Shown: positions 1-51,330 of the stretch, piece after piece
Position numbering within the stretch: position 1 is the first letter of the stretch
Layout of the letters: each line of letters begins with the position of its first letter
DNA from: Xinfangfangia pollutisoli
Lineage (GTDB): Bacteria > Pseudomonadota > Alphaproteobacteria > Rhodobacterales > Rhodobacteraceae
Reading direction: 5' to 3'
Length of the DNA: 51,330 bases
NCBI RefSeq assembly: GCF_020179405.1
Contig: NZ_JAICBZ010000020.1
Coordinates: forward strand, 1-51,330
Program-made: the position numbers and the translations under genes
The notes under the pieces: model-generated
Told to the model about the DNA's origin: nothing
Databases searched by the model: none
Seen by the model: the letters and a program-made list of their open reading frames with translations, nothing else

Positions 1-584
1 TGGCCCGGCTGCCGCGCGGCCTGCCGCTGGGCGCCTCGCCGCTGCTGCCGGTGACCGACTGGGCCGCGCTGGCTGACCTGCGCGCCACAGCGCGGGCGAA
101 TCTGGCCGAGGGGCTGATGCTGAAACGCGCCGCCAGCCCCTATTTCACCGGGCGCAAGCGGGGCGATTGGTGGAAATGGAAGCTCGACCCCTACACGGTC
201 GATGCGGTGATGCTTTACGCTCAGGCGGGCCATGGCCGCCGCGCCGCGCTGTTCACCGATTTCACCTTTGCCGTCCGCGATGGCGAGGCGCTGGTGCCCT
301 TTGCCAAGGCCTATTCCGGCCTGACCGATGCCGAATTCGCCGAGATCACCCGCTGGGTGCAGGCCCATACGCTCGAACGCTTCGGCCCGGTGCGGAGGGT
401 GCCGCCGGAACTGGTGTTCGAGCTGGGTTTTGAAGGCATGGCCGCCAGCCCGCGGCACAAGTCGGGCATCGCCCTGCGCTTTCCGCGGATGCTGCGCTGG
501 CGCCGCGACAAGCCCGTCGCGGAAATCGACACGCTGGACAGCCTGCGCGCGCTGCTGGCCGCGCCCGAGGGCCCGGCGCCCTAG
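1..584 (+). CDS. ATP-dependent DNA ligase, C-terminal part (5' end outside window)
   Basis: The reading frame is open from base 3 to the stop at 582-584 with no clear start, so this is the C-terminal ~190 residues of a longer protein. It shows the ligase motif IV-like segment EGLMLKR, then SPY and the WWKWK motif V-like segment that supplies lysines to the nucleotide pocket. The OB-fold part follows (FTFAVRDG, LVPFAKAYSGLTDAEF) and then VPPELVFELGFEG, typical of bacterial LigB/LigC-type, repair-associated ATP ligases of about 530 residues. Such enzymes seal nicks using ATP and usually sit beside a ligase-associated exonuclease and Lhr-type helicase, which would lie to the left of the window. 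The stop codon overlaps the stop of the convergent gene at 581. Confidence 0.85.
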   Translation, partial: ARLPRGLPLGASPLLPVTDWAALADLRATARANLAEGLMLKRAASPYFTGRKRGDWWKWKLDPYTVDAVMLYAQAGHGRRAALFTDFTFAVRDGEALVPFAKAYSGLTDAEFAEITRWVQAHTLERFGPVRRVPPELVFELGFEGMAASPRHKSGIALRFPRMLRWRRDKPVAEIDTLDSLRALLAAPEGPAP

Positions 585-784
585 GCCTCTTGCCCGCCCG
601 CGCGCAGGCTTTGGCAGGACCAGCGGGCAATGCGCCATTGCGGGTGGGTGCCGATCCAGTCGGCCAGCACGGGCTGGGCGCCCATAAGGCAGGTCATCGC
701 CGAGACATCGTCGAAGACCAGGCTTTTTCTTTCGCAGGCCGAAGGCTCGGCCGACAGACAGGCGATGAAGGCAAGTTCGATCAT
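581..784 (-). CDS. Conserved small cysteine-containing protein, function unknown
   Basis: This is a 67-residue protein starting MIELAFIACLSAEPSACE and containing DDVSAMTCLMGAQPVLADW and HPQWRIARWSCQ. I recognise the pattern as a small conserved protein common in Rhodobacteraceae, but no function is known to me. It has four cysteines (residues 9, 17, 32, 57), one of them in the last third, and no clear lipobox. ATG at 784 is preceded by GAGGATGCC, an acceptable ribosome site; the longer open frame upstream is arginine-rich and not protein-like. It converges on the DNA ligase, and the two stop codons overlap in a CTAG. Confidence 0.65.
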   Translation of the reverse strand: MIELAFIACLSAEPSACERKSLVFDDVSAMTCLMGAQPVLADWIGTHPQWRIARWSCQSLRAGGQEA

Positions 785-945
785 GGCATCCTCGCTGCGA
801 TCCCGGCCTCCCGCGGCGATCATGCTGCAATGCAGCGCGATCTGCACGCGGATCTGGGGCCGCGCGGGCGCGCCGTGCCGCCTGCGCCTGGCCCCGCGCC
901 CATTATGACGGCAATCGCTAAGAATGCGTGCAATACCCGCGCGCC

Positions 946-975
946 TTGCGCAGCCGCCCCCCGCGCGCCTAGATA
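946..975 (+). promoter_or_regulatory. Candidate sigma70 promoter of pepF
   Basis: TTGCGC at 946-951 and TAGATA at 970-975 are separated by 18 bp. A start near 982 would leave a ~20-nt leader before the ATG at 1003. Called by eye. Confidence 0.45.
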
Positions 976-1002
976 ACAACCGTCCGACATGAAAGGTCCG
1001 CC

Positions 1003-2829
1003 ATGCCCCTGCCGCTTCCCCGCCCCGTCTTCGATGCCAATGCCTCGGCCGGAGCGTTCGGCGCCCTGCCCGACTGGGACCTGCGCGACCTTTATCCCGC
1101 CCCCGATGCGCCGGAATTCGCCCGCGACATGGACTGGCTGGAACAGGCCTGCGCCGATTTCGCCGCCGGTTACGAAGGCAAGCTGGCCACGCTGGATGCC
1201 GCGGGCCTGCTGAAGGCGGTGCAGGACTACGAACAGATCGACATCACCGCCGGGCGGATCATGTCCTATGCGGGCCTGCGCTATTACCAGAACACCATGG
1301 ACAGCGAGCGCGCCAAGTTCATGGCCGATGCCGAAGGCAAAGTGACCGAATTCACCACGCCCCTGGTGTTCTGGTCCCTGGAATTCAACCGGCTGGACGA
1401 CGACCATCTGGCGCGGCTTCTGGCGGCGAATGCCGATCTGGCGCGCTACAAGCCGGTCTTCGACCGCCTGCGCGCGATGCGGCCGCATCAGCTGTCGGAC
1501 GAGATGGAGCGCTTCCTGCATGACAGCTCGGTCGTCGGCGCCAGCGCCTGGAACAAGCTGTTCGACGAAACCATGGCCGGGCTGATGTTCACGGTCGCGG
1601 GTGAAGCGGAAGAGCTGAACCTGGAAGCCACGCTGAACCTGCTGACCGACCCCGCGCGCACCAAGCGCGAGGCCGCGGCGCGGGCGCTGGCCGAGGTGTT
1701 CGACCGCCATATCAAGCTGTTCGCCCGCGTCCACAACACGCTGGCCAAGGAAAAGGAAATCCAGGATCGCTGGCGCAAGATGCCGACGCCGCAGACCGCG
1801 CGCCATCTGGCGAACCATGTCGAGCCCGAGGTGGTGCAGGCGCTGCGCGACGCGGTGGTCGCGGCCTATCCGAAACTGTCGCATCGCTATTACCGGCTGA
1901 AGGCGAAATGGCTGGGGCTGGAAAAGCTGCAGGTCTGGGACCGCAACGCCCCCCTGCCGATCGAAACCCCGAAGACCGTGACCTGGGCCGAGGCGCAAGA
2001 GACGGTGCTGGGCGCCTATGCCGCCTTCGCGCCTGATATGGCCGATCTGGCCAGGCCCTTCTTCGAAAAGGGCTGGATCGATGCCGGGGTGAAGCCCGGC
2101 AAGGCGCCCGGGGCCTTCGCCCATCCGACGGTGACGACGGTGCATCCCTATGTGATGCTGAACTATCTGGGCAAGCCGCGCGACGTGATGACGCTGGCGC
2201 ATGAGCTGGGCCACGGCGTCCATCAGGTTCTGGCCGCGGGCCAGGGTGAATTGCTGTCGTCAACGCCCCTGACGCTGGCCGAAACGGCGTCGGTCTTTGG
2301 CGAGATGCTGACCTTCCGCCGCCTCCTGGATCAGGCCAGGACCCCGGCCGAGAAGAAGACCCTTCTCGCCAACAAGGTCGAGGACATGATCAACACGGTC
2401 GTGCGCCAGATCGCCTTCTACGATTTCGAATGCAAACTGCATGCCGCCCGGGCCGAGGGCGAACTGACCCCCGACGACATCAACGCCCTGTGGATGTCGG
2501 TTCAGGCCCAGTCGCTGGGCGATGCCTTCGACTTCATGGATGGCTACGAGACCTTCTGGGCCTATGTGCCGCATTTCGTCCACTCGCCCTTCTATGTCTA
2601 CGCCTATGCCTTTGGCGACGGGCTGGTGAACGCGCTTTACGCCGCCTATGCCGACGGGCTGCCCGACTTCCAGGCGAAGTATTTCGACATGCTGAAGGCC
2701 GGCGGGTCCAAGCATCACAAGGACTTGCTGGCGCCCTTTGGCCTGGATGCCAGCGATCCGAAATTCTGGGACAAGGGCCTGTCGATGATCGCGGGCTTCA
2801 TCGACGAATTGGAAGCGCTGGAAGCGTGA
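1003..2829 (+). CDS. pepF: M3 family oligoendopeptidase F
   Basis: This 608-residue cytoplasmic zinc metallopeptidase cleaves short peptides. The zinc motif is TLAHELGHGVHQ, with H400-E401 and H404 as ligand, catalytic base and second ligand. The third ligand is expected in the downstream ETASVFGEML helix. The N-terminal part is helical and has the PepF features DWDLRDLYP and SYAGLRYYQNT. Length matches the PepF/M3B family (about 600). The ATG at 1003 follows AAAGGT; an ATG at 989 is out of frame. It is followed by two adjacent perfect palindromes before pccB, so it is probably its own transcription unit. Confidence 0.92.
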   Translation: MPLPLPRPVFDANASAGAFGALPDWDLRDLYPAPDAPEFARDMDWLEQACADFAAGYEGKLATLDAAGLLKAVQDYEQIDITAGRIMSYAGLRYYQNTMDSERAKFMADAEGKVTEFTTPLVFWSLEFNRLDDDHLARLLAANADLARYKPVFDRLRAMRPHQLSDEMERFLHDSSVVGASAWNKLFDETMAGLMFTVAGEAEELNLEATLNLLTDPARTKREAAARALAEVFDRHIKLFARVHNTLAKEKEIQDRWRKMPTPQTARHLANHVEPEVVQALRDAVVAAYPKLSHRYYRLKAKWLGLEKLQVWDRNAPLPIETPKTVTWAEAQETVLGAYAAFAPDMADLARPFFEKGWIDAGVKPGKAPGAFAHPTVTTVHPYVMLNYLGKPRDVMTLAHELGHGVHQVLAAGQGELLSSTPLTLAETASVFGEMLTFRRLLDQARTPAEKKTLLANKVEDMINTVVRQIAFYDFECKLHAARAEGELTPDDINALWMSVQAQSLGDAFDFMDGYETFWAYVPHFVHSPFYVYAYAFGDGLVNALYAAYADGLPDFQAKYFDMLKAGGSKHHKDLLAPFGLDASDPKFWDKGLSMIAGFIDELEALEA

Positions 2830-2834
2830 GCGAG

Positions 2835-2883
2835 GGCGGATCTTCGACGAAGATCCGCCAGCGATCCTTCGTCGAAGGATCGC
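2835..2883. terminator. Two adjacent perfect palindromes between pepF and pccB
   Basis: Palindrome 1 spans 2835-2859 with 12-bp arms (GGCGGATCTTCG / CGAAGATCCGCC) around one base. Palindrome 2 spans 2861-2883 with 11-bp arms (GCGATCCTTCG / CGAAGGATCGC) around one base. Neither is followed by a T tract. They probably end or protect the pepF transcript and belong to the palindrome family seen elsewhere in the window. Confidence 0.55.
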
Positions 2884-2906
2884 GCCCCGCTCCGGCCCGA
2901 CGGCGC

Positions 2907-2960
2907 GCAAATTTGCAACTATTCAATTCGCACGACCAACTCTGCCAATCATTTGCAAAT
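2907..2960 (+). promoter_or_regulatory. Candidate ScfR/PccR-type operator boxes upstream of pccB
   Basis: GCAAATTTGCAA lies at 2907-2918 and ATTTGCAAAT at 2951-2960. Both match the TTTGCAAA-type motif known for short-chain fatty acyl-CoA regulators (PccR of Rhodobacter sphaeroides on pccB; actinobacterial RamB). They lie upstream of the candidate -35. No regulator gene is in this window. Confidence 0.6.
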
Positions 2961-2975
2961 TTTCCGCTTTCCGCT

Positions 2976-3003
2976 TTGCCGAAAGCTGCCGCCTCGCTAT
3001 GGT
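2976..3003 (+). promoter_or_regulatory. Candidate pccB promoter
   Basis: TTGCCG at 2976-2981 and TATGGT at 2998-3003 are spaced by 16 bp, placing a start near 3010 and a leader of ~44 nt. The boxes at 2907-2960 lie just upstream, which suits activation. Confidence 0.4.
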
Positions 3004-3053
3004 CGCGCTGATTTCCGGGGCAGAATCTGGCCCCGGCAGCGGGGGAGGCGACG

Positions 3054-4586
3054 ATGAAGGATATTCTGGCCCAGCTTGAGGCCCGCCGGGACGCGGCGCG
3101 GGCCGGGGGCGGTGCGCGGCGCGTGGAGGCTCAGCATGCCAAGGGCAAACTGACCGCACGCGAACGGATCGACCTCTTGCTGGACGAGGGCTCCTTCGAA
3201 GAATTCGACATGTTCGTCGCCCATCGCTGCACCGATTTCGGCATGGAGGCCGACCGGCCCGCCGGCGACGGCGTGGTGACCGGCTGGGGCACGATCAACG
3301 GCCGCATGGTCTATGTCTTTTCCCAGGATTTCACTGTCTTCGGCGGCTCTCTGTCGGAAACCCACGCCCAGAAGATCTGCAAGATCATGGACATGGCGAT
3401 GCAGAACGGCGCGCCGGTGATCGGGCTGAACGATTCTGGCGGCGCACGGATCCAGGAAGGCGTGGCCTCGCTGGCCGGCTATGCCGAAGTGTTCCAGCGC
3501 AACATCATGGCCTCGGGCGTGGTGCCGCAGATTTCGGTCATCATGGGCCCCTGCGCGGGCGGCGCGGTCTATTCGCCCGCCATGACCGACTTCATCTTCA
3601 TGGTGAAGGATTCTTCCTACATGTTCGTCACCGGCCCCGATGTGGTGAAGACGGTGACGAATGAAGTCGTCACCGCCGAGGAACTGGGCGGCGCCTCGAC
3701 CCATACCAAGAAATCCTCGGTCGCCGATGGCGCCTTTGAAAACGACGTAGAAGCGCTGGTCGAAATTCGCCGACTGTTCGATTTCCTGCCGCTGAACAAC
3801 CGCGAGAAGGCGCCGGTGCGGCCGTTCTTCGACGATCCGGCGCGGGTAGAATCCAGCCTGGATACGCTGATCCCCGACAATCCCAACCAGCCCTACGACA
3901 TGAAAGAGCTGATCGTGAAAGTCGCCGACGAGGGTGATTTCTACGAGATCCAGAAGGATTATGCCGGCAATATCATCACCGGCTTCATTCGGATCGAGGG
4001 CCAGACCACCGGCGTCGTCGCCAATCAGCCGATGGTGCTGGCGGGCTGCCTGGACATCGACTCGTCGCGCAAGGCCGCGCGTTTCGTGCGCTTCTGCGAT
4101 GCGTTCGAAATTCCGATCCTGACCTTCGTCGACGTGCCGGGCTTCCTGCCGGGCACCAGCCAGGAATATGGCGGCGTCATCAAGCACGGGGCGAAGCTGC
4201 TGTTCGCCTATGGCGAGGCGACGGTGCCCAAGGTCACGGTGATCACCCGCAAGGCCTATGGCGGCGCCTATGACGTGATGGCGTCCAAGCATCTGCGCGG
4301 CGATTTCAACTATGCATGGCCCACCGCCGAAATCGCGGTGATGGGCGCCAAGGGGGCGGTCGAGATCCTGTATCGCAGCGAGTTGGGCGACAAGGACAAG
4401 ATCGCCGAACGGACGAAGGATTACGAAGACCGCTTCGCCAATCCCTTCGTCGCGGCCGAGAAGGGCTTTATCGACGAGGTGATCCAGCCGCGGTCCACCC
4501 GGCGCCGCGTCGCCCGCGCCTTTGCCTCGCTGCGGGGCAAGAAGCTGGCGAACCCCTGGAAGAAGCACGACAACATCCCGCTCTGA
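3054..4586 (+). CDS. pccB: Propionyl-CoA carboxylase, carboxyltransferase (beta) subunit
   Basis: This 510-residue acyl-CoA carboxylase beta chain transfers the carboxyl group from biotin on the alpha chain (6814-8817) to propionyl-CoA, giving (S)-methylmalonyl-CoA. Seen: the N-terminal crotonase-like half with [18 protein letters not shown] and [17 protein letters not shown] (oxyanion-hole glycines), and a C-terminal half with [16 protein letters not shown] and [17 protein letters not shown]. Length and ending ([13 protein letters not shown]) are typical of PccB in Rhodobacterales. The start has a very strong ribosome site, GGGGGAGG at 3041-3048. The upstream boxes suggest acyl-CoA-responsive control. 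pccB and pccA are separated by small genes, an arrangement I recall from Rhodobacter. Confidence 0.95.
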
Positions 4587-4597
4587 AGGCCCGCGCC

Positions 4598-5020
4598 ATG
4601 CCGCCCTTTCGCCGCTTTGCCGCCGCCGCCGCTGCCAGCCTTCTGCTGGCCGCGGGCGCCTGCGACGAAGAGACGCCCCCCGCGGCGGGCGGCGATCTGG
4701 TGCCGGTGCCCTCGGGGCGCGCGGTGCAGGCGCTGGACGTGATCACCAATGCCCCGGGCAGCGAAGGCGCGACGGCGCGTTTCCGCTTTGTCGTACCCGG
4801 GCTGAAGGCCGGCGAGTCCGAGACCTGGACCGCCGACATGCAGGCGCTGTGCGAAAGCTATGCCCTGCCCCGCATCGCCGGCACCGTGCCCGCGCCGCAG
4901 CAGATCGTGATCTCGCTGGCCGACCGCGCCCTGCCCTTTGGCGAGCCCGCCCCCGACGCCGTGCAGTTTTTCGAGGCCTATGCCCCGAAAGACGATGCCT
5001 GCATCTGGGAGATGTTCTGA
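4598..5020 (+). CDS. Secreted/lipoprotein-like protein, DUF6497-like
   Basis: This is a 140-residue protein with an alanine-rich signal segment (MPPFRRFAAAAAASLLLAAGAC); the cysteine at 22 in AAGAC resembles a lipobox. The mature part includes AVQALDVITNAPGSEGATARFRFV and a C-terminal FFEAYAPKDDACIWEMF with a second cysteine. The pattern resembles DUF6497, found next to propionyl-CoA carboxylase genes in Rhodobacteraceae. Its role is unknown. It starts 11 bases after the pccB stop and is probably co-transcribed. Confidence 0.7.
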   Translation: MPPFRRFAAAAAASLLLAAGACDEETPPAAGGDLVPVPSGRAVQALDVITNAPGSEGATARFRFVVPGLKAGESETWTADMQALCESYALPRIAGTVPAPQQIVISLADRALPFGEPAPDAVQFFEAYAPKDDACIWEMF

Positions 5021-5109
5021 AGATGACACTACATCTGGTTGAATCTTCACAGCTTTCGCCCGCGCGTGATGTATCCGAGTCACAGGCGGCCAACTTGGGC
5101 CGCATGCAA

Positions 5110-5138
5110 TGTCAAATCGGCGAAAACTGGGCTATGAT
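5110..5138 (+). promoter_or_regulatory. Candidate promoter upstream of first small lipoprotein
   Basis: TGTCAA at 5110-5115 and TATGAT at 5133-5138 have a 17-bp spacer. The -10 is good and the -35 weak. The implied leader is ~90 nt. Confidence 0.3.
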
Positions 5139-5234
5139 CGGCCCAGGCCGCAAATCGGCGGCCGAACATGCGCAATGGGGGCGGTCCGGGCCTGGCCTTG
5201 TCACAGCCCCCCACCAAGAACGATGGAGTCGAGG

Positions 5235-5372
5235 ATGTCGAAGAGCAAACAGTTTGTCCTGGTTCTGGCCGCTGCCGCGGCCCTGGCCGCTTGCGCCAAG
5301 AAAGAAGCGGAAGTCGTCTATGTGGACGAGCCCGTTTCGGTCGAACCGACCTACACCGGCAAGTACAAGTAA
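5235..5372 (+). CDS. Tiny lipoprotein, first tandem copy
   Basis: A 45-residue lipoprotein precursor: lysine-containing n-region, hydrophobic FVLVLAAAAALAAC, with the lipobox cysteine at 20 followed by AKKEAE. The mature peptide is only 26 residues and ends VEPTYTGKYK. ATG at 5235 follows GTCGAGG. A second gene 160 bp downstream encodes the same lipobox context (AACAKKE) and the same last ten residues, so the pair is a diverged tandem duplication. It should be lipidated and anchored to a membrane; no function is known to me. Confidence 0.7.
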   Translation: MSKSKQFVLVLAAAAALAACAKKEAEVVYVDEPVSVEPTYTGKYK

Positions 5373-5379
5373 TACCCAG

Positions 5380-5420
5380 GGGCGGGCCGCGGCGCGTGCC
5401 GCGCGGGGGCCCGCCCTGTT
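5380..5420 (+). terminator. Terminator after first small lipoprotein
   Basis: GGGCGGGCC (5380-5388) pairs with GGCCCGCCC (5408-5416), with an inner GC-rich hairpin, followed by TGTTTCTT. This separates the two small lipoprotein genes transcriptionally. Confidence 0.6.
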
Positions 5421-5467
5421 TCTTGCGGCAGCGCAGCAATGTGCCGCTCATTGCCTCACGATCTCGT

Positions 5468-5496
5468 TTGCTCCGGTGCGGGCGCGCTTCTATGGT
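5468..5496 (+). promoter_or_regulatory. Candidate promoter of second small lipoprotein
   Basis: TTGCTC at 5468-5473 and TATGGT at 5491-5496 have an optimal 17-bp spacer. The leader would be ~30 nt, ending in a GGAGG ribosome site. Confidence 0.5.
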
Positions 5497-5531
5497 GCGG
5501 CCACTCGCATTGATTCGTATCGGAGGCTAAT

Positions 5532-5663
5532 ATGCGGACCATCGCTATCGTTGCTCTCGTGGCTCTCACCACGGTTGCTGCTTGCGCCAAGAAGGAAGAG
5601 CCCGTCGTTGTCGACAGCGGTGCTGTCACCGTCGAGCCGACCTACACCGGCAAGTACAAGTAA
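5532..5663 (+). CDS. Tiny lipoprotein, second tandem copy
   Basis: A 43-residue lipoprotein precursor, too short for most gene callers. The signal MRTIAIVALVALTTVAAC has its lipobox cysteine at 18, followed by AKKEEPVVV. It ends VEPTYTGKYK, identical to the C-terminus of the copy at 5235. ATG at 5532 has a strong GGAGG ten bases upstream and its own promoter and leader. The signal region uses more GCT/GTT codons than neighbouring genes. The conserved ends with a divergent middle suggest selection on the lipobox and the YTGKYK tail. Confidence 0.72.
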   Translation: MRTIAIVALVALTTVAACAKKEEPVVVDSGAVTVEPTYTGKYK

Positions 5664-5744
5664 GAACCCGGCGCGGGCCTGGCGGCCGCGTCCGCCGGGC
5701 CCCCCGTGCCGCGACCGGCAGGCCCCCTACACACAGGTGGGACC

Positions 5745-6149
5745 ATGCTGAAGCATCGCGGTTTTCCCGGGCGGCTGCCCAATACCGATTTCCAATTCAC
5801 CATCCGGCGCGCCAATCTGAAAGAGGGCGCGACCAAGATCATCCGGCGCGAGCGGTTCAAGGACCGCAAGGCGATGGACCGTCGGGCCGATACCGCCTTC
5901 ATGGCGGCGCTTTGGGCGCATTTCGGCGAAGACCCGTTCGAACGCGGCAATCTTGACGCTGGCAGGTTGTCCTGGCTGTTCGGCCGCGAGGTCGTACCGG
6001 CCGAGGATCCCTTCGATCCCAGCTCCTATGAGGCGCTGCTGAAGATCGACGTGGCGCGCGCGCGCGCCGCTTTCCCCGAGGTCTTCGATCCGCCGGCCGA
6101 TGCGCCGGCCTTCGACTGGGGCGATGACGACGACGAGGATCAGGCATGA
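5745..6149 (+). CDS. Conserved hypothetical protein with acidic tail
   Basis: A 134-residue soluble protein without signal or membrane segment. The N-terminus is basic (RRANLKEGATKIIRRERFKDRKAMDRRAD), the middle reads MAALWAHFGEDPFERGNLDAGRLSWLFGREVVP, and the C-terminus is strongly acidic (DDDDED). ATG at 5745 follows AGGTGGG and is preferred over the in-frame start 13 codons upstream. I do not recognise a named domain. It lies between pccB and pccA, but nothing ties it to carboxylation. Confidence 0.6.
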   Translation: MLKHRGFPGRLPNTDFQFTIRRANLKEGATKIIRRERFKDRKAMDRRADTAFMAALWAHFGEDPFERGNLDAGRLSWLFGREVVPAEDPFDPSSYEALLKIDVARARAAFPEVFDPPADAPAFDWGDDDDEDQA

Positions 6150-6474
6150 TCCCGCCGCGCGCAGCCCCGTTCCGGCAGGCCTTTGCCGAGCGCCCGACCG
6201 GCGCCCGCTTGCGGCTTGCGGGGCGGCGCGCGGCGCGCCAGTCTGGCCATCTGTCGGCCGGCCCGTCCCTGCCGGGCGCACAGAGCCTTGCGATACGTCC
6301 CTCTTCCTCTCGGCGATCCGTCCCCCTGCGGGTCGGGTCGCCCTTCCGGGGCGCCGCGGCACAGGGCTGGCAGATTGCTGCCGATTTTGTGATCGGGCAC
6401 GGAAAGCCTTTGGATTCGCGGTGCTTTGCGCTAGACTCTGGCGCAATAACAACCACGAAACGAGGCAGTTCATC
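6150..6474 (+). other. Gene-free stretch before glycine-zipper lipoprotein
   Basis: About 325 bases. Open frames here are arginine/proline/serine-rich and run antisense or through the next gene, and I find none convincing. The only supported element is the promoter at 6410-6437. Confidence 0.4.
6410..6437 (+). promoter_or_regulatory. Candidate promoter of glycine-zipper lipoprotein
   Basis: TTGGAT at 6410-6415 and TAGACT at 6432-6437 with a 16-bp spacer; leader ~30 nt. Confidence 0.45.
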
Positions 6475-6693
6475 ATGCGCAAGACCGTTCTTCTTTTCGC
6501 CCTTCTCACCGCGCCGCTTGCCGGCTGCATGCAGGACCCGACTTCGCGCGGCCTGGCCGGCGCCGCAACCGGCGCGCTGCTTGCCGATGTCACCGACAAT
6601 GACATGGTCACCGGCGCCGTCATCGGCGGCCTGGCCGGCGTTGCAAGCTGCGGCATTGAGCTGGGCCTGCCGCCCTGCCAATCGCGCTACTGA
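6475..6693 (+). CDS. Small glycine-zipper-like lipoprotein
   Basis: A 72-residue precursor. The signal MRKTVLLFALLTAPLAGC has a lipobox LAGC with cysteine 18. The mature part has GLAGAATGALLADVTDNDMVTGAVIGGLAGVASCG, a glycine-zipper pattern like that of OsmB-type outer-membrane-associated lipoproteins. Two further cysteines near the C-terminus could form a disulfide. It has its own promoter and is followed by a strong terminator before pccA. Function is inferred only from the fold pattern. Confidence 0.7.
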   Translation: MRKTVLLFALLTAPLAGCMQDPTSRGLAGAATGALLADVTDNDMVTGAVIGGLAGVASCGIELGLPPCQSRY

Positions 6694-6733
6694 TCTGACC
6701 GCCGCCTGCGGGCGGTTCCAAAGCCACACCCAC

Positions 6734-6773
6734 GGGGTCGCCCGGGCTGACAAGCCCGGCCGGCCCCTTTTTT
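6734..6773 (+). terminator. Rho-independent terminator upstream of pccA
   Basis: The inner stem CCGGGCT / AGCCCGG is flanked by GGGG / CCCC and followed directly by six T (6768-6773). It ends the small lipoprotein transcript, so pccA must be read from a promoter within or beyond this stem or by readthrough. Confidence 0.75.
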
Positions 6774-6813
6774 CATTCGCCCGTTGGCCCGGGCAAAGAC
6801 CTGAGGGGGAGCC

Positions 6814-8817
6814 ATGTTCAAGAAGATCCTGATCGCCAACCGGGGCGAGATCGCCTGCCGCGTGATCAAATCGGCGCGCAAGATGGGCATCAAGACGGTG
6901 GCGGTCTATTCCGATGCCGACCGCAATGCGCTGCATGTGAAGATGGCCGACGAGGCCGTGCATATTGGCCCGCCCCCGGCCGCGCAGTCGTATATTGTCA
7001 TCGACAAGATCATGGAAGCCATCCGCCAGACCGGCGCCGAGGCCGTGCATCCGGGCTATGGCTTCCTGTCCGAGCGGCGCGATTTCGCGGCCGCCCTGGA
7101 AGCCGAGGGCGTGGTCTTCATCGGGCCGCCCTCGCCCGCCATCGAAGCCATGGGTGACAAGATCACCTCGAAGAAACTGGCGCAGGAGGCCGGGGTTTCG
7201 ACCGTTCCGGGCTATATGGGCCTGATCGCCGATGCCGACGAGGCAGCGAAGATCTCGGCGGAAATCGGCTATCCGGTGATGATCAAGGCCAGCGCGGGCG
7301 GCGGCGGCAAGGGCATGCGCATCGCCTGGAACGAGGCCGAGGCACGCGAAGGCTTTCAATCCTCGAAGAACGAGGCGGCGGCGTCTTTCGGCGACGACCG
7401 GATCTTCATCGAGAAATTCGTGACCCAGCCGCGCCATATCGAGATCCAGGTCCTGGCCGACAAGCACGGCAATTGCGTCTATCTGCATGAACGCGAATGC
7501 TCGATCCAGCGCCGCAATCAGAAGGTTATCGAAGAGGCGCCCTCGCCCTTCCTGGACGAAGCGACCCGCAAGGCGATGGGCGAGCAGGCCTGCGCCCTGG
7601 CGAAGGCCGTGGGCTATACCAGCGCCGGCACGGTGGAGTTCATCGTCGATGGCAGCCGGAACTTCTATTTCCTGGAAATGAACACCCGCCTGCAGGTCGA
7701 ACATCCGGTGACGGAACTGATTACCGGCGTCGATCTGGTGGAACAGATGATCCGCGTCGCCTATGGCGAGAAGCTGCCCTTCGCGCAATCGGACCTGAAG
7801 ATCAACGGCTGGGCGATGGAAAGCCGGCTTTACGCCGAAGACCCCTATCGCAACTTCCTGCCCTCGATCGGCCGGCTGACCCGCTACCGCCCGCCGGTCG
7901 AGGGCGAAACGCCCCGCGGCGGCATCGTGCGCAACGATACCGGCGTCTATGAGGGCGGCGAGATCAGCATGTTCTACGACCCGATGATCGCCAAGCTGTG
8001 CACCTGGGGCAAGGACCGCGCCGCCGCGATCGAAGAGATGCGGCTCGCGCTCGACACGTTCGAGGTGGAAGGCATCGGCCATAACCTGCCCTTCGTGGGC
8101 GCCGTGATGGATCATCCGCGTTTTACCAGTGGCAACATCACCACCGCCTTCATCGCCGAGGAATATCCCGACGGCTTCCAGGGCGCGGTGCTGGACGAGG
8201 CCCAGCTGTGCCGGGTCGCGGCGGCGGCGGCGGCGATGAACCGGGTGGCGGAAATCCGGCGCACCCGGATTTCGGGCACGATGGACAACCATTCGCGCCG
8301 GGTCGGCGACGATTGGGTGGTGACGCTGCAGGGCCAGGCCTTCGCGGTGAAGATCAAGGCCGATCCCGAGGGCTCGACCGTGGTCTTCGAGGATGGGCAG
8401 GCGCTGCGGGTGGAAAGCGACTGGGTGCCGGGCCAGCCCCTGGCCAAGCTGACGGTGGGCGCCGAGGATATGGCGATCAAGGTCGGCAAGATCCCGATGG
8501 GCTTCCGCATGCGGCTGCGCGGCGCGGATCTGAAAGTGCATGTGCAAAGCCCGCGGCAGAAGGCTCTGGCCGGCCATATGCTGGAAAAACTGCCGCCCGA
8601 CACCTCGAAATACCTGCTGTGCCCGATGCCCGGCCTGGTGGTGAAACTGGCGGTCGAGGAAGGCCAGGAGGTTCAGGAAGGCCAGGCCCTGGCCACGGTG
8701 GAAGCGATGAAGATGGAGAACATCCTCAAGGCCGAACGCCGCGGCGTGGTGAAGAAGATCAAGGCCAAGGCCGGCGAAAGCCTGAAGGTCGACGATGTGA
8801 TCATGGAGTTCGAATGA
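6814..8817 (+). CDS. pccA: Propionyl-CoA carboxylase, biotin-carrying (alpha) subunit
   Basis: A 667-residue subunit. The biotin carboxylase domain (about 1-450) starts FKKILIANRGEIACRVI, has the ATP-grasp glycine loop KASAGGGGKGMRIAW and FLEMNTRLQVEHPVTE. A PccA-specific middle region follows, and the C-terminal biotin carboxyl carrier domain has EAMKMEN with the biotinyl lysine at K633. It carboxylates its own biotin with bicarbonate and ATP and passes the carboxyl to PccB. ATG at 6814 follows GAGGGGGA. Length matches PccA (about 665). The end is followed by three perfect palindromes. Confidence 0.95.
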   Translation: MFKKILIANRGEIACRVIKSARKMGIKTVAVYSDADRNALHVKMADEAVHIGPPPAAQSYIVIDKIMEAIRQTGAEAVHPGYGFLSERRDFAAALEAEGVVFIGPPSPAIEAMGDKITSKKLAQEAGVSTVPGYMGLIADADEAAKISAEIGYPVMIKASAGGGGKGMRIAWNEAEAREGFQSSKNEAAASFGDDRIFIEKFVTQPRHIEIQVLADKHGNCVYLHERECSIQRRNQKVIEEAPSPFLDEATRKAMGEQACALAKAVGYTSAGTVEFIVDGSRNFYFLEMNTRLQVEHPVTELITGVDLVEQMIRVAYGEKLPFAQSDLKINGWAMESRLYAEDPYRNFLPSIGRLTRYRPPVEGETPRGGIVRNDTGVYEGGEISMFYDPMIAKLCTWGKDRAAAIEEMRLALDTFEVEGIGHNLPFVGAVMDHPRFTSGNITTAFIAEEYPDGFQGAVLDEAQLCRVAAAAAAMNRVAEIRRTRISGTMDNHSRRVGDDWVVTLQGQAFAVKIKADPEGSTVVFEDGQALRVESDWVPGQPLAKLTVGAEDMAIKVGKIPMGFRMRLRGADLKVHVQSPRQKALAGHMLEKLPPDTSKYLLCPMPGLVVKLAVEEGQEVQEGQALATVEAMKMENILKAERRGVVKKIKAKAGESLKVDDVIMEFE

Positions 8818-8833
8818 TGGGGCAAGCGCCGCG

Positions 8834-8901
8834 CCGATTTCTTCGAAGAAATCGGACCGGAGCCTTTGAAGGCTCCGGCGCGGAGTTTTCGAAAACTCCG
8901 C
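8834..8901. repeat. Triple palindrome between convergent pccA and DUF4174 gene
   Basis: Three palindromes in a row: 8834-8855 (CCGATTTCTTC / GAAGAAATCGG), 8857-8878 (CCGGAGCCTT / AAGGCTCCGG around TG) and 8880-8901 (GCGGAGTTTTC / GAAAACTCCGC). They fill the gap between two converging genes and may act as bidirectional transcript ends. The same three-in-a-row layout occurs at 38523-38590. Confidence 0.7.
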
Positions 8902-8902
8902 G

Positions 8903-9364
8903 TCACCGCCCGGCGGGGTTCTTCTCCAGCGCCTCGCTGCGCGCGATCGGCATCTTGTCGATGGAATTGATGATCTCGCGCCCGTCCCAGGGCAGCGGCT
9001 TGCGGATCGAGGGTTTCCAGTCCTTGTCCATCAGGACCAGCGAAAAGCCCCGCGGCCGCAGCTTGCGTCGCAGGTCGGACATGGCGGCCGGATCGGTGTC
9101 GATGATCAGGATCACGTCGCGCGCGGCCAGATCGTCGTAATACCGCGCCAGAAGCTCCATCTGGCGGGTGAAATTCGGGTCGTTCGGACTGTCGGCGAAA
9201 ACCGCGACCGGGCGACGCAGGAACAGAAGATCGGCCTCCACCACCTGCGCGGCAGGAACGGGGGCGAAGGGGGCGGCTTCGGGGGTTTCGGCCCCCACGG
9301 CGCGGCTCAGCGGCCAAAGTGCCGCGACAAGGATAAGGGAACGGCGATGCAAGCGGCACTTCAT
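8903..9364 (-). CDS. Secreted DUF4174 family protein
   Basis: A 153-residue protein with a signal peptide ([23 protein letters not shown]), then a thioredoxin-like-looking domain: [51 protein letters not shown] and [19 protein letters not shown]. The ending 'DKMPxRxxE' is characteristic of DUF4174. No CXXC is present, so it is probably not a redox protein. It is predicted to be periplasmic. It lies on the strand opposite to pccA and the mutase, splitting the propionate genes. Confidence 0.8.
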
Positions 9365-9441
9365 GCCTTCGATATAGGGCAGACCGCGGCAAAGCCCAAG
9401 CGCCGAAGGGCCGCGGCCTGCGGCAAAGCGAGGGGTTGATC

Positions 9442-11565
9442 ATGGCGGACAAGAAGGTTTGGGAGGCGCTGGCCACCAAGGAACTCAAGGGCGCCTCGCC
9501 CGAGAGCCTGACCTGGAACACGCTGGAAGGCATCGCGGTCAAGCCGCTGTACACGGCCGAGGATCTGGACGGGCTGCCGCAGATCGGCGAGGTGCCGGGC
9601 GTGGCGCCCTTTACCCGCGGCGTGCGGGCGACGATGTATGCCGGCCGGCCCTGGACGATCCGGCAATATGCCGGCTTTTCGACCGCCGAGGAATCGAACG
9701 CCTTCTACCGCAAGGCGCTGGCCGCCGGGCAGCAGGGGGTTTCGGTGGCCTTCGATCTGGCCACGCACCGCGGCTATGACAGCGACCATCCCCGCGTCGT
9801 GGGCGATGTGGGCAAGGCGGGCGTGGCCATCGACTCGGTCGAGGACATGAAGATCCTGTTCGACGGGATCCCGCTGGAAAAGATCAGCGTTTCCATGACC
9901 ATGAACGGCGCCGTGATCCCGATCCTGGCGAATTTCATCGTCACGGGCGAGGAACAGGGCGTCGATCGCAGCCTGTTGTCGGGCACGATCCAGAACGACA
10001 TCCTGAAAGAGTTCATGGTGCGGAACACCTATATCTATCCGCCCGAACCCTCCATGCGGATCATCGCCGACATCATCGAATACACCTCGAAAGAGATGCC
10101 CAAGTTCAACTCGATCTCGATTTCTGGCTATCACATGCAGGAAGCCGGCGCGAACCTGGTGCAGGAACTGGCCTATACGCTGGCCGACGGGCGCGAATAT
10201 GTGCGCGCGGCGATCAATGCCGGCATGAATGTCGACGATTTCGCCGGGCGGCTGAGCTTCTTCTTCGCGATTGGCATGAATTTCTTCATGGAAGCGGCCA
10301 AGCTGCGGGCGGCGCGGCAATTGTGGACGCGGATCATGAAGGAGTTTGATCCGAAGAAGACCGGCAGCCTGATGTTGCGCACCCATTGCCAGACCTCGGG
10401 CGTCAGCTTGCAGGAACAGGACCCCTATAACAACGTGATCCGCACCGCGTATGAGGCGATGGCGGCGGCCCTGGGCGGCACGCAGTCACTGCACACCAAT
10501 GCACTGGACGAAGCCATTGCCCTGCCCACGGAATTCAGCGCCCGGATCGCCCGGAACACCCAGCTGATCTTGCAAGAGGAAACCGGGATCACCCATGTCG
10601 TCGATCCGCTGGCGGGGTCCTATTACGTCGAAAGCCTGACGGCGGAGCTGGCCGAAAAGGCCTGGGCGCTGATCGAGGAGGTCGAGGCGATGGGCGGCAT
10701 GACCAAGGCCGTGGCCTCGGGCATGCCGAAGCTGCGGATCGAGGAAACCGCGGCGCGGCGCCAGGCGATGATCGACCGTGGCGAAGAGGTGATCGTCGGG
10801 GTCAACAAATATCGGCTGGCGAAGCAGGACCCGATCGACATCCTGGATATTGACAATGTCAAGGTGCGCGAGGCGCAGATCGCGCGGCTGCAGGCCACGC
10901 GCGCCGCGCGCGATGAGGGCGCCTGTGCGGCGGCGCTGGCGGAACTGACCCGCCGCGCCAGCGAGGGCGGCAATCTTCTGGAAGCCGCGGTGGCGGCAGC
11001 CCGGGCGCGGGCTTCGGTCGGGGAGATCTCGGACGCTATGGAAAAGGTGTTTGGCCGGCATCGGGCCGAGGTGAAGACATTGGCCGGCGTCTATGGCGCG
11101 GCCTATGAGGGCGACGCGGGCTTTGCCCAGATCCAGAAGGATGTCGAGGCCTTTGCCGAGGCCGAGGGCCGGCGGCCGCGCATGCTGGTGGTCAAGATGG
11201 GCCAGGACGGGCACGATCGCGGCGCCAAGGTGATCGCCACCGCCTTTGCCGATATCGGCTTTGACGTCGATGTGGGGCCCCTGTTCCAGACGCCCGAGGA
11301 AGCGGCACAGGATGCGATCGACAATGACGTGCATGTCGTCGGCATTTCCAGCCAGGCTGCCGGGCACAAGACCCTGGCGCCGAAGCTGATCGAGGCGCTG
11401 AAGGAAAAGGGCGCCGAGGATATCATCGTGATCTGCGGCGGCGTCATTCCGCAGCAGGATTACGATTTCCTGAAAGCGGCCGGGGTGAAGGCGATCTTCG
11501 GGCCGGGAACCAATATTCCGGCGGCGGCGAAAGAGATCCTCGATCTGCTGCGCCCGGCGGCGTGA
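9442..11565 (+). CDS. scpA: Methylmalonyl-CoA mutase (adenosylcobalamin-dependent)
   Basis: A 707-residue single-chain mutase that converts (R)-methylmalonyl-CoA to succinyl-CoA. The N-terminal substrate barrel shows [30 protein letters not shown] and [13 protein letters not shown]; then [19 protein letters not shown]. The C-terminal B12 domain carries the cobalt-ligand motif DGHDRG at residues 589-594 (H591), with [13 protein letters not shown] and ICGGVIP. ATG at 9442 is seven bases after AGGGG. An in-frame TTG two codons earlier is less likely. With pccBA it completes propionyl-CoA to succinyl-CoA; no epimerase is in the window. Confidence 0.95.
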
Positions 11566-11571
11566 CCCCTG

Positions 11572-11602
11572 GACCCCGAATTTTCGTCGAAAATTCGGGG
11601 TC
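11572..11602. terminator. Perfect palindrome between convergent mutase and 11626 gene
   Basis: 15-bp arms (GACCCCGAATTTTCG / CGAAAATTCGGGGTC) around one base. Short internal T and A runs make it usable from both sides. Confidence 0.65.
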
Positions 11603-11625
11603 TTCGCCCGCAGCCGCCTTCCGGC

Positions 11626-12150
11626 TTACAGGTCGATCTCGCCTTTCGGGCCGGGATGGGCGGGGGTGAACTTCTCGTCCGGCAGGGCGGGCGCCGGCGG
11701 GGCGTCGGGCTTGCGGCGGATCAGGATATCGCCATTCGGCAGCCGCTCGGGCGCTTCGTAATTCCCGACATCGCCCATCAGCGCGGCCAATTCCTTCAGC
11801 CGCGGGCCCAGCTCTTCCATTGCCGGGCCGATCGCATCCAGCGCGCCCTGCATCTGGCCCAGGGCGGGGTCCATCTCTTCCATCAGCCCGCGCAACATCA
11901 GCTTCGCCCCCTGTTCGAAAAGCGAGCTTCCGATCTCGGCCGGACCTGCCCCCTCTTCGCCGCCCTCCTCGGCCGGCAGTTCGGGCGCCGCGCTTTCGGC
12001 GCGGGCCGGCAGGGGCGCGGGCAAGGTGACGCTCAGCGCGGCGGCAACCGCCAGGGCCGAGGTCAGGCCGACCCGCGCCAGCCCCCCGGCGCGCGGCAGG
12101 CGGGAGGTGCGGCCGGTCCGGGCCTGTCGGGCGGAAAAGGGTTTCGGCAT
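11626..12150 (-). CDS. Secreted conserved protein with ERLPNGDILIRRK motif
   Basis: A 174-residue protein with basic N-terminus, hydrophobic segment (RVGLTSALAVAAALSVTLPAPLPARA) as probable signal, then an acidic linker and a helical region (LFEQGAKLMLRGLMEEMDPALGQMQGALDAIGPAMEEL). It ends in ERLPNGDILIRRK, which I recognise from a Rhodobacteraceae family sometimes mislabelled as an ATPase; no Walker motif is visible. ATG at 12150 sits six bases after AGAGGGA; the in-frame ATG at 12156 abuts the ribosome site. Confidence 0.65.
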   Translation of the reverse strand: MPKPFSARQARTGRTSRLPRAGGLARVGLTSALAVAAALSVTLPAPLPARAESAAPELPAEEGGEEGAGPAEIGSSLFEQGAKLMLRGLMEEMDPALGQMQGALDAIGPAMEELGPRLKELAALMGDVGNYEAPERLPNGDILIRRKPDAPPAPALPDEKFTPAHPGPKGEIDL

Positions 12151-12234
12151 GGGCATTCCCTCTGACACGTTCACATCGCTTGCCCCCAATATGGGCACGC
12201 TGTGCAACGGGCGCAAATCACGACACCGCCGGTC

Positions 12235-13320
12235 CTAAAGCCCCGGCAGATCCACGCTGACCGGGAAATGATCCGAGGCCTGGAGCAGCGCCTCGCGCAA
12301 TTCGGGCACGGCAGCGCAGGACGGGTCGTTGAACGGATGCCAGATCCGCCAGTCCGGCGCCCGCGCCGCCAGATCGGGCGAGACCATGACGAAATCCAGC
12401 AGCGCCTCGAACCAGCGTTTCTTCGGCCCATGCCAGAAGCGCGCCGTCGTCGGCGCCATCGCCACCCGGCTTTGCAAGGCCATCGCCGCATGCGGATCGG
12501 TCAGGCGCAGCTTCGGCTCGGCCTCGGTTCCCAGCACGATTTCCACCCCGGAATGGCCGAAAAGCCGTTCATATTCATCCAGGCCCGGCCCGTCGTTGAA
12601 ATCGCCCATCACGATCAGACTGTCGCCGCGCGCCAGCTGTTCCTGCACCCGCGCCCGGATCCAGATGCATTGCGCCAGCTGCTTGCGCCGGTTCTCGATC
12701 GACAGGCGCATGATCTGGTCTGGCGTGCCGGCGCCATGCGGGGCCTTGGATTTGGCATGCACCCCGATCAGCCGCAGCCGCAGCCCGGCCGAGGTGGTGA
12801 TGGCCAGTTCCAGCGGCGGCTTGGAGAAGCGGATCAGTTCCGGCGCGGTGTCGGTGTCCAGATCGTAGCGGAAGGCGGTGTCAAAGCGCGGCACGCCGGG
12901 GCTTTGGGTCAGGCCCGCGGTGGTGGCGGGCGGGCCCAGCGGCGCATGTTCGGCCACCAGACGGTCGGGATCGTAGAGGAAGGCAATCTCCTGCTCGGTT
13001 TCCGAGGAAAAGCCGTGGATCACCGCCCTTGTCCGCAATCCGAACATCCCGGCGAAATTCTGCAAGGCCGTCACGGTCGAGCGGCGGGAATTGGTGTCGG
13101 GCGCCTCGATCACCATCACCCCATCGGCATCCAGCGCCGAGAACACGATCCCCAGCGCGCCCAGCTGCTGCGCCCGGGTGATCTGGTAGCGGGCCGAGGG
13201 TTCGGCATCGTCCCAGGGCCGGCCGCGATCGTCGAACAGCGCATTGAACCATTCGACATTGTAGGTCGCCAGACGCAGCGGCCGCGCGGGTCGGGGGACA
13301 GGCGCGGCCGCATCGGTCAT
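12235..13320 (-). CDS. Endonuclease/exonuclease/phosphatase family protein
   Basis: A 361-residue enzyme of the EEP fold. Seen: LRLATYNVEWFNALFDD (metal-binding N-E), GVMVIEAPDTNSRR, VHAKSKAPHG, VMGDFNDGPG (GDFN catalytic motif) and ASDHFPVSVDLPGL (SDH motif) at the end. Substrate cannot be told: this fold covers nucleases and phospho/sphingomyelin-type phosphodiesterases. No signal peptide is visible, so it is probably cytoplasmic. ATG at 13320 overlaps the stop of the upstream DnaJ-like gene by four bases, implying translational coupling. Confidence 0.88.
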   Translation of the reverse strand: MTDAAAPVPRPARPLRLATYNVEWFNALFDDRGRPWDDAEPSARYQITRAQQLGALGIVFSALDADGVMVIEAPDTNSRRSTVTALQNFAGMFGLRTRAVIHGFSSETEQEIAFLYDPDRLVAEHAPLGPPATTAGLTQSPGVPRFDTAFRYDLDTDTAPELIRFSKPPLELAITTSAGLRLRLIGVHAKSKAPHGAGTPDQIMRLSIENRRKQLAQCIWIRARVQEQLARGDSLIVMGDFNDGPGLDEYERLFGHSGVEIVLGTEAEPKLRLTDPHAAMALQSRVAMAPTTARFWHGPKKRWFEALLDFVMVSPDLAARAPDWRIWHPFNDPSCAAVPELREALLQASDHFPVSVDLPGL

Positions 13321-14030
13321 GCCGCCTCGCGCGCCTCGATCTCGCGCCAGGCGGTGTTGACCAGCATCAGCCGCCGCTCGGCCAGTTTCAGCGCCTCGGG
13401 CGGCACGCCGCGGGCCACCATCGCATCGGGATGGCTGTCCTTGACCAGCGCGCGCCAGGCGGCCCGGGCCTGCGCCAGCGAAGCGTCGCGCGGAATGCCA
13501 AGCACATCATAGGGGTCGCGCGGCGCGCCCTCGACCAGGCGGGCGCGGACGGCGCGGAAACAGGGCTCGTCCAGACCGAAGATCTGCGCCACATGGGCCA
13601 GAAAGGCGTCTTCGACCTCGTGATAGGACCCATCGGCCAAGGCGATGGTGAACAGCCCTTCCAGGATGTCGATCAGCAGCGAATGGCTGTCTGCGCAGAT
13701 CTTCGCGCCCTGCGGATTGAACAGCGCCGCGATCTTGCGCGCATAGGCGTCAAAGCCCGCCACATCCTGCCGGGCCAGGTTGAAAACCAGGGCTGCATGC
13801 GCCTCTTCCTCGGGCGGCAGGGTGAAGATGCGGCGAAAGGCCGTCACCTCGGCACGGCTGACCTCGCCATCGGCCTTGGCCATCTTGGCCCCCAGCGCCA
13901 GGATGGCGATGGTGAAGCCCACCGACTGCTCGGGCACGGATGCGCCGCGCAGCCGGTCGAACACCACCGAAAGCGGCTCGCCATTGGCAAGTGCCGCAAG
14001 GGCGGCAGAGATGCGGGTCCAGATCGACAT
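13317..14030 (-). CDS. TerB/DnaJ-domain co-chaperone (DjlA-like)
   Basis: A 237-residue protein. The N-terminal TerB-like helical domain (about 35-150) has GAKMAKADGEVSRAEVTAFRRIF and ALADGSYHEVEDAFL. The C-terminal J domain (about 168-235) has PYDVLGIPRDASLAQARAAWRALVKDSHPDAMV, with the HPD that stimulates DnaK. E. coli DjlA has an N-terminal membrane helix that is not obvious here, so it may be soluble. It overlaps the downstream EEP gene by four bases. Confidence 0.88.
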   Translation of the reverse strand: MSIWTRISAALAALANGEPLSVVFDRLRGASVPEQSVGFTIAILALGAKMAKADGEVSRAEVTAFRRIFTLPPEEEAHAALVFNLARQDVAGFDAYARKIAALFNPQGAKICADSHSLLIDILEGLFTIALADGSYHEVEDAFLAHVAQIFGLDEPCFRAVRARLVEGAPRDPYDVLGIPRDASLAQARAAWRALVKDSHPDAMVARGVPPEALKLAERRLMLVNTAWREIEAREAA

Positions 14031-14127
14031 GACGGCGAAATCATAGGCGGGCGGGCAGGCACTGTCACGGGCCGCAAGGGCCGCATTTCAGCCCGATCAC
14101 GCGGACGTTGACGCGCCCAGCCGCCGC

Positions 14128-14616
14128 CTAAAGCGCTTTCGACAGCAGCCACAGATCCATGGAGCGGCCGAATTTCCAGCCCGCGCCGGGCACCGTCCCA
14201 ACCAGCCGGTAGCCCAGCCTTTCGTGAAAGGCGCGGCCATCGGGGTTTTCGCCCGACACGGCGGCAACCATCAGATGCGCCCCCGCGGCGCGGGCATGCG
14301 CCTCGACCGCCTGCATCAGCGCCCGCCCCAGGCCGTGCCCGCGCGCGCCCGGCGCCAGGATCACCGAATGCTCCATGCAGCGCGCATAGCCCGCGCCGCC
14401 GCGGAACTGCGCATAGCTGGCAAAGCCCGCAAGCCCGCCCTCGCGGTCTTCGGCCACCAGAAACGCATGCCCCGCCGCCTGGCGGGCCTCGATCATCGCG
14501 GCGATGTCCTCGGGCGATTTCGGCACCGAGTTGAAGGTGATCGCGGTCCCGGTGATCCAGGGGTTCCACAGATCGGCCAGGGCCGCGGCATCGGCAAAGG
14601 TCGCGGGGCGGATCAT
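14128..14616 (-). CDS. GNAT family N-acetyltransferase
   Basis: A 162-residue acetyl-CoA-dependent acetyltransferase. It begins MIRPATFADAAALADLWNPWI, has VILAPGARGHGLGRALMQAV, the pyrophosphate-binding R/Q-x-x-G-x-G/A loop, then NPDGRAFHERLGYRLVGTVPGAGWKFGRSMDLWLL. The ending resembles phosphinothricin/methionine sulfoximine-type acetyltransferases, but the substrate cannot be assigned. It overlaps the VOC gene stop by four bases (ATGA). Confidence 0.88.
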   Translation of the reverse strand: MIRPATFADAAALADLWNPWITGTAITFNSVPKSPEDIAAMIEARQAAGHAFLVAEDREGGLAGFASYAQFRGGAGYARCMEHSVILAPGARGHGLGRALMQAVEAHARAAGAHLMVAAVSGENPDGRAFHERLGYRLVGTVPGAGWKFGRSMDLWLLSKAL

Positions 14617-15230
14617 TCCAGCACGCGGCGCCCCTGCGGGCCGTCGAAAGTGGCGCGCATCGCCTTGTGCGGGCCCTGCACCACCACCACGCGCGGGTCG
14701 GCAATCCGGCCCTCCAGCGCCCGGGCCAGCGCTGCGGCCTCGGGATGGGCGATCTCCAGCCGCTGCAGCCGCAGGCCGCTGTCGGGCAGCATCTGCACCG
14801 GATGCAGCTTGCCCTGCCAGCAGATCAGCGCCGGGAAAGCATCGTCAAAGGGCAGAAGCCCCGTCTCGGGCACCGCCATCTGCCAGCGCAGATCGCCGCG
14901 GGTCAGCGACAGGGCCGTGCCGCTGCCCGGCGGCGCCTTGGCCAGCGCCGCGGCCAGATCGTCGCAGCGCGCGATCCAGTTGGTGATCCGGGGCGGGCCG
15001 GCGAAACGGTCCAGGTCGAACCAGCGCGGCCGGCCGGGCGCCGGGGCCGCGGGGTCGATCGCGATCACCTCAAGATACAGATCGCCCAGCCCCAGCAGCC
15101 GGTTATGCGTGCCCATCAACGGATGCGCCCCGCCGCCGGCCAGCGGCACGCCCAAGGCCTGTTCCACCCGCGCCACGCCGTCGGCCAGGCTTTCGGCGGC
15201 AATGGCGAAGTGGTCGAAGGCCCAATCCAT
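14613..15230 (-). CDS. VOC (glyoxalase-like) family protein
   Basis: A 205-residue protein with the vicinal oxygen chelate pattern: LDHFAIAAE-like start (MDWAFDHFAIAAESLADGVARVEQALGVPL), GTHNRLLGLGDLYLEVIAIDP (metal-ligand E) and RITNWIARCDDL. It matches the 'glyoxalase-like domain' group rather than classical GloA. ATG at 15230 was chosen over the adjoining GTG at 15233. It starts within 20 bases of the Ppx stop and overlaps the GNAT gene, so the three form an operon. Confidence 0.8.
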   Translation of the reverse strand: MDWAFDHFAIAAESLADGVARVEQALGVPLAGGGAHPLMGTHNRLLGLGDLYLEVIAIDPAAPAPGRPRWFDLDRFAGPPRITNWIARCDDLAAALAKAPPGSGTALSLTRGDLRWQMAVPETGLLPFDDAFPALICWQGKLHPVQMLPDSGLRLQRLEIAHPEAAALARALEGRIADPRVVVVQGPHKAMRATFDGPQGRRVLE

Positions 15231-15246
15231 CACGCGGCCCAGCCCA

Positions 15247-16806
15247 TCACACGGACTTGCCCAGCGTGACCTTGGTCTGCGCCTTCAGCGCCAGCGCCAG
15301 CGAGGCAAAGCGCGCCTGCGCCACTTCGCCGAACAGCCCCACGCCCTCTTCGGTCAGGCGCAGCCCCAGCACCTTCTTGCGCGGCTGCCAGCTGAGTTCC
15401 CCCGCCCGCGCCGGATCGCCGACCGAGAACATGGCGCCAAAGCGCATCGCCTTGCCCAGCACTTCGGCCTGGCGGATGTCCTCTTCCGAAAGCAGGCGGA
15501 AGATCGCCTCCATCCGGCTGCCCGAGCGGCTGTTCTTGTAGCGATGCAGCAGCGCCAGCCCCAGGAAGACCCGGCCGGGATGATCCAGGCCTCCCAGATT
15601 GGCGCGGGTCGCATTGTCGAAACAGGCCTCGGCCCGGTAATCGGGATGGGCGCGCCAGGTCGTGTCATGCAACAGGCAGGCCGCCTTGATCAGCCGCTGC
15701 CGATCCGGCGGGGCGGATTTGAACAGCGGCAGCAGGAAATCGTACAGCTTGCGGCCAAAGCCCGGGATCCGCGCCTGGGTCTGTTCGGTCACCCGGGCCG
15801 CCTCGATCAGCGGATCGCGGGCGCGCAGCTTTTCCGGCATCTGCTCATACAGCAGCCCCTCGCGGATCCCATAGGCCGAGACGTCGATTTCCGAGGGTTT
15901 CAGCTGCGTCACGATCTCGCGCAGCACTTCGCAGGCCAGCGGCACCAGTTCCATCCGCTCGGGCGAGGTGCCGGTGCGGGCGCGCAGCAGCGCCAGGTCC
16001 GAGGCGGCGATCCAGTCCAGCGTGTCCAGCAGGCTTTCCGGGGTCATCCGGTATTCATGCAAGACCAGCAGCGGATAGTTGCGCCGCTCCATATCCAGCC
16101 GGGCGATCACCCGCCACGAGCCGCCGACCAGATAGATCCGCTCGCCCTTGGCCTTCAGCTGCGCCTGCGCCGCGCGCAGAAGCGTGCTGATATGGGCCTG
16201 CCGCTTCTTCGGCCCGCCCTCCATCTGCAACAGCCGGAAGGGCCCAAGCGGGGTCGAGATCCTGCGTCCGACCTGGCCATCGCCGATCCGCGCCAGTTCC
16301 ATCGAGTTGCCGCCGATGTCGCAGACCACGCCCTTGGCATCGGGCCAGCCCAGCAGCACCCCCTGCGCCGACAGCCGCGCCTCTTCCTCGCCATCGATCA
16401 CATGCAGCTTCAGGCCGGTCGTCTGGGTGACTTCGTCCTGAAACGCCGGCCCGTCCAGCGCCTCACGCGTGGCGGCGGTGGCCACGACCGTCAGCGGGTC
16501 GATTCCCATGCCGCGGGCAAGAAGCGAAAACCGCTTCAGCGCCAACAGGGCGCGGGTGCGGCCTTCGGGGTTCAGATGGCCGGTTTCGGCCATGCCCTTG
16601 CCCAGACCGCACATGATCTTTTCATTGTAAAAATAGGCGGGGCTGCGCGCGGCGCCATCGAAGACCACCATCCGCACCGAGTTCGAGCCCACATCGACGA
16701 CGCCCACCCGCGACAGGGCCCGCACCGAGGGATCGCCGAACAGCGGCCGGCCGAAGGGTTCCCAATCCTCGTCTTCATGCGAGGCGGCAGGCGCATCGAC
16801 AGGCAT
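15247..16806 (-). CDS. ppx: Ppx/GppA family exopolyphosphatase/pppGpp phosphatase
   Basis: A 519-residue protein of the ASKHA phosphatase fold. Seen: VGVVDVGSNSVRMVVFDG (phosphate 1 loop), VVATAATREALDG, DIGGNSMELARIG (phosphate 2 loop), then YGIREGLLYEQMP and an HD-type helical C-terminus with LLHDTTW. It hydrolyses polyphosphate or pppGpp; which is not decidable from sequence. ATG at 16806 is preceded by GGGGGGATTCCGTC; the longer in-frame start adds 14 unlikely residues. A GTCAAC-C-GTTGAC palindrome sits upstream at 16869. Confidence 0.9.
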   Translation of the reverse strand: MPVDAPAASHEDEDWEPFGRPLFGDPSVRALSRVGVVDVGSNSVRMVVFDGAARSPAYFYNEKIMCGLGKGMAETGHLNPEGRTRALLALKRFSLLARGMGIDPLTVVATAATREALDGPAFQDEVTQTTGLKLHVIDGEEEARLSAQGVLLGWPDAKGVVCDIGGNSMELARIGDGQVGRRISTPLGPFRLLQMEGGPKKRQAHISTLLRAAQAQLKAKGERIYLVGGSWRVIARLDMERRNYPLLVLHEYRMTPESLLDTLDWIAASDLALLRARTGTSPERMELVPLACEVLREIVTQLKPSEIDVSAYGIREGLLYEQMPEKLRARDPLIEAARVTEQTQARIPGFGRKLYDFLLPLFKSAPPDRQRLIKAACLLHDTTWRAHPDYRAEACFDNATRANLGGLDHPGRVFLGLALLHRYKNSRSGSRMEAIFRLLSEEDIRQAEVLGKAMRFGAMFSVGDPARAGELSWQPRKKVLGLRLTEEGVGLFGEVAQARFASLALALKAQTKVTLGKSV

Positions 16807-16868
16807 GACGGAATCCCCCCCTTCTGGGTCTTTCTTGCGCCGGCACACTGCCGCCCGCGACGGGCGCG

Positions 16869-16881
16869 GTCAACCGTTGAC
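16869..16881. promoter_or_regulatory. Palindrome upstream of ppx
   Basis: GTCAAC and GTTGAC arms around one C, 63 bases upstream of the ppx ATG. Operator-like, but no known regulator can be named. Confidence 0.25.
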
Positions 16882-16902
16882 GCAAGGAAAGCGTGTGGGG
16901 GA

Positions 16903-17157
16903 TTACTCGGCCGGGGTGCGATGCGGGCGGCCCAGCCGGCGCCAGAACAGCAGCACCGGCCAGCGCAGGACCGACACGCCGCCGGTCAGGAAGGCCAGGC
17001 CAAGAAGCGGGCCCTGATCCCAGGTGACCCAGCCCAGCAAAGGAATTCCGATGCTGATCAGCCCATAGGCCGCGCGCAGATGCTGATCGCGCGAGGGCAG
17101 CATGGCGATCAGATTGGCGGCGATCAGCCACAGACAGGCCAAGGCAAGCGGCATCAT
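16903..17157 (-). CDS. DUF2484 small membrane protein
   Basis: An 84-residue membrane protein with about three hydrophobic segments: LALACLWLIAANLIAMLP, LISIGIPLLGWVTW and LLGLAFLTGGVSVLRWPVLLF. The SRDQHLRAAYGLISIGIPLLG pattern is DUF2484, which in Rhodobacterales usually sits between murC and murB. Here it lies after murC but murB does not follow. ATG at 17157 (or 17154) is preceded by AAGGGGC. Function unknown; the location suggests a role with cell-wall synthesis. Confidence 0.85.
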   Translation of the reverse strand: MMPLALACLWLIAANLIAMLPSRDQHLRAAYGLISIGIPLLGWVTWDQGPLLGLAFLTGGVSVLRWPVLLFWRRLGRPHRTPAE

Positions 17158-17210
17158 TGCAGCGCCCCTTTCCGGCCCGGACGGTGAAAAATTCCGTCGC
17201 AGGCATTTGC

Positions 17211-17230
17211 AGAACGCGCAGGCGCGTTCT
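17211..17230. terminator. Hairpin between murC and DUF2484
   Basis: AGAACGCG and CGCGTTCT arms with a CAGG loop, in the 100-bp gap after murC. No T tract follows, so it may be an attenuator or mRNA end. Confidence 0.4.
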
Positions 17231-17257
17231 GGCGGCGCCGGACCCGGTCGTCCCGCA

Positions 17258-18681
17258 TCATGCGGCTTTCCCCAGCAGTTTCGCCGGCAGCGCATTCGCC
17301 CAGGCCGAGATCGTCCCTGCGCCCAGGCAGACGAAGATATCGCCCGGCCTTGTCTGTTCGCGGAACAGCCGCGCCAGATCGGCCTCGTCGATCACCGCGC
17401 GGGCATGGCGATGGCCATGCGCGATCAGCCCCGCCACCAGATCGTCGCGGCTGGCGCCGGGGATCGGGTCTTCGCCGGCGGCATAGACCTCGGCGATGGC
17501 CACGACATCGGCCTCGTTGAAACAGGTGCAGAAATCGTCGAACAGGTTCGACAGGCGCGAATAGCGGTGCGGCTGATGGACCGCGATCACCCGCGCCCCG
17601 GGCCGGCCCGACACCGCCTGACGGGCTGCCTTCAGCACCGCGGCGATTTCCACCGGGTGATGGCCGTAATCGTCGATGATGGTGACGCCATTCACCTCAC
17701 CGACTTTGGTGAAGCGGCGGTTGACGCCGGCGAACCCCGCCAGCGCCTCGCGGATTTCATCCTTCTTCATCCCCAGATGCCGGGCCACCGCCACCGCCGC
17801 CAAGGCGTTCGAGACGTTGTGATTGCCCGGCATGGGCAGGGTGCAGCCTTCAATTTTCGAACCTTCCCCTTCGTTCTGAAGCAGGATGTCGAACAGGGAA
17901 TTGCCATTTTCGAAGGACAGGTTCACCGCACGCACATCGGCCTGGGTGTTGAAGCCGAAAGTCACCACCCGCCGGTCGGTGACGCGCCCAACCAGCGCCT
18001 GCACTTCGGGATGGTCGGTGCAACAGACCGCCACGCCATAGAAGGGAATGTTCGAGACGAAATCGAGAAAGCCCTTCCGCAGGTTCTCGATCGTGCCCCA
18101 ATGTTCCATATGCTCGGGGTCGATATTGGTGACGATGGCGATCGTCGCGGGCAGGCGGTTGAACGAGCCGTCGGATTCGTCGGCCTCGACCACCATCCAT
18201 TCCCCTGCCCCGGCCCGCGCATTCGAGCCATAGGCATGGATCACGCCGCCATTGATCACGGTCGGATCGAAGCCGCCCTTGTCCAACAGCGTGGCCACCA
18301 TGGTGGTCGTGGTGGTCTTGCCATGCGTGCCGGCCACGGCAATGTTCGACCGCATCCGCATCAGCTCGGCCAGCATCTCGGCCCGGCGCACCACCGGCAG
18401 CTTGCGGCGCCGCGCCTCCTCCAGTTCCGGGTTGCCCTTCTTGATCGCCGAGGAAATCACCACCACCGCGGCCTCGCCCAGGTTTTCGGCGCGCTGGCCC
18501 TCGAAAAACGCGGCCCCCAGCTTGACCAGCCGGTCGGTGATCTTCGAGGCCTTGGCATCCGAGCCCTGCACCCGATAGCCCAGCGTGATCAGCACTTCGG
18601 CAATGCCCGACATGCCGATGCCGCCGATGCCGACGAAATGGATCGGTCCCAGTTCCAGCGGCAGTTTGGTCGCGGCGGCGT

Positions 18682-18685
<4 letters not shown>
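17258..18685 (-). CDS. murC: UDP-N-acetylmuramate--L-alanine ligase
   Basis: A 475-residue Mur ligase adding L-alanine to UDP-MurNAc. The N-terminal UDP-binding fold begins [17 protein letters not shown]. The ATP loop is GTHGKT at 119-124, followed by [36 protein letters not shown] and [10 protein letters not shown]. Length and motifs are typical. The ATG at 18685 overlaps the murG stop by four bases, so the two are translationally coupled in ftsW-murG-murC. Confidence 0.97.
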
Positions 18686-22774
<4,089 letters not shown>

Positions 22775-22833
22775 GTGTCCCGCCGCGGGGCAAGCCCCGG
22801 ATCCTGAAAAGCCGAACCATCGGCCCGCCAGCC

Positions 22834-24234
22834 CTAGCCAATCAGCGCCCGGACCAAAGCGGTGAAATCCTCGCCCCGCTTTTCGAAATTCGGATATTGG
22901 TCGAAACTGGCCGCCGCGGGGGCCAGCAGCACCACCTCGCCCGGCTGGGCCTCGGCCGCGGCGCGGGCGACGGCGCGCTCCATCGTCTCGCAGATCTCAT
23001 GCGGGGTCTCGCCGATCTGCAGGGCAAAGTCGCGGGCGGAATGGCCGATCAGATAGGCCTTCTCGACCGAGGACAGATAGGGCACCAGCCCGGCGATGCC
23101 GCCCTCTTTGCCCAGACCGCCGGCAATCCAGCGGATCTTCGGGAAGGCCTGCAGGGCCTTGGCGGCGCTGTCCACATTGGTGGCCTTGCTGTCATTGACG
23201 AAACGCACCCCTTCCCGCTCGCCCACCAGCTGGCTGCGATGCGGCAGGCCGGCAAAGCTGTGCAGCGCCTGTTCGATCAGCTTCGGCGCCAGGCCCAGGC
23301 TGCGGCAGGCGGCATAGGCCGCGCAGGCATTCTGGTGGTTATGCGCGCCGGGCAGGCCCGCGATCTCGCGCAGGTCGATGGAGGCAACCTGCCGCCCACG
23401 CCGCCATTCGGCGAGAAAGCCCTTGCGGGCAAAGACCGACCAGCCGAAGCCTTCCAGCTTCGTGCCCGACGAGACGCGGATCACCCGGTCATCGGCGGGG
23501 CCTTCGGCCAGCTGATTGGCCAGGAACTGACCCTCGACCTCATCCACGCCCACCACGGCCCGGTCCGGGCCGCCTTCGGCAAACAGCCGGCGCTTGGCGG
23601 CGAAATAGCCGCCCATGCCATTGTGGCGATCCAGGTGGTCGGGCGAAAGATTGGTGAAGACGGCGATATCGGGGGTCAGGGCGCGCGCCAGATCGGTCTG
23701 GTAGGAGGACAGCTCCAGCACCACCACCTCGCCATCCCGCGCGGGGTCGATCGACAAGACGCCCGTGCCGATATTGCCGGCCATCTGCGTGGGCCGCCCC
23801 GCGACCTGCAGGATATGGTGGATCAGCGCCGTCGTCGTCGATTTTCCGTTCGAGCCGGTGACAGTCACGACCTTGGGCGCGGTCTCGAAATTGTCCCATT
23901 CGGGCGTCGCATAGCTGCGGAAGAACAGGCCGATATCGTTGTCGACCGGAATGCCCAGTTCCAGTGCCCGGCCGATGATCTTGTTCGGATGGGGGTAAAG
24001 ATGCGGGATGCCGGGGCTGGTGATCAGCGCGGCCACGCCGTCAAAGGCGCCGTGACGGGTCAGGTCGGTCAGGGTGAAGCCCTCGGCCTCGGCCTTGGCG
24101 CGGGATTCGGGGCTGTCATCCCACAACAGCGGCTCGGCGCCCGCGGCCTGCAGCGCCCGCGCAGTGGCAAGGCCCGAGCGGCCCAGACCCAGAACGGCGA
24201 GTTTCGCGCCTGTGTAGCCTATGACGGGGATCAT
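22834..24234 (-). CDS. murD: UDP-MurNAc-L-alanine--D-glutamate ligase
   Basis: A 466-residue Mur ligase adding D-glutamate. The N-terminal fold begins [18 protein letters not shown]; the ATP loop is GSNGKST at 127-133; [45 protein letters not shown] and [22 protein letters not shown] follow. The ATG at 24234 is seven bases after GGAGG; the longer open frame upstream runs through a repeated intergenic element. It is separated from ftsW by ldh and the methyltransferase. Confidence 0.96.
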
Positions 24235-24257
24235 CGCATGCCTCCGAGCAGGGAAAG

Positions 24258-24310
24258 CCGGGGGTATCACACCCCCGGACCCCCGTGGGATATTTGAACA
24301 GAGAGGAAGG
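24258..24310. repeat. Repeated intergenic element, copy 1 (between yjhX and murD)
   Basis: GCCGGGGG and CCCCCGG form a hairpin, followed by ACCCCCGTGGGATATTT and CAGAGAGGAAGG. It is nearly identical to 28649-28701 and resembles a short element I know from many Rhodobacteraceae intergenic regions. It lies 3' of yjhX and 24 bp 5' of the murD ATG. Confidence 0.7.
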
Positions 24311-24355
24311 GGGAAGGGGTTTTGACCCCCTGCCCTTCCGCTCTGTCCCTGCCCG

Positions 24356-24616
24356 CTATCCCTGGTTGTCAAGCTGGCCGCGCACCGAGCGCCGGCCCAG
24401 ATATGAGATGCGGTAGGGCCCGCCCTCCTTGCTGGCGATCAGCTTTCTTTGCCTGAGCCTGCGGAACAGCGGCAGGGTTAGGTCCGACAGGACCATCCCG
24501 TCACGGGTATGGCACAGGACTTCGGTGATGTGGCCGCGGCTGTCGCGGAAATGACGGATCTCGCCCCCCAGGGCGAGGACATGGAGAACGCGCTGCTCGG
24601 CGCGAGAGATATTCAT
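24356..24616 (-). CDS. YjhX family (UPF0386) protein
   Basis: An 86-residue protein beginning [18 protein letters not shown] and continuing [46 protein letters not shown] and ending RGQLDNQG. This matches the UPF0386/YjhX family, a winged-helix-like fold listed as a toxin in E. coli. No antitoxin-like partner is adjacent. ATG at 24616 is chosen because homologues start MNISR; the longer frame starts in unlike sequence. It may act as a DNA-binding protein rather than a toxin; context does not decide. Confidence 0.82.
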
Positions 24617-24813
24617 GGGACTGTCCAGATTGGGCGTGAAAAGGCCCGCCGGGGGCGCGCAGGGCACATCCCGGGGGTTCACGAACGCCGCTTCGCCCCG
24701 GCGTCAGGCTCTGGACACAGTCTCTGACAAAAACGCTCCGTCAGGCGCCGCCGCGGGTGGGGGGCGCCGTCGGGCGACAGATAGGAAGGGGCAAGGCGCG
24801 GGGGAAGAGCCCG

Positions 24814-25386
24814 TCAGGGTTTTTCGCGCCGGCGGCGCAGCCGGTGATGCAGAAACGCAGCAGCGGCCAGCAGGGCGGCGGTCAGCCCGAGGATCAGACC
24901 CAGATGCCGGACCGTGTCCAGCCGGCCGAACAGCTGCTCCAGCACATGGCCGGCGCCATAGCCCAGCGCGGTGACCAGCGCGCCCCAAAGCGCCACCGCA
25001 AGCAGGTTGAACACCAGGTAAAGCCGTGCCGGGATGGCGGACAGGCCCAGAACCAGCGGGCCGATCGTGCGCATGCCGAAGAGGAAGCGGAAGGACATCG
25101 AGGCCAGCGCGGGGCGGCGGGCGGCCAGCGCCAGCAGCGGGGCGGCGGCGGCTGTGGCGGCAAGGCGCTGCAGACGGGGCATCTGCCGATGCCGGCGGGC
25201 GATCTGGAACAGGACCTGATCGGCCAGGAAGGCGCCAGCCGAGATCGCGGCCCAGGCCGAAGGCAGCGGGAAGGCGCCGCGATGGGCCAGCGCGCCGCCG
25301 ACCATGCCGGCGCCGTCGCCTTCGAAGACCCCGCCCAGGAACAGCGCCGGCAGGCCCCAATCGGCGATCAGCGTCTCAAGCGTCAT
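24814..25386 (-). CDS. DedA/VTT-domain membrane protein
   Basis: A 190-residue membrane protein. It begins with a re-entrant-like segment (LIADWGLPALFLGGVFEGDGAGMVGGALAHRG), then LASMSFRFLFGMRTIGPLVLGLSAIPARLYLVFNLLAVALWGALVTALGYGAGHVL, which matches the DedA family with its F/G-x-R motif. DedA proteins are linked to membrane lipid (undecaprenyl phosphate or phosphatidylethanolamine) flipping, which would fit a cell-wall neighbourhood, but that is inference. The start overlaps the DUF2161 stop by 11 bases. Confidence 0.85.
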   Translation of the reverse strand: MTLETLIADWGLPALFLGGVFEGDGAGMVGGALAHRGAFPLPSAWAAISAGAFLADQVLFQIARRHRQMPRLQRLAATAAAAPLLALAARRPALASMSFRFLFGMRTIGPLVLGLSAIPARLYLVFNLLAVALWGALVTALGYGAGHVLEQLFGRLDTVRHLGLILGLTAALLAAAAFLHHRLRRRREKP

Positions 25387-26083
25387 CGGAAACCTGCGGC
25401 TGCGCGACAGCCTTCAATTCAGCCAGGGCGGGCGCATGCTCGGCCAGCGCCGCCTGGCCCTTGGGGGTCAGCGCATAGCTGCCGCGGGCGATGCGCTCGA
25501 ACCAGCCGTAATGGTCGGCGCGCAGGATCGCGGCGGCCTTGGCCACGCCGGTTGCGCGGGCCAAAGCGGCCGGGGCGCCGGGCCCGCTTTCCGCCAGATG
25601 CGCCGCACAGCGCAGCGCGTCCTGGCGGTAGGCCGTCATCCGCTTGACCGCGGCCGCGCCGCCCTCGTTCGGATCGCCCACCCTGCGGTCGAATTCGCGC
25701 AGAAGCCGCCCTGCCCGTTGCGTGCGCAGCCGCGGCTGATAGGCGGCCGGGTCCAGATGCGCCGTCACCGCCCCCGTCGCCGGATCGACCGCCAGCAGCC
25801 CCAGGCCCAGCCGGCGGCACAGGGCCAGGATGTCGCGATAGCGCAGCCGCCAGCCCTTCGCGCCCGAAACCGGAACCGCCAGATAGACATCGGCGAACAG
25901 CGATTGTCGCTGCACGCCCTGCAGCACCAGCGCCAGCGAGAACGAGGTCTTCATCTCGACCACCACCGGCGGCTCGTCGCCGCGGCGGGCCAGGATGTCG
26001 CAGGCGCCGACCTCGGCCTTCACCGCGTAGCCCTGGGCCTGCAGATAGGCCTTCAGCGCCGGGTAAAGCTCGGTCTCGCGCAC
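25376..26083 (-). CDS. DUF2161 putative PD-(D/E)XK-type phosphodiesterase
   Basis: A 235-residue protein starting with GTG (M)RETELYPALKAYLQAQGYAVKAEVGACDILARRGDEPPVVVEMKTSFSLAL. The E...GxxDI...VEMK spacing is the PD-(D/E)XK nuclease core, as proposed for DUF2161. The C-terminal half has a winged-helix look (ALARATGVAKAAAILRADHYGWFERIARGSYALTPKGQAAL), so it may bind DNA. It lies between mraY and murD, starting four bases after the mraY stop; no cell-wall role is evident. Confidence 0.82.
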   Translation of the reverse strand: MRETELYPALKAYLQAQGYAVKAEVGACDILARRGDEPPVVVEMKTSFSLALVLQGVQRQSLFADVYLAVPVSGAKGWRLRYRDILALCRRLGLGLLAVDPATGAVTAHLDPAAYQPRLRTQRAGRLLREFDRRVGDPNEGGAAAVKRMTAYRQDALRCAAHLAESGPGAPAALARATGVAKAAAILRADHYGWFERIARGSYALTPKGQAALAEHAPALAELKAVAQPQVSDDA

Positions 26084-26087
26084 CGCC

Positions 26088-27170
26088 TTAGCGGACCTTC
26101 AGCGTCGCCAGACCCGCCGCGGCCAGGATCAGCGAGATGATCCAGAAGCGGATGACGATCTGCGGCTCGGCCCAGCCCTTCTTTTCGAAATGGTGGTGGA
26201 TCGGCGCCATCAGGAACACCCGTTTGCCGGTGCGCTTGAAATAGGCGACCTGGATGATCACCGACAGCGCCTCGACCACGAACAGCCCGCCCACGATCGC
26301 CAGCACCAGCTCGTGCTTGGTGCAGACGGCGATGGCGCCCAGCGCGCCGCCCAGGGCAAGGCTGCCCGTATCGCCCATGAACACGGCCGCCGGCGGGGCA
26401 TTGTACCACAGAAACCCCATGCCCGCCCCGAACAGCGCCGCGCAGAAGACCAGGATCTCGGAGGTGCCGGGGACGTAATGCACCTCAAGATACTGGGTGA
26501 AGTCGACCCGGCCGACCGTATAGGCGATGATCCCCAGCGTGGCGGCGGCGATCATCACCGGCATGATCGCCAGCCCGTCCAGCCCGTCGGTCAGGTTCAC
26601 CGCATTGGCCGCGCCGACGATCACGATCATGCCGAAGGGCACGAAGAAGATGCCCAGGTTGAAAAGCGCATTCTTGAAGAAAGGGAAGGCCAGCTGGTTG
26701 GTCAGATCGTCGGGGTGGAAGCGCGCCGCCGCATAGGTGGCGAGCGCCGCGATCAGCAGGCCCAGCAGCATCCGCACCTTGGACGAGACGCCCTTGGTGT
26801 TCTGCTTGGACACTTTGGCATAGTCATCGGCAAAACCGATCAGCCCGAAGGCCAGCGTCACCAGCACCACGATCCAGACATAGGGGCTGTCCAGCCGCGC
26901 CCAGAGCAGCGTCGAGAACATCAGCGCCGACAGGATCAGCAAGCCCCCCATCGTGGGCGTGCCGGCCTTGGCGAAATGGCTTTGCGGCCCGTCATCGCGG
27001 ATCGGCTGGCCCTTGCCCTGCTTGCGGCGCAGAAGGTCGATCAGCGGCCGGCCGAACAGGAAGCCGAAGACCAGCGCCGTGACGAAAGCTGCCCCCGCCC
27101 GGAAGGTGATGTAGCGGAAGAGATTGAAGAACCCTCCGTTATCGGAGAGTTCGGCAAGCCAGAACAGCAT
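26088..27170 (-). CDS. mraY: Phospho-MurNAc-pentapeptide transferase
   Basis: A 360-residue polytopic membrane enzyme that makes lipid I from UDP-MurNAc-pentapeptide and undecaprenyl phosphate. Signature motifs: [30 protein letters not shown] (the DDxxK aspartates), [25 protein letters not shown], and [22 protein letters not shown]. Full length. Its ATG at 27170 directly follows the murF stop (TGAATG). Confidence 0.97.
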
Positions 27171-28613
27171 TCACTCGGTCCCTTCCCGTGCAGGCTGGGC
27201 CTGGCCCAGCTTCTTCAGCGCCTCGACCACGAGGCTGACTTTCGATCCTTTGGAGCCCTTGACCAGCACCACATCGCCCGCATCGATCAGCCCGCGCACC
27301 CGCGCGGCCAGTTCGGGGGCGGTGGCGACCCAAAGCCCTTGCTGGCGCCGCGGCAGGATGTCGTGCAGGGCCCGCATCCGGGGGCCGACGCAATGGATCT
27401 GCGCGATGCCGTCCAGGCCCGGATGGCGCGCCACGGCCTGATGCATGGCGATCTCGTCGGGGCCCAGTTCCAGCATGTCGCCCAGAATGGCGATGCGCCG
27501 CCCGCCGCCCACCCGGCCGATGCCGTCGGTGGGCTGGGCGGCCAGAAGCACGTCCAACGCGGCGGCCAGCGAGACGGGATTGGCGTTGAAGGCGTCGTCG
27601 ATCAGGTCGAAGAAGGTTTCCTCGACGATGTCCAGCTGGATCCGCTCGCGCAGGCCACGGCCGGCGGGCGGCGACCAGCGGGCGATGTCATGCGCGGCGA
27701 TCATCGGATCGGCGCCCAGTGCCGCGGCGGCGGCCAGCGTGCCCAGCGCGTTCAGCGCGAAATGCCGCCCCGGCGAGGCCACCTTGAACAGGAAGGTCTG
27801 CGCCCCATGATTGGCGCGCAGGACGGTCGCCTCGGCGCAGAGCCGGGTCTCGGTCAGATGCCAGTCGGCGCTTTCGGCCGCGCCGAAGGTGACGGGGGTC
27901 GCGCCAGCCGCGCGGGCGGCGGCGACAAGTTGCGGCGTGGTCGGCAGATCGGCATTGATCACAGCCACGCCGCCCGGCTCAAGCCCCTGGAAGATCGAGG
28001 CTTTCTCGGCCGCGATCGCCTCGACACTGGCGAAGGCCTCCAGATGGGCCGGCGCGATCGTGGTGATCATCGCCACATGCGGGCGGGCCAGGCGGGCCAG
28101 GGGCGCGATCTCGCCCGGATGGCTCATGCCGATCTCGATCACCGCATAATCCGTGTCGGCCGGCATCCGCGCCAGCGTCAGCGGCACGCCCCAATGGTTG
28201 TTGTAGCTGGCTTCGGCCACATGGGTCCGGCCCTGGCCCGACAGCACGTCGCGCAGCATTTCCTTGGTCGAGGTCTTGCCGACCGAGCCGGTGACGCCGA
28301 TCACCCGCGCCCGGGTCCGCGCCCGCCCAGCGGCGCCCAACCGGGCCAGCCCCTGCAGCACGTCATCGACGATCAGAAGCGGCGCATCGGGGGCGACGCC
28401 TTCGGGCCGGCGGCTGACCAGTGCGGCGGCGGCGCCCTTGGCTAGCGCCTGGGCCACGAAATCATGGCCGTCGCGCACATCCTTCAGCGCCACGAACAGA
28501 TCGCCCGGCTTCAGCGTGCGGGTGTCGATCGAGACGCCGGTGGCCGCCCAGTCGGTGGGCGCGCGCCCGCCGGTGGCGGCGGCAGCATCGGCAGAGGTCC
28601 AGAGCGGGGTCAT
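27171..28613 (-). CDS. murF: UDP-MurNAc-tripeptide--D-Ala-D-Ala ligase
   Basis: A 480-residue Mur ligase completing the pentapeptide. ATP loop GSVGKTS at 109-115; YNNHWGVPLTLARMP (MurF signature NN..G.P), EIGMSHPGEI, NALGTLAAAAALG, DDAFNANPVSLAAALD and LGDMLELG are visible. ATG at 28613. The gap to murE holds a repeated intergenic element. Confidence 0.96.
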   Translation of the reverse strand: MTPLWTSADAAAATGGRAPTDWAATGVSIDTRTLKPGDLFVALKDVRDGHDFVAQALAKGAAAALVSRRPEGVAPDAPLLIVDDVLQGLARLGAAGRARTRARVIGVTGSVGKTSTKEMLRDVLSGQGRTHVAEASYNNHWGVPLTLARMPADTDYAVIEIGMSHPGEIAPLARLARPHVAMITTIAPAHLEAFASVEAIAAEKASIFQGLEPGGVAVINADLPTTPQLVAAARAAGATPVTFGAAESADWHLTETRLCAEATVLRANHGAQTFLFKVASPGRHFALNALGTLAAAAALGADPMIAAHDIARWSPPAGRGLRERIQLDIVEETFFDLIDDAFNANPVSLAAALDVLLAAQPTDGIGRVGGGRRIAILGDMLELGPDEIAMHQAVARHPGLDGIAQIHCVGPRMRALHDILPRRQQGLWVATAPELAARVRGLIDAGDVVLVKGSKGSKVSLVVEALKKLGQAQPAREGTE

Positions 28614-28648
28614 GACAGGGCCCTCTGACGCGGGACGGGACGGTAGGC

Positions 28649-28701
28649 GCCGGGGGCTGTCTGCCCCCGGACCCCCGAGGATATTTTTGCAGAGAGGAAG
28701 G
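28649..28701. repeat. Repeated intergenic element, copy 2 (between murE and murF)
   Basis: GCCGGGGG and CCCCCGG hairpin, then ACCCCCGAGGATATTTTT and GCAGAGAGGAAGG. It is in the same orientation as 24258-24310 and lies 3' of murE and 36 bp 5' of the murF ATG. Confidence 0.7.
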
Positions 28702-28737
28702 CTGGCAGCCGCAGGGCAAGGGCAAGGCGGGTGGACA

Positions 28738-30216
28738 TCAGATCACCCCGTCCAGCGCGGCGACGGCGATCGAGGCCTGTTCGACATCGTCGAAGGGGAA
28801 GACATCGCCCTTGATCACCTGGCCGGTCTCATGGCCCTTGCCGGCGATCAGCAGCGCGTCGCCCGGCTGCAGCGCGTCGACCGCGCGCAGGATCGCCTCG
28901 GCGCGGTCGCCCACCTCATGCGCGTCGGGGCAGGCGGCCAGGATCGCGGCGCGGATCGTCGCCGGATCTTCGCTGCGCGGATTGTCATCGGTGACGTAAA
29001 GCAGATCGGCGTTTTCGCGCGCGGCCTGGCCCATCAGCGGGCGCTTGCCGCGGTCGCGGTCGCCGCCGGCGCCGAAGACCACCGCGATCCGGCCCATGAC
29101 ATGCGGGCGCAGCGCGCGCAAAGCGGTGGCGATCGCATCGGGCGTATGGGCGTAGTCGACAAAGACCGTGGCGCCGTTGCGGCGGGTTGCGGCCAGTTGC
29201 ATCCGGCCCCGCACCCCGGTCAGCTTCGGCAGCACGCCCAGCACCGCATCGGGCCTTTCGCCCGCGGCAATCGCCAGCCCGGCGGCCAGGGCCACATTCT
29301 CGGCCTGGAAGGCGCCGATCAGGTTCAGCCGGGTCTGGAAGGCCTGGCCCTGCCAGAGATAGCGCACTTCCTGGCCCGTCGCATCGGGGCGGGTCGCGGC
29401 GATCTGCAGGTCGGCCCCCTGCCCCTTGCCCACGGTCATCACGCCCAGCCCGCGGTCCAGCCCGATCTCGGCAATGGCCGAGCCGCGGGCGCCGTCAAGA
29501 TTGACCACCGCCACGCCCTCGGGCGGCAGAAGCCGGGTGAAAAGCCCGGCCTTAGCCTGCAGATAGGCCTCCATCGTGCCGTGATAGTCGAGGTGATCCT
29601 GGGTCAGGTTGGTAAAGCCGGCCGCGGCCAGCCGCACCCCTTCCATCCGGCGCTGGTCCAGCCCGTGGCTGGAGGCTTCCATTGCGGCATGGGTCACGCC
29701 CGCCGCCGCGGCCTGGGAAAGCATGCGGTGCAGCGTGATCGTGTCGGGCGTGGTATGGGCGGAAGGCGCGGTCCAGTCGCCTTCAACCCCGGTCGTGCCG
29801 ATATTGATCGCGCTGCGGCCCAGCGCCTGCCAGATCTGCCGGGTGAAGGTGGCGACCGAGGTCTTGCCATTGGTGCCGGTCACCGCGACCATCACCGGGG
29901 GCTGGGCGCCGAACCACAGGGCCGCGGCATAGGCCAGCGCCTCGCGCGGGTCATCGGCAACCACCAGCGCCGCCTCGGAGCCGGCCAGCACCGGGGCCGC
30001 CAGCGCCGCACCGGCCGTGTCGGTCAGCACCGCCACCGCCCCCTGCGCCAGCGCCGTTTCGATGAATTCCGCACCATGGCGCGCGCTGCCCGGCAGGGCC
30101 GCAAACAGCATGCCCGGGCCTGCGGCCCGGCTGTCCAGGGTGATCCCGCTCAGCACCGGATCGCGCCCGGCCCGCGCCTTCAGACCCAGTTCAGAGAGCC
30201 GCTTTCCCGACGCCAT
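28738..30216 (-). CDS. murE: UDP-MurNAc-dipeptide--meso-diaminopimelate ligase
   Basis: A 492-residue Mur ligase. ATP loop GTNGKT at 114-119; EASSHGLDQRRMEGV; NLTQDHLDYHGTMEAY; the third-residue selector DNPR is at 411-414, which specifies meso-diaminopimelate, as expected in a Gram-negative. IAGKGHETGQ ends the protein. ATG at 30216 follows the ftsI stop by 11 bases. Confidence 0.97.
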   Translation of the reverse strand: MASGKRLSELGLKARAGRDPVLSGITLDSRAAGPGMLFAALPGSARHGAEFIETALAQGAVAVLTDTAGAALAAPVLAGSEAALVVADDPREALAYAAALWFGAQPPVMVAVTGTNGKTSVATFTRQIWQALGRSAINIGTTGVEGDWTAPSAHTTPDTITLHRMLSQAAAAGVTHAAMEASSHGLDQRRMEGVRLAAAGFTNLTQDHLDYHGTMEAYLQAKAGLFTRLLPPEGVAVVNLDGARGSAIAEIGLDRGLGVMTVGKGQGADLQIAATRPDATGQEVRYLWQGQAFQTRLNLIGAFQAENVALAAGLAIAAGERPDAVLGVLPKLTGVRGRMQLAATRRNGATVFVDYAHTPDAIATALRALRPHVMGRIAVVFGAGGDRDRGKRPLMGQAARENADLLYVTDDNPRSEDPATIRAAILAACPDAHEVGDRAEAILRAVDALQPGDALLIAGKGHETGQVIKGDVFPFDDVEQASIAVAALDGVI

Positions 30217-30227
30217 TCCGGCCCCCG

Positions 30228-32018
30228 CTAGTTGCTGGCGGCAGTTAGCTCAACTCCCGTCGCCTGCGCAACCTGGGGCCGCAGCCCCAAAAGCGGCGAG
30301 GTGCGCCGGATGATCTCGGCCGCGACCGGCACGGCCGTCCAACCGGCAGTGCGGCGCGGCACCGGACCCATCGTATTCACGGGCTCGTCGAGGGTGACGA
30401 TCAGCACGTATTTCGGATTGGAGGCCGGATACATCGAGGCGAAGGTGTTGATCACTTTGTCGTGGTAATAGCCGCCCGACCGCTTCGGCTTGTCGGCGGT
30501 GCCGGTCTTGCCCGCCACCTCATAGCCCGGAACTTCGCCATAAGAGGCGGTGCCGTCGGTGACCACGCGGCGCAGCATCTTGCGTGCCTCGGCCGCCACC
30601 TGTTCGGACAGGACGCGGTGGCCCTTGGCGGGCCCGTCCTGCTTCAAAAGCGTCGGCTTCACATAGATGCCGCCATTGGCGATCGCGGCATAGGCCGCGG
30701 CCAGATGCATGGGGCTGGCCGACATGCCATGGCCGTAAGAGGTGGTGATCGTGACGATCTCGGGCCATTTCTTCGGGATCAGCGGCTTGGCGCCCGGCGC
30801 CTCGATCAGTTCAAGCGGCGTCGGCTCGAAGAAGCCCAGCGATTTCAGGAAGGCCTGCTGGCGCAGCGGCCCGATCATCAGTGCGATATGCGCCACCCCC
30901 ACATTCGAGGATTTGGCGATCACGTCCGAAACCGACAGAAGCGGGCCGTAATTGTGGTTCTCGAATTCCTTGATCCGGTGCTTGCCCCAGATCATCGGCG
31001 CATTGGCATCGACCATGGTCGTGGGGCCGACCAGGCCCAGTTCCATCGCCTGGGCGGCGGCGAAGATCTTGAAGGTCGAGCCCAGCTCGTAGACGCCCTG
31101 CACCGCGCGGTTGAACAGCGGGCTGTCCGAGGGTTCGTCATTCTTGCCCACCAGCGGCACCGGCCGGTCATTCGGATCGAAGGTCGGGGCCGAGGCCAGG
31201 GCCAGGATCTCGCCGGTGCGCACATCCATCAGGATGACGGCGCCGCCCTTGGCGTTCATCATGGTGATGCCGGCGCCCAGCACCTCTTCGACGGTGGCCT
31301 GCACCGACAGATCCAGCGACAGGGTCAGCGGCGCGCCGGCCTCGGCCGGATCGCGCAGGCGGGCATCCATCGCCTTCTCGATCCCGGCCGTGCCGATCAC
31401 CTCGGCCGAATGCACGCCCTCGGCGCCGAAGGCATAGCCGCCCAGCACATGCGCGGCCAGCGAGCCATTGGGATAAAGCCGCATCTCGCGCGGGCCGAAC
31501 AGCAGGCCCGGATCGCCGATCTCATGCACTTTCTGCATCTGTTCGGGCGACAGGACCTTGCGCACCCAGACGAAGGCGCGCCCATCGGTAAAGCGGCGCT
31601 CCAGCGCGGCGGCGTCCAGTTCGGGGAAGATCTCTTGCAGCTTCTTCGCCGTGCCCTTCGGATCGACCATGTCGCGCGGATGCGCGTAAAGCGCATGCGT
31701 CGTCATGTTGGTGGCCAGGATCCGGCCGTTGCGGTCGGTGATGTCGGCGCGCTGCGCCATGATCTCGGCCCCCGCGGCCGAGGCCACCGGCTCGACCGGC
31801 TCGGAGGCGGCCAGATGGCCCATGCGGACACCGATGGTCAGATAGGCGCAAGAGAAAGCCAACGCCATCAGCCCCAGCCGGCGCGCGGCGCGGCGCTGGG
31901 TCTTTTCATGCAGCGCCTCATGGCGCAGGCGAAGATTCTCGGCCTCGATCAGGTTCGGATCCTCGCCCCTTTCGCGGGCGCGCAGGATGCTGGCAAGCGG
32001 ACGAAGCGGTGCGCGCAT
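30228..32018 (-). CDS. ftsI: Septal transpeptidase FtsI (PBP3)
   Basis: A 596-residue class B penicillin-binding protein with a short cytoplasmic N-terminus, one membrane helix (LGLMALAFSCAYLTIGV, about 49-65) and a periplasmic body. Catalytic motifs: STFK at 314-317, SSN (AKSSNVGVAHIAL) and KTG (VAGKTGTADKP). It cross-links septal peptidoglycan with FtsW. The start at 32018 is two bases from the ftsL stop. Confidence 0.96.
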   Translation of the reverse strand: MRAPLRPLASILRARERGEDPNLIEAENLRLRHEALHEKTQRRAARRLGLMALAFSCAYLTIGVRMGHLAASEPVEPVASAAGAEIMAQRADITDRNGRILATNMTTHALYAHPRDMVDPKGTAKKLQEIFPELDAAALERRFTDGRAFVWVRKVLSPEQMQKVHEIGDPGLLFGPREMRLYPNGSLAAHVLGGYAFGAEGVHSAEVIGTAGIEKAMDARLRDPAEAGAPLTLSLDLSVQATVEEVLGAGITMMNAKGGAVILMDVRTGEILALASAPTFDPNDRPVPLVGKNDEPSDSPLFNRAVQGVYELGSTFKIFAAAQAMELGLVGPTTMVDANAPMIWGKHRIKEFENHNYGPLLSVSDVIAKSSNVGVAHIALMIGPLRQQAFLKSLGFFEPTPLELIEAPGAKPLIPKKWPEIVTITTSYGHGMSASPMHLAAAYAAIANGGIYVKPTLLKQDGPAKGHRVLSEQVAAEARKMLRRVVTDGTASYGEVPGYEVAGKTGTADKPKRSGGYYHDKVINTFASMYPASNPKYVLIVTLDEPVNTMGPVPRRTAGWTAVPVAAEIIRRTSPLLGLRPQVAQATGVELTAASN

Positions 32019-32019
32019 G

Positions 32020-32421
32020 TCAAAGCCCCTCTTCTGCGGCGGCGGCGGCCGCTTCGGCCGACGCGGCGGCCGTATCGGCCACGGCGCCCAATTCGCCCTG
32101 AACGTCGATCGGCCCCTTGATCGCCGGCACTTCCGGCACCGGATACGAGACCTGGGCCGCGGCGCCGAATTGGGTCGGGTCCATCGGCAGAAGGCCCAGC
32201 GCGTCGAAATTCAGGTCCACCAGCTCGCGCAGGCGGTCGGGACGGTTCAGATAGGCCCATTCGGCCCGCTGCACCGACAGCGACTCGCGCAGATCGGCGA
32301 TCTGGCGCTGCAGGCCCCGCACCTCGCGCAGCGCGGCCTGGGTGGCATAATTCTCGCGATAGGCCCAGAAGCCCAGGGCAATCAGCGACAGGAAGGACAG
32401 GACGAAGAGAACGGGGCGCAT
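32020..32421 (-). CDS. ftsL: Cell division protein FtsL
   Basis: A 133-residue bitopic membrane protein: an N-terminal helix (RPVLFVLSFLSLIALGFWAY) followed by a leucine-zipper-like coiled coil (ALREVRGLQRQIADLRESLSVQRAEWAYLNRPDRLRELVD) and a long alanine-rich tail. FtsL-type 'EWAYLNRPDRL' is clear. It would form FtsQLB and activate FtsWI. The tail after ~90 is longer than in E. coli. It starts four bases after rsmH ends. Confidence 0.9.
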   Translation of the reverse strand: MRPVLFVLSFLSLIALGFWAYRENYATQAALREVRGLQRQIADLRESLSVQRAEWAYLNRPDRLRELVDLNFDALGLLPMDPTQFGAAAQVSYPVPEVPAIKGPIDVQGELGAVADTAAASAEAAAAAAEEGL

Positions 32422-32424
32422 GGC

Positions 32425-33447
32425 TTAGCGGCGTCCTTTGCGGCCAAAAGCGGGATCGGTGCCAAGATCGGGAATGCCCAGATCGGCGGGGGCAAGCGCG
32501 CGCGCGGGCGCCTCGGTGCGGGTGGCGACACGCAGCTTGGCGCTGCGGGCGCGCGGATTGGCGGCCAGTTCGGCAGCATCGGGGCCGATGGCCTTCTTCG
32601 GCGTCAGGACAAAGCGCGCCGCGGTCTCGGCCCGGGCGGGCGCATAGCGGTTGGCCGCGGGTTCCGAGCCCGAGGCCAATTGCAGAAACCGCTTCACGAT
32701 CCGGTCTTCCAGGCTGTGGAAGGTCACGACCGCCAGCCGCCCGCCGGGCTTCAGCGCCCGTTCGGCGGCGCAAAGCCCCGCGGCCAGTTCCTGAAACTCG
32801 GTGTTCACCGCGATGCGCAGGGCCTGGAAGCTGCGGGTTGCCGGATGGCTTTCGCCCGGCTTCGGCCGCGGCAGCTGGCGCGCGACGATCTCGGCCAGCT
32901 GAAGCGTGGTGGTGAACGGCGCCTGGGCGCGCGCGGTCACGATCGCCCGCGCGATCCGGCGCGAGGCGCGTTCCTCGCCGTAATGATACAGGATATCGGC
33001 CAGCGTCTCTTCGCCCGCGCCATTGACCAGATCGGCGGCCGAGGGGCCCGACTGGCTCATCCGCATGTCCAGAGGCCCGTCCTTCTGGAAGGAAAAGCCG
33101 CGTTCGGCCTGGTCAAGCTGCATCGAGGACACGCCCAGATCCAGCACCACCCCATCCAGCGCCTCGCCCGCCAGCGTGTCGAGATCGGAAAACGTGCCCT
33201 GGCGCAGCTCCAGCCGGCCGGCATAGTCGCCGATCCAGCCCGCCGCCATCTGATGCGCCAAGGGATCGCGGTCGATGCCGATCACCCGGGTCGCGCCGGC
33301 CGCCAGCAGCCCGCGGGCATAGCCACCGGCGCCAAAGGTGCCATCGGCCCAAAGCCCGGTCACCGGCGCCACAGCGGCCAGAAGCGGTTGCAGAAGAACC
33401 GGGATGTGAGGATCTCGCGCGGGCAGCACGTCGCGGGATTGCATCAC
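32425..33447 (-). CDS. rsmH: 16S rRNA (cytosine1402-N4)-methyltransferase
   Basis: A 340-residue methyltransferase formerly called Mra[36 protein letters not shown] is the SAM-binding start; [29 protein letters not shown] is the family signature; RIARAIV and [15 protein letters not shown] follow. It methylates C1402 in the ribosomal decoding centre. The ATG at 33447 overlaps the mraZ stop by four bases. Confidence 0.96.
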
Positions 33448-33947
33448 ATTCCCCGCTCCTTCTTGGCGCGGCCGATCAGCGTCAGCGCGTCGACATCGTC
33501 GTCCTCGTCCTCATCTTCGAACTGGGCGTCATAGACATCGCGGCGGAACAGCTTGAAACGGTTGGTGAAGCCGGCAAACGCCGCCTCGACCGGGCCATCG
33601 CCGAGGCCCAGCTTCGCGCGCACCTGCGCGGGCAGGACGATGCGGCCATCGGGCTCGATCTCGACCATGACGGAGCGGCTGATCATGTCGCGCTCGGCGC
33701 GGTCGCGGGCTTTCGATCCCAGTTCCATCGCCTCGATTTCCGCGGCCAGCCAGTCGGCTCCGGCCTTCGAATAACATTCGACGAAATCGCGGTTCTTGCC
33801 GCCATAGACCATATAGACGCGCGGGCGGGGGAAATCGGCGGTGGCCGGGTCTTCGGCTTCGAGAATGCGGCGGAAGGCGGCCGGGATCGAGACCCTCGCC
33901 TTCGCATCTACCTTCTGGTAGAATTCGCCTCGAAATGCCTCGCCCAT
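33444..33947 (-). CDS. mraZ: Transcriptional regulator MraZ
   Basis: A 167-residue protein of two AbrB-like beta modules: [25 protein letters not shown] and [27 protein letters not shown], each with the DxK/DGR turn that contacts DNA. It ends in an acidic stretch. MraZ controls the dcw operon by binding phased TGGG-type repeats upstream of its own gene. Such repeats occur at 34227-34276, 34399-34428, 34534-34546 and 34575-34587. ATG at 33947 was chosen because the long upstream frame crosses non-protein-like sequence and the operator. First gene of the dcw cluster. Confidence 0.93.
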
Positions 33948-33989
33948 GGGCCTTGGCCTGCCTGTCTCCCCCGAGGTTTGAATTTCTGC

Positions 33990-34043
33990 GATCCGCCGGA
34001 ATGGAAATGGGCGGATCGGGTTGCTGCCACTACCCGATCCGCC
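33990..34043 (-). promoter_or_regulatory. Inverted repeat in mraZ leader
   Basis: GGCGGATCGGGT (34010-34021) and ACCCGATCCGCC (34032-34043) form a 12-bp stem with a 10-base loop; a third GATCCGCC lies at 33990-33997 and could pair alternatively. Placed 63-96 bases before the mraZ ATG, it could be an attenuator or protein site. Confidence 0.45.
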
Positions 34044-34226
34044 GCTGTCCCATCGCTGGGCGTCCAGCTGCGCGCGCCACCTGGGGGAGATGTCTGCTCG
34101 CCCGCGCTCTGGATTCGTGTCGTCAGATGAAAGGGGCTGCCTGTATGAAACTGCCGTCTTCGCCTTGTTCGGGGTCTTGTATGCCGCCCCTGGCTTTCGC
34201 TTGCCCGTTCCGTCTTTCGATGACAC

Positions 34227-34276
34227 AGGGATGCCATGGGATCGGATGGTTTTCAATGGGATTTTTCGGGTAGCAC
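34227..34276 (+). promoter_or_regulatory. Candidate MraZ operator, cluster A
   Basis: Five units at exactly 10-bp spacing, starting AGGGAT (34227), TGGGAT (34237), TGGTTT (34247), TGGGAT (34257) and CGGGTA (34267) on the plus strand. Known MraZ sites are TGGG-type direct repeats with one helical turn spacing. Confidence 0.6.
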
Positions 34277-34398
34277 CCCGAGATCTTGTGCCAGCCTGGC
34301 CCAGATTCCAGCATTTTGTGGCGATTGACCCTGCTCACGAGACAATCTCTAGGGTTCACAGCCCCGCGATTGGCTAGATCTAGTGGGATTCAGGCCCG

Positions 34399-34428
34399 CC
34401 CGATTTTTCCCATACCATCCCGATTTTT
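34399..34428 (-). promoter_or_regulatory. Candidate MraZ operator, cluster B
   Basis: On the plus strand CCC starts at 34399, 34409 and 34419. On the minus strand this reads CGGGATGGTA, TGGGAAAAAT, CGGGCGG, again phased by 10 bp, in the orientation opposite to cluster A. Confidence 0.5.
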
Positions 34429-34533
34429 TTCAGCGGGTGGCGATGGCGCGTAGCCCATACCGGGAACACCGCCCGGCAGAGGCAGCGCAAGGCGCGGAAT
34501 CCGGGCGGTGGCGGGCGAAATCGGGGGGCGTTT

Positions 34534-34546
34534 CCCATGAAATCCC
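34534..34546 (-). promoter_or_regulatory. Candidate MraZ half-operator, cluster C
   Basis: Minus-strand CGGGATTTCATGGGAA: two units 10 bp apart. Confidence 0.4.
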
Positions 34547-34574
34547 GGCCCCGCTGATTCGCGACCGCGCCCTT

Positions 34575-34587
34575 CCCATGAATTCCC
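34575..34587 (-). promoter_or_regulatory. Candidate MraZ half-operator, cluster D
   Basis: Minus-strand TGGGAATTCATGGGAA: two TGGGA units 10 bp apart, nearly identical to cluster C. Confidence 0.4.
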
Positions 34588-34876
34588 AGCCCAGGCCGGA
34601 GCCAGGCCGGTCAACCGCCCCTGCCGGCGCGCAGCCGTCGGGCCCCCGCGCCGCCGGCGACAGAAGGTCAGCCGGCAGACTGCCGACCCAAGCCGACGCT
34701 TCGGCCGCAGAGGTCACGCGGTCGGTCTGCACAGAATTCAGGAACATAGCCACACAGCGCGGCGCACCAGCGCCGGGCCGGTGCCCGCAAGGGCTGCCGG
34801 CATGGTCGGGGGCATCATCCCGCCAATCCAGGCCCGGCTGCGCCGGCGCCTTTAGCCGAAGCGTTTGAGGCGGGCG

Positions 34877-34899
34877 GCGATTTTTCGACGAAAAATCGC
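34877..34899. terminator. CGATTTTTCG palindrome at mrp 3' end
   Basis: 11-bp arms (GCGATTTTTCG / CGAAAAATCGC) around one A, two bases past the mrp stop. Same core as 21088 and 47929. Likely ends the mrp transcript. Confidence 0.6.
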
Positions 34900-34901
34900 G
34901 C

Positions 34902-35987
34902 TCAGCCCATGCCGCCCGCGATCAGACGGTGGGCCAGGCGCGCATAGGCCTCGGCATTGGGCCCCTCGCCCGCCGCCACCGGCGTTCCGGCATCGCCCGC
35001 CTGTCGCACTTCCAGCGCCAGGGGCAACTCGCCCAGGAAGGGCAGGCCCAGCCGCGCCGCCTCGGCCGCCACGCCGCCATGGCCGAAGATATGGCTTTCA
35101 TGGCCGCAATTCGGGCAGATGAACATCGACATGTTCTCGATCAGCCCCAGGATCGGCACTTTCAGCTTGTCGAACATGTCGATGGCCTTGCGCGCATCCA
35201 GAAGCGCCACATCCTGCGGGGTCGACACGACCAGCGCCCCGGTCAGCCGGGCGCGCTGCGACAGGGTCAGTTGCACATCGCCCGTCCCGGGCGGCAGATC
35301 GACGATCAGCACATCCAGCTGGCCCCACAGCACCTGACCCAGAAGCTGCTGCAAGGCGCCCATCAGCATGGGCCCGCGCCAGACCACCGCCTCGTCTTCC
35401 TTCAGCAGCAGCCCCATCGACATCATGGTGACGCCATGGGCGTGCAGGGGCTCGATCAGCTTGCCATCGGGCGAGGCCGGGCGTTTCGAGACGCCCATCA
35501 TCTTGGCCTGGCTGGGTCCGTAGATATCGGCATCCAGCAGCCCGACCCGCCGCCCCTGCCGCGCCAGCGCCACGGCCAGGTTCGAGGCCACGGTCGATTT
35601 GCCCACCCCGCCCTTGCCCGAGGCGACGGCGATGATCCGGTCGATGCCCGAAATCTTCTGCGGCCCGCCCTCTTGCGGGGTCGGATGGCCGCCGATCTTC
35701 AGGCTGGGGGCCGGCCCGGACTGCGGCGCCTTGGGCGCGGGGCCATGCGCGGTCATCACGATCTGCACCGAGGCCACCCCGGGCAGCGCCCGCAGCGCCG
35801 CTTCGGCCGCCCGCTCCACCGGCGCCAGGGCGCGCGCCTCGTCGGGCGAGGCGGTCTCGATCACGAAGCGCACGGCGCCCGCCTCGACCGACAGGGCGCG
35901 AATCAGATCGCGCGACACCAGCGTGCCGCCCCCCGGCAGGGCAATCCCCGCCAGAACCCCCATCACCTCTTCCCGGTTCACCGCCAT
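34902..35987 (-). CDS. mrp: Mrp/NBP35-type Fe-S cluster carrier ATPase
   Basis: A 361-residue protein. The N-terminal MIP18/DUF59 domain is about 5-80. The P-loop is [10 protein letters not shown] at about 123-132, with the deviant Walker lysine of the MinD/Mrp class; DADIYGPSQ and [13 protein letters not shown] follow; the CPNC pair (C291, C294) binds a bridging 4Fe-4S cluster. It delivers Fe-S clusters to apoproteins in the cytoplasm. ATG at 35987 is preceded by GGAAGGGAC. Shares a divergent region with the DUF1127 gene. Confidence 0.93.
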
Positions 35988-36321
35988 GGCCGTCCCTTCC
36001 CCTAGGTCAGGGCAAGGCCCTGCGCGTTGCACCCTCCGATGCCCTCGGATGGCGACATGGGCATAAGGCCCGAATTTTCCAGCAAAGGGCAAGGGCAGAG
36101 CTTTGATAGCGCTTTGAATCCGCGCCGCTTCGGGTTTATCGAAAGATCAGGAATTCATCAAAGCCGCTGAAATAAATCACGTTTCCGTGCACCCCAGCCA
36201 TGCCCTCGCCGCATGGCAGCATTGCGGGATGTGTCTATTGTGCAGTTGCAGCAAAAGGCGCATGTTACCCCTAACAGAGCGGCAGAAAGCTGCATCAGAC
36301 GAAATCGAAGGCAAGAGCATC
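35988..36321. other. Divergent intergenic region mrp / DUF1127
   Basis: A 334-bp region with lower GC around 36110-36180. It should hold the mrp promoter and that of the DUF1127-sRNA operon (candidate at 36238-36266). No gene is seen. Confidence 0.5.
36238..36266 (+). promoter_or_regulatory. Candidate promoter of DUF1127-sRNA operon
   Basis: TTGTGC at 36238-36243 and CATGTT at 36261-36266, spacer 17. The -10 resembles RpoH-type CATNT boxes; in R. sphaeroides the homologous operon is RpoHI/RpoHII-dependent. Confidence 0.35.
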
Positions 36322-36537
36322 ATGGCTTACGTAACCTCCACCCGCGCCATCGCACCCCGTCAAGCCGAACGGTTTTCCGGCCTCTTCGCCGGCCTCGGCG
36401 CGGCGCTTGCGCGCCGCCGGGTCTACACGCGCACCCTGTCGGAGCTGCGCCAGCTGAGCGACCGTGAACTTGCCGATCTGGGCATTTCGCGCGTCTCGCT
36501 GGTCGACATCGCCCGCGAGGCTGCCTACGGCCGCTAA
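36322..36537 (+). CDS. DUF1127 small RNA-binding protein, CcaF1-like
   Basis: A 71-residue basic protein. The last ~40 residues form the DUF1127 (YjiS-like) domain: TLSELRQLSDRELADLGISRVSLVDIAREAAYG. In R. sphaeroides the DUF1127 protein CcaF1 is encoded just before the CcsR sRNAs, binds RNA and takes part in sRNA maturation and turnover. Here the gene is followed within 20 bases by an array of CcsR-like hairpins, so one stress-induced transcript probably yields the mRNA and the sRNAs. ATG at 36322 follows GAAGGCAAGAG. Confidence 0.9.
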   Translation: MAYVTSTRAIAPRQAERFSGLFAGLGAALARRRVYTRTLSELRQLSDRELADLGISRVSLVDIAREAAYGR

Positions 36538-36555
36538 GGCCGACGAGATTGATTG

Positions 36556-36655
36556 CAGGGACCCCTCTCCTCCTCCCTCGGGGTTCCCATAGCAAGCGGC
36601 GCCGCTGCTCCTCCTCCCTGGCGGCGCCGCGCTTTCCATAAGGGGCCCTGGCCCC
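36556..36655 (+). ncRNA. CcsR/cuckoo-like sRNA unit 1
   Basis: Hairpin 1 at 36558-36588 (GGGACCCC / GGGGTTCCC arms) and hairpin 2 at 36596-36630 (GCGGCGCCGC on both sides). Both loops hold CTCCTCCTCCC. The third hairpin is a variant, GGGGC-CCTG-GCCCC, at 36642-36655, unlike the GCAA-loop hairpin of units 2-6. Confidence 0.85.
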
Positions 36656-36666
36656 GATCCGGTTCG

Positions 36667-36761
36667 GTGGCCCTCTCCTCCTCCCTCGGGCCTTCGAAAC
36701 AGCGGCAGCCCCCTCCTCCTCCCTGGGGCTGCCGCACCCTCTTCCGGCCCGGCAACGGGCC
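36667..36761 (+). ncRNA. CcsR/cuckoo-like sRNA unit 2
   Basis: Hairpin 1 at 36669-36692 (GGCCC / GGGCC), hairpin 2 at 36702-36735 (GCGGCAGCCCC / GGGGCTGCCGC), both with CCTCCTCCC loops. Hairpin 3 at 36746-36761 is GGCCCG-GCAA-CGGGCC, a GNRA tetraloop. Confidence 0.88.
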
Positions 36762-36771
36762 AAGCTATCGG

Positions 36772-36869
36772 CGGCCCCTCTCCTCCTCCCTCGGGGCAGT
36801 CTGATCAGCGCAGCGGTGCCGCTCCTCCTCCCTGGCACCGCTGCCACCCTTTCGGCCCGGCAACGGGCC
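36772..36869 (+). ncRNA. CcsR/cuckoo-like sRNA unit 3
   Basis: Hairpin 1 at 36774-36797 (GCCCC / GGGGC), hairpin 2 at 36810-36844 (GCAGCGGTGCC / GGCACCGCTGC), CCTCCTCCC loops. Hairpin 3 with GCAA loop at 36854-36869. Confidence 0.88.
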
Positions 36870-36876
36870 AGCATTT

Positions 36877-36976
36877 CGGCGGCCCTCTCCTCCTCCCTCG
36901 GGCCGCTGGAGCACAGCGACGGTGCCTCTCCTCCTCCCTGGCACCGTCGCGCCCCTTTTCGGCCCGGCAACGGGCT
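36877..36976 (+). ncRNA. CcsR/cuckoo-like sRNA unit 4
   Basis: Hairpin 1 at 36879-36906 (GCGGCCC / GGGCCGC), hairpin 2 at 36916-36950 (GCGACGGTGCC / GGCACCGTCGC), CCTCCTCCC loops. Hairpin 3 with GCAA loop at 36961-36976, closing with a G-U pair. Identical over 107 bases to unit 5. Confidence 0.88.
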
Positions 36977-36983
36977 AGAGTTT

Positions 36984-37083
36984 CGGCGGCCCTCTCCTCC
37001 TCCCTCGGGCCGCTGGAGCACAGCGACGGTGCCTCTCCTCCTCCCTGGCACCGTCGCGCCCCTTTTCGGCCCGGCAACGGGCT
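36984..37083 (+). ncRNA. CcsR/cuckoo-like sRNA unit 5
   Basis: Hairpin 1 at 36986-37013, hairpin 2 at 37023-37057, hairpin 3 at 37068-37083. It is an exact 107-bp tandem copy of unit 4. Confidence 0.88.
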
Positions 37084-37090
37084 AGAGTTT

Positions 37091-37189
37091 CGGCGGCCCT
37101 CTCCTCCTCCCTCGGGCCGCTGGAGCACAGCGACGGTGCCTCTCCTCCTCCCTGGCACCGTCGCGCCCCTTTCGGCCCGGCAACGGGCC
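37091..37189 (+). ncRNA. CcsR/cuckoo-like sRNA unit 6
   Basis: Hairpin 1 at 37093-37120, hairpin 2 at 37130-37164, hairpin 3 at 37174-37189. It differs from unit 5 by loss of one T before hairpin 3 and by CGGGCC in place of CGGGCT. Confidence 0.88.
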
Positions 37190-37198
37190 AGGATTTCG

Positions 37199-37273
37199 GT
37201 GGCCCTCTCCTCCTCCCTCGGGCCGCTGGAGCACAGCGGCGGTGCCTCTCCTCCTCCCTCGGCACCGCCGCAT
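37199..37273 (+). ncRNA. CcsR/cuckoo-like sRNA unit 7 (last)
   Basis: Hairpin 1 at 37201-37224 (GGCCC / GGGCC), hairpin 2 at 37236-37271 (GCGGCGGTGCC / GGCACCGCCGC), CCTCCTCCC loops. There is no GCAA hairpin; a pyrimidine-rich run (about 37272-37321) follows and may mark the transcript end. Confidence 0.85.
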
Positions 37274-37370
37274 CCCCTCCCCCCTCGTCTTTCCCTGCTT
37301 TCCCTGCCGCCTTCCCCCCTTGCGGCCAGGCAGCAAGCCCCCGATAGTCGCCAGCCGAAAGGCCGGTGAC

Positions 37371-38519
37371 ATGCGCATTTCGATGATCTCGGCCGCCTTC
37401 GTGGCGGCGCTGGTGGGCTATGGATCCACCATCGCGCTGGTCCTGTCGGCCGCGGCGGCGGTGGGGGCCAGCGCCGGGCAGACGGCCAGCTGGGTGCTGG
37501 CGATCTGCCTGGGCAAGGCGGTGGGCTCGGCCTTCCTGTCCTGGCGGCACCGGATTCCGGTGGTGCTGGCCTGGTCCACGCCGGGCGCCGCGCTGGTGGC
37601 GGCGACCGAGGGGATCAGCATGGCCGAGGCCGTGGGCGCCTTTGTCCTGGCCGGGCTCATGATCGCGCTGACCGGCGCGCTGCGGCCGCTGGGGCGCGCA
37701 GTGGCGCTGATCCCTGACGGGATTGCCGGGGGCATGCTGGCGGGCGTGCTGCTGCCCTTCGTGCTGAAGGGGGCTGCCGCCGCCAAGGCCGCGCCTTCGC
37801 TGGTGCTGCCGATGCTGGCGGTCTTCCTGCTGGTGCGGCTGCGCAACCCGGCCCTGGCGGTGATCGCGGCGCTGGGGCTGGGCCTGGCGCTGGCCTTCGG
37901 CCTGGGGGCTGCGGCCTGGCCGGCGCTGAGCCTGCCCCTGCCGCGCCTGACCTTCATCCCGCCCAGCTTCGATCCCGGCGTGGCGGTGGGCCTGGCCCTG
38001 CCGCTGTATCTGGTCACCATGGCCTCACAGAACCTGCCCGGCTTCGCCACGCTGCGCGCCGCCGGATACGAGCCGCCGGTGCGCTCGGCCCTGGGGGTGA
38101 CGGGCGGGCTCTCGGCGGTGATCGGGCTGTTCGGCGCGCATACGATTTCGATGGCGGCGATCACCGCGGCGATCTGCCTGGGGCCCGATGTGCATCCCGA
38201 CAAGGACCAGCGCTGGCGCGTGGGCCTGGCCTATGGCGCGATCTGGCTGGGGCTGGGGCTGTTTTCGCCTGCGATCCTGGCGCTGCTGGCGGCCCTGCCG
38301 GCCGAGGTGATGCTGGCGCTGGTGGCGTTGGCGCTGCTGGGCCCGCTGACCGGCGCGCTGGCAACCGCCATGGCCGCCCCGACCGACCGCTTCGCCGCGG
38401 CGCTGACCCTGGCGGTCACCGCGGCGGGCGTGCCCTTCCTGGGCGTGGGCGCGGCCTTCTGGGGCCTGCTGGCCGGGCTGGCGCTGCATGGCAGCGAAAG
38501 GCTGGCCCGGCGGGGTTAG
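37371..38519 (+). CDS. benE: BenE family benzoate/proton symporter-like transporter
   Basis: A 382-residue very hydrophobic membrane protein with about 12 segments. It begins ISAAFVAALVGYGSTIALVLSAA, has SWRHRIPVVLAWSTPGAALVA (BenE signature W-x-x-x-P-x-x-x-x-x-T/S-P-G), LIPDGIAGGMLAGVLLPF, MASQNLPGFATLRAAGYEPP and GAHTISMAAITAAICLG. Transport of benzoate is the family annotation; no aromatic degradation genes are nearby, so the substrate is open. ATG at 37371; the longer open frame upstream runs into the sRNA array and is rejected. Confidence 0.88.
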   Translation: MRISMISAAFVAALVGYGSTIALVLSAAAAVGASAGQTASWVLAICLGKAVGSAFLSWRHRIPVVLAWSTPGAALVAATEGISMAEAVGAFVLAGLMIALTGALRPLGRAVALIPDGIAGGMLAGVLLPFVLKGAAAAKAAPSLVLPMLAVFLLVRLRNPALAVIAALGLGLALAFGLGAAAWPALSLPLPRLTFIPPSFDPGVAVGLALPLYLVTMASQNLPGFATLRAAGYEPPVRSALGVTGGLSAVIGLFGAHTISMAAITAAICLGPDVHPDKDQRWRVGLAYGAIWLGLGLFSPAILALLAALPAEVMLALVALALLGPLTGALATAMAAPTDRFAAALTLAVTAAGVPFLGVGAAFWGLLAGLALHGSERLARRG

Positions 38520-38522
38520 GGC

Positions 38523-38590
38523 GCAAATTCCTGCGCAGGAATTTGCAATTTTCTTCGAAGAAAATTGGCCGGGATTTTCGAAAATCCCGG
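38523..38590. repeat. Triple palindrome between convergent benE and uvrD
   Basis: 38523-38546 (GCAAATTCCTGC / GCAGGAATTTGC), 38546-38567 (CAATTTTCTTC / GAAGAAAATTG) and 38569-38590 (CCGGGATTTTC / GAAAATCCCGG), all perfect. Same layout as 8834-8901. Confidence 0.7.
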
Positions 38591-38599
38591 CGCCGCGGC

Positions 38600-41041
38600 T
38601 TAGAACGGGATCTCGTCGCCCATATCGGCGGGCATCACGAAGCGCGCGACGATCTTCTTCTCGCCCGCCTTGTCGAAGCGGATGTCCAGCTTGTCGCCTT
38701 CGATCCCGGTCACCCGCCCATAACCGAATTTCACATGGAAGACCCGCTCGCCCACCGTATAGGCGCTGTCGGCTTCCAGGTCGATCGTCACCGATCTGGC
38801 CTCACGCGGGGGGCTGACCGGACGGCTGGCCTGGCGATCCTGAAGGCGCCGCCAACCGGGCGAGTTATAGACATCGGCCCGCGTCGCGCGGTCTTCCAGG
38901 CTGGAGCCCATCCCGCCAAAGGCCGGCGCCGCCGCGCCATAGCCGCCGCCCATCAGGCCCGGCGGGGTCAGCACCTCGACATGATCGGCGGGCAGTTCGT
39001 CAATGAAGCGGCTGGGCAGCTGGCTTTGCCACTGGCCATAGACCCGGCGATTTGAGGCGAAGGAAATCGTGCACAGCCATTCTGCGCGGGTGATGCCGAC
39101 ATAGGCGAGGCGGCGCTCCTCTTCGATGCCCTTCAGCCCGGATTCGTCCATGCTGCGCTGGCTGGGGAACAGCCCGTCTTCCCAGCCCGGCAGGAAGACC
39201 ACCGGAAATTCCAGCCCTTTGGCCGCGTGAAGGGTCATGATGCTGACCTTCTCGGTCGCATCCTCGCTGTCATTGTCCATGATCAGGCTGACATGTTCCA
39301 GAAAGCCCTGCAGGCTGTCGAACTGTTCCAGCGCCTTGACCAGTTCCTTCAGGTTTTCCAGCCGCCCCTCGGCCTCGGGCGTCTTGTCGTTCTGCCACAT
39401 CGAGACATAGCCCGATTCCTCAAGGATCACCTCGGCCAGCCGGACATGGGTCAGATCATTGGCGGGGGGCGTGTCGGGCAGCAAAGGCTCGATCAGCTGA
39501 TCGGCCAAAGGCGGCCGCGCATTGCGGATCGCGTCATGCCAGCGTTCGACCCCGTCGCAGAAGCCGCGCAGCTGGTTGGCCCCGCGCCCGCCCAACCCGC
39601 CCGAGGCCAACAGAGACCGCGCGCTATCAACCAGCGTCAGCCCGTTCTGCCGCGCCTCCAGCTGGATCCGCTGCACCGCCTTGTCGCCCAGGCCGCGTTT
39701 GGGCACATTCACCACCCGCTCGAAGGCCAGGTCATCGTCGGGCGAGACGGCAAGCCGGAAATAGGCCATCGCATCGCGGATTTCCTGGCGTTCGTAGAAG
39801 CGCGGGCCGCCGATCACCCGATAGGGCAGGCCGATGGTCAGAAAGCGGTCTTCGAAGGCGCGCATCTGGTGGCTGGCGCGAACCAGGATCGCCTGGCCGT
39901 TCAGCCCCACCGGCGCCCAGCCGCGGGTGCCGCGCTGGATCGCCTCGATTTCCTCGCCGATCCAGCGCGCCTCTTCCTCGCCATCCCAATGGCCGATCAG
40001 CCGCACCTTCTCGCCCGCCTTGGCCTCGGTCCACAGCGTCTTGCCCAGACGCCCGGCATTGGCCGAGATCACCCCCGAGGCCGCGGCCAGGATATGCGGG
40101 GTCGAGCGGTAATTCTGTTCCAGCCGGATAACTTGTGCGCCAGGGAAATCTTTTTCGAAGCGAAGAATATTGCCCACTTCGGCGCCCCGCCAACCATAGA
40201 TCGACTGGTCGTCATCGCCCACGCAGCAGATGTTCCGGTGCGCCTGGGCCAGAAGCCGCAGCCACAGATACTGGCAGACATTGGTGTCCTGGTATTCGTC
40301 GACCAGGATATAGCGGAACCAGCGCTGATACTGGGCCAGAACATCGGGATGCGCCTTGAAGATCGTCACGCAATGCAGCAGCAGATCGCCGAAATCGGTG
40401 GCGTTCAGGCTGCGCAGCCGGTCCTGATATTCGGCGTAAAGCTCGGTCCCGATGTTGTTATAGGCGCTGCCCTCGGCCGAGGGCACGCGGTCGGGCGTCA
40501 GCGCGCGGTTCTTCCAGCCGTCGATCAACCCGGCCAGCAGGCGCGGCGGCCAGCGCTTGTCGTCGATGTTGCGGGCCTGGATCAGCTGTTTCAGCAGACG
40601 CAGCTGGTCATCGGTGTCGAGAATGGTGAAATTCGGCTTCAGCCCGGCCAGCTCGGCATGGCGGCGCAGGATCTTGACCGAAAGCGAGTGGAAGGTGCCC
40701 ATCCAGGGCAGGCCCTCGCCCCCGCCGCCCAGCATGCGGGCGACGCGATCCTTCATCTCGCGCGCGGCCTTGTTGGTGAAGGTCACGGCCAGAATCTCAT
40801 TCGACCGCGCCTTGCCCAGCGCCAGCAGATGCACGATCCGCGCCGTCAGCGCCTTGGTCTTGCCCGTCCCTGCCCCGGCCAGCATCAGGACCGGACCATC
40901 CAGCGCCTCGACCGCGGCGCGTTGGGCAGGGTTCAGGTCGTCAAGATAGGGCGCAGGCCGCGCCGCCAGGGCGCGTTGCGACAGTGGTACGGCCGCCTCG
41001 AAGGCGGTGGATTCGGAATCGGGGTCGTCCCAGGCGCTCAT
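38600..41041 (-). CDS. uvrD: UvrD/PcrA-type ATP-dependent DNA helicase
   Basis: An 813-residue superfamily 1A 3'-5' helicase for nucleotide excision and mismatch repair. Q motif LNPAQRAAVEALDGPVLMLAGAGTGKT (Walker A at about 55-62), GTFHSLSVKILRRHA, VDEYQDTNVCQYLWL (Walker B DEYQD), GDDDQSIYGWRGA, LEQNYRS, TLHAAKGLEFPVVFL and VGITRAEWLCTISFA are all present. The C-terminal Tudor-like RNA polymerase-binding end (VFHVKFGYGRVTGIEGDKLDIRFD) is intact. The ATG at 41041 was chosen; a TTG three codons upstream also opens the frame. Neither has a clear ribosome site. Confidence 0.95.
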   Translation of the reverse strand: MSAWDDPDSESTAFEAAVPLSQRALAARPAPYLDDLNPAQRAAVEALDGPVLMLAGAGTGKTKALTARIVHLLALGKARSNEILAVTFTNKAAREMKDRVARMLGGGGEGLPWMGTFHSLSVKILRRHAELAGLKPNFTILDTDDQLRLLKQLIQARNIDDKRWPPRLLAGLIDGWKNRALTPDRVPSAEGSAYNNIGTELYAEYQDRLRSLNATDFGDLLLHCVTIFKAHPDVLAQYQRWFRYILVDEYQDTNVCQYLWLRLLAQAHRNICCVGDDDQSIYGWRGAEVGNILRFEKDFPGAQVIRLEQNYRSTPHILAAASGVISANAGRLGKTLWTEAKAGEKVRLIGHWDGEEEARWIGEEIEAIQRGTRGWAPVGLNGQAILVRASHQMRAFEDRFLTIGLPYRVIGGPRFYERQEIRDAMAYFRLAVSPDDDLAFERVVNVPKRGLGDKAVQRIQLEARQNGLTLVDSARSLLASGGLGGRGANQLRGFCDGVERWHDAIRNARPPLADQLIEPLLPDTPPANDLTHVRLAEVILEESGYVSMWQNDKTPEAEGRLENLKELVKALEQFDSLQGFLEHVSLIMDNDSEDATEKVSIMTLHAAKGLEFPVVFLPGWEDGLFPSQRSMDESGLKGIEEERRLAYVGITRAEWLCTISFASNRRVYGQWQSQLPSRFIDELPADHVEVLTPPGLMGGGYGAAAPAFGGMGSSLEDRATRADVYNSPGWRRLQDRQASRPVSPPREARSVTIDLEADSAYTVGERVFHVKFGYGRVTGIEGDKLDIRFDKAGEKKIVARFVMPADMGDEIPF

Positions 41042-41153
41042 GGGGCGCAAGTCTAGCCGCCCGGGGCGGAAGTGAAAAGCGCTGTTCTCGGATTGTTCAG
41101 GATTTCGCCACCGCAGCGCGCCGGGACGCGGCCCAGGCGCCGCCGGGCCCGGA

Positions 41154-41900
41154 TCAGGGCAGCGTCACCACCAGCGCCCCGCGCTCGGTCGCGACGACGG
41201 TATGTTCGTATTGCACCACCGGCGCGGCTGGCTGGGCGTAAAGCGTCCAGTCATCGGCGCCATCGCGCGCCCAAAGCCCGCCTTGCGACAGGAAGGGTTC
41301 GACCGTCAGCACCAGACCGCGATGGATCTGCCGCCGGTCGCCCCTTGTCGGCCAGGTGGCGATTTCACCCGGCTCTTCATGCAGGGCGCGGCCCACGCCA
41401 TGGCTGGCAAGGTTGCGGATCAGCGTATAGCCGCGCGCCTGGGCGAACCGCCCGATCGCGGCGCCGATCCCGGCCAGCGGGCGGCCCGCGCCGACCTGGG
41501 CGATGCCGATCTGGGTCGCGCGCTTGCCGTCGCGGCACAGCCGGTCCAGCGCGGGCGTCACCTTGCCCAGCCGGAACGTGGCGCCGGTATCGGCAAAGAA
41601 GCCGTCTTTCGAGGCCGAGACGTCGATATTCACCAGATCGCCATCGGCCAGCACCCGCTCGCCCGGAATGCCATGGGCGATTTCTTCGTTCACGCTGATG
41701 CAGGTGGCGCCGGGGAAGCCATAGGTCGCCTCGGGCGCCGGGATCGCGCCTTCGCGGTCAAGCAGCGCACGACCGATCCCGTCCAGCTCGCGCGTGGTCA
41801 TGCCCGGCTCCATCGCGGCGGCCATGCTGTGCATCGTGCGCGCCACGATCCGGCCGATCGCCTTCAGGCCATCCAACTCGTCCGCATGGGTGATCGTCAT
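41154..41900 (-). CDS. map: Type I methionine aminopeptidase
   Basis: A 248-residue metallopeptidase removing N-terminal methionine. Ligand motifs: VNIDVSASKDGFFADTGATF (two aspartates), SHGVGRALHEEPG (histidine), TVEPFL and YEHTVV (glutamates), and the substrate histidine in NEEIAHGIPG. The histidine motif reads SHGVG rather than the usual GHGIG, a mild divergence, and the length is short, so it may be a second, non-housekeeping MAP. ATG at 41900 follows GAAAGGCC; the longer frame upstream overlaps the MarR gene. Confidence 0.9.
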   Translation of the reverse strand: MTITHADELDGLKAIGRIVARTMHSMAAAMEPGMTTRELDGIGRALLDREGAIPAPEATYGFPGATCISVNEEIAHGIPGERVLADGDLVNIDVSASKDGFFADTGATFRLGKVTPALDRLCRDGKRATQIGIAQVGAGRPLAGIGAAIGRFAQARGYTLIRNLASHGVGRALHEEPGEIATWPTRGDRRQIHRGLVLTVEPFLSQGGLWARDGADDWTLYAQPAAPVVQYEHTVVATERGALVVTLP

Positions 41901-41955
41901 CGGTCGGCCTTTCGGGACGGGGCGTCGGAACGACGCGGCGGGGGGCACACCCCGC

Positions 41956-42522
41956 CTAAAGCGGGTAATTCCGGCCCACCCCTTCATTGTAACGCGCAAA
42001 CAGCCGGGCGAAAGCGGCAATGTCTTCGGCGCTCCAATCCTGGAAGATCCGCAGATTGCGCTGCCATTTCACCCGCAGGAAATCCTGCATCAGCGCCGTT
42101 GCCGCCTTGGTCGGCACCAGGATCGAGCGGCGGCCGTCTTCCTGGCTGACGCCGCGGGTGATCAGGCCGCGTTCGACCAGATCGGCGGCGATGCGGCTGG
42201 CGCGCGAAGGATCGACGCACAGCTCTTCGGCCAGAAGCCCCACCGTCGGCTCGGCCGGCGCCCCCCGCCCATAGCCCGAGCGGATGCGCAGGATCGCCGA
42301 CATCGCATGAAACTGCGACACTTCGATGCCGGCCCCCAGCTCGCGCATCAGCGATTGCGGGATGTCGCCCTTCATCACCCGCCGGACATAAAGGAAATGT
42401 TCGGCATCGAAGGCCAGCAGGGCCTCGATCGCCTCGGGCGCAAAGCCGGCATCGGCCAGGGCACGGGCGGCTTCGGCCCGATGTTGAAGGACGGGCTGGG
42501 GAACGGACGTCGGATCGGTCAT
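41956..42522 (-). CDS. MarR family transcriptional regulator
   Basis: A 188-residue winged-helix repressor: helices around FHAMSAILRIRSGYGRG, the HTH TVGLLAEELCVDPSRASRIAADLVERGLI and the wing TRGVSQEDGRRSILVPTKAATALM. It is longer at the N-terminus than typical MarR (~145). It is divergent from the MFS efflux gene and a palindrome lies between them, the classic layout for an efflux repressor released by its ligand. ATG at 42522 chosen; 42552 is an alternative. Confidence 0.88.
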   Translation of the reverse strand: MTDPTSVPQPVLQHRAEAARALADAGFAPEAIEALLAFDAEHFLYVRRVMKGDIPQSLMRELGAGIEVSQFHAMSAILRIRSGYGRGAPAEPTVGLLAEELCVDPSRASRIAADLVERGLITRGVSQEDGRRSILVPTKAATALMQDFLRVKWQRNLRIFQDWSAEDIAAFARLFARYNEGVGRNYPL

Positions 42523-42574
42523 GCAGCCGACATGCGGCAAAGCCCTGCGCATGTCAATTATTTGCTTACCACAA

Positions 42575-42595
42575 ATATATGCGGTTGACATATAT
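42575..42595. promoter_or_regulatory. Candidate MarR operator
   Basis: ATATATG (42575-42581) and CATATAT (42589-42595) with a 7-base spacer. It covers the -35 of the MFS promoter (TTGACA at 42585-42590), as expected for repression. Confidence 0.5.
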
Positions 42596-42613
42596 CTTGC
42601 GTGACGGCATGTC
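42585..42613 (+). promoter_or_regulatory. Candidate MFS transporter promoter
   Basis: Consensus TTGACA at 42585-42590, CATGTC at 42608-42613, spacer 17. Confidence 0.4.
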
Positions 42614-42670
42614 TCGCCGCAGCCCGCGCGCGGCTTTTGCCGTGCAAGCCCTCATCCCTTGCAGGTCTTC

Positions 42671-44218
42671 ATGTCCCAGCCATCTTCCGCTCGGCCGCCC
42701 CAACAGGCCTCCGAGGCCGCGCCCCCCGCCGCCGTTCAGGGGGCCAGCTCGACCCGCGTCGTCATCGCCTCGGTCGCGGTGCTTCTGCTGCTGGCCGCGC
42801 TGGACCAGACCATCGTCGCCACCGCCCTGCCCACGATCGTCGCCGATCTGGGCGGGCTGGAGCATCTCAGCTGGGTCGTCACCGCCTATATCCTGGCCTC
42901 GACCGTGGTCGCGCCGATCTATGGCAAGCTGGGCGACCTGTACGGCCGGCGCACCATGGTGATCGTCTCGGTCTCGATCTTCCTGCTGGGCTCGGTCCTG
43001 TGCGGGATGGCGCAGTCGATGGGCTTTCTGATCGGCGCCCGCGCGGTGCAGGGCCTGGGCGGCGGCGGGTTGTTCGTGCTGGCTTTGTCAATCATCGCCG
43101 ACGTGATCCCGCCCCAGGACCGCGGCAAGATCCAGGGCGTCTTCGCCGGCGTCTTCGGCGTGTCCTCGGTCATCGGCCCGCTGATCGGCGGCTGGTTCGT
43201 CGAGGTCGCCAGCTGGCACTGGATCTTCTACATCAACCTGCCCTTCGGGCTTCTGGCGCTTGCGGGCTTCATCCTGTTCTTCCACGCCCAGACCGCGCGG
43301 GTCGACCACCGGATCGACTATGCCGGAGCGGCGCTGCTGGCGTTGGGGCTGGGGGCCTTGGTGCTGGTCACCTCGCTGGGCGGGCGCAGCTTTTCCTGGG
43401 GCAGCCCGCTGGCGCTGGGGCTGATCGGGCTGACGGCGGCGGCGCTGCTGCTGTTTCTCTGGGTCGAGGCGCGGGCGGCCGAGCCGGTTCTGCCGCTGTC
43501 GCTGTTTCGCAGCAATGTGTTCAACGTCACCTCGGCCATCGGCTTTGTCGCCGGCGCGATGATGTTCGGCACGCTGACCTTCATTCCGGTCTATCTGCAG
43601 ATCGCCAAGGGCGCCACGCCCACCCAGTCGGGCTGGGAGATGATCCCGATGACCGCCGGCATCCTGACCCTGTCGACCATCTCGGGCCGCTATATGGGGC
43701 GGACCGGCAAATACCGGATCCTGCCGCAGATCGGCCTGACCCTGGCGGCGCTGGGGCTGCTGATCCTGACCCAGCTGACGCCCGAGACGCCCTCGCCCCT
43801 GCTGTGGCTGGCGCTGTTCCTGCTGGGCAGCGGCATGGGCACGATCTTCCCGGTGGTGACGACCGCGGTGCAGAACACGGTGCCGCGCCAGCAGATCGGC
43901 ACGGCCACCGCGGCGGGGCTGATGTTCCGCCAGGTCGGCGGATCGGTCGCGGTGGCGCTGTACGGGGCGATCTTCGCGGGTGGCGTGGGGGCGGCGATGG
44001 CCGCGGCCGGGCAAGGGGCGGTCGATGTGGCCGAGATGGGCCCGCAGATGCTGGCCCGACTGGACGCGCCCGCGCGCGAGGCGATTGGCCAGGCGGTCAG
44101 CCTCAGCCTGCATCCGGTGTTCTGGATCAGCCTGGGCCTGTGCCTGACCGGGCTGGCGCTGACCTTCATTCTGGAAGAGGTGCTGCTGGTCAACCGTCTG
44201 GCGCCGCAGGGCGAATAG
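42671..44218 (+). CDS. MFS drug efflux transporter, DHA2 (EmrB/QacA) family
   Basis: A 515-residue polytopic protein, about 14 membrane segments. Motif LAALDQTIVATALPTIVADLGG (DHA2 motif D1), LGDLYGRRTMVIVS (MFS motif A, G-x-L-x-D-x-x-G-R-R), GARAVQGLGGGGLFVLALSIIADVIPPQDRGKIQG (motif B/C) are clear. It is probably a proton-driven multidrug exporter of the inner membrane. ATG at 42671 was chosen over TTG at 42659. It is controlled by the divergent MarR gene and ends at a strong terminator. Confidence 0.92.
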   Translation: MSQPSSARPPQQASEAAPPAAVQGASSTRVVIASVAVLLLLAALDQTIVATALPTIVADLGGLEHLSWVVTAYILASTVVAPIYGKLGDLYGRRTMVIVSVSIFLLGSVLCGMAQSMGFLIGARAVQGLGGGGLFVLALSIIADVIPPQDRGKIQGVFAGVFGVSSVIGPLIGGWFVEVASWHWIFYINLPFGLLALAGFILFFHAQTARVDHRIDYAGAALLALGLGALVLVTSLGGRSFSWGSPLALGLIGLTAAALLLFLWVEARAAEPVLPLSLFRSNVFNVTSAIGFVAGAMMFGTLTFIPVYLQIAKGATPTQSGWEMIPMTAGILTLSTISGRYMGRTGKYRILPQIGLTLAALGLLILTQLTPETPSPLLWLALFLLGSGMGTIFPVVTTAVQNTVPRQQIGTATAAGLMFRQVGGSVAVALYGAIFAGGVGAAMAAAGQGAVDVAEMGPQMLARLDAPAREAIGQAVSLSLHPVFWISLGLCLTGLALTFILEEVLLVNRLAPQGE

Positions 44219-44307
44219 GCCGCCCAAGCGCGGGCGCGCCAAGCGACACGGGGCCGGCAGAGCGGCCCCGACCAGAGGACCGGCCGCTCCCGCCGGGGTC
44301 TCTGGCA

Positions 44308-44338
44308 GGCGCGCGGCCCCCGGGTCGCGCGCCTTTTT
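44308..44338 (+). terminator. Rho-independent terminator after MFS gene
   Basis: GGCGCGCG (44308-44315) pairs with CGCGCGCC (44326-44333), followed by five T. Confidence 0.85.
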
Positions 44339-44346
44339 CTGCCGCC

Positions 44347-44390
44347 TTTGCACGTGCAAAGTCTGCCTGAATATTTCGCAAACTTTGCAG
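44347..44390 (+). promoter_or_regulatory. Candidate ScfR/RamB-type boxes upstream of pyc
   Basis: TTTGCACGTGCAAA, a perfect palindrome, at 44347-44360, and CGCAAACTTTGCA at 44377-44389, close to the RamB/PccR motif (AAACTTTGCAAA type). They are placed upstream of the candidate promoter like the pccB boxes. Confidence 0.55.
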
Positions 44391-44409
44391 ATTGATGACG
44401 GCGCATGGC

Positions 44410-44437
44410 TTGCGCTGCATTGCAGCACCGCTAAGCT
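44410..44437 (+). promoter_or_regulatory. Candidate pyc promoter
   Basis: TTGCGC at 44410-44415 and TAAGCT at 44432-44437, spacer 16; leader ~40 nt to the ATG at 44486. Confidence 0.4.
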
Positions 44438-44485
44438 GACCCCCGGCAGCGCCTGCCTGTCTGCATCCACGAGGGGACCTGTCCG

Positions 44486-47400
44486 ATGCCCGAATTCAAG
44501 AAGATCCTGGTCGCAAACCGGGGCGAGATCGCCATCCGCGTGATGCGCGCCGCCAATGAAATGGGCAAGAAGACGGTCGCCGTCTACGCCGAGGAAGACA
44601 AGCTGTCGCTGCACAGATTCAAGGCGGACGAAGCCTATCTGATCGGCACCGGCCTGTCGCCGGTGGGCGCCTATCTGTCGATCCCGGAAATCATCCGCGT
44701 GGCCAAGATGGCCGGCGCCGATGCGATCCATCCGGGCTACGGGCTGCTGTCGGAAAACCCCGATTTCGTCGAAGCCTGCGACAATGCCGGCATCACCTTC
44801 ATCGGCCCCCGGGCCGAGACGATGCGCGCTTTGGGCGACAAGGCCAGCGCGCGCAAGGTCGCCATCGCCGCGGGCGTGCCGGTCATTCCGGCGACCGAAG
44901 TGCTGGGCGAGGATTTCGCCGCGATCAAGGCCGAAGCCGCCACGATCGGCTATCCCTTGATGCTGAAAGCCTCATGGGGTGGCGGCGGGCGCGGGATGCG
45001 GCCGATCCTGTCCGAAGACGAGTTGGAGGCCAAGGTCCGCGAAGGCCGGCGCGAGGCCGAGGCCGCCTTCGGCAATGGCGAGGGCTATCTGGAAAAGATG
45101 ATCCAGCGCGCCCGCCATGTGGAAGTGCAGATCCTGGGCGACCGGCAGGGCAATGTCTGGCACCTGTGGGAACGCGACTGCACGGTGCAGCGTAGGAACC
45201 AGAAGGTCGTCGAACGCGCCCCCGCGCCTTATCTGACGCAGGAACAGCGCGAAGACGTCTGCGCCATGGCCAAGCGCATCTGCCAGCACGTCAATTACGA
45301 ATGCGCCGGCACCGTCGAATTCCTGATGGATATGGACGAGGGCAAGTTCTACTTCATCGAGGTGAACCCCCGGGTGCAGGTCGAACATACCGTCACCGAG
45401 GAGGTGACCGGGATCGACATCGTCCAGGCCCAGATCCTGATCGAGGAAGGCAAGACCCTGCCCGAGGCGACCGGCGTTGCCAGCCAGGACGAGGTGAAGC
45501 TGAACGGTCACGCCCTGCAATGCCGTGTGACGACCGAAGACCCGCTGAACAACTTCATCCCCGATTACGGCCGCCTGACCGCCTATCGCTCTGCCACCGG
45601 CAATGGCATTCGCCTCGATGGCGGCACGGCCTATGCGGGGGGCGTGATCACCCGCTATTACGATTCGCTTCTGGTCAAGGTCACGGCCCATGCCCAGACC
45701 CCGGAAAAGGCGATCAGCCGGATGGACCGCGCCCTGCGCGAGTTTCGCATCCGCGGCTTGGCCACGAATATCGAATTCGTCATCAACCTGCTGAAACACC
45801 CCACTTTCCTGGATTACAGCTACACGACGAAGTTCATCGACACGACGCCCGAGCTGTTCCATTTCAAGAAGCGGCGCGACCGGGCGACCAAGATCCTGAC
45901 CTATATCGCCGATATCACGGTGAACGGGCATCCCGAGACCACGGGCCGGGTGAAGCCTCCGGCCGAGGTGAAGCCGCCCAAAGTGCCGAAGCCGCGGGCC
46001 GAGCCGGCGATGGGCACGCGCAACCTGCTGGAACAGCACGGGCCGCAGGCGGTTGCCGACTGGATGAAGGCGCAGAAGAAGCTTCTGGTCACCGACACCA
46101 CGATGCGCGACGGCCATCAATCGCTTTTGGCCACGCGCATGCGCTCGATCGACATGATCCAGGTGGCACCCGCCTATGCGGCCAACCTGCCGCAGCTGTT
46201 CAGCGTCGAATGCTGGGGCGGCGCCACCTTCGACGTGGCCTATCGCTTCTTGCAGGAATGCCCCTGGCAGCGCCTGCGCGATCTGCGCGCCGCCATGCCC
46301 AACCTGATGACCCAGATGCTGCTGCGCGGGGCGAATGGTGTGGGCTACACCAATTACCCCGACAATGTGGTGCAGGCCTTCGTCAAACAGGCCGCCCAGA
46401 CCGGGGTCGACGTGTTCCGCGTGTTCGACAGCCTGAACTGGGTTGAAAACATGCGCGTCGCCATGGATGCGGTGCTGGAGACGGGCAAGGTTCTGGAAGG
46501 CACGGTCTGCTATACCGGCGATCTGCTGGATCCGGCCCGGTCGAAATACGACCTGCAATATTACGTCGCCCGCGCGCAAGAGCTGAAGGCGGCCGGCAGC
46601 CATATCCTGGGGCTGAAGGACATGGCGGGCCTGCTGAAACCCGCCGCCGCCCGCCAGCTGATCCGCACGCTGAAGCAGGAAGTCGGCCTGCCGATCCATT
46701 TCCACACCCATGACACTTCGGGCGCCGCCGCGGCCACGGTTCTGGCCGCCTGCGATGCGGGCGTGGATGCGGTCGATGCCGCGATGGATGCCTTCTCGGG
46801 CGGCACTTCGCAGGCCTGCCTCGGCTCCATCGTCGAGTCGCTTCGCCATACCGAACGCGACACCGGGCTGGACATGGCCGCGATCCGCGAAATCTCGGGC
46901 TATTGGGAACATGTCCGCGCGCAATATGCCGCCTTCGAAAGCGGGCTGCAGGCGCCGGCCTCGGAAGTCTACCTGCACGAAATGCCCGGCGGCCAGTTCA
47001 CCAATCTGAAGGCCCAGGCCCGCAGCCTGGGGCTGGAGGACCGCTGGCAGGAAGTGGCGCAGACCTATGCCGATGTGAACCAGATGTTCGGCGATATTGT
47101 GAAGGTCACACCCTCGTCCAAGGTGGTGGGCGACATGGCGCTGATGATGGTGGCGCAGGGGCTGACCCGGGCCCAGGTCGAGGATCCCAAGACCGATGTG
47201 GCCTTCCCGGATTCGGTCGTCGACATGATGAAGGGCAATCTCGGCCAACCGCATGGCGGCTGGCCCAAGGGGATCCAGGCCAAGGTGCTGAAGGGCGAGA
47301 CGCCCTTCACCGACCGCCCCGGCCTGCTGGCTGCCCCCGTCGACATCGAAGCCACGCGCAAGAAACTGTCGGACGAGTTGAACGGCTTCAAGGTCGATGA

Positions 47401-47926
47401 CGAGGATCTGAACGGATATCTGATGTATCCCAAGGTCTTCCTCGACTACATGGGACGCCACCGCCAATATGGCCCGGTGCGCGTGCTGCCGACCCGCACC
47501 TTCTTCTACGGGATGGAGCCGGGCGAAGAGATCACCGCCGAGATCGACCCCGGCAAGACGCTGGAAGTGCGGCTGCAGGCGGTGGGCGAGACGACGGAAG
47601 ACGGCGAGGTGAAGGTCTTCTTCGAGCTGAACGGCCAGCCCCGGGTGATCCGGGTCGCAAACCGCGCGGTGAAGGCCAAGACGGCGGCCCGGCCCAAGGC
47701 GGCCGAGGGCAACCCGCTGCATGTGGGCGCGCCGATGCCGGGGGCTGTGGCCAGTGTCACGGTCAAGCCCGGTCAGAAGGTGCGGGCGGGCGATCTGCTG
47801 CTGACCATCGAGGCGATGAAGATGGAAACCGGGCTGCATGCCGACCGCGACGCCACCGTCAAGGCCGTGCATGTGACCCCCGGCACCCAGATCGAAGCCA
47901 AGGACCTGCTGGTCGAGCTGGAGTGA
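44486..47926 (+). CDS. pyc: Pyruvate carboxylase
   Basis: A 1146-residue multidomain biotin enzyme making oxaloacetate from pyruvate, bicarbonate and ATP. Order: biotin carboxylase (about 1-450; FKKILVANRGEIAIRVMRA, KASWGGGGRGMRPI, IEVNPRVQVEHTVTE), carboxyltransferase (about 530-800; TDTTMRDGHQSLLATRMR with metal-binding aspartate, LKDMAGLLKP, HFHTHDTSG), tetramerisation region, and a C-terminal biotin carrier with EAMKMET (biotinyl K1112). Length matches alpha4-type pyruvate carboxylases. ATG at 44486 follows CGAGGGGACC. Upstream boxes resemble those of pccB. Confidence 0.97.
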   Translation: MPEFKKILVANRGEIAIRVMRAANEMGKKTVAVYAEEDKLSLHRFKADEAYLIGTGLSPVGAYLSIPEIIRVAKMAGADAIHPGYGLLSENPDFVEACDNAGITFIGPRAETMRALGDKASARKVAIAAGVPVIPATEVLGEDFAAIKAEAATIGYPLMLKASWGGGGRGMRPILSEDELEAKVREGRREAEAAFGNGEGYLEKMIQRARHVEVQILGDRQGNVWHLWERDCTVQRRNQKVVERAPAPYLTQEQREDVCAMAKRICQHVNYECAGTVEFLMDMDEGKFYFIEVNPRVQVEHTVTEEVTGIDIVQAQILIEEGKTLPEATGVASQDEVKLNGHALQCRVTTEDPLNNFIPDYGRLTAYRSATGNGIRLDGGTAYAGGVITRYYDSLLVKVTAHAQTPEKAISRMDRALREFRIRGLATNIEFVINLLKHPTFLDYSYTTKFIDTTPELFHFKKRRDRATKILTYIADITVNGHPETTGRVKPPAEVKPPKVPKPRAEPAMGTRNLLEQHGPQAVADWMKAQKKLLVTDTTMRDGHQSLLATRMRSIDMIQVAPAYAANLPQLFSVECWGGATFDVAYRFLQECPWQRLRDLRAAMPNLMTQMLLRGANGVGYTNYPDNVVQAFVKQAAQTGVDVFRVFDSLNWVENMRVAMDAVLETGKVLEGTVCYTGDLLDPARSKYDLQYYVARAQELKAAGSHILGLKDMAGLLKPAAARQLIRTLKQEVGLPIHFHTHDTSGAAAATVLAACDAGVDAVDAAMDAFSGGTSQACLGSIVESLRHTERDTGLDMAAIREISGYWEHVRAQYAAFESGLQAPASEVYLHEMPGGQFTNLKAQARSLGLEDRWQEVAQTYADVNQMFGDIVKVTPSSKVVGDMALMMVAQGLTRAQVEDPKTDVAFPDSVVDMMKGNLGQPHGGWPKGIQAKVLKGETPFTDRPGLLAAPVDIEATRKKLSDELNGFKVDDEDLNGYLMYPKVFLDYMGRHRQYGPVRVLPTRTFFYGMEPGEEITAEIDPGKTLEVRLQAVGETTEDGEVKVFFELNGQPRVIRVANRAVKAKTAARPKAAEGNPLHVGAPMPGAVASVTVKPGQKVRAGDLLLTIEAMKMETGLHADRDATVKAVHVTPGTQIEAKDLLVELE

Positions 47927-47928
47927 GC

Positions 47929-47949
47929 CGATTTTTCGCCGAAAAATCG
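47929..47949. terminator. CGATTTTTCG palindrome at pyc 3' end
   Basis: 10-bp arms (CGATTTTTCG / CGAAAAATCG) around one C, three bases past the stop. Confidence 0.6.
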
Positions 47950-47998
47950 CGCCTCCCCCGGGGGCGCGGTAAAAATTCCGGCGGTTGTCGTTTTCCCC

Positions 47999-48026
47999 TT
48001 GCGCCCCGGCCCGCGCTTTACTAGAT
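47999..48026 (+). promoter_or_regulatory. Candidate promoter of first tRNA-Gly
   Basis: TTGCGC at 47999-48004 and CTAGAT at 48021-48026, spacer 16; start near 48033. Confidence 0.4.
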
Positions 48027-48045
48027 CACCGCCTGTCCAACCGGT

Positions 48046-48120
48046 GCGGGCGTAGCTCAGGGGTAGAGCATAACCTTGCCAAGGTTAGGGTCGTGAGTTC
48101 GAATCTCATCGCCCGCTCCA
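48046..48120 (+). tRNA. tRNA-Gly (anticodon GCC), copy 1
   Basis: 75 nt including an encoded CCA. The acceptor stem GCGGGCG / CGCCCGC, D arm GCTCAGGGGTAGAGC, anticodon loop TTGCCAA with GCC, and T arm with GTTCGAATC fold normally. Reads GGC/GGT glycine codons. Confidence 0.97.
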
Positions 48121-48135
48121 GTCGGACCTGCCAGA

Positions 48136-48157
48136 GGGCGCCCAAGGGGCGCCCTTT
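48136..48157 (+). terminator. Terminator between tRNA-Gly copies
   Basis: GGGCGCC (48136-48142) and GGCGCCC (48148-48154) followed by TTTCT. Confidence 0.75.
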
Positions 48158-48208
48158 CTGCTTTTCGCACCTCGCCCCATCTTGTTGATTTTCCTTCAAT
48201 ATCGGCTC

Positions 48209-48237
48209 TTGCATCCCCCTGCGCGCCGCGATATCTA
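48209..48237 (+). promoter_or_regulatory. Candidate promoter of second tRNA-Gly
   Basis: TTGCAT at 48209-48214 and TATCTA at 48232-48237, spacer 17; start just before the tRNA at 48252. Confidence 0.5.
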
Positions 48238-48251
48238 CTGCGCCACGGAGT

Positions 48252-48326
48252 GCGGGCGTAGCTCAGGGGTAGAGCATAACCTTGCCAAGGTTAGGGTCGT
48301 GAGTTCGAATCTCATCGCCCGCTCCA
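48252..48326 (+). tRNA. tRNA-Gly (anticodon GCC), copy 2
   Basis: 75 nt, identical to copy 1 in sequence, with encoded CCA. Flanks differ and it has its own promoter, with a terminator between the copies, so the two are separate transcription units. Confidence 0.97.
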
Positions 48327-48468
48327 GACAAAGCGGTGACAGGCCGAGGCCGGGATCACCGCGAAGATTTCCTTGAAAATCAAGCCGAACCACGGGCGCA
48401 AATGCGCCTTGCCGCCGGTTCGGGTCTGCGCCTTGGGGCGCAAGGCCGCGCCCGGGCGGGCGGCGGCA

Positions 48469-48489
48469 GATCGGGGGCGCCCCCCGATC
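48469..48489. terminator. Palindrome at OmpA-domain gene 3' end
   Basis: GATCGGGGG and CCCCCGATC arms around CGC, two bases past the stop of the minus-strand gene at 48492. Confidence 0.55.
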
Positions 48490-48491
48490 GC

Positions 48492-49292
48492 TCAGCTCAT
48501 CGCCTGGAATTCCACGCGGCGGTTTTCGCGGCCCTGGGGATCGTCCTTGTCATACAGGAACCGCTCGCCCAGACCCATGGCCTGCAGCCGGTCGGGCGCG
48601 ATGCCGCAGTCTTCCAGCTTGCGCTTCACCTCTTCGGCCCGCAGCAGCGACAGCCGTTCGTTATAGGCGTCCGAGCCGGCGGAATCGGTATGGCCCATGA
48701 TGCGGAACAGCTTGATGTCGCTGGCCTCGATCACCCGGCACATCTGCGCGATCACCTGCATCTGGTCGGCTTTGATCAGGGCGGAATCGTAGTCGAAGCT
48801 GATGCGCACATTCACCTGCAGATCTTCGGGCAGAAGCCCGACCTGGCCGGGGTCGATGGGCGACTCCGCATTGGCGGCCAGGATCACATCCGGCCCGTCG
48901 CCGGCCTTGGCCGGATCGGCCTCAGTTCCCGCGACGACGACACCGCCCGCGTCATCGGTCGAGGGCGTGTCCAGCACCGGCCCGTCACTGGCGACGACCG
49001 GCCCGGTTTCGCCCGTGCCCGTTCCGGTGCCCGTGCCTGCCCCCGCATCGGTGCCGCCCGCATCGGCGACCTCGGCCGACTTGCCCTTCAGCGCGCCCGA
49101 GGGGTCCAGGTCTTCGATGGTCACGATGGTCAGACCGCGGGTCTTGCCCTTGCCGGTCTTCACCGCCGTATAGGCGTCGCGCTGGATCAGGAAACGTTCG
49201 AGGATTTCTTCGTCTGTCAGAGACTCGGCCCACGCGACCTGAACAGTCGCGACCAGGCCTACCACCGCAGCGGAAAGCAGAAGATGACGCAT
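48492..49292 (-). CDS. Secreted OmpA-domain protein
   Basis: A 266-residue protein with signal peptide (RHLLLSAAVVGLVATVQVAWA). A low-complexity linker follows (GAGTGTGTGTGETG and alanine/aspartate-rich stretch, about 75-150), then the C-terminal OmpA-like peptidoglycan-binding domain: VRISFDYDSALIKADQMQVIAQM, FRIMGHTDSAGSDAYNERLSLLRAEEVKRKL and GLGERFLYDKDDPQGRENRRVEF. It lacks the N-terminal beta-barrel, so it is a periplasmic wall-binding protein. Its place next to PP2C and M15 genes may link it to envelope work. Confidence 0.88.
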   Translation of the reverse strand: MRHLLLSAAVVGLVATVQVAWAESLTDEEILERFLIQRDAYTAVKTGKGKTRGLTIVTIEDLDPSGALKGKSAEVADAGGTDAGAGTGTGTGTGETGPVVASDGPVLDTPSTDDAGGVVVAGTEADPAKAGDGPDVILAANAESPIDPGQVGLLPEDLQVNVRISFDYDSALIKADQMQVIAQMCRVIEASDIKLFRIMGHTDSAGSDAYNERLSLLRAEEVKRKLEDCGIAPDRLQAMGLGERFLYDKDDPQGRENRRVEFQAMS

Positions 49293-49328
49293 GACTTTGG
49301 TCCAAAATTTGTTGTTAAACGCCTTGTG

Positions 49329-49357
49329 ATCCTATGCTAGCCTGACCCTGTTTTCAA
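49329..49357 (-). promoter_or_regulatory. Candidate promoter of OmpA-domain gene
   Basis: Minus-strand TTGAAA (49357-49352) and TAGGAT (49334-49329), spacer 17; leader ~30 nt. Confidence 0.5.
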
Positions 49358-49462
49358 TCACAGCCATTGCCCCGGGCCATTTGCCATGGATCACGTTTTC
49401 CTTACGCCCCGGCCGCGGCCGGGCCTGCGCCGGGCGCCCTGCTCTGACAGGCCGGCGCCGCG

Positions 49463-50221
49463 ATGATCCAGCCCGTCACCATCCTGCCCCGGCCCGGCGC
49501 CGGGCCCCTGCCCCTTCCGAAAGGCGCAGGGTTGACGCATCGGGGCCGGGTGCGGGCCCAGAACGAGGACGCGATCCTCGCCGATCCCTCGGGCATTCTG
49601 TGGGCGGTGGCCGACGGGATGGGCGGGCATGAAGGGGGGGCCGACGCGGCCGACATCACCATCGACGCCCTGGCCGCGATTGCCGATGGCACCGATCCGC
49701 CCGAGGCGCTGGAAGACGCGATCGAGCGGGCGAACACCACCGTGCGCATCGCCGCCCGCGAAAGGGGCGCCCGCGTCATGGGTGCCACGGTCTGCGCGCT
49801 GTTCATCGACCAGGGCGTCGCGCATGTGGCCTGGGCGGGCGACAGCCGCGCCTATCTGCTGCGCGGGCACAGGCTGCGCATGCTCAGCCATGACCACACC
49901 GTGGTGCAGGGCATGGTCGACCGGGGCGAGTTGGCCGCGGCGGATGCCGAAAGCCACCCCGAGGCCAGCGTGATCACCCGCGCCGTCGGCGCAGCACCCG
50001 AGATCGAGGTCGATCATGCCGCCGTGCCGCTGATGATCGGCGACCGGCTGATGCTGTGCTCCGACGGGCTGCCGCGCTGCGTCTACGAGACGGTGATCGA
50101 GACGATCCTGGCGCAGGGCGGCGATGCGCTGGATGCCTGCACCGCGCTGATCCGCCGCGCGCTGGATGAAGGCGCGCCCGACAATGTCTCGGTCATCGTG
50201 GTCGATCTGGTGGCGGGCTAG
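49463..50221 (+). CDS. PP2C-type serine/threonine protein phosphatase
   Basis: A 252-residue PPM/PP2C phosphatase: THRGRVRAQNEDAIL (first metal residues), VADGMGGHEGG (51-59, metal-binding D and G), VAWAGDSRAYLLRGHRL, SHDHTVVQGMV, ITRAVGAAPEIEVD, CSDGLPR and PDNVSVIVVDL. It dephosphorylates Ser/Thr proteins in the cytoplasm with Mn/Mg. In type VI secretion loci this role is played by PppA opposite the kinase PpkA; the downstream genes support that reading, but no kinase is in view. Its ATG overlaps the end of a 26-codon open frame. Confidence 0.9.
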   Translation: MIQPVTILPRPGAGPLPLPKGAGLTHRGRVRAQNEDAILADPSGILWAVADGMGGHEGGADAADITIDALAAIADGTDPPEALEDAIERANTTVRIAARERGARVMGATVCALFIDQGVAHVAWAGDSRAYLLRGHRLRMLSHDHTVVQGMVDRGELAAADAESHPEASVITRAVGAAPEIEVDHAAVPLMIGDRLMLCSDGLPRCVYETVIETILAQGGDALDACTALIRRALDEGAPDNVSVIVVDLVAG

Positions 50222-50224
50222 GCA

Positions 50225-51136
50225 ATGGCACGCGGCACGCTGATCGGGCCCGTCATCGTCGCCATCGGCACGGTCGTGGCCGCCATCGCCTTTGCCGTGG
50301 TGACCGTGCTGATCGACACGGCCGACAGCGCCGCCGAATTGCGGCTGCAGCGGCTGGAAGACCGGGCGAAAGCGCTGGAAACCGCCCTGGCCGAGGAAAC
50401 CGCCCGCGCCGAGGGCCAGGCCCAGGATCTGCAGCGCCTGCGCGAGGATCTGAGCCTGCTGGCCAATCGCGCCCCCGCCCTTCCCTCGCCCGAGCCGCCG
50501 CCTGGCGGCACCGATGCCGGCGGCGCCGAGGCTCTGACGCCGGTTGATCCCTCGGCCCTGCTGCCCGACGAGGATTTCGAAAACCCCGCGACCGAAGACC
50601 TGACCGAGCAGATGAAGCTGGCCAAGACCCGCTTCAACAAGGACATCACCCAGCCGCGCAACCGCACCATGCTGGAGTTGCTGGGAAATCCGCGCGACAG
50701 CTATTCGCAGGACTGCCAGGGCATGACCAATGCCCAACTGAAGGCGCTGCTGGAACAGCGAAGCGTCGGCCCGATCACCGTGACCATGCTGAAGCCTGCG
50801 CTGGACAGTCTGCAGCGGGTGCTGGACCGGCTTAAGGCAAGCGATCCCGACATTTATGCCAAGGTCGGCACCGCGGGCGCGCTGTGCGTGCGCAACATCC
50901 GCGGCTCGACCACCTCGATTTCCAACCATTCCTGGGGCACGGCGATCGACCTGACGCTGGAGGGTCAGCTTGACGGTTTCGCCGATGGCGGCACCCAGTT
51001 CGGCCTGCTGATCCTGGCCGAATATTTCAACGATGAAGGCTGGTTCTGGGGCGCGGCCTATAACCGCGAGGATTCGATGCATTTCGAGGTGGGCGAGGAA
51101 ACCCTGCGCGCCTGGAAGGCGGAAGGACGGCTTTAG
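50225..51136 (+). CDS. M15-type (D-Ala-D-Ala carboxypeptidase-like) peptidase, membrane-anchored
   Basis: A 303-residue protein. An N-terminal membrane helix (LIGPVIVAIGTVVAAIAFAVVTVLI) is followed by a coiled coil (AELRLQRLEDRAKALETALAEETARAEGQAQDLQRLREDL) and a proline-rich linker. The catalytic domain near the C-terminus has SNHSWGTAIDLTL, zinc ligands H235 and D242 in the HxxxxxxD pattern, and DSMHFEV with H286. This is the M15 zinc peptidase arrangement, so it probably cuts peptidoglycan stem peptides in the periplasm. It starts four bases after the PP2C stop and overlaps the next start by one base: an operon. Confidence 0.82.
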   Translation: MARGTLIGPVIVAIGTVVAAIAFAVVTVLIDTADSAAELRLQRLEDRAKALETALAEETARAEGQAQDLQRLREDLSLLANRAPALPSPEPPPGGTDAGGAEALTPVDPSALLPDEDFENPATEDLTEQMKLAKTRFNKDITQPRNRTMLELLGNPRDSYSQDCQGMTNAQLKALLEQRSVGPITVTMLKPALDSLQRVLDRLKASDPDIYAKVGTAGALCVRNIRGSTTSISNHSWGTAIDLTLEGQLDGFADGGTQFGLLILAEYFNDEGWFWGAAYNREDSMHFEVGEETLRAWKAEGRL

Positions 51137-51330
51137 TGGCGGCGCCGGTCTCGGATGCGGCGCTGATCGCCCGCCTGGCCGAGCCGGTCCTGGCCTATGC
51201 CGACCGTCTGGCCACGGTTCAGGGCGAGAGGCAGGCCGATCTGCTGCGCCATGCCGCCAATCTGCTGGAACGGTTCGAATTCGGGCTGCAGCGCGCGGGC
51301 GTCCCGGCCGCGGCGGTGCCGCCGGCGCGG
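51136..51330 (+). CDS. Probable DotU/TssL-type secretion protein, N-terminal part (3' end outside window)
   Basis: The frame starts with GTG at 51136, sharing one base with the previous stop, and is open to the window end (65 codons): AAPVSDAALIARLAEPVLAYADRL, then DLLRHAANLLERFEFGLQRAGVPAAAVPPAR. The F-E-x-x-x-x-x-A-G-V-x-x-x-x-V-x-x-A-R pattern is that of DotU/TssL N-terminal cytoplasmic domains, where it is followed by Y-A/V-L-C. With a PP2C gene upstream this suggests a type VI secretion locus extending to the right. Only 65 residues are visible, so the call is tentative. Confidence 0.5.
   Translation, partial: MAAPVSDAALIARLAEPVLAYADRLATVQGERQADLLRHAANLLERFEFGLQRAGVPAAAVPPAR

Follow-up and report, generated by a model that had tools for sequence, protein, structure and literature searches.

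The 51,330-base stretch analyzed here (the window) carries a DUF1127 gene followed by a tandem array of seven two-hairpin RNA units. Judged by sequence comparison, this is a real and well-conserved locus of the CcsR/CIN1 type, with an array that is unusually long though not unique. An earlier, sequence-only reading had filed it as a DUF1127 gene with a CcsR/cuckoo array, and sequence, structure, covariation, gene order, and co-occurrence all support that assignment. We consider it very probable that what stands here is this genome's version of the ccaF1-CcsR (CIN1, cuckoo RNA) stress operon, giving rise to processed sRNAs with anti-Shine-Dalgarno (anti-SD) loops.

Gene, hairpins, and RNA family

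The gene occupies 36322–36537 on the + strand (ATG at 36322, stop codon ending at 36537) and encodes a CcaF1-like DUF1127 protein of 71 aa (PF06568, E 5.6e-11). The first stem of the array begins 21 nt past the stop codon in the same orientation, placing a short DUF1127 gene directly upstream, as is characteristic of CIN1. The motif CCTCCTCCC is found 14 times in the window, always on the + strand and within 36569–37258, downstream of the gene, and zero times on the opposite strand. A loop-anchored stem finder returned 14 hairpins in 7 pairs with stems of 8–13 bp (8–13 bp in the first hairpin of a pair, 11–12 bp in the second), separated by 3–8 nt between pair partners and by 29–34 nt between units. 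The 12-mer CTCCTCCTCCCT lies in 14 of 14 loops (0.01 copies expected; a count of 14 was reached by none of 100 shuffles), as does CCUCCUCCC, the loop sequence that marks CIN1/cuckoo hairpins. When folded, the segment 36538–37273 has a free energy of −408.5 kcal/mol, compared to −323.6±5.3 kcal/mol in 20 shuffles (z −16), and each of the 14 loops stays unpaired. The gene followed by seven two-hairpin units, and the single loop sequence common to all hairpins, are thus confirmed as the sequence-only reading had described them.

All units and spacer hairpins lie on the + strand. Unit 1 (36558–36630; hairpins 36558–36587 and 36596–36630) scores 55.2 bits against the CcsR1 model and is followed by a spacer hairpin, GGGGC-CCTG-GCCCC (36642–36655), with a z of about 0 by itself. 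Unit 2 (36663–36735; hairpins 36663–36698 and 36702–36735; CcsR1 48.7 bits) and unit 3 (36770–36844; hairpins 36770–36801 and 36810–36844; CcsR1 38.8 bits) are each followed by a spacer hairpin with a GCAA loop (36746–36761 and 36854–36869). The same loop recurs in the spacers behind unit 4 (36874–36950; hairpins 36874–36911 and 36916–36950; spacer hairpin 36961–36976), unit 5 (36980–37057; hairpins 36980–37019 and 37023–37057; spacer hairpin 37068–37083), and unit 6 (37087–37164; hairpins 37087–37126 and 37130–37164; spacer hairpin 37174–37189). Unit 7, the last (37194–37271; hairpins 37194–37231 and 37236–37271), has a pyrimidine-rich tract after its second hairpin. The addition of a GCAA-tetraloop hairpin to units 2–6, as previously claimed, is borne out by five copies of CCCGGCAACGGG (0.03 expected), each 3′ of one of these units; the CCCG-GCAA-CGGG hairpin is therefore present in five of the six spacers, and the spacer between units 1 and 2 has another hairpin.

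Scoring the units with covariance models against the background of shuffled sequence had been proposed as a check on the sequence-only reading, and the outcome leaves that reading standing. The CcsR1 model (RF02791) matched all seven units (38.8–55.2 bits, E 1.7e-12 to 1.3e-7), and the ar14 model (RF02344) matched six of them over its whole length (40.6–50.6 bits, E 5.6e-8 to 9.5e-6), with only a partial match to unit 2 (17.2 bits, E 1.5). No unit reaches the gathering score that Rfam sets for either family (65.3 bits for CcsR1, 58.8 bits for ar14); a CcsR1 match above 65.3 bits is present in 1 of 13 genus genomes. A gathering-threshold Rfam search of the window reports only two tRNAs. These two tRNA genes (48046–48117 and 48252–48323) lie on one strand, 134 nt apart, with identical sequence and score (68.7 bits). 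Across the 4.41-Mb genome, the seven window units were the only CcsR1 matches at E≤0.01, with 150 of 4,146 first-look candidates scored. Among 14 unrelated control genomes, the CcsR1 model also matches in two at E≤0.01 and in one at E≤0.001, so weak single matches mean little. 6C RNA (RF01066) was rejected as an assignment, its best match (34.3 bits, E 0.02) lying below the gathering score of 47.

The locus resembles ccaF1 (RSP_6037)-CcsR1-4 of R. sphaeroides in having a 71-aa DUF1127 protein followed directly by tandem two-hairpin RNAs with CCUCCUCCC loops; it differs in having seven units rather than four, and in the GCAA-loop hairpin borne by five of its spacers. Cuckoo RNAs/CIN1 (Reinkensmeier and Giegerich 2015) likewise combine a short DUF1127 gene with CcsR-like sRNAs in alphaproteobacteria, and as far as CIN1 is represented in the papers citing it, copy number alone sets the present locus apart. 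Alpha-r14 (RF02344; NfeR1 of Sinorhizobium meliloti) shares hairpins with CCUCCUCCC anti-SD loops, which in NfeR1 are described as silencing mRNAs redundantly. However, alpha-r14 has three anti-SD hairpins in one RNA, whereas the window has two per unit in a tandem array behind a DUF1127 gene; its hairpins are paired, and the spacer hairpin has no anti-SD loop.

Compensatory change and spacer hairpins

Covariation was assessed over 19 base pairs in 46 distinct genus units, using five measures and 500 shuffles. Both sides have changed in 16 of the 19 pairs, compared to 10.3±1.5 in shuffled alignments, and 87.0% of cells pair, compared to 77.1±0.8%; neither value was reached by any of the 500 shuffles. 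Further pair types, another of the five measures, numbered 41 versus 37.1 in shuffled alignments, a value reached by 34 of 500. Pairing falls to 37–53% when the partner is slid by 1–3 columns, and although kinship among the sequences inflates covariation scores, the contrast with this slid control is large. The second stem is 98.7% paired and the first 73.7% in the genus-unit alignment, in which MAFFT partly misaligned the first stem and from which RNAalifold recovered the second stem only. The loop core shows little or no variation and the stems change with compensation; this combination of conserved loops and compensating stem drift is the pattern of a pairing loop.

We compared 135 spacers of 25–55 nt, 38 from the genus and 97 from other loci. 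All except one (134 of 135) fold at ≤−6 kcal/mol. The median spacer fold is −11.2 kcal/mol compared to −8.7 in equal-length windows drawn from the opening 700 nt of these loci, and a fold of −9 is reached by 85% of spacers versus 49% of control windows, the copies in both comparisons not being independent. Only 13 of 38 genus spacers and 38 of 97 others have z<−2 relative to their own shuffles; because single spacers often fail to beat these, the case for a spacer hairpin rests on recurrence and position. In genus spacers, the stem usually starts ∼9–11 nt 3′ of hairpin 2, and the first 10 nt of the spacer are richer in A+T than the sequence further in (53% versus 24% in the genus, 51% versus 31% in other loci). 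Across 35 distinct genus spacers, 139 of the 140 cells of the four inner stem pairs hold a standard pair, and each of the four uses several pair types; this count leans toward pairing because the stem was picked by the fold.

With 8 of the 35 distinct spacers, GCAA is the commonest spacer loop in the genus; the window contributes four of these, and L057, L059, L064 (same in L065), and L066 contribute one apiece. L063, which lies outside this count, has a GCAAA loop on a near-identical stem. At 8 of 35 spacers, the GCAA tetraloop was rejected as a universal signal; a spacer hairpin of some sequence is the general feature, and GCAA is one form only. The literature searched, which did not extend to the primary cuckoo (2015), Gruetzner 2021, and Billenkamp 2015 descriptions, yielded no account of such a hairpin. 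The spacer may comprise an RNase E cleavage site with a boundary hairpin behind it. RNase E-dependent 3′ ends are described for CcsR1-4 of R. sphaeroides (PMC7866481).

Genomic setting, distribution, and growth of the array

A DUF1127 ORF is present in 46 of 51 loci selected for their arrays, and in 40 of the 45 loci with a value, 19–36 nt separate the DUF1127 stop codon from the first loop motif. The search for this ORF found none in the remaining five loci (L081, L088, L092, L099, and L106), so the linkage between array and gene is not absolute. One genome, G238, has eight CcsR1 matches over six contigs, and its fetched loci, L099 and L106, are two of these five. Within the genus, array and DUF1127 homologue stand side by side in 12 of 13 genomes, and both are absent from the thirteenth (G010, 390 contigs). 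Only 11 of 20 loci fetched through DUF1127 similarity have at least two loop motifs; among the other nine, L012 ends 159 nt past the gene. Two compound loci, L071 and L022, have four and three DUF1127 matches, respectively, amid anti-SD loop motifs. A divergent mrp gene accompanies 52 of 72 loci, including all 12 genus loci, and a BenE gene 18 of 72, six of the 12 genus loci among them, these loci being of differing length.

Two conserved elements lie upstream of the gene. The inverted repeat GCCATGC-N7-GCATGGC (36197–36217) is a possible regulator site; its ATGC-N7-GCAT portion is shared by every one of the 15 upstream sequences compared, and the exact core is found at two places in the genome, the mrp/DUF1127 intergenic region and contig C135. 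It could serve either mrp or the DUF1127 gene, since it lies between the two divergent genes. The second element, TTGTGC-N15-CGCATGTT (36238–36266, + strand), is a conserved block in the same 15-sequence alignment, with TTGTGC followed by CNCATGTT in 12 of 15 regions. We take this putative promoter to be close to the heat-shock sigma consensus, and the promoter of the locus is probably of the RpoH type. A site scan of the locus found no sigma-70-type site and no terminator-like site, the last unit included.

Four CcsR units have been published for R. sphaeroides (PMC10253847), and the claim that seven exceeds this known cluster holds. The count in relatives, a comparison also called for by the sequence-only reading, gives a divided answer: seven is the most among the 11 complete arrays of the genus (the others have 6, 5, 5, 5, 4, 4, 4, 4, 4, and 4) but is not exceptional in the family. 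A further genus array (L063 of G008) runs off its contig end, with one full unit parsed and two CcsR1 matches, and is not among the 11. CcsR1 matches are present in 12 of 13 genus genomes at E≤0.001 and in 205 of 248 family genomes. Among these 205, 50 have one match, 38 two, 49 three, 34 four, 22 five, 4 six, and 5 seven, with one genome each at eight, ten, and eleven; these totals come from strict filters that may miss weak units, and they do not always represent one array. Seven-unit arrays are present in G063 (14 hairpins), G100 (seven consecutive matches, 14 hairpins), and G161 (seven consecutive matches, 13 hairpins parsed, 14 motifs), genomes chosen for high counts or scores, so seven units is no record. 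The family therefore holds at least three such arrays besides the window, as seen in the 39 further positive genomes inspected in detail. G030 (L078) and Tropicimonas (L019) have 13–14 hairpins in a different layout and were not counted. The DUF1127-plus-array layout is common in the family, and copy number alone is at the high end. A plasmid-borne origin was rejected as far as one collection tells: its 72,556 plasmid records contained no DUF1127 match and no DNA match covering more than 8% of the query.

Units 4, 5, and 6 of the window are identical over their two-hairpin stretch, which indicates that recent duplication accounts for part of the array's growth. These units also contain the longest exact direct repeat (192 nt, period 107), and because this repeat sits in a 188-contig draft assembly, the true copy number may differ slightly. 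For each genus unit, we asked whether the best match in another genome shares its position class (first, second, middle, or last), leaving L063 out of the test. The class agrees for 44 of 52 units versus 13.5 expected (first 11/11, second 8/11, middle 16/19, last 9/11), and for 30 of 38 versus 9.8 expected when L064, L065, and L066, close relatives of L057, are dropped; none of 2,000 permutations reaches this agreement in either set. Unit 2 of the window, for example, has 92% identity to unit 2 of L057 and L065, while the last unit is an exception, with 91% identity to a middle unit of L062 versus 90% to the last unit of L056. Across species, the units at the first, second, and last positions mostly keep their positional identity, and the middle units multiply.

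Anti-SD loops, candidate targets, and alternatives

The loops had earlier been called SD-mimicking, a polarity that must be reversed because they are anti-SD sequences: CCUCCUCCC is published as an anti-SD sequence that pairs with the SD (PMC3927594, PMC10746234). The loops would hence mask the SD of target messages. In NfeR1, three anti-SD loops are described as silencing mRNAs redundantly in trans by pairing at the start region (PMC10746234). In R. sphaeroides, CcsR1-4 are reported to be released as separate sRNAs by RNase E cleavage, and PNPase to lower the levels of CcsR products (PMC7866481); CcaF1 affects CcsR maturation, and the CcsR RNAs interact with Hfq (PMC10253847, PMC8307010).

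We propose that a single promoter, probably of the RpoH type, would produce a precursor containing the DUF1127 mRNA and seven two-hairpin RNAs. RNase E would cut the unpaired linker of ∼10 nt between the second hairpin of a unit and the spacer hairpin, yielding CcsR-like sRNAs, and the DUF1127 protein would bind RNA and modulate this maturation. Each sRNA would then expose two identical anti-SD loops (CUCCUCCUCCCU) able to pair with an extended SD (AGGGAGGAGGAG or parts of it), and this pairing would keep a set of mRNAs for transport and C1 metabolism from being translated. Copy number may shift through tandem duplication of the middle units. The proposal builds on gene, structure, covariation, conservation, gene order, and duplication as observed in this analysis, and takes from the published parts of the R. 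sphaeroides and S. meliloti work its co-transcription, RpoHI/HII promoter, RNase E/PNPase processing, and anti-SD loop redundancy. Where exactly the cut falls, what the spacer hairpin does, which mRNAs are targeted, and the dosage effect of the expansion, which the sequence-only reading had also suggested, are inferences on our part.

An exploratory search for candidate targets found the 9-nt loop complement before an ATG at two sites in the genome. The pattern GGAGGAG-N3-11-ATG has 65 genome sites, compared to 3 for a reversed-pattern control, and GGGAGGA-N5-13-ATG has 41, compared to 8; this excess reflects SD function and does not show that the sites pair with array loops. The array-less thirteenth genus genome has 48 GGGAGGA sites, inside the genus range of 40 to 103. 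Contig C108, which makes up 1.0% of the genome and was singled out post hoc, after the data had been seen, holds 5 of the 41 GGGAGGA sites (P 6.2e-5 before correction for 188 contigs) and 3 of the 65 GGAGGAG sites (P 0.029). Its six distinct sites belong to genes for a PQQ methanol/ethanol-family dehydrogenase (TIGR03075), a methanol-related c-type cytochrome (TIGR03874), a MoxR-type ATPase, a LuxR-type response regulator, a TRAP binding protein, and one protein without a family match. Start regions of the methanol/C1 genes of C108 and their neighbors (L167, 482–19390; L168, 10132–11202) carry loop complements of 7–8 nt.

All five genus genomes that have the dehydrogenase (13 searched) carry GGGAGGA ahead of both the dehydrogenase and the cytochrome gene, and three of the five (G009, G011, and G012) are close relatives with nearly identical sequence there; seven genus genomes have the array and no such dehydrogenase match. 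Pairing with 16S rRNA would cover only about GGAGG of GGGAGGA. The comparison does not support flhR as a direct target conserved across genomes, the window's own genome alone having 7 nt matched at the SD: the SD match of the flhR-like gene is 6 nt in three relatives and 4 nt in G003, and the 7-nt matches of two relatives lie ∼30 nt upstream of the ATG, not at the SD. The C108 candidates agree with the published effect of CcsR on FlhR and C1 metabolism (PMC8307010, PMC10253847).

Three other explanations of the array deserve consideration. Many identical loops, encoded just downstream of a DUF1127 gene, would also fit a sponge that binds and titrates a protein, either Hfq or the DUF1127 protein, with mRNA pairing secondary; the effect of CcaF1 on CcsR maturation and the CcsR-Hfq interaction in R. 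sphaeroides point the same way (PMC10253847, PMC8307010). We regard this as improbable, since CCUCCUCCC is an anti-SD sequence and a sponge is a poor fit with the 50 of 205 positive family genomes that have a single CcsR1 match, even if the strict filters may miss weak units. Action in cis is likewise unlikely, indeed quite so. The hairpins would then be a 3′ UTR that stabilizes or tunes the DUF1127 mRNA, the C-rich loops idle in trans, in keeping with the very stable fold (z −16) and with a first stem that, in the majority of parsed loci, begins within ∼20 nt of the stop codon (21 nt in the window). What speaks against it is that conservation peaks in the loops, the stems drifting with compensating changes; the related anti-SD loops of NfeR1 silence in trans (PMC10746234), and R. 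sphaeroides CcsR1-4 are separate sRNAs (PMC7866481).

That the array is a protein-coding or selfish repeat and not a set of RNA genes we find scarcely credible. Long ORFs do run through it on both strands, but repeat spacings of 107, 107, and 106 break the frame, which led us to reject a coding repeat. Compensatory stem changes, position-specific similarity across genomes with kept gene neighbors, and the lack of a further CcsR1 match in the genome also argue against either form. We therefore favor the ccaF1-CcsR-type operon with anti-SD sRNAs. One extension of it we advance only tentatively, considering it possible rather than probable: CcsR arrays may be modular dose tuners, with fixed first, second, and last units, multiplying middle units, and the spacer hairpin with its AU-richer linker as a third module that sets equal cutting. 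Here, the array would directly repress the methanol/C1 cluster, whose dehydrogenase and cytochrome c mRNAs have loop-complementary SD extensions beyond the 16S pairing.

The locus is ordinary in kind, and it offers a usable comparison: 4 to 7 units within one genus (11 complete arrays), units with mostly positional identity, and a hairpin in nearly every parsed spacer. This variation in unit number, the positional identity, and the spacer hairpins make it testable in a laboratory strain whether unit number sets the strength of the stress response and whether the spacer hairpin directs RNase E. The same comparison also yields a concrete set of candidate targets in C1 metabolism.
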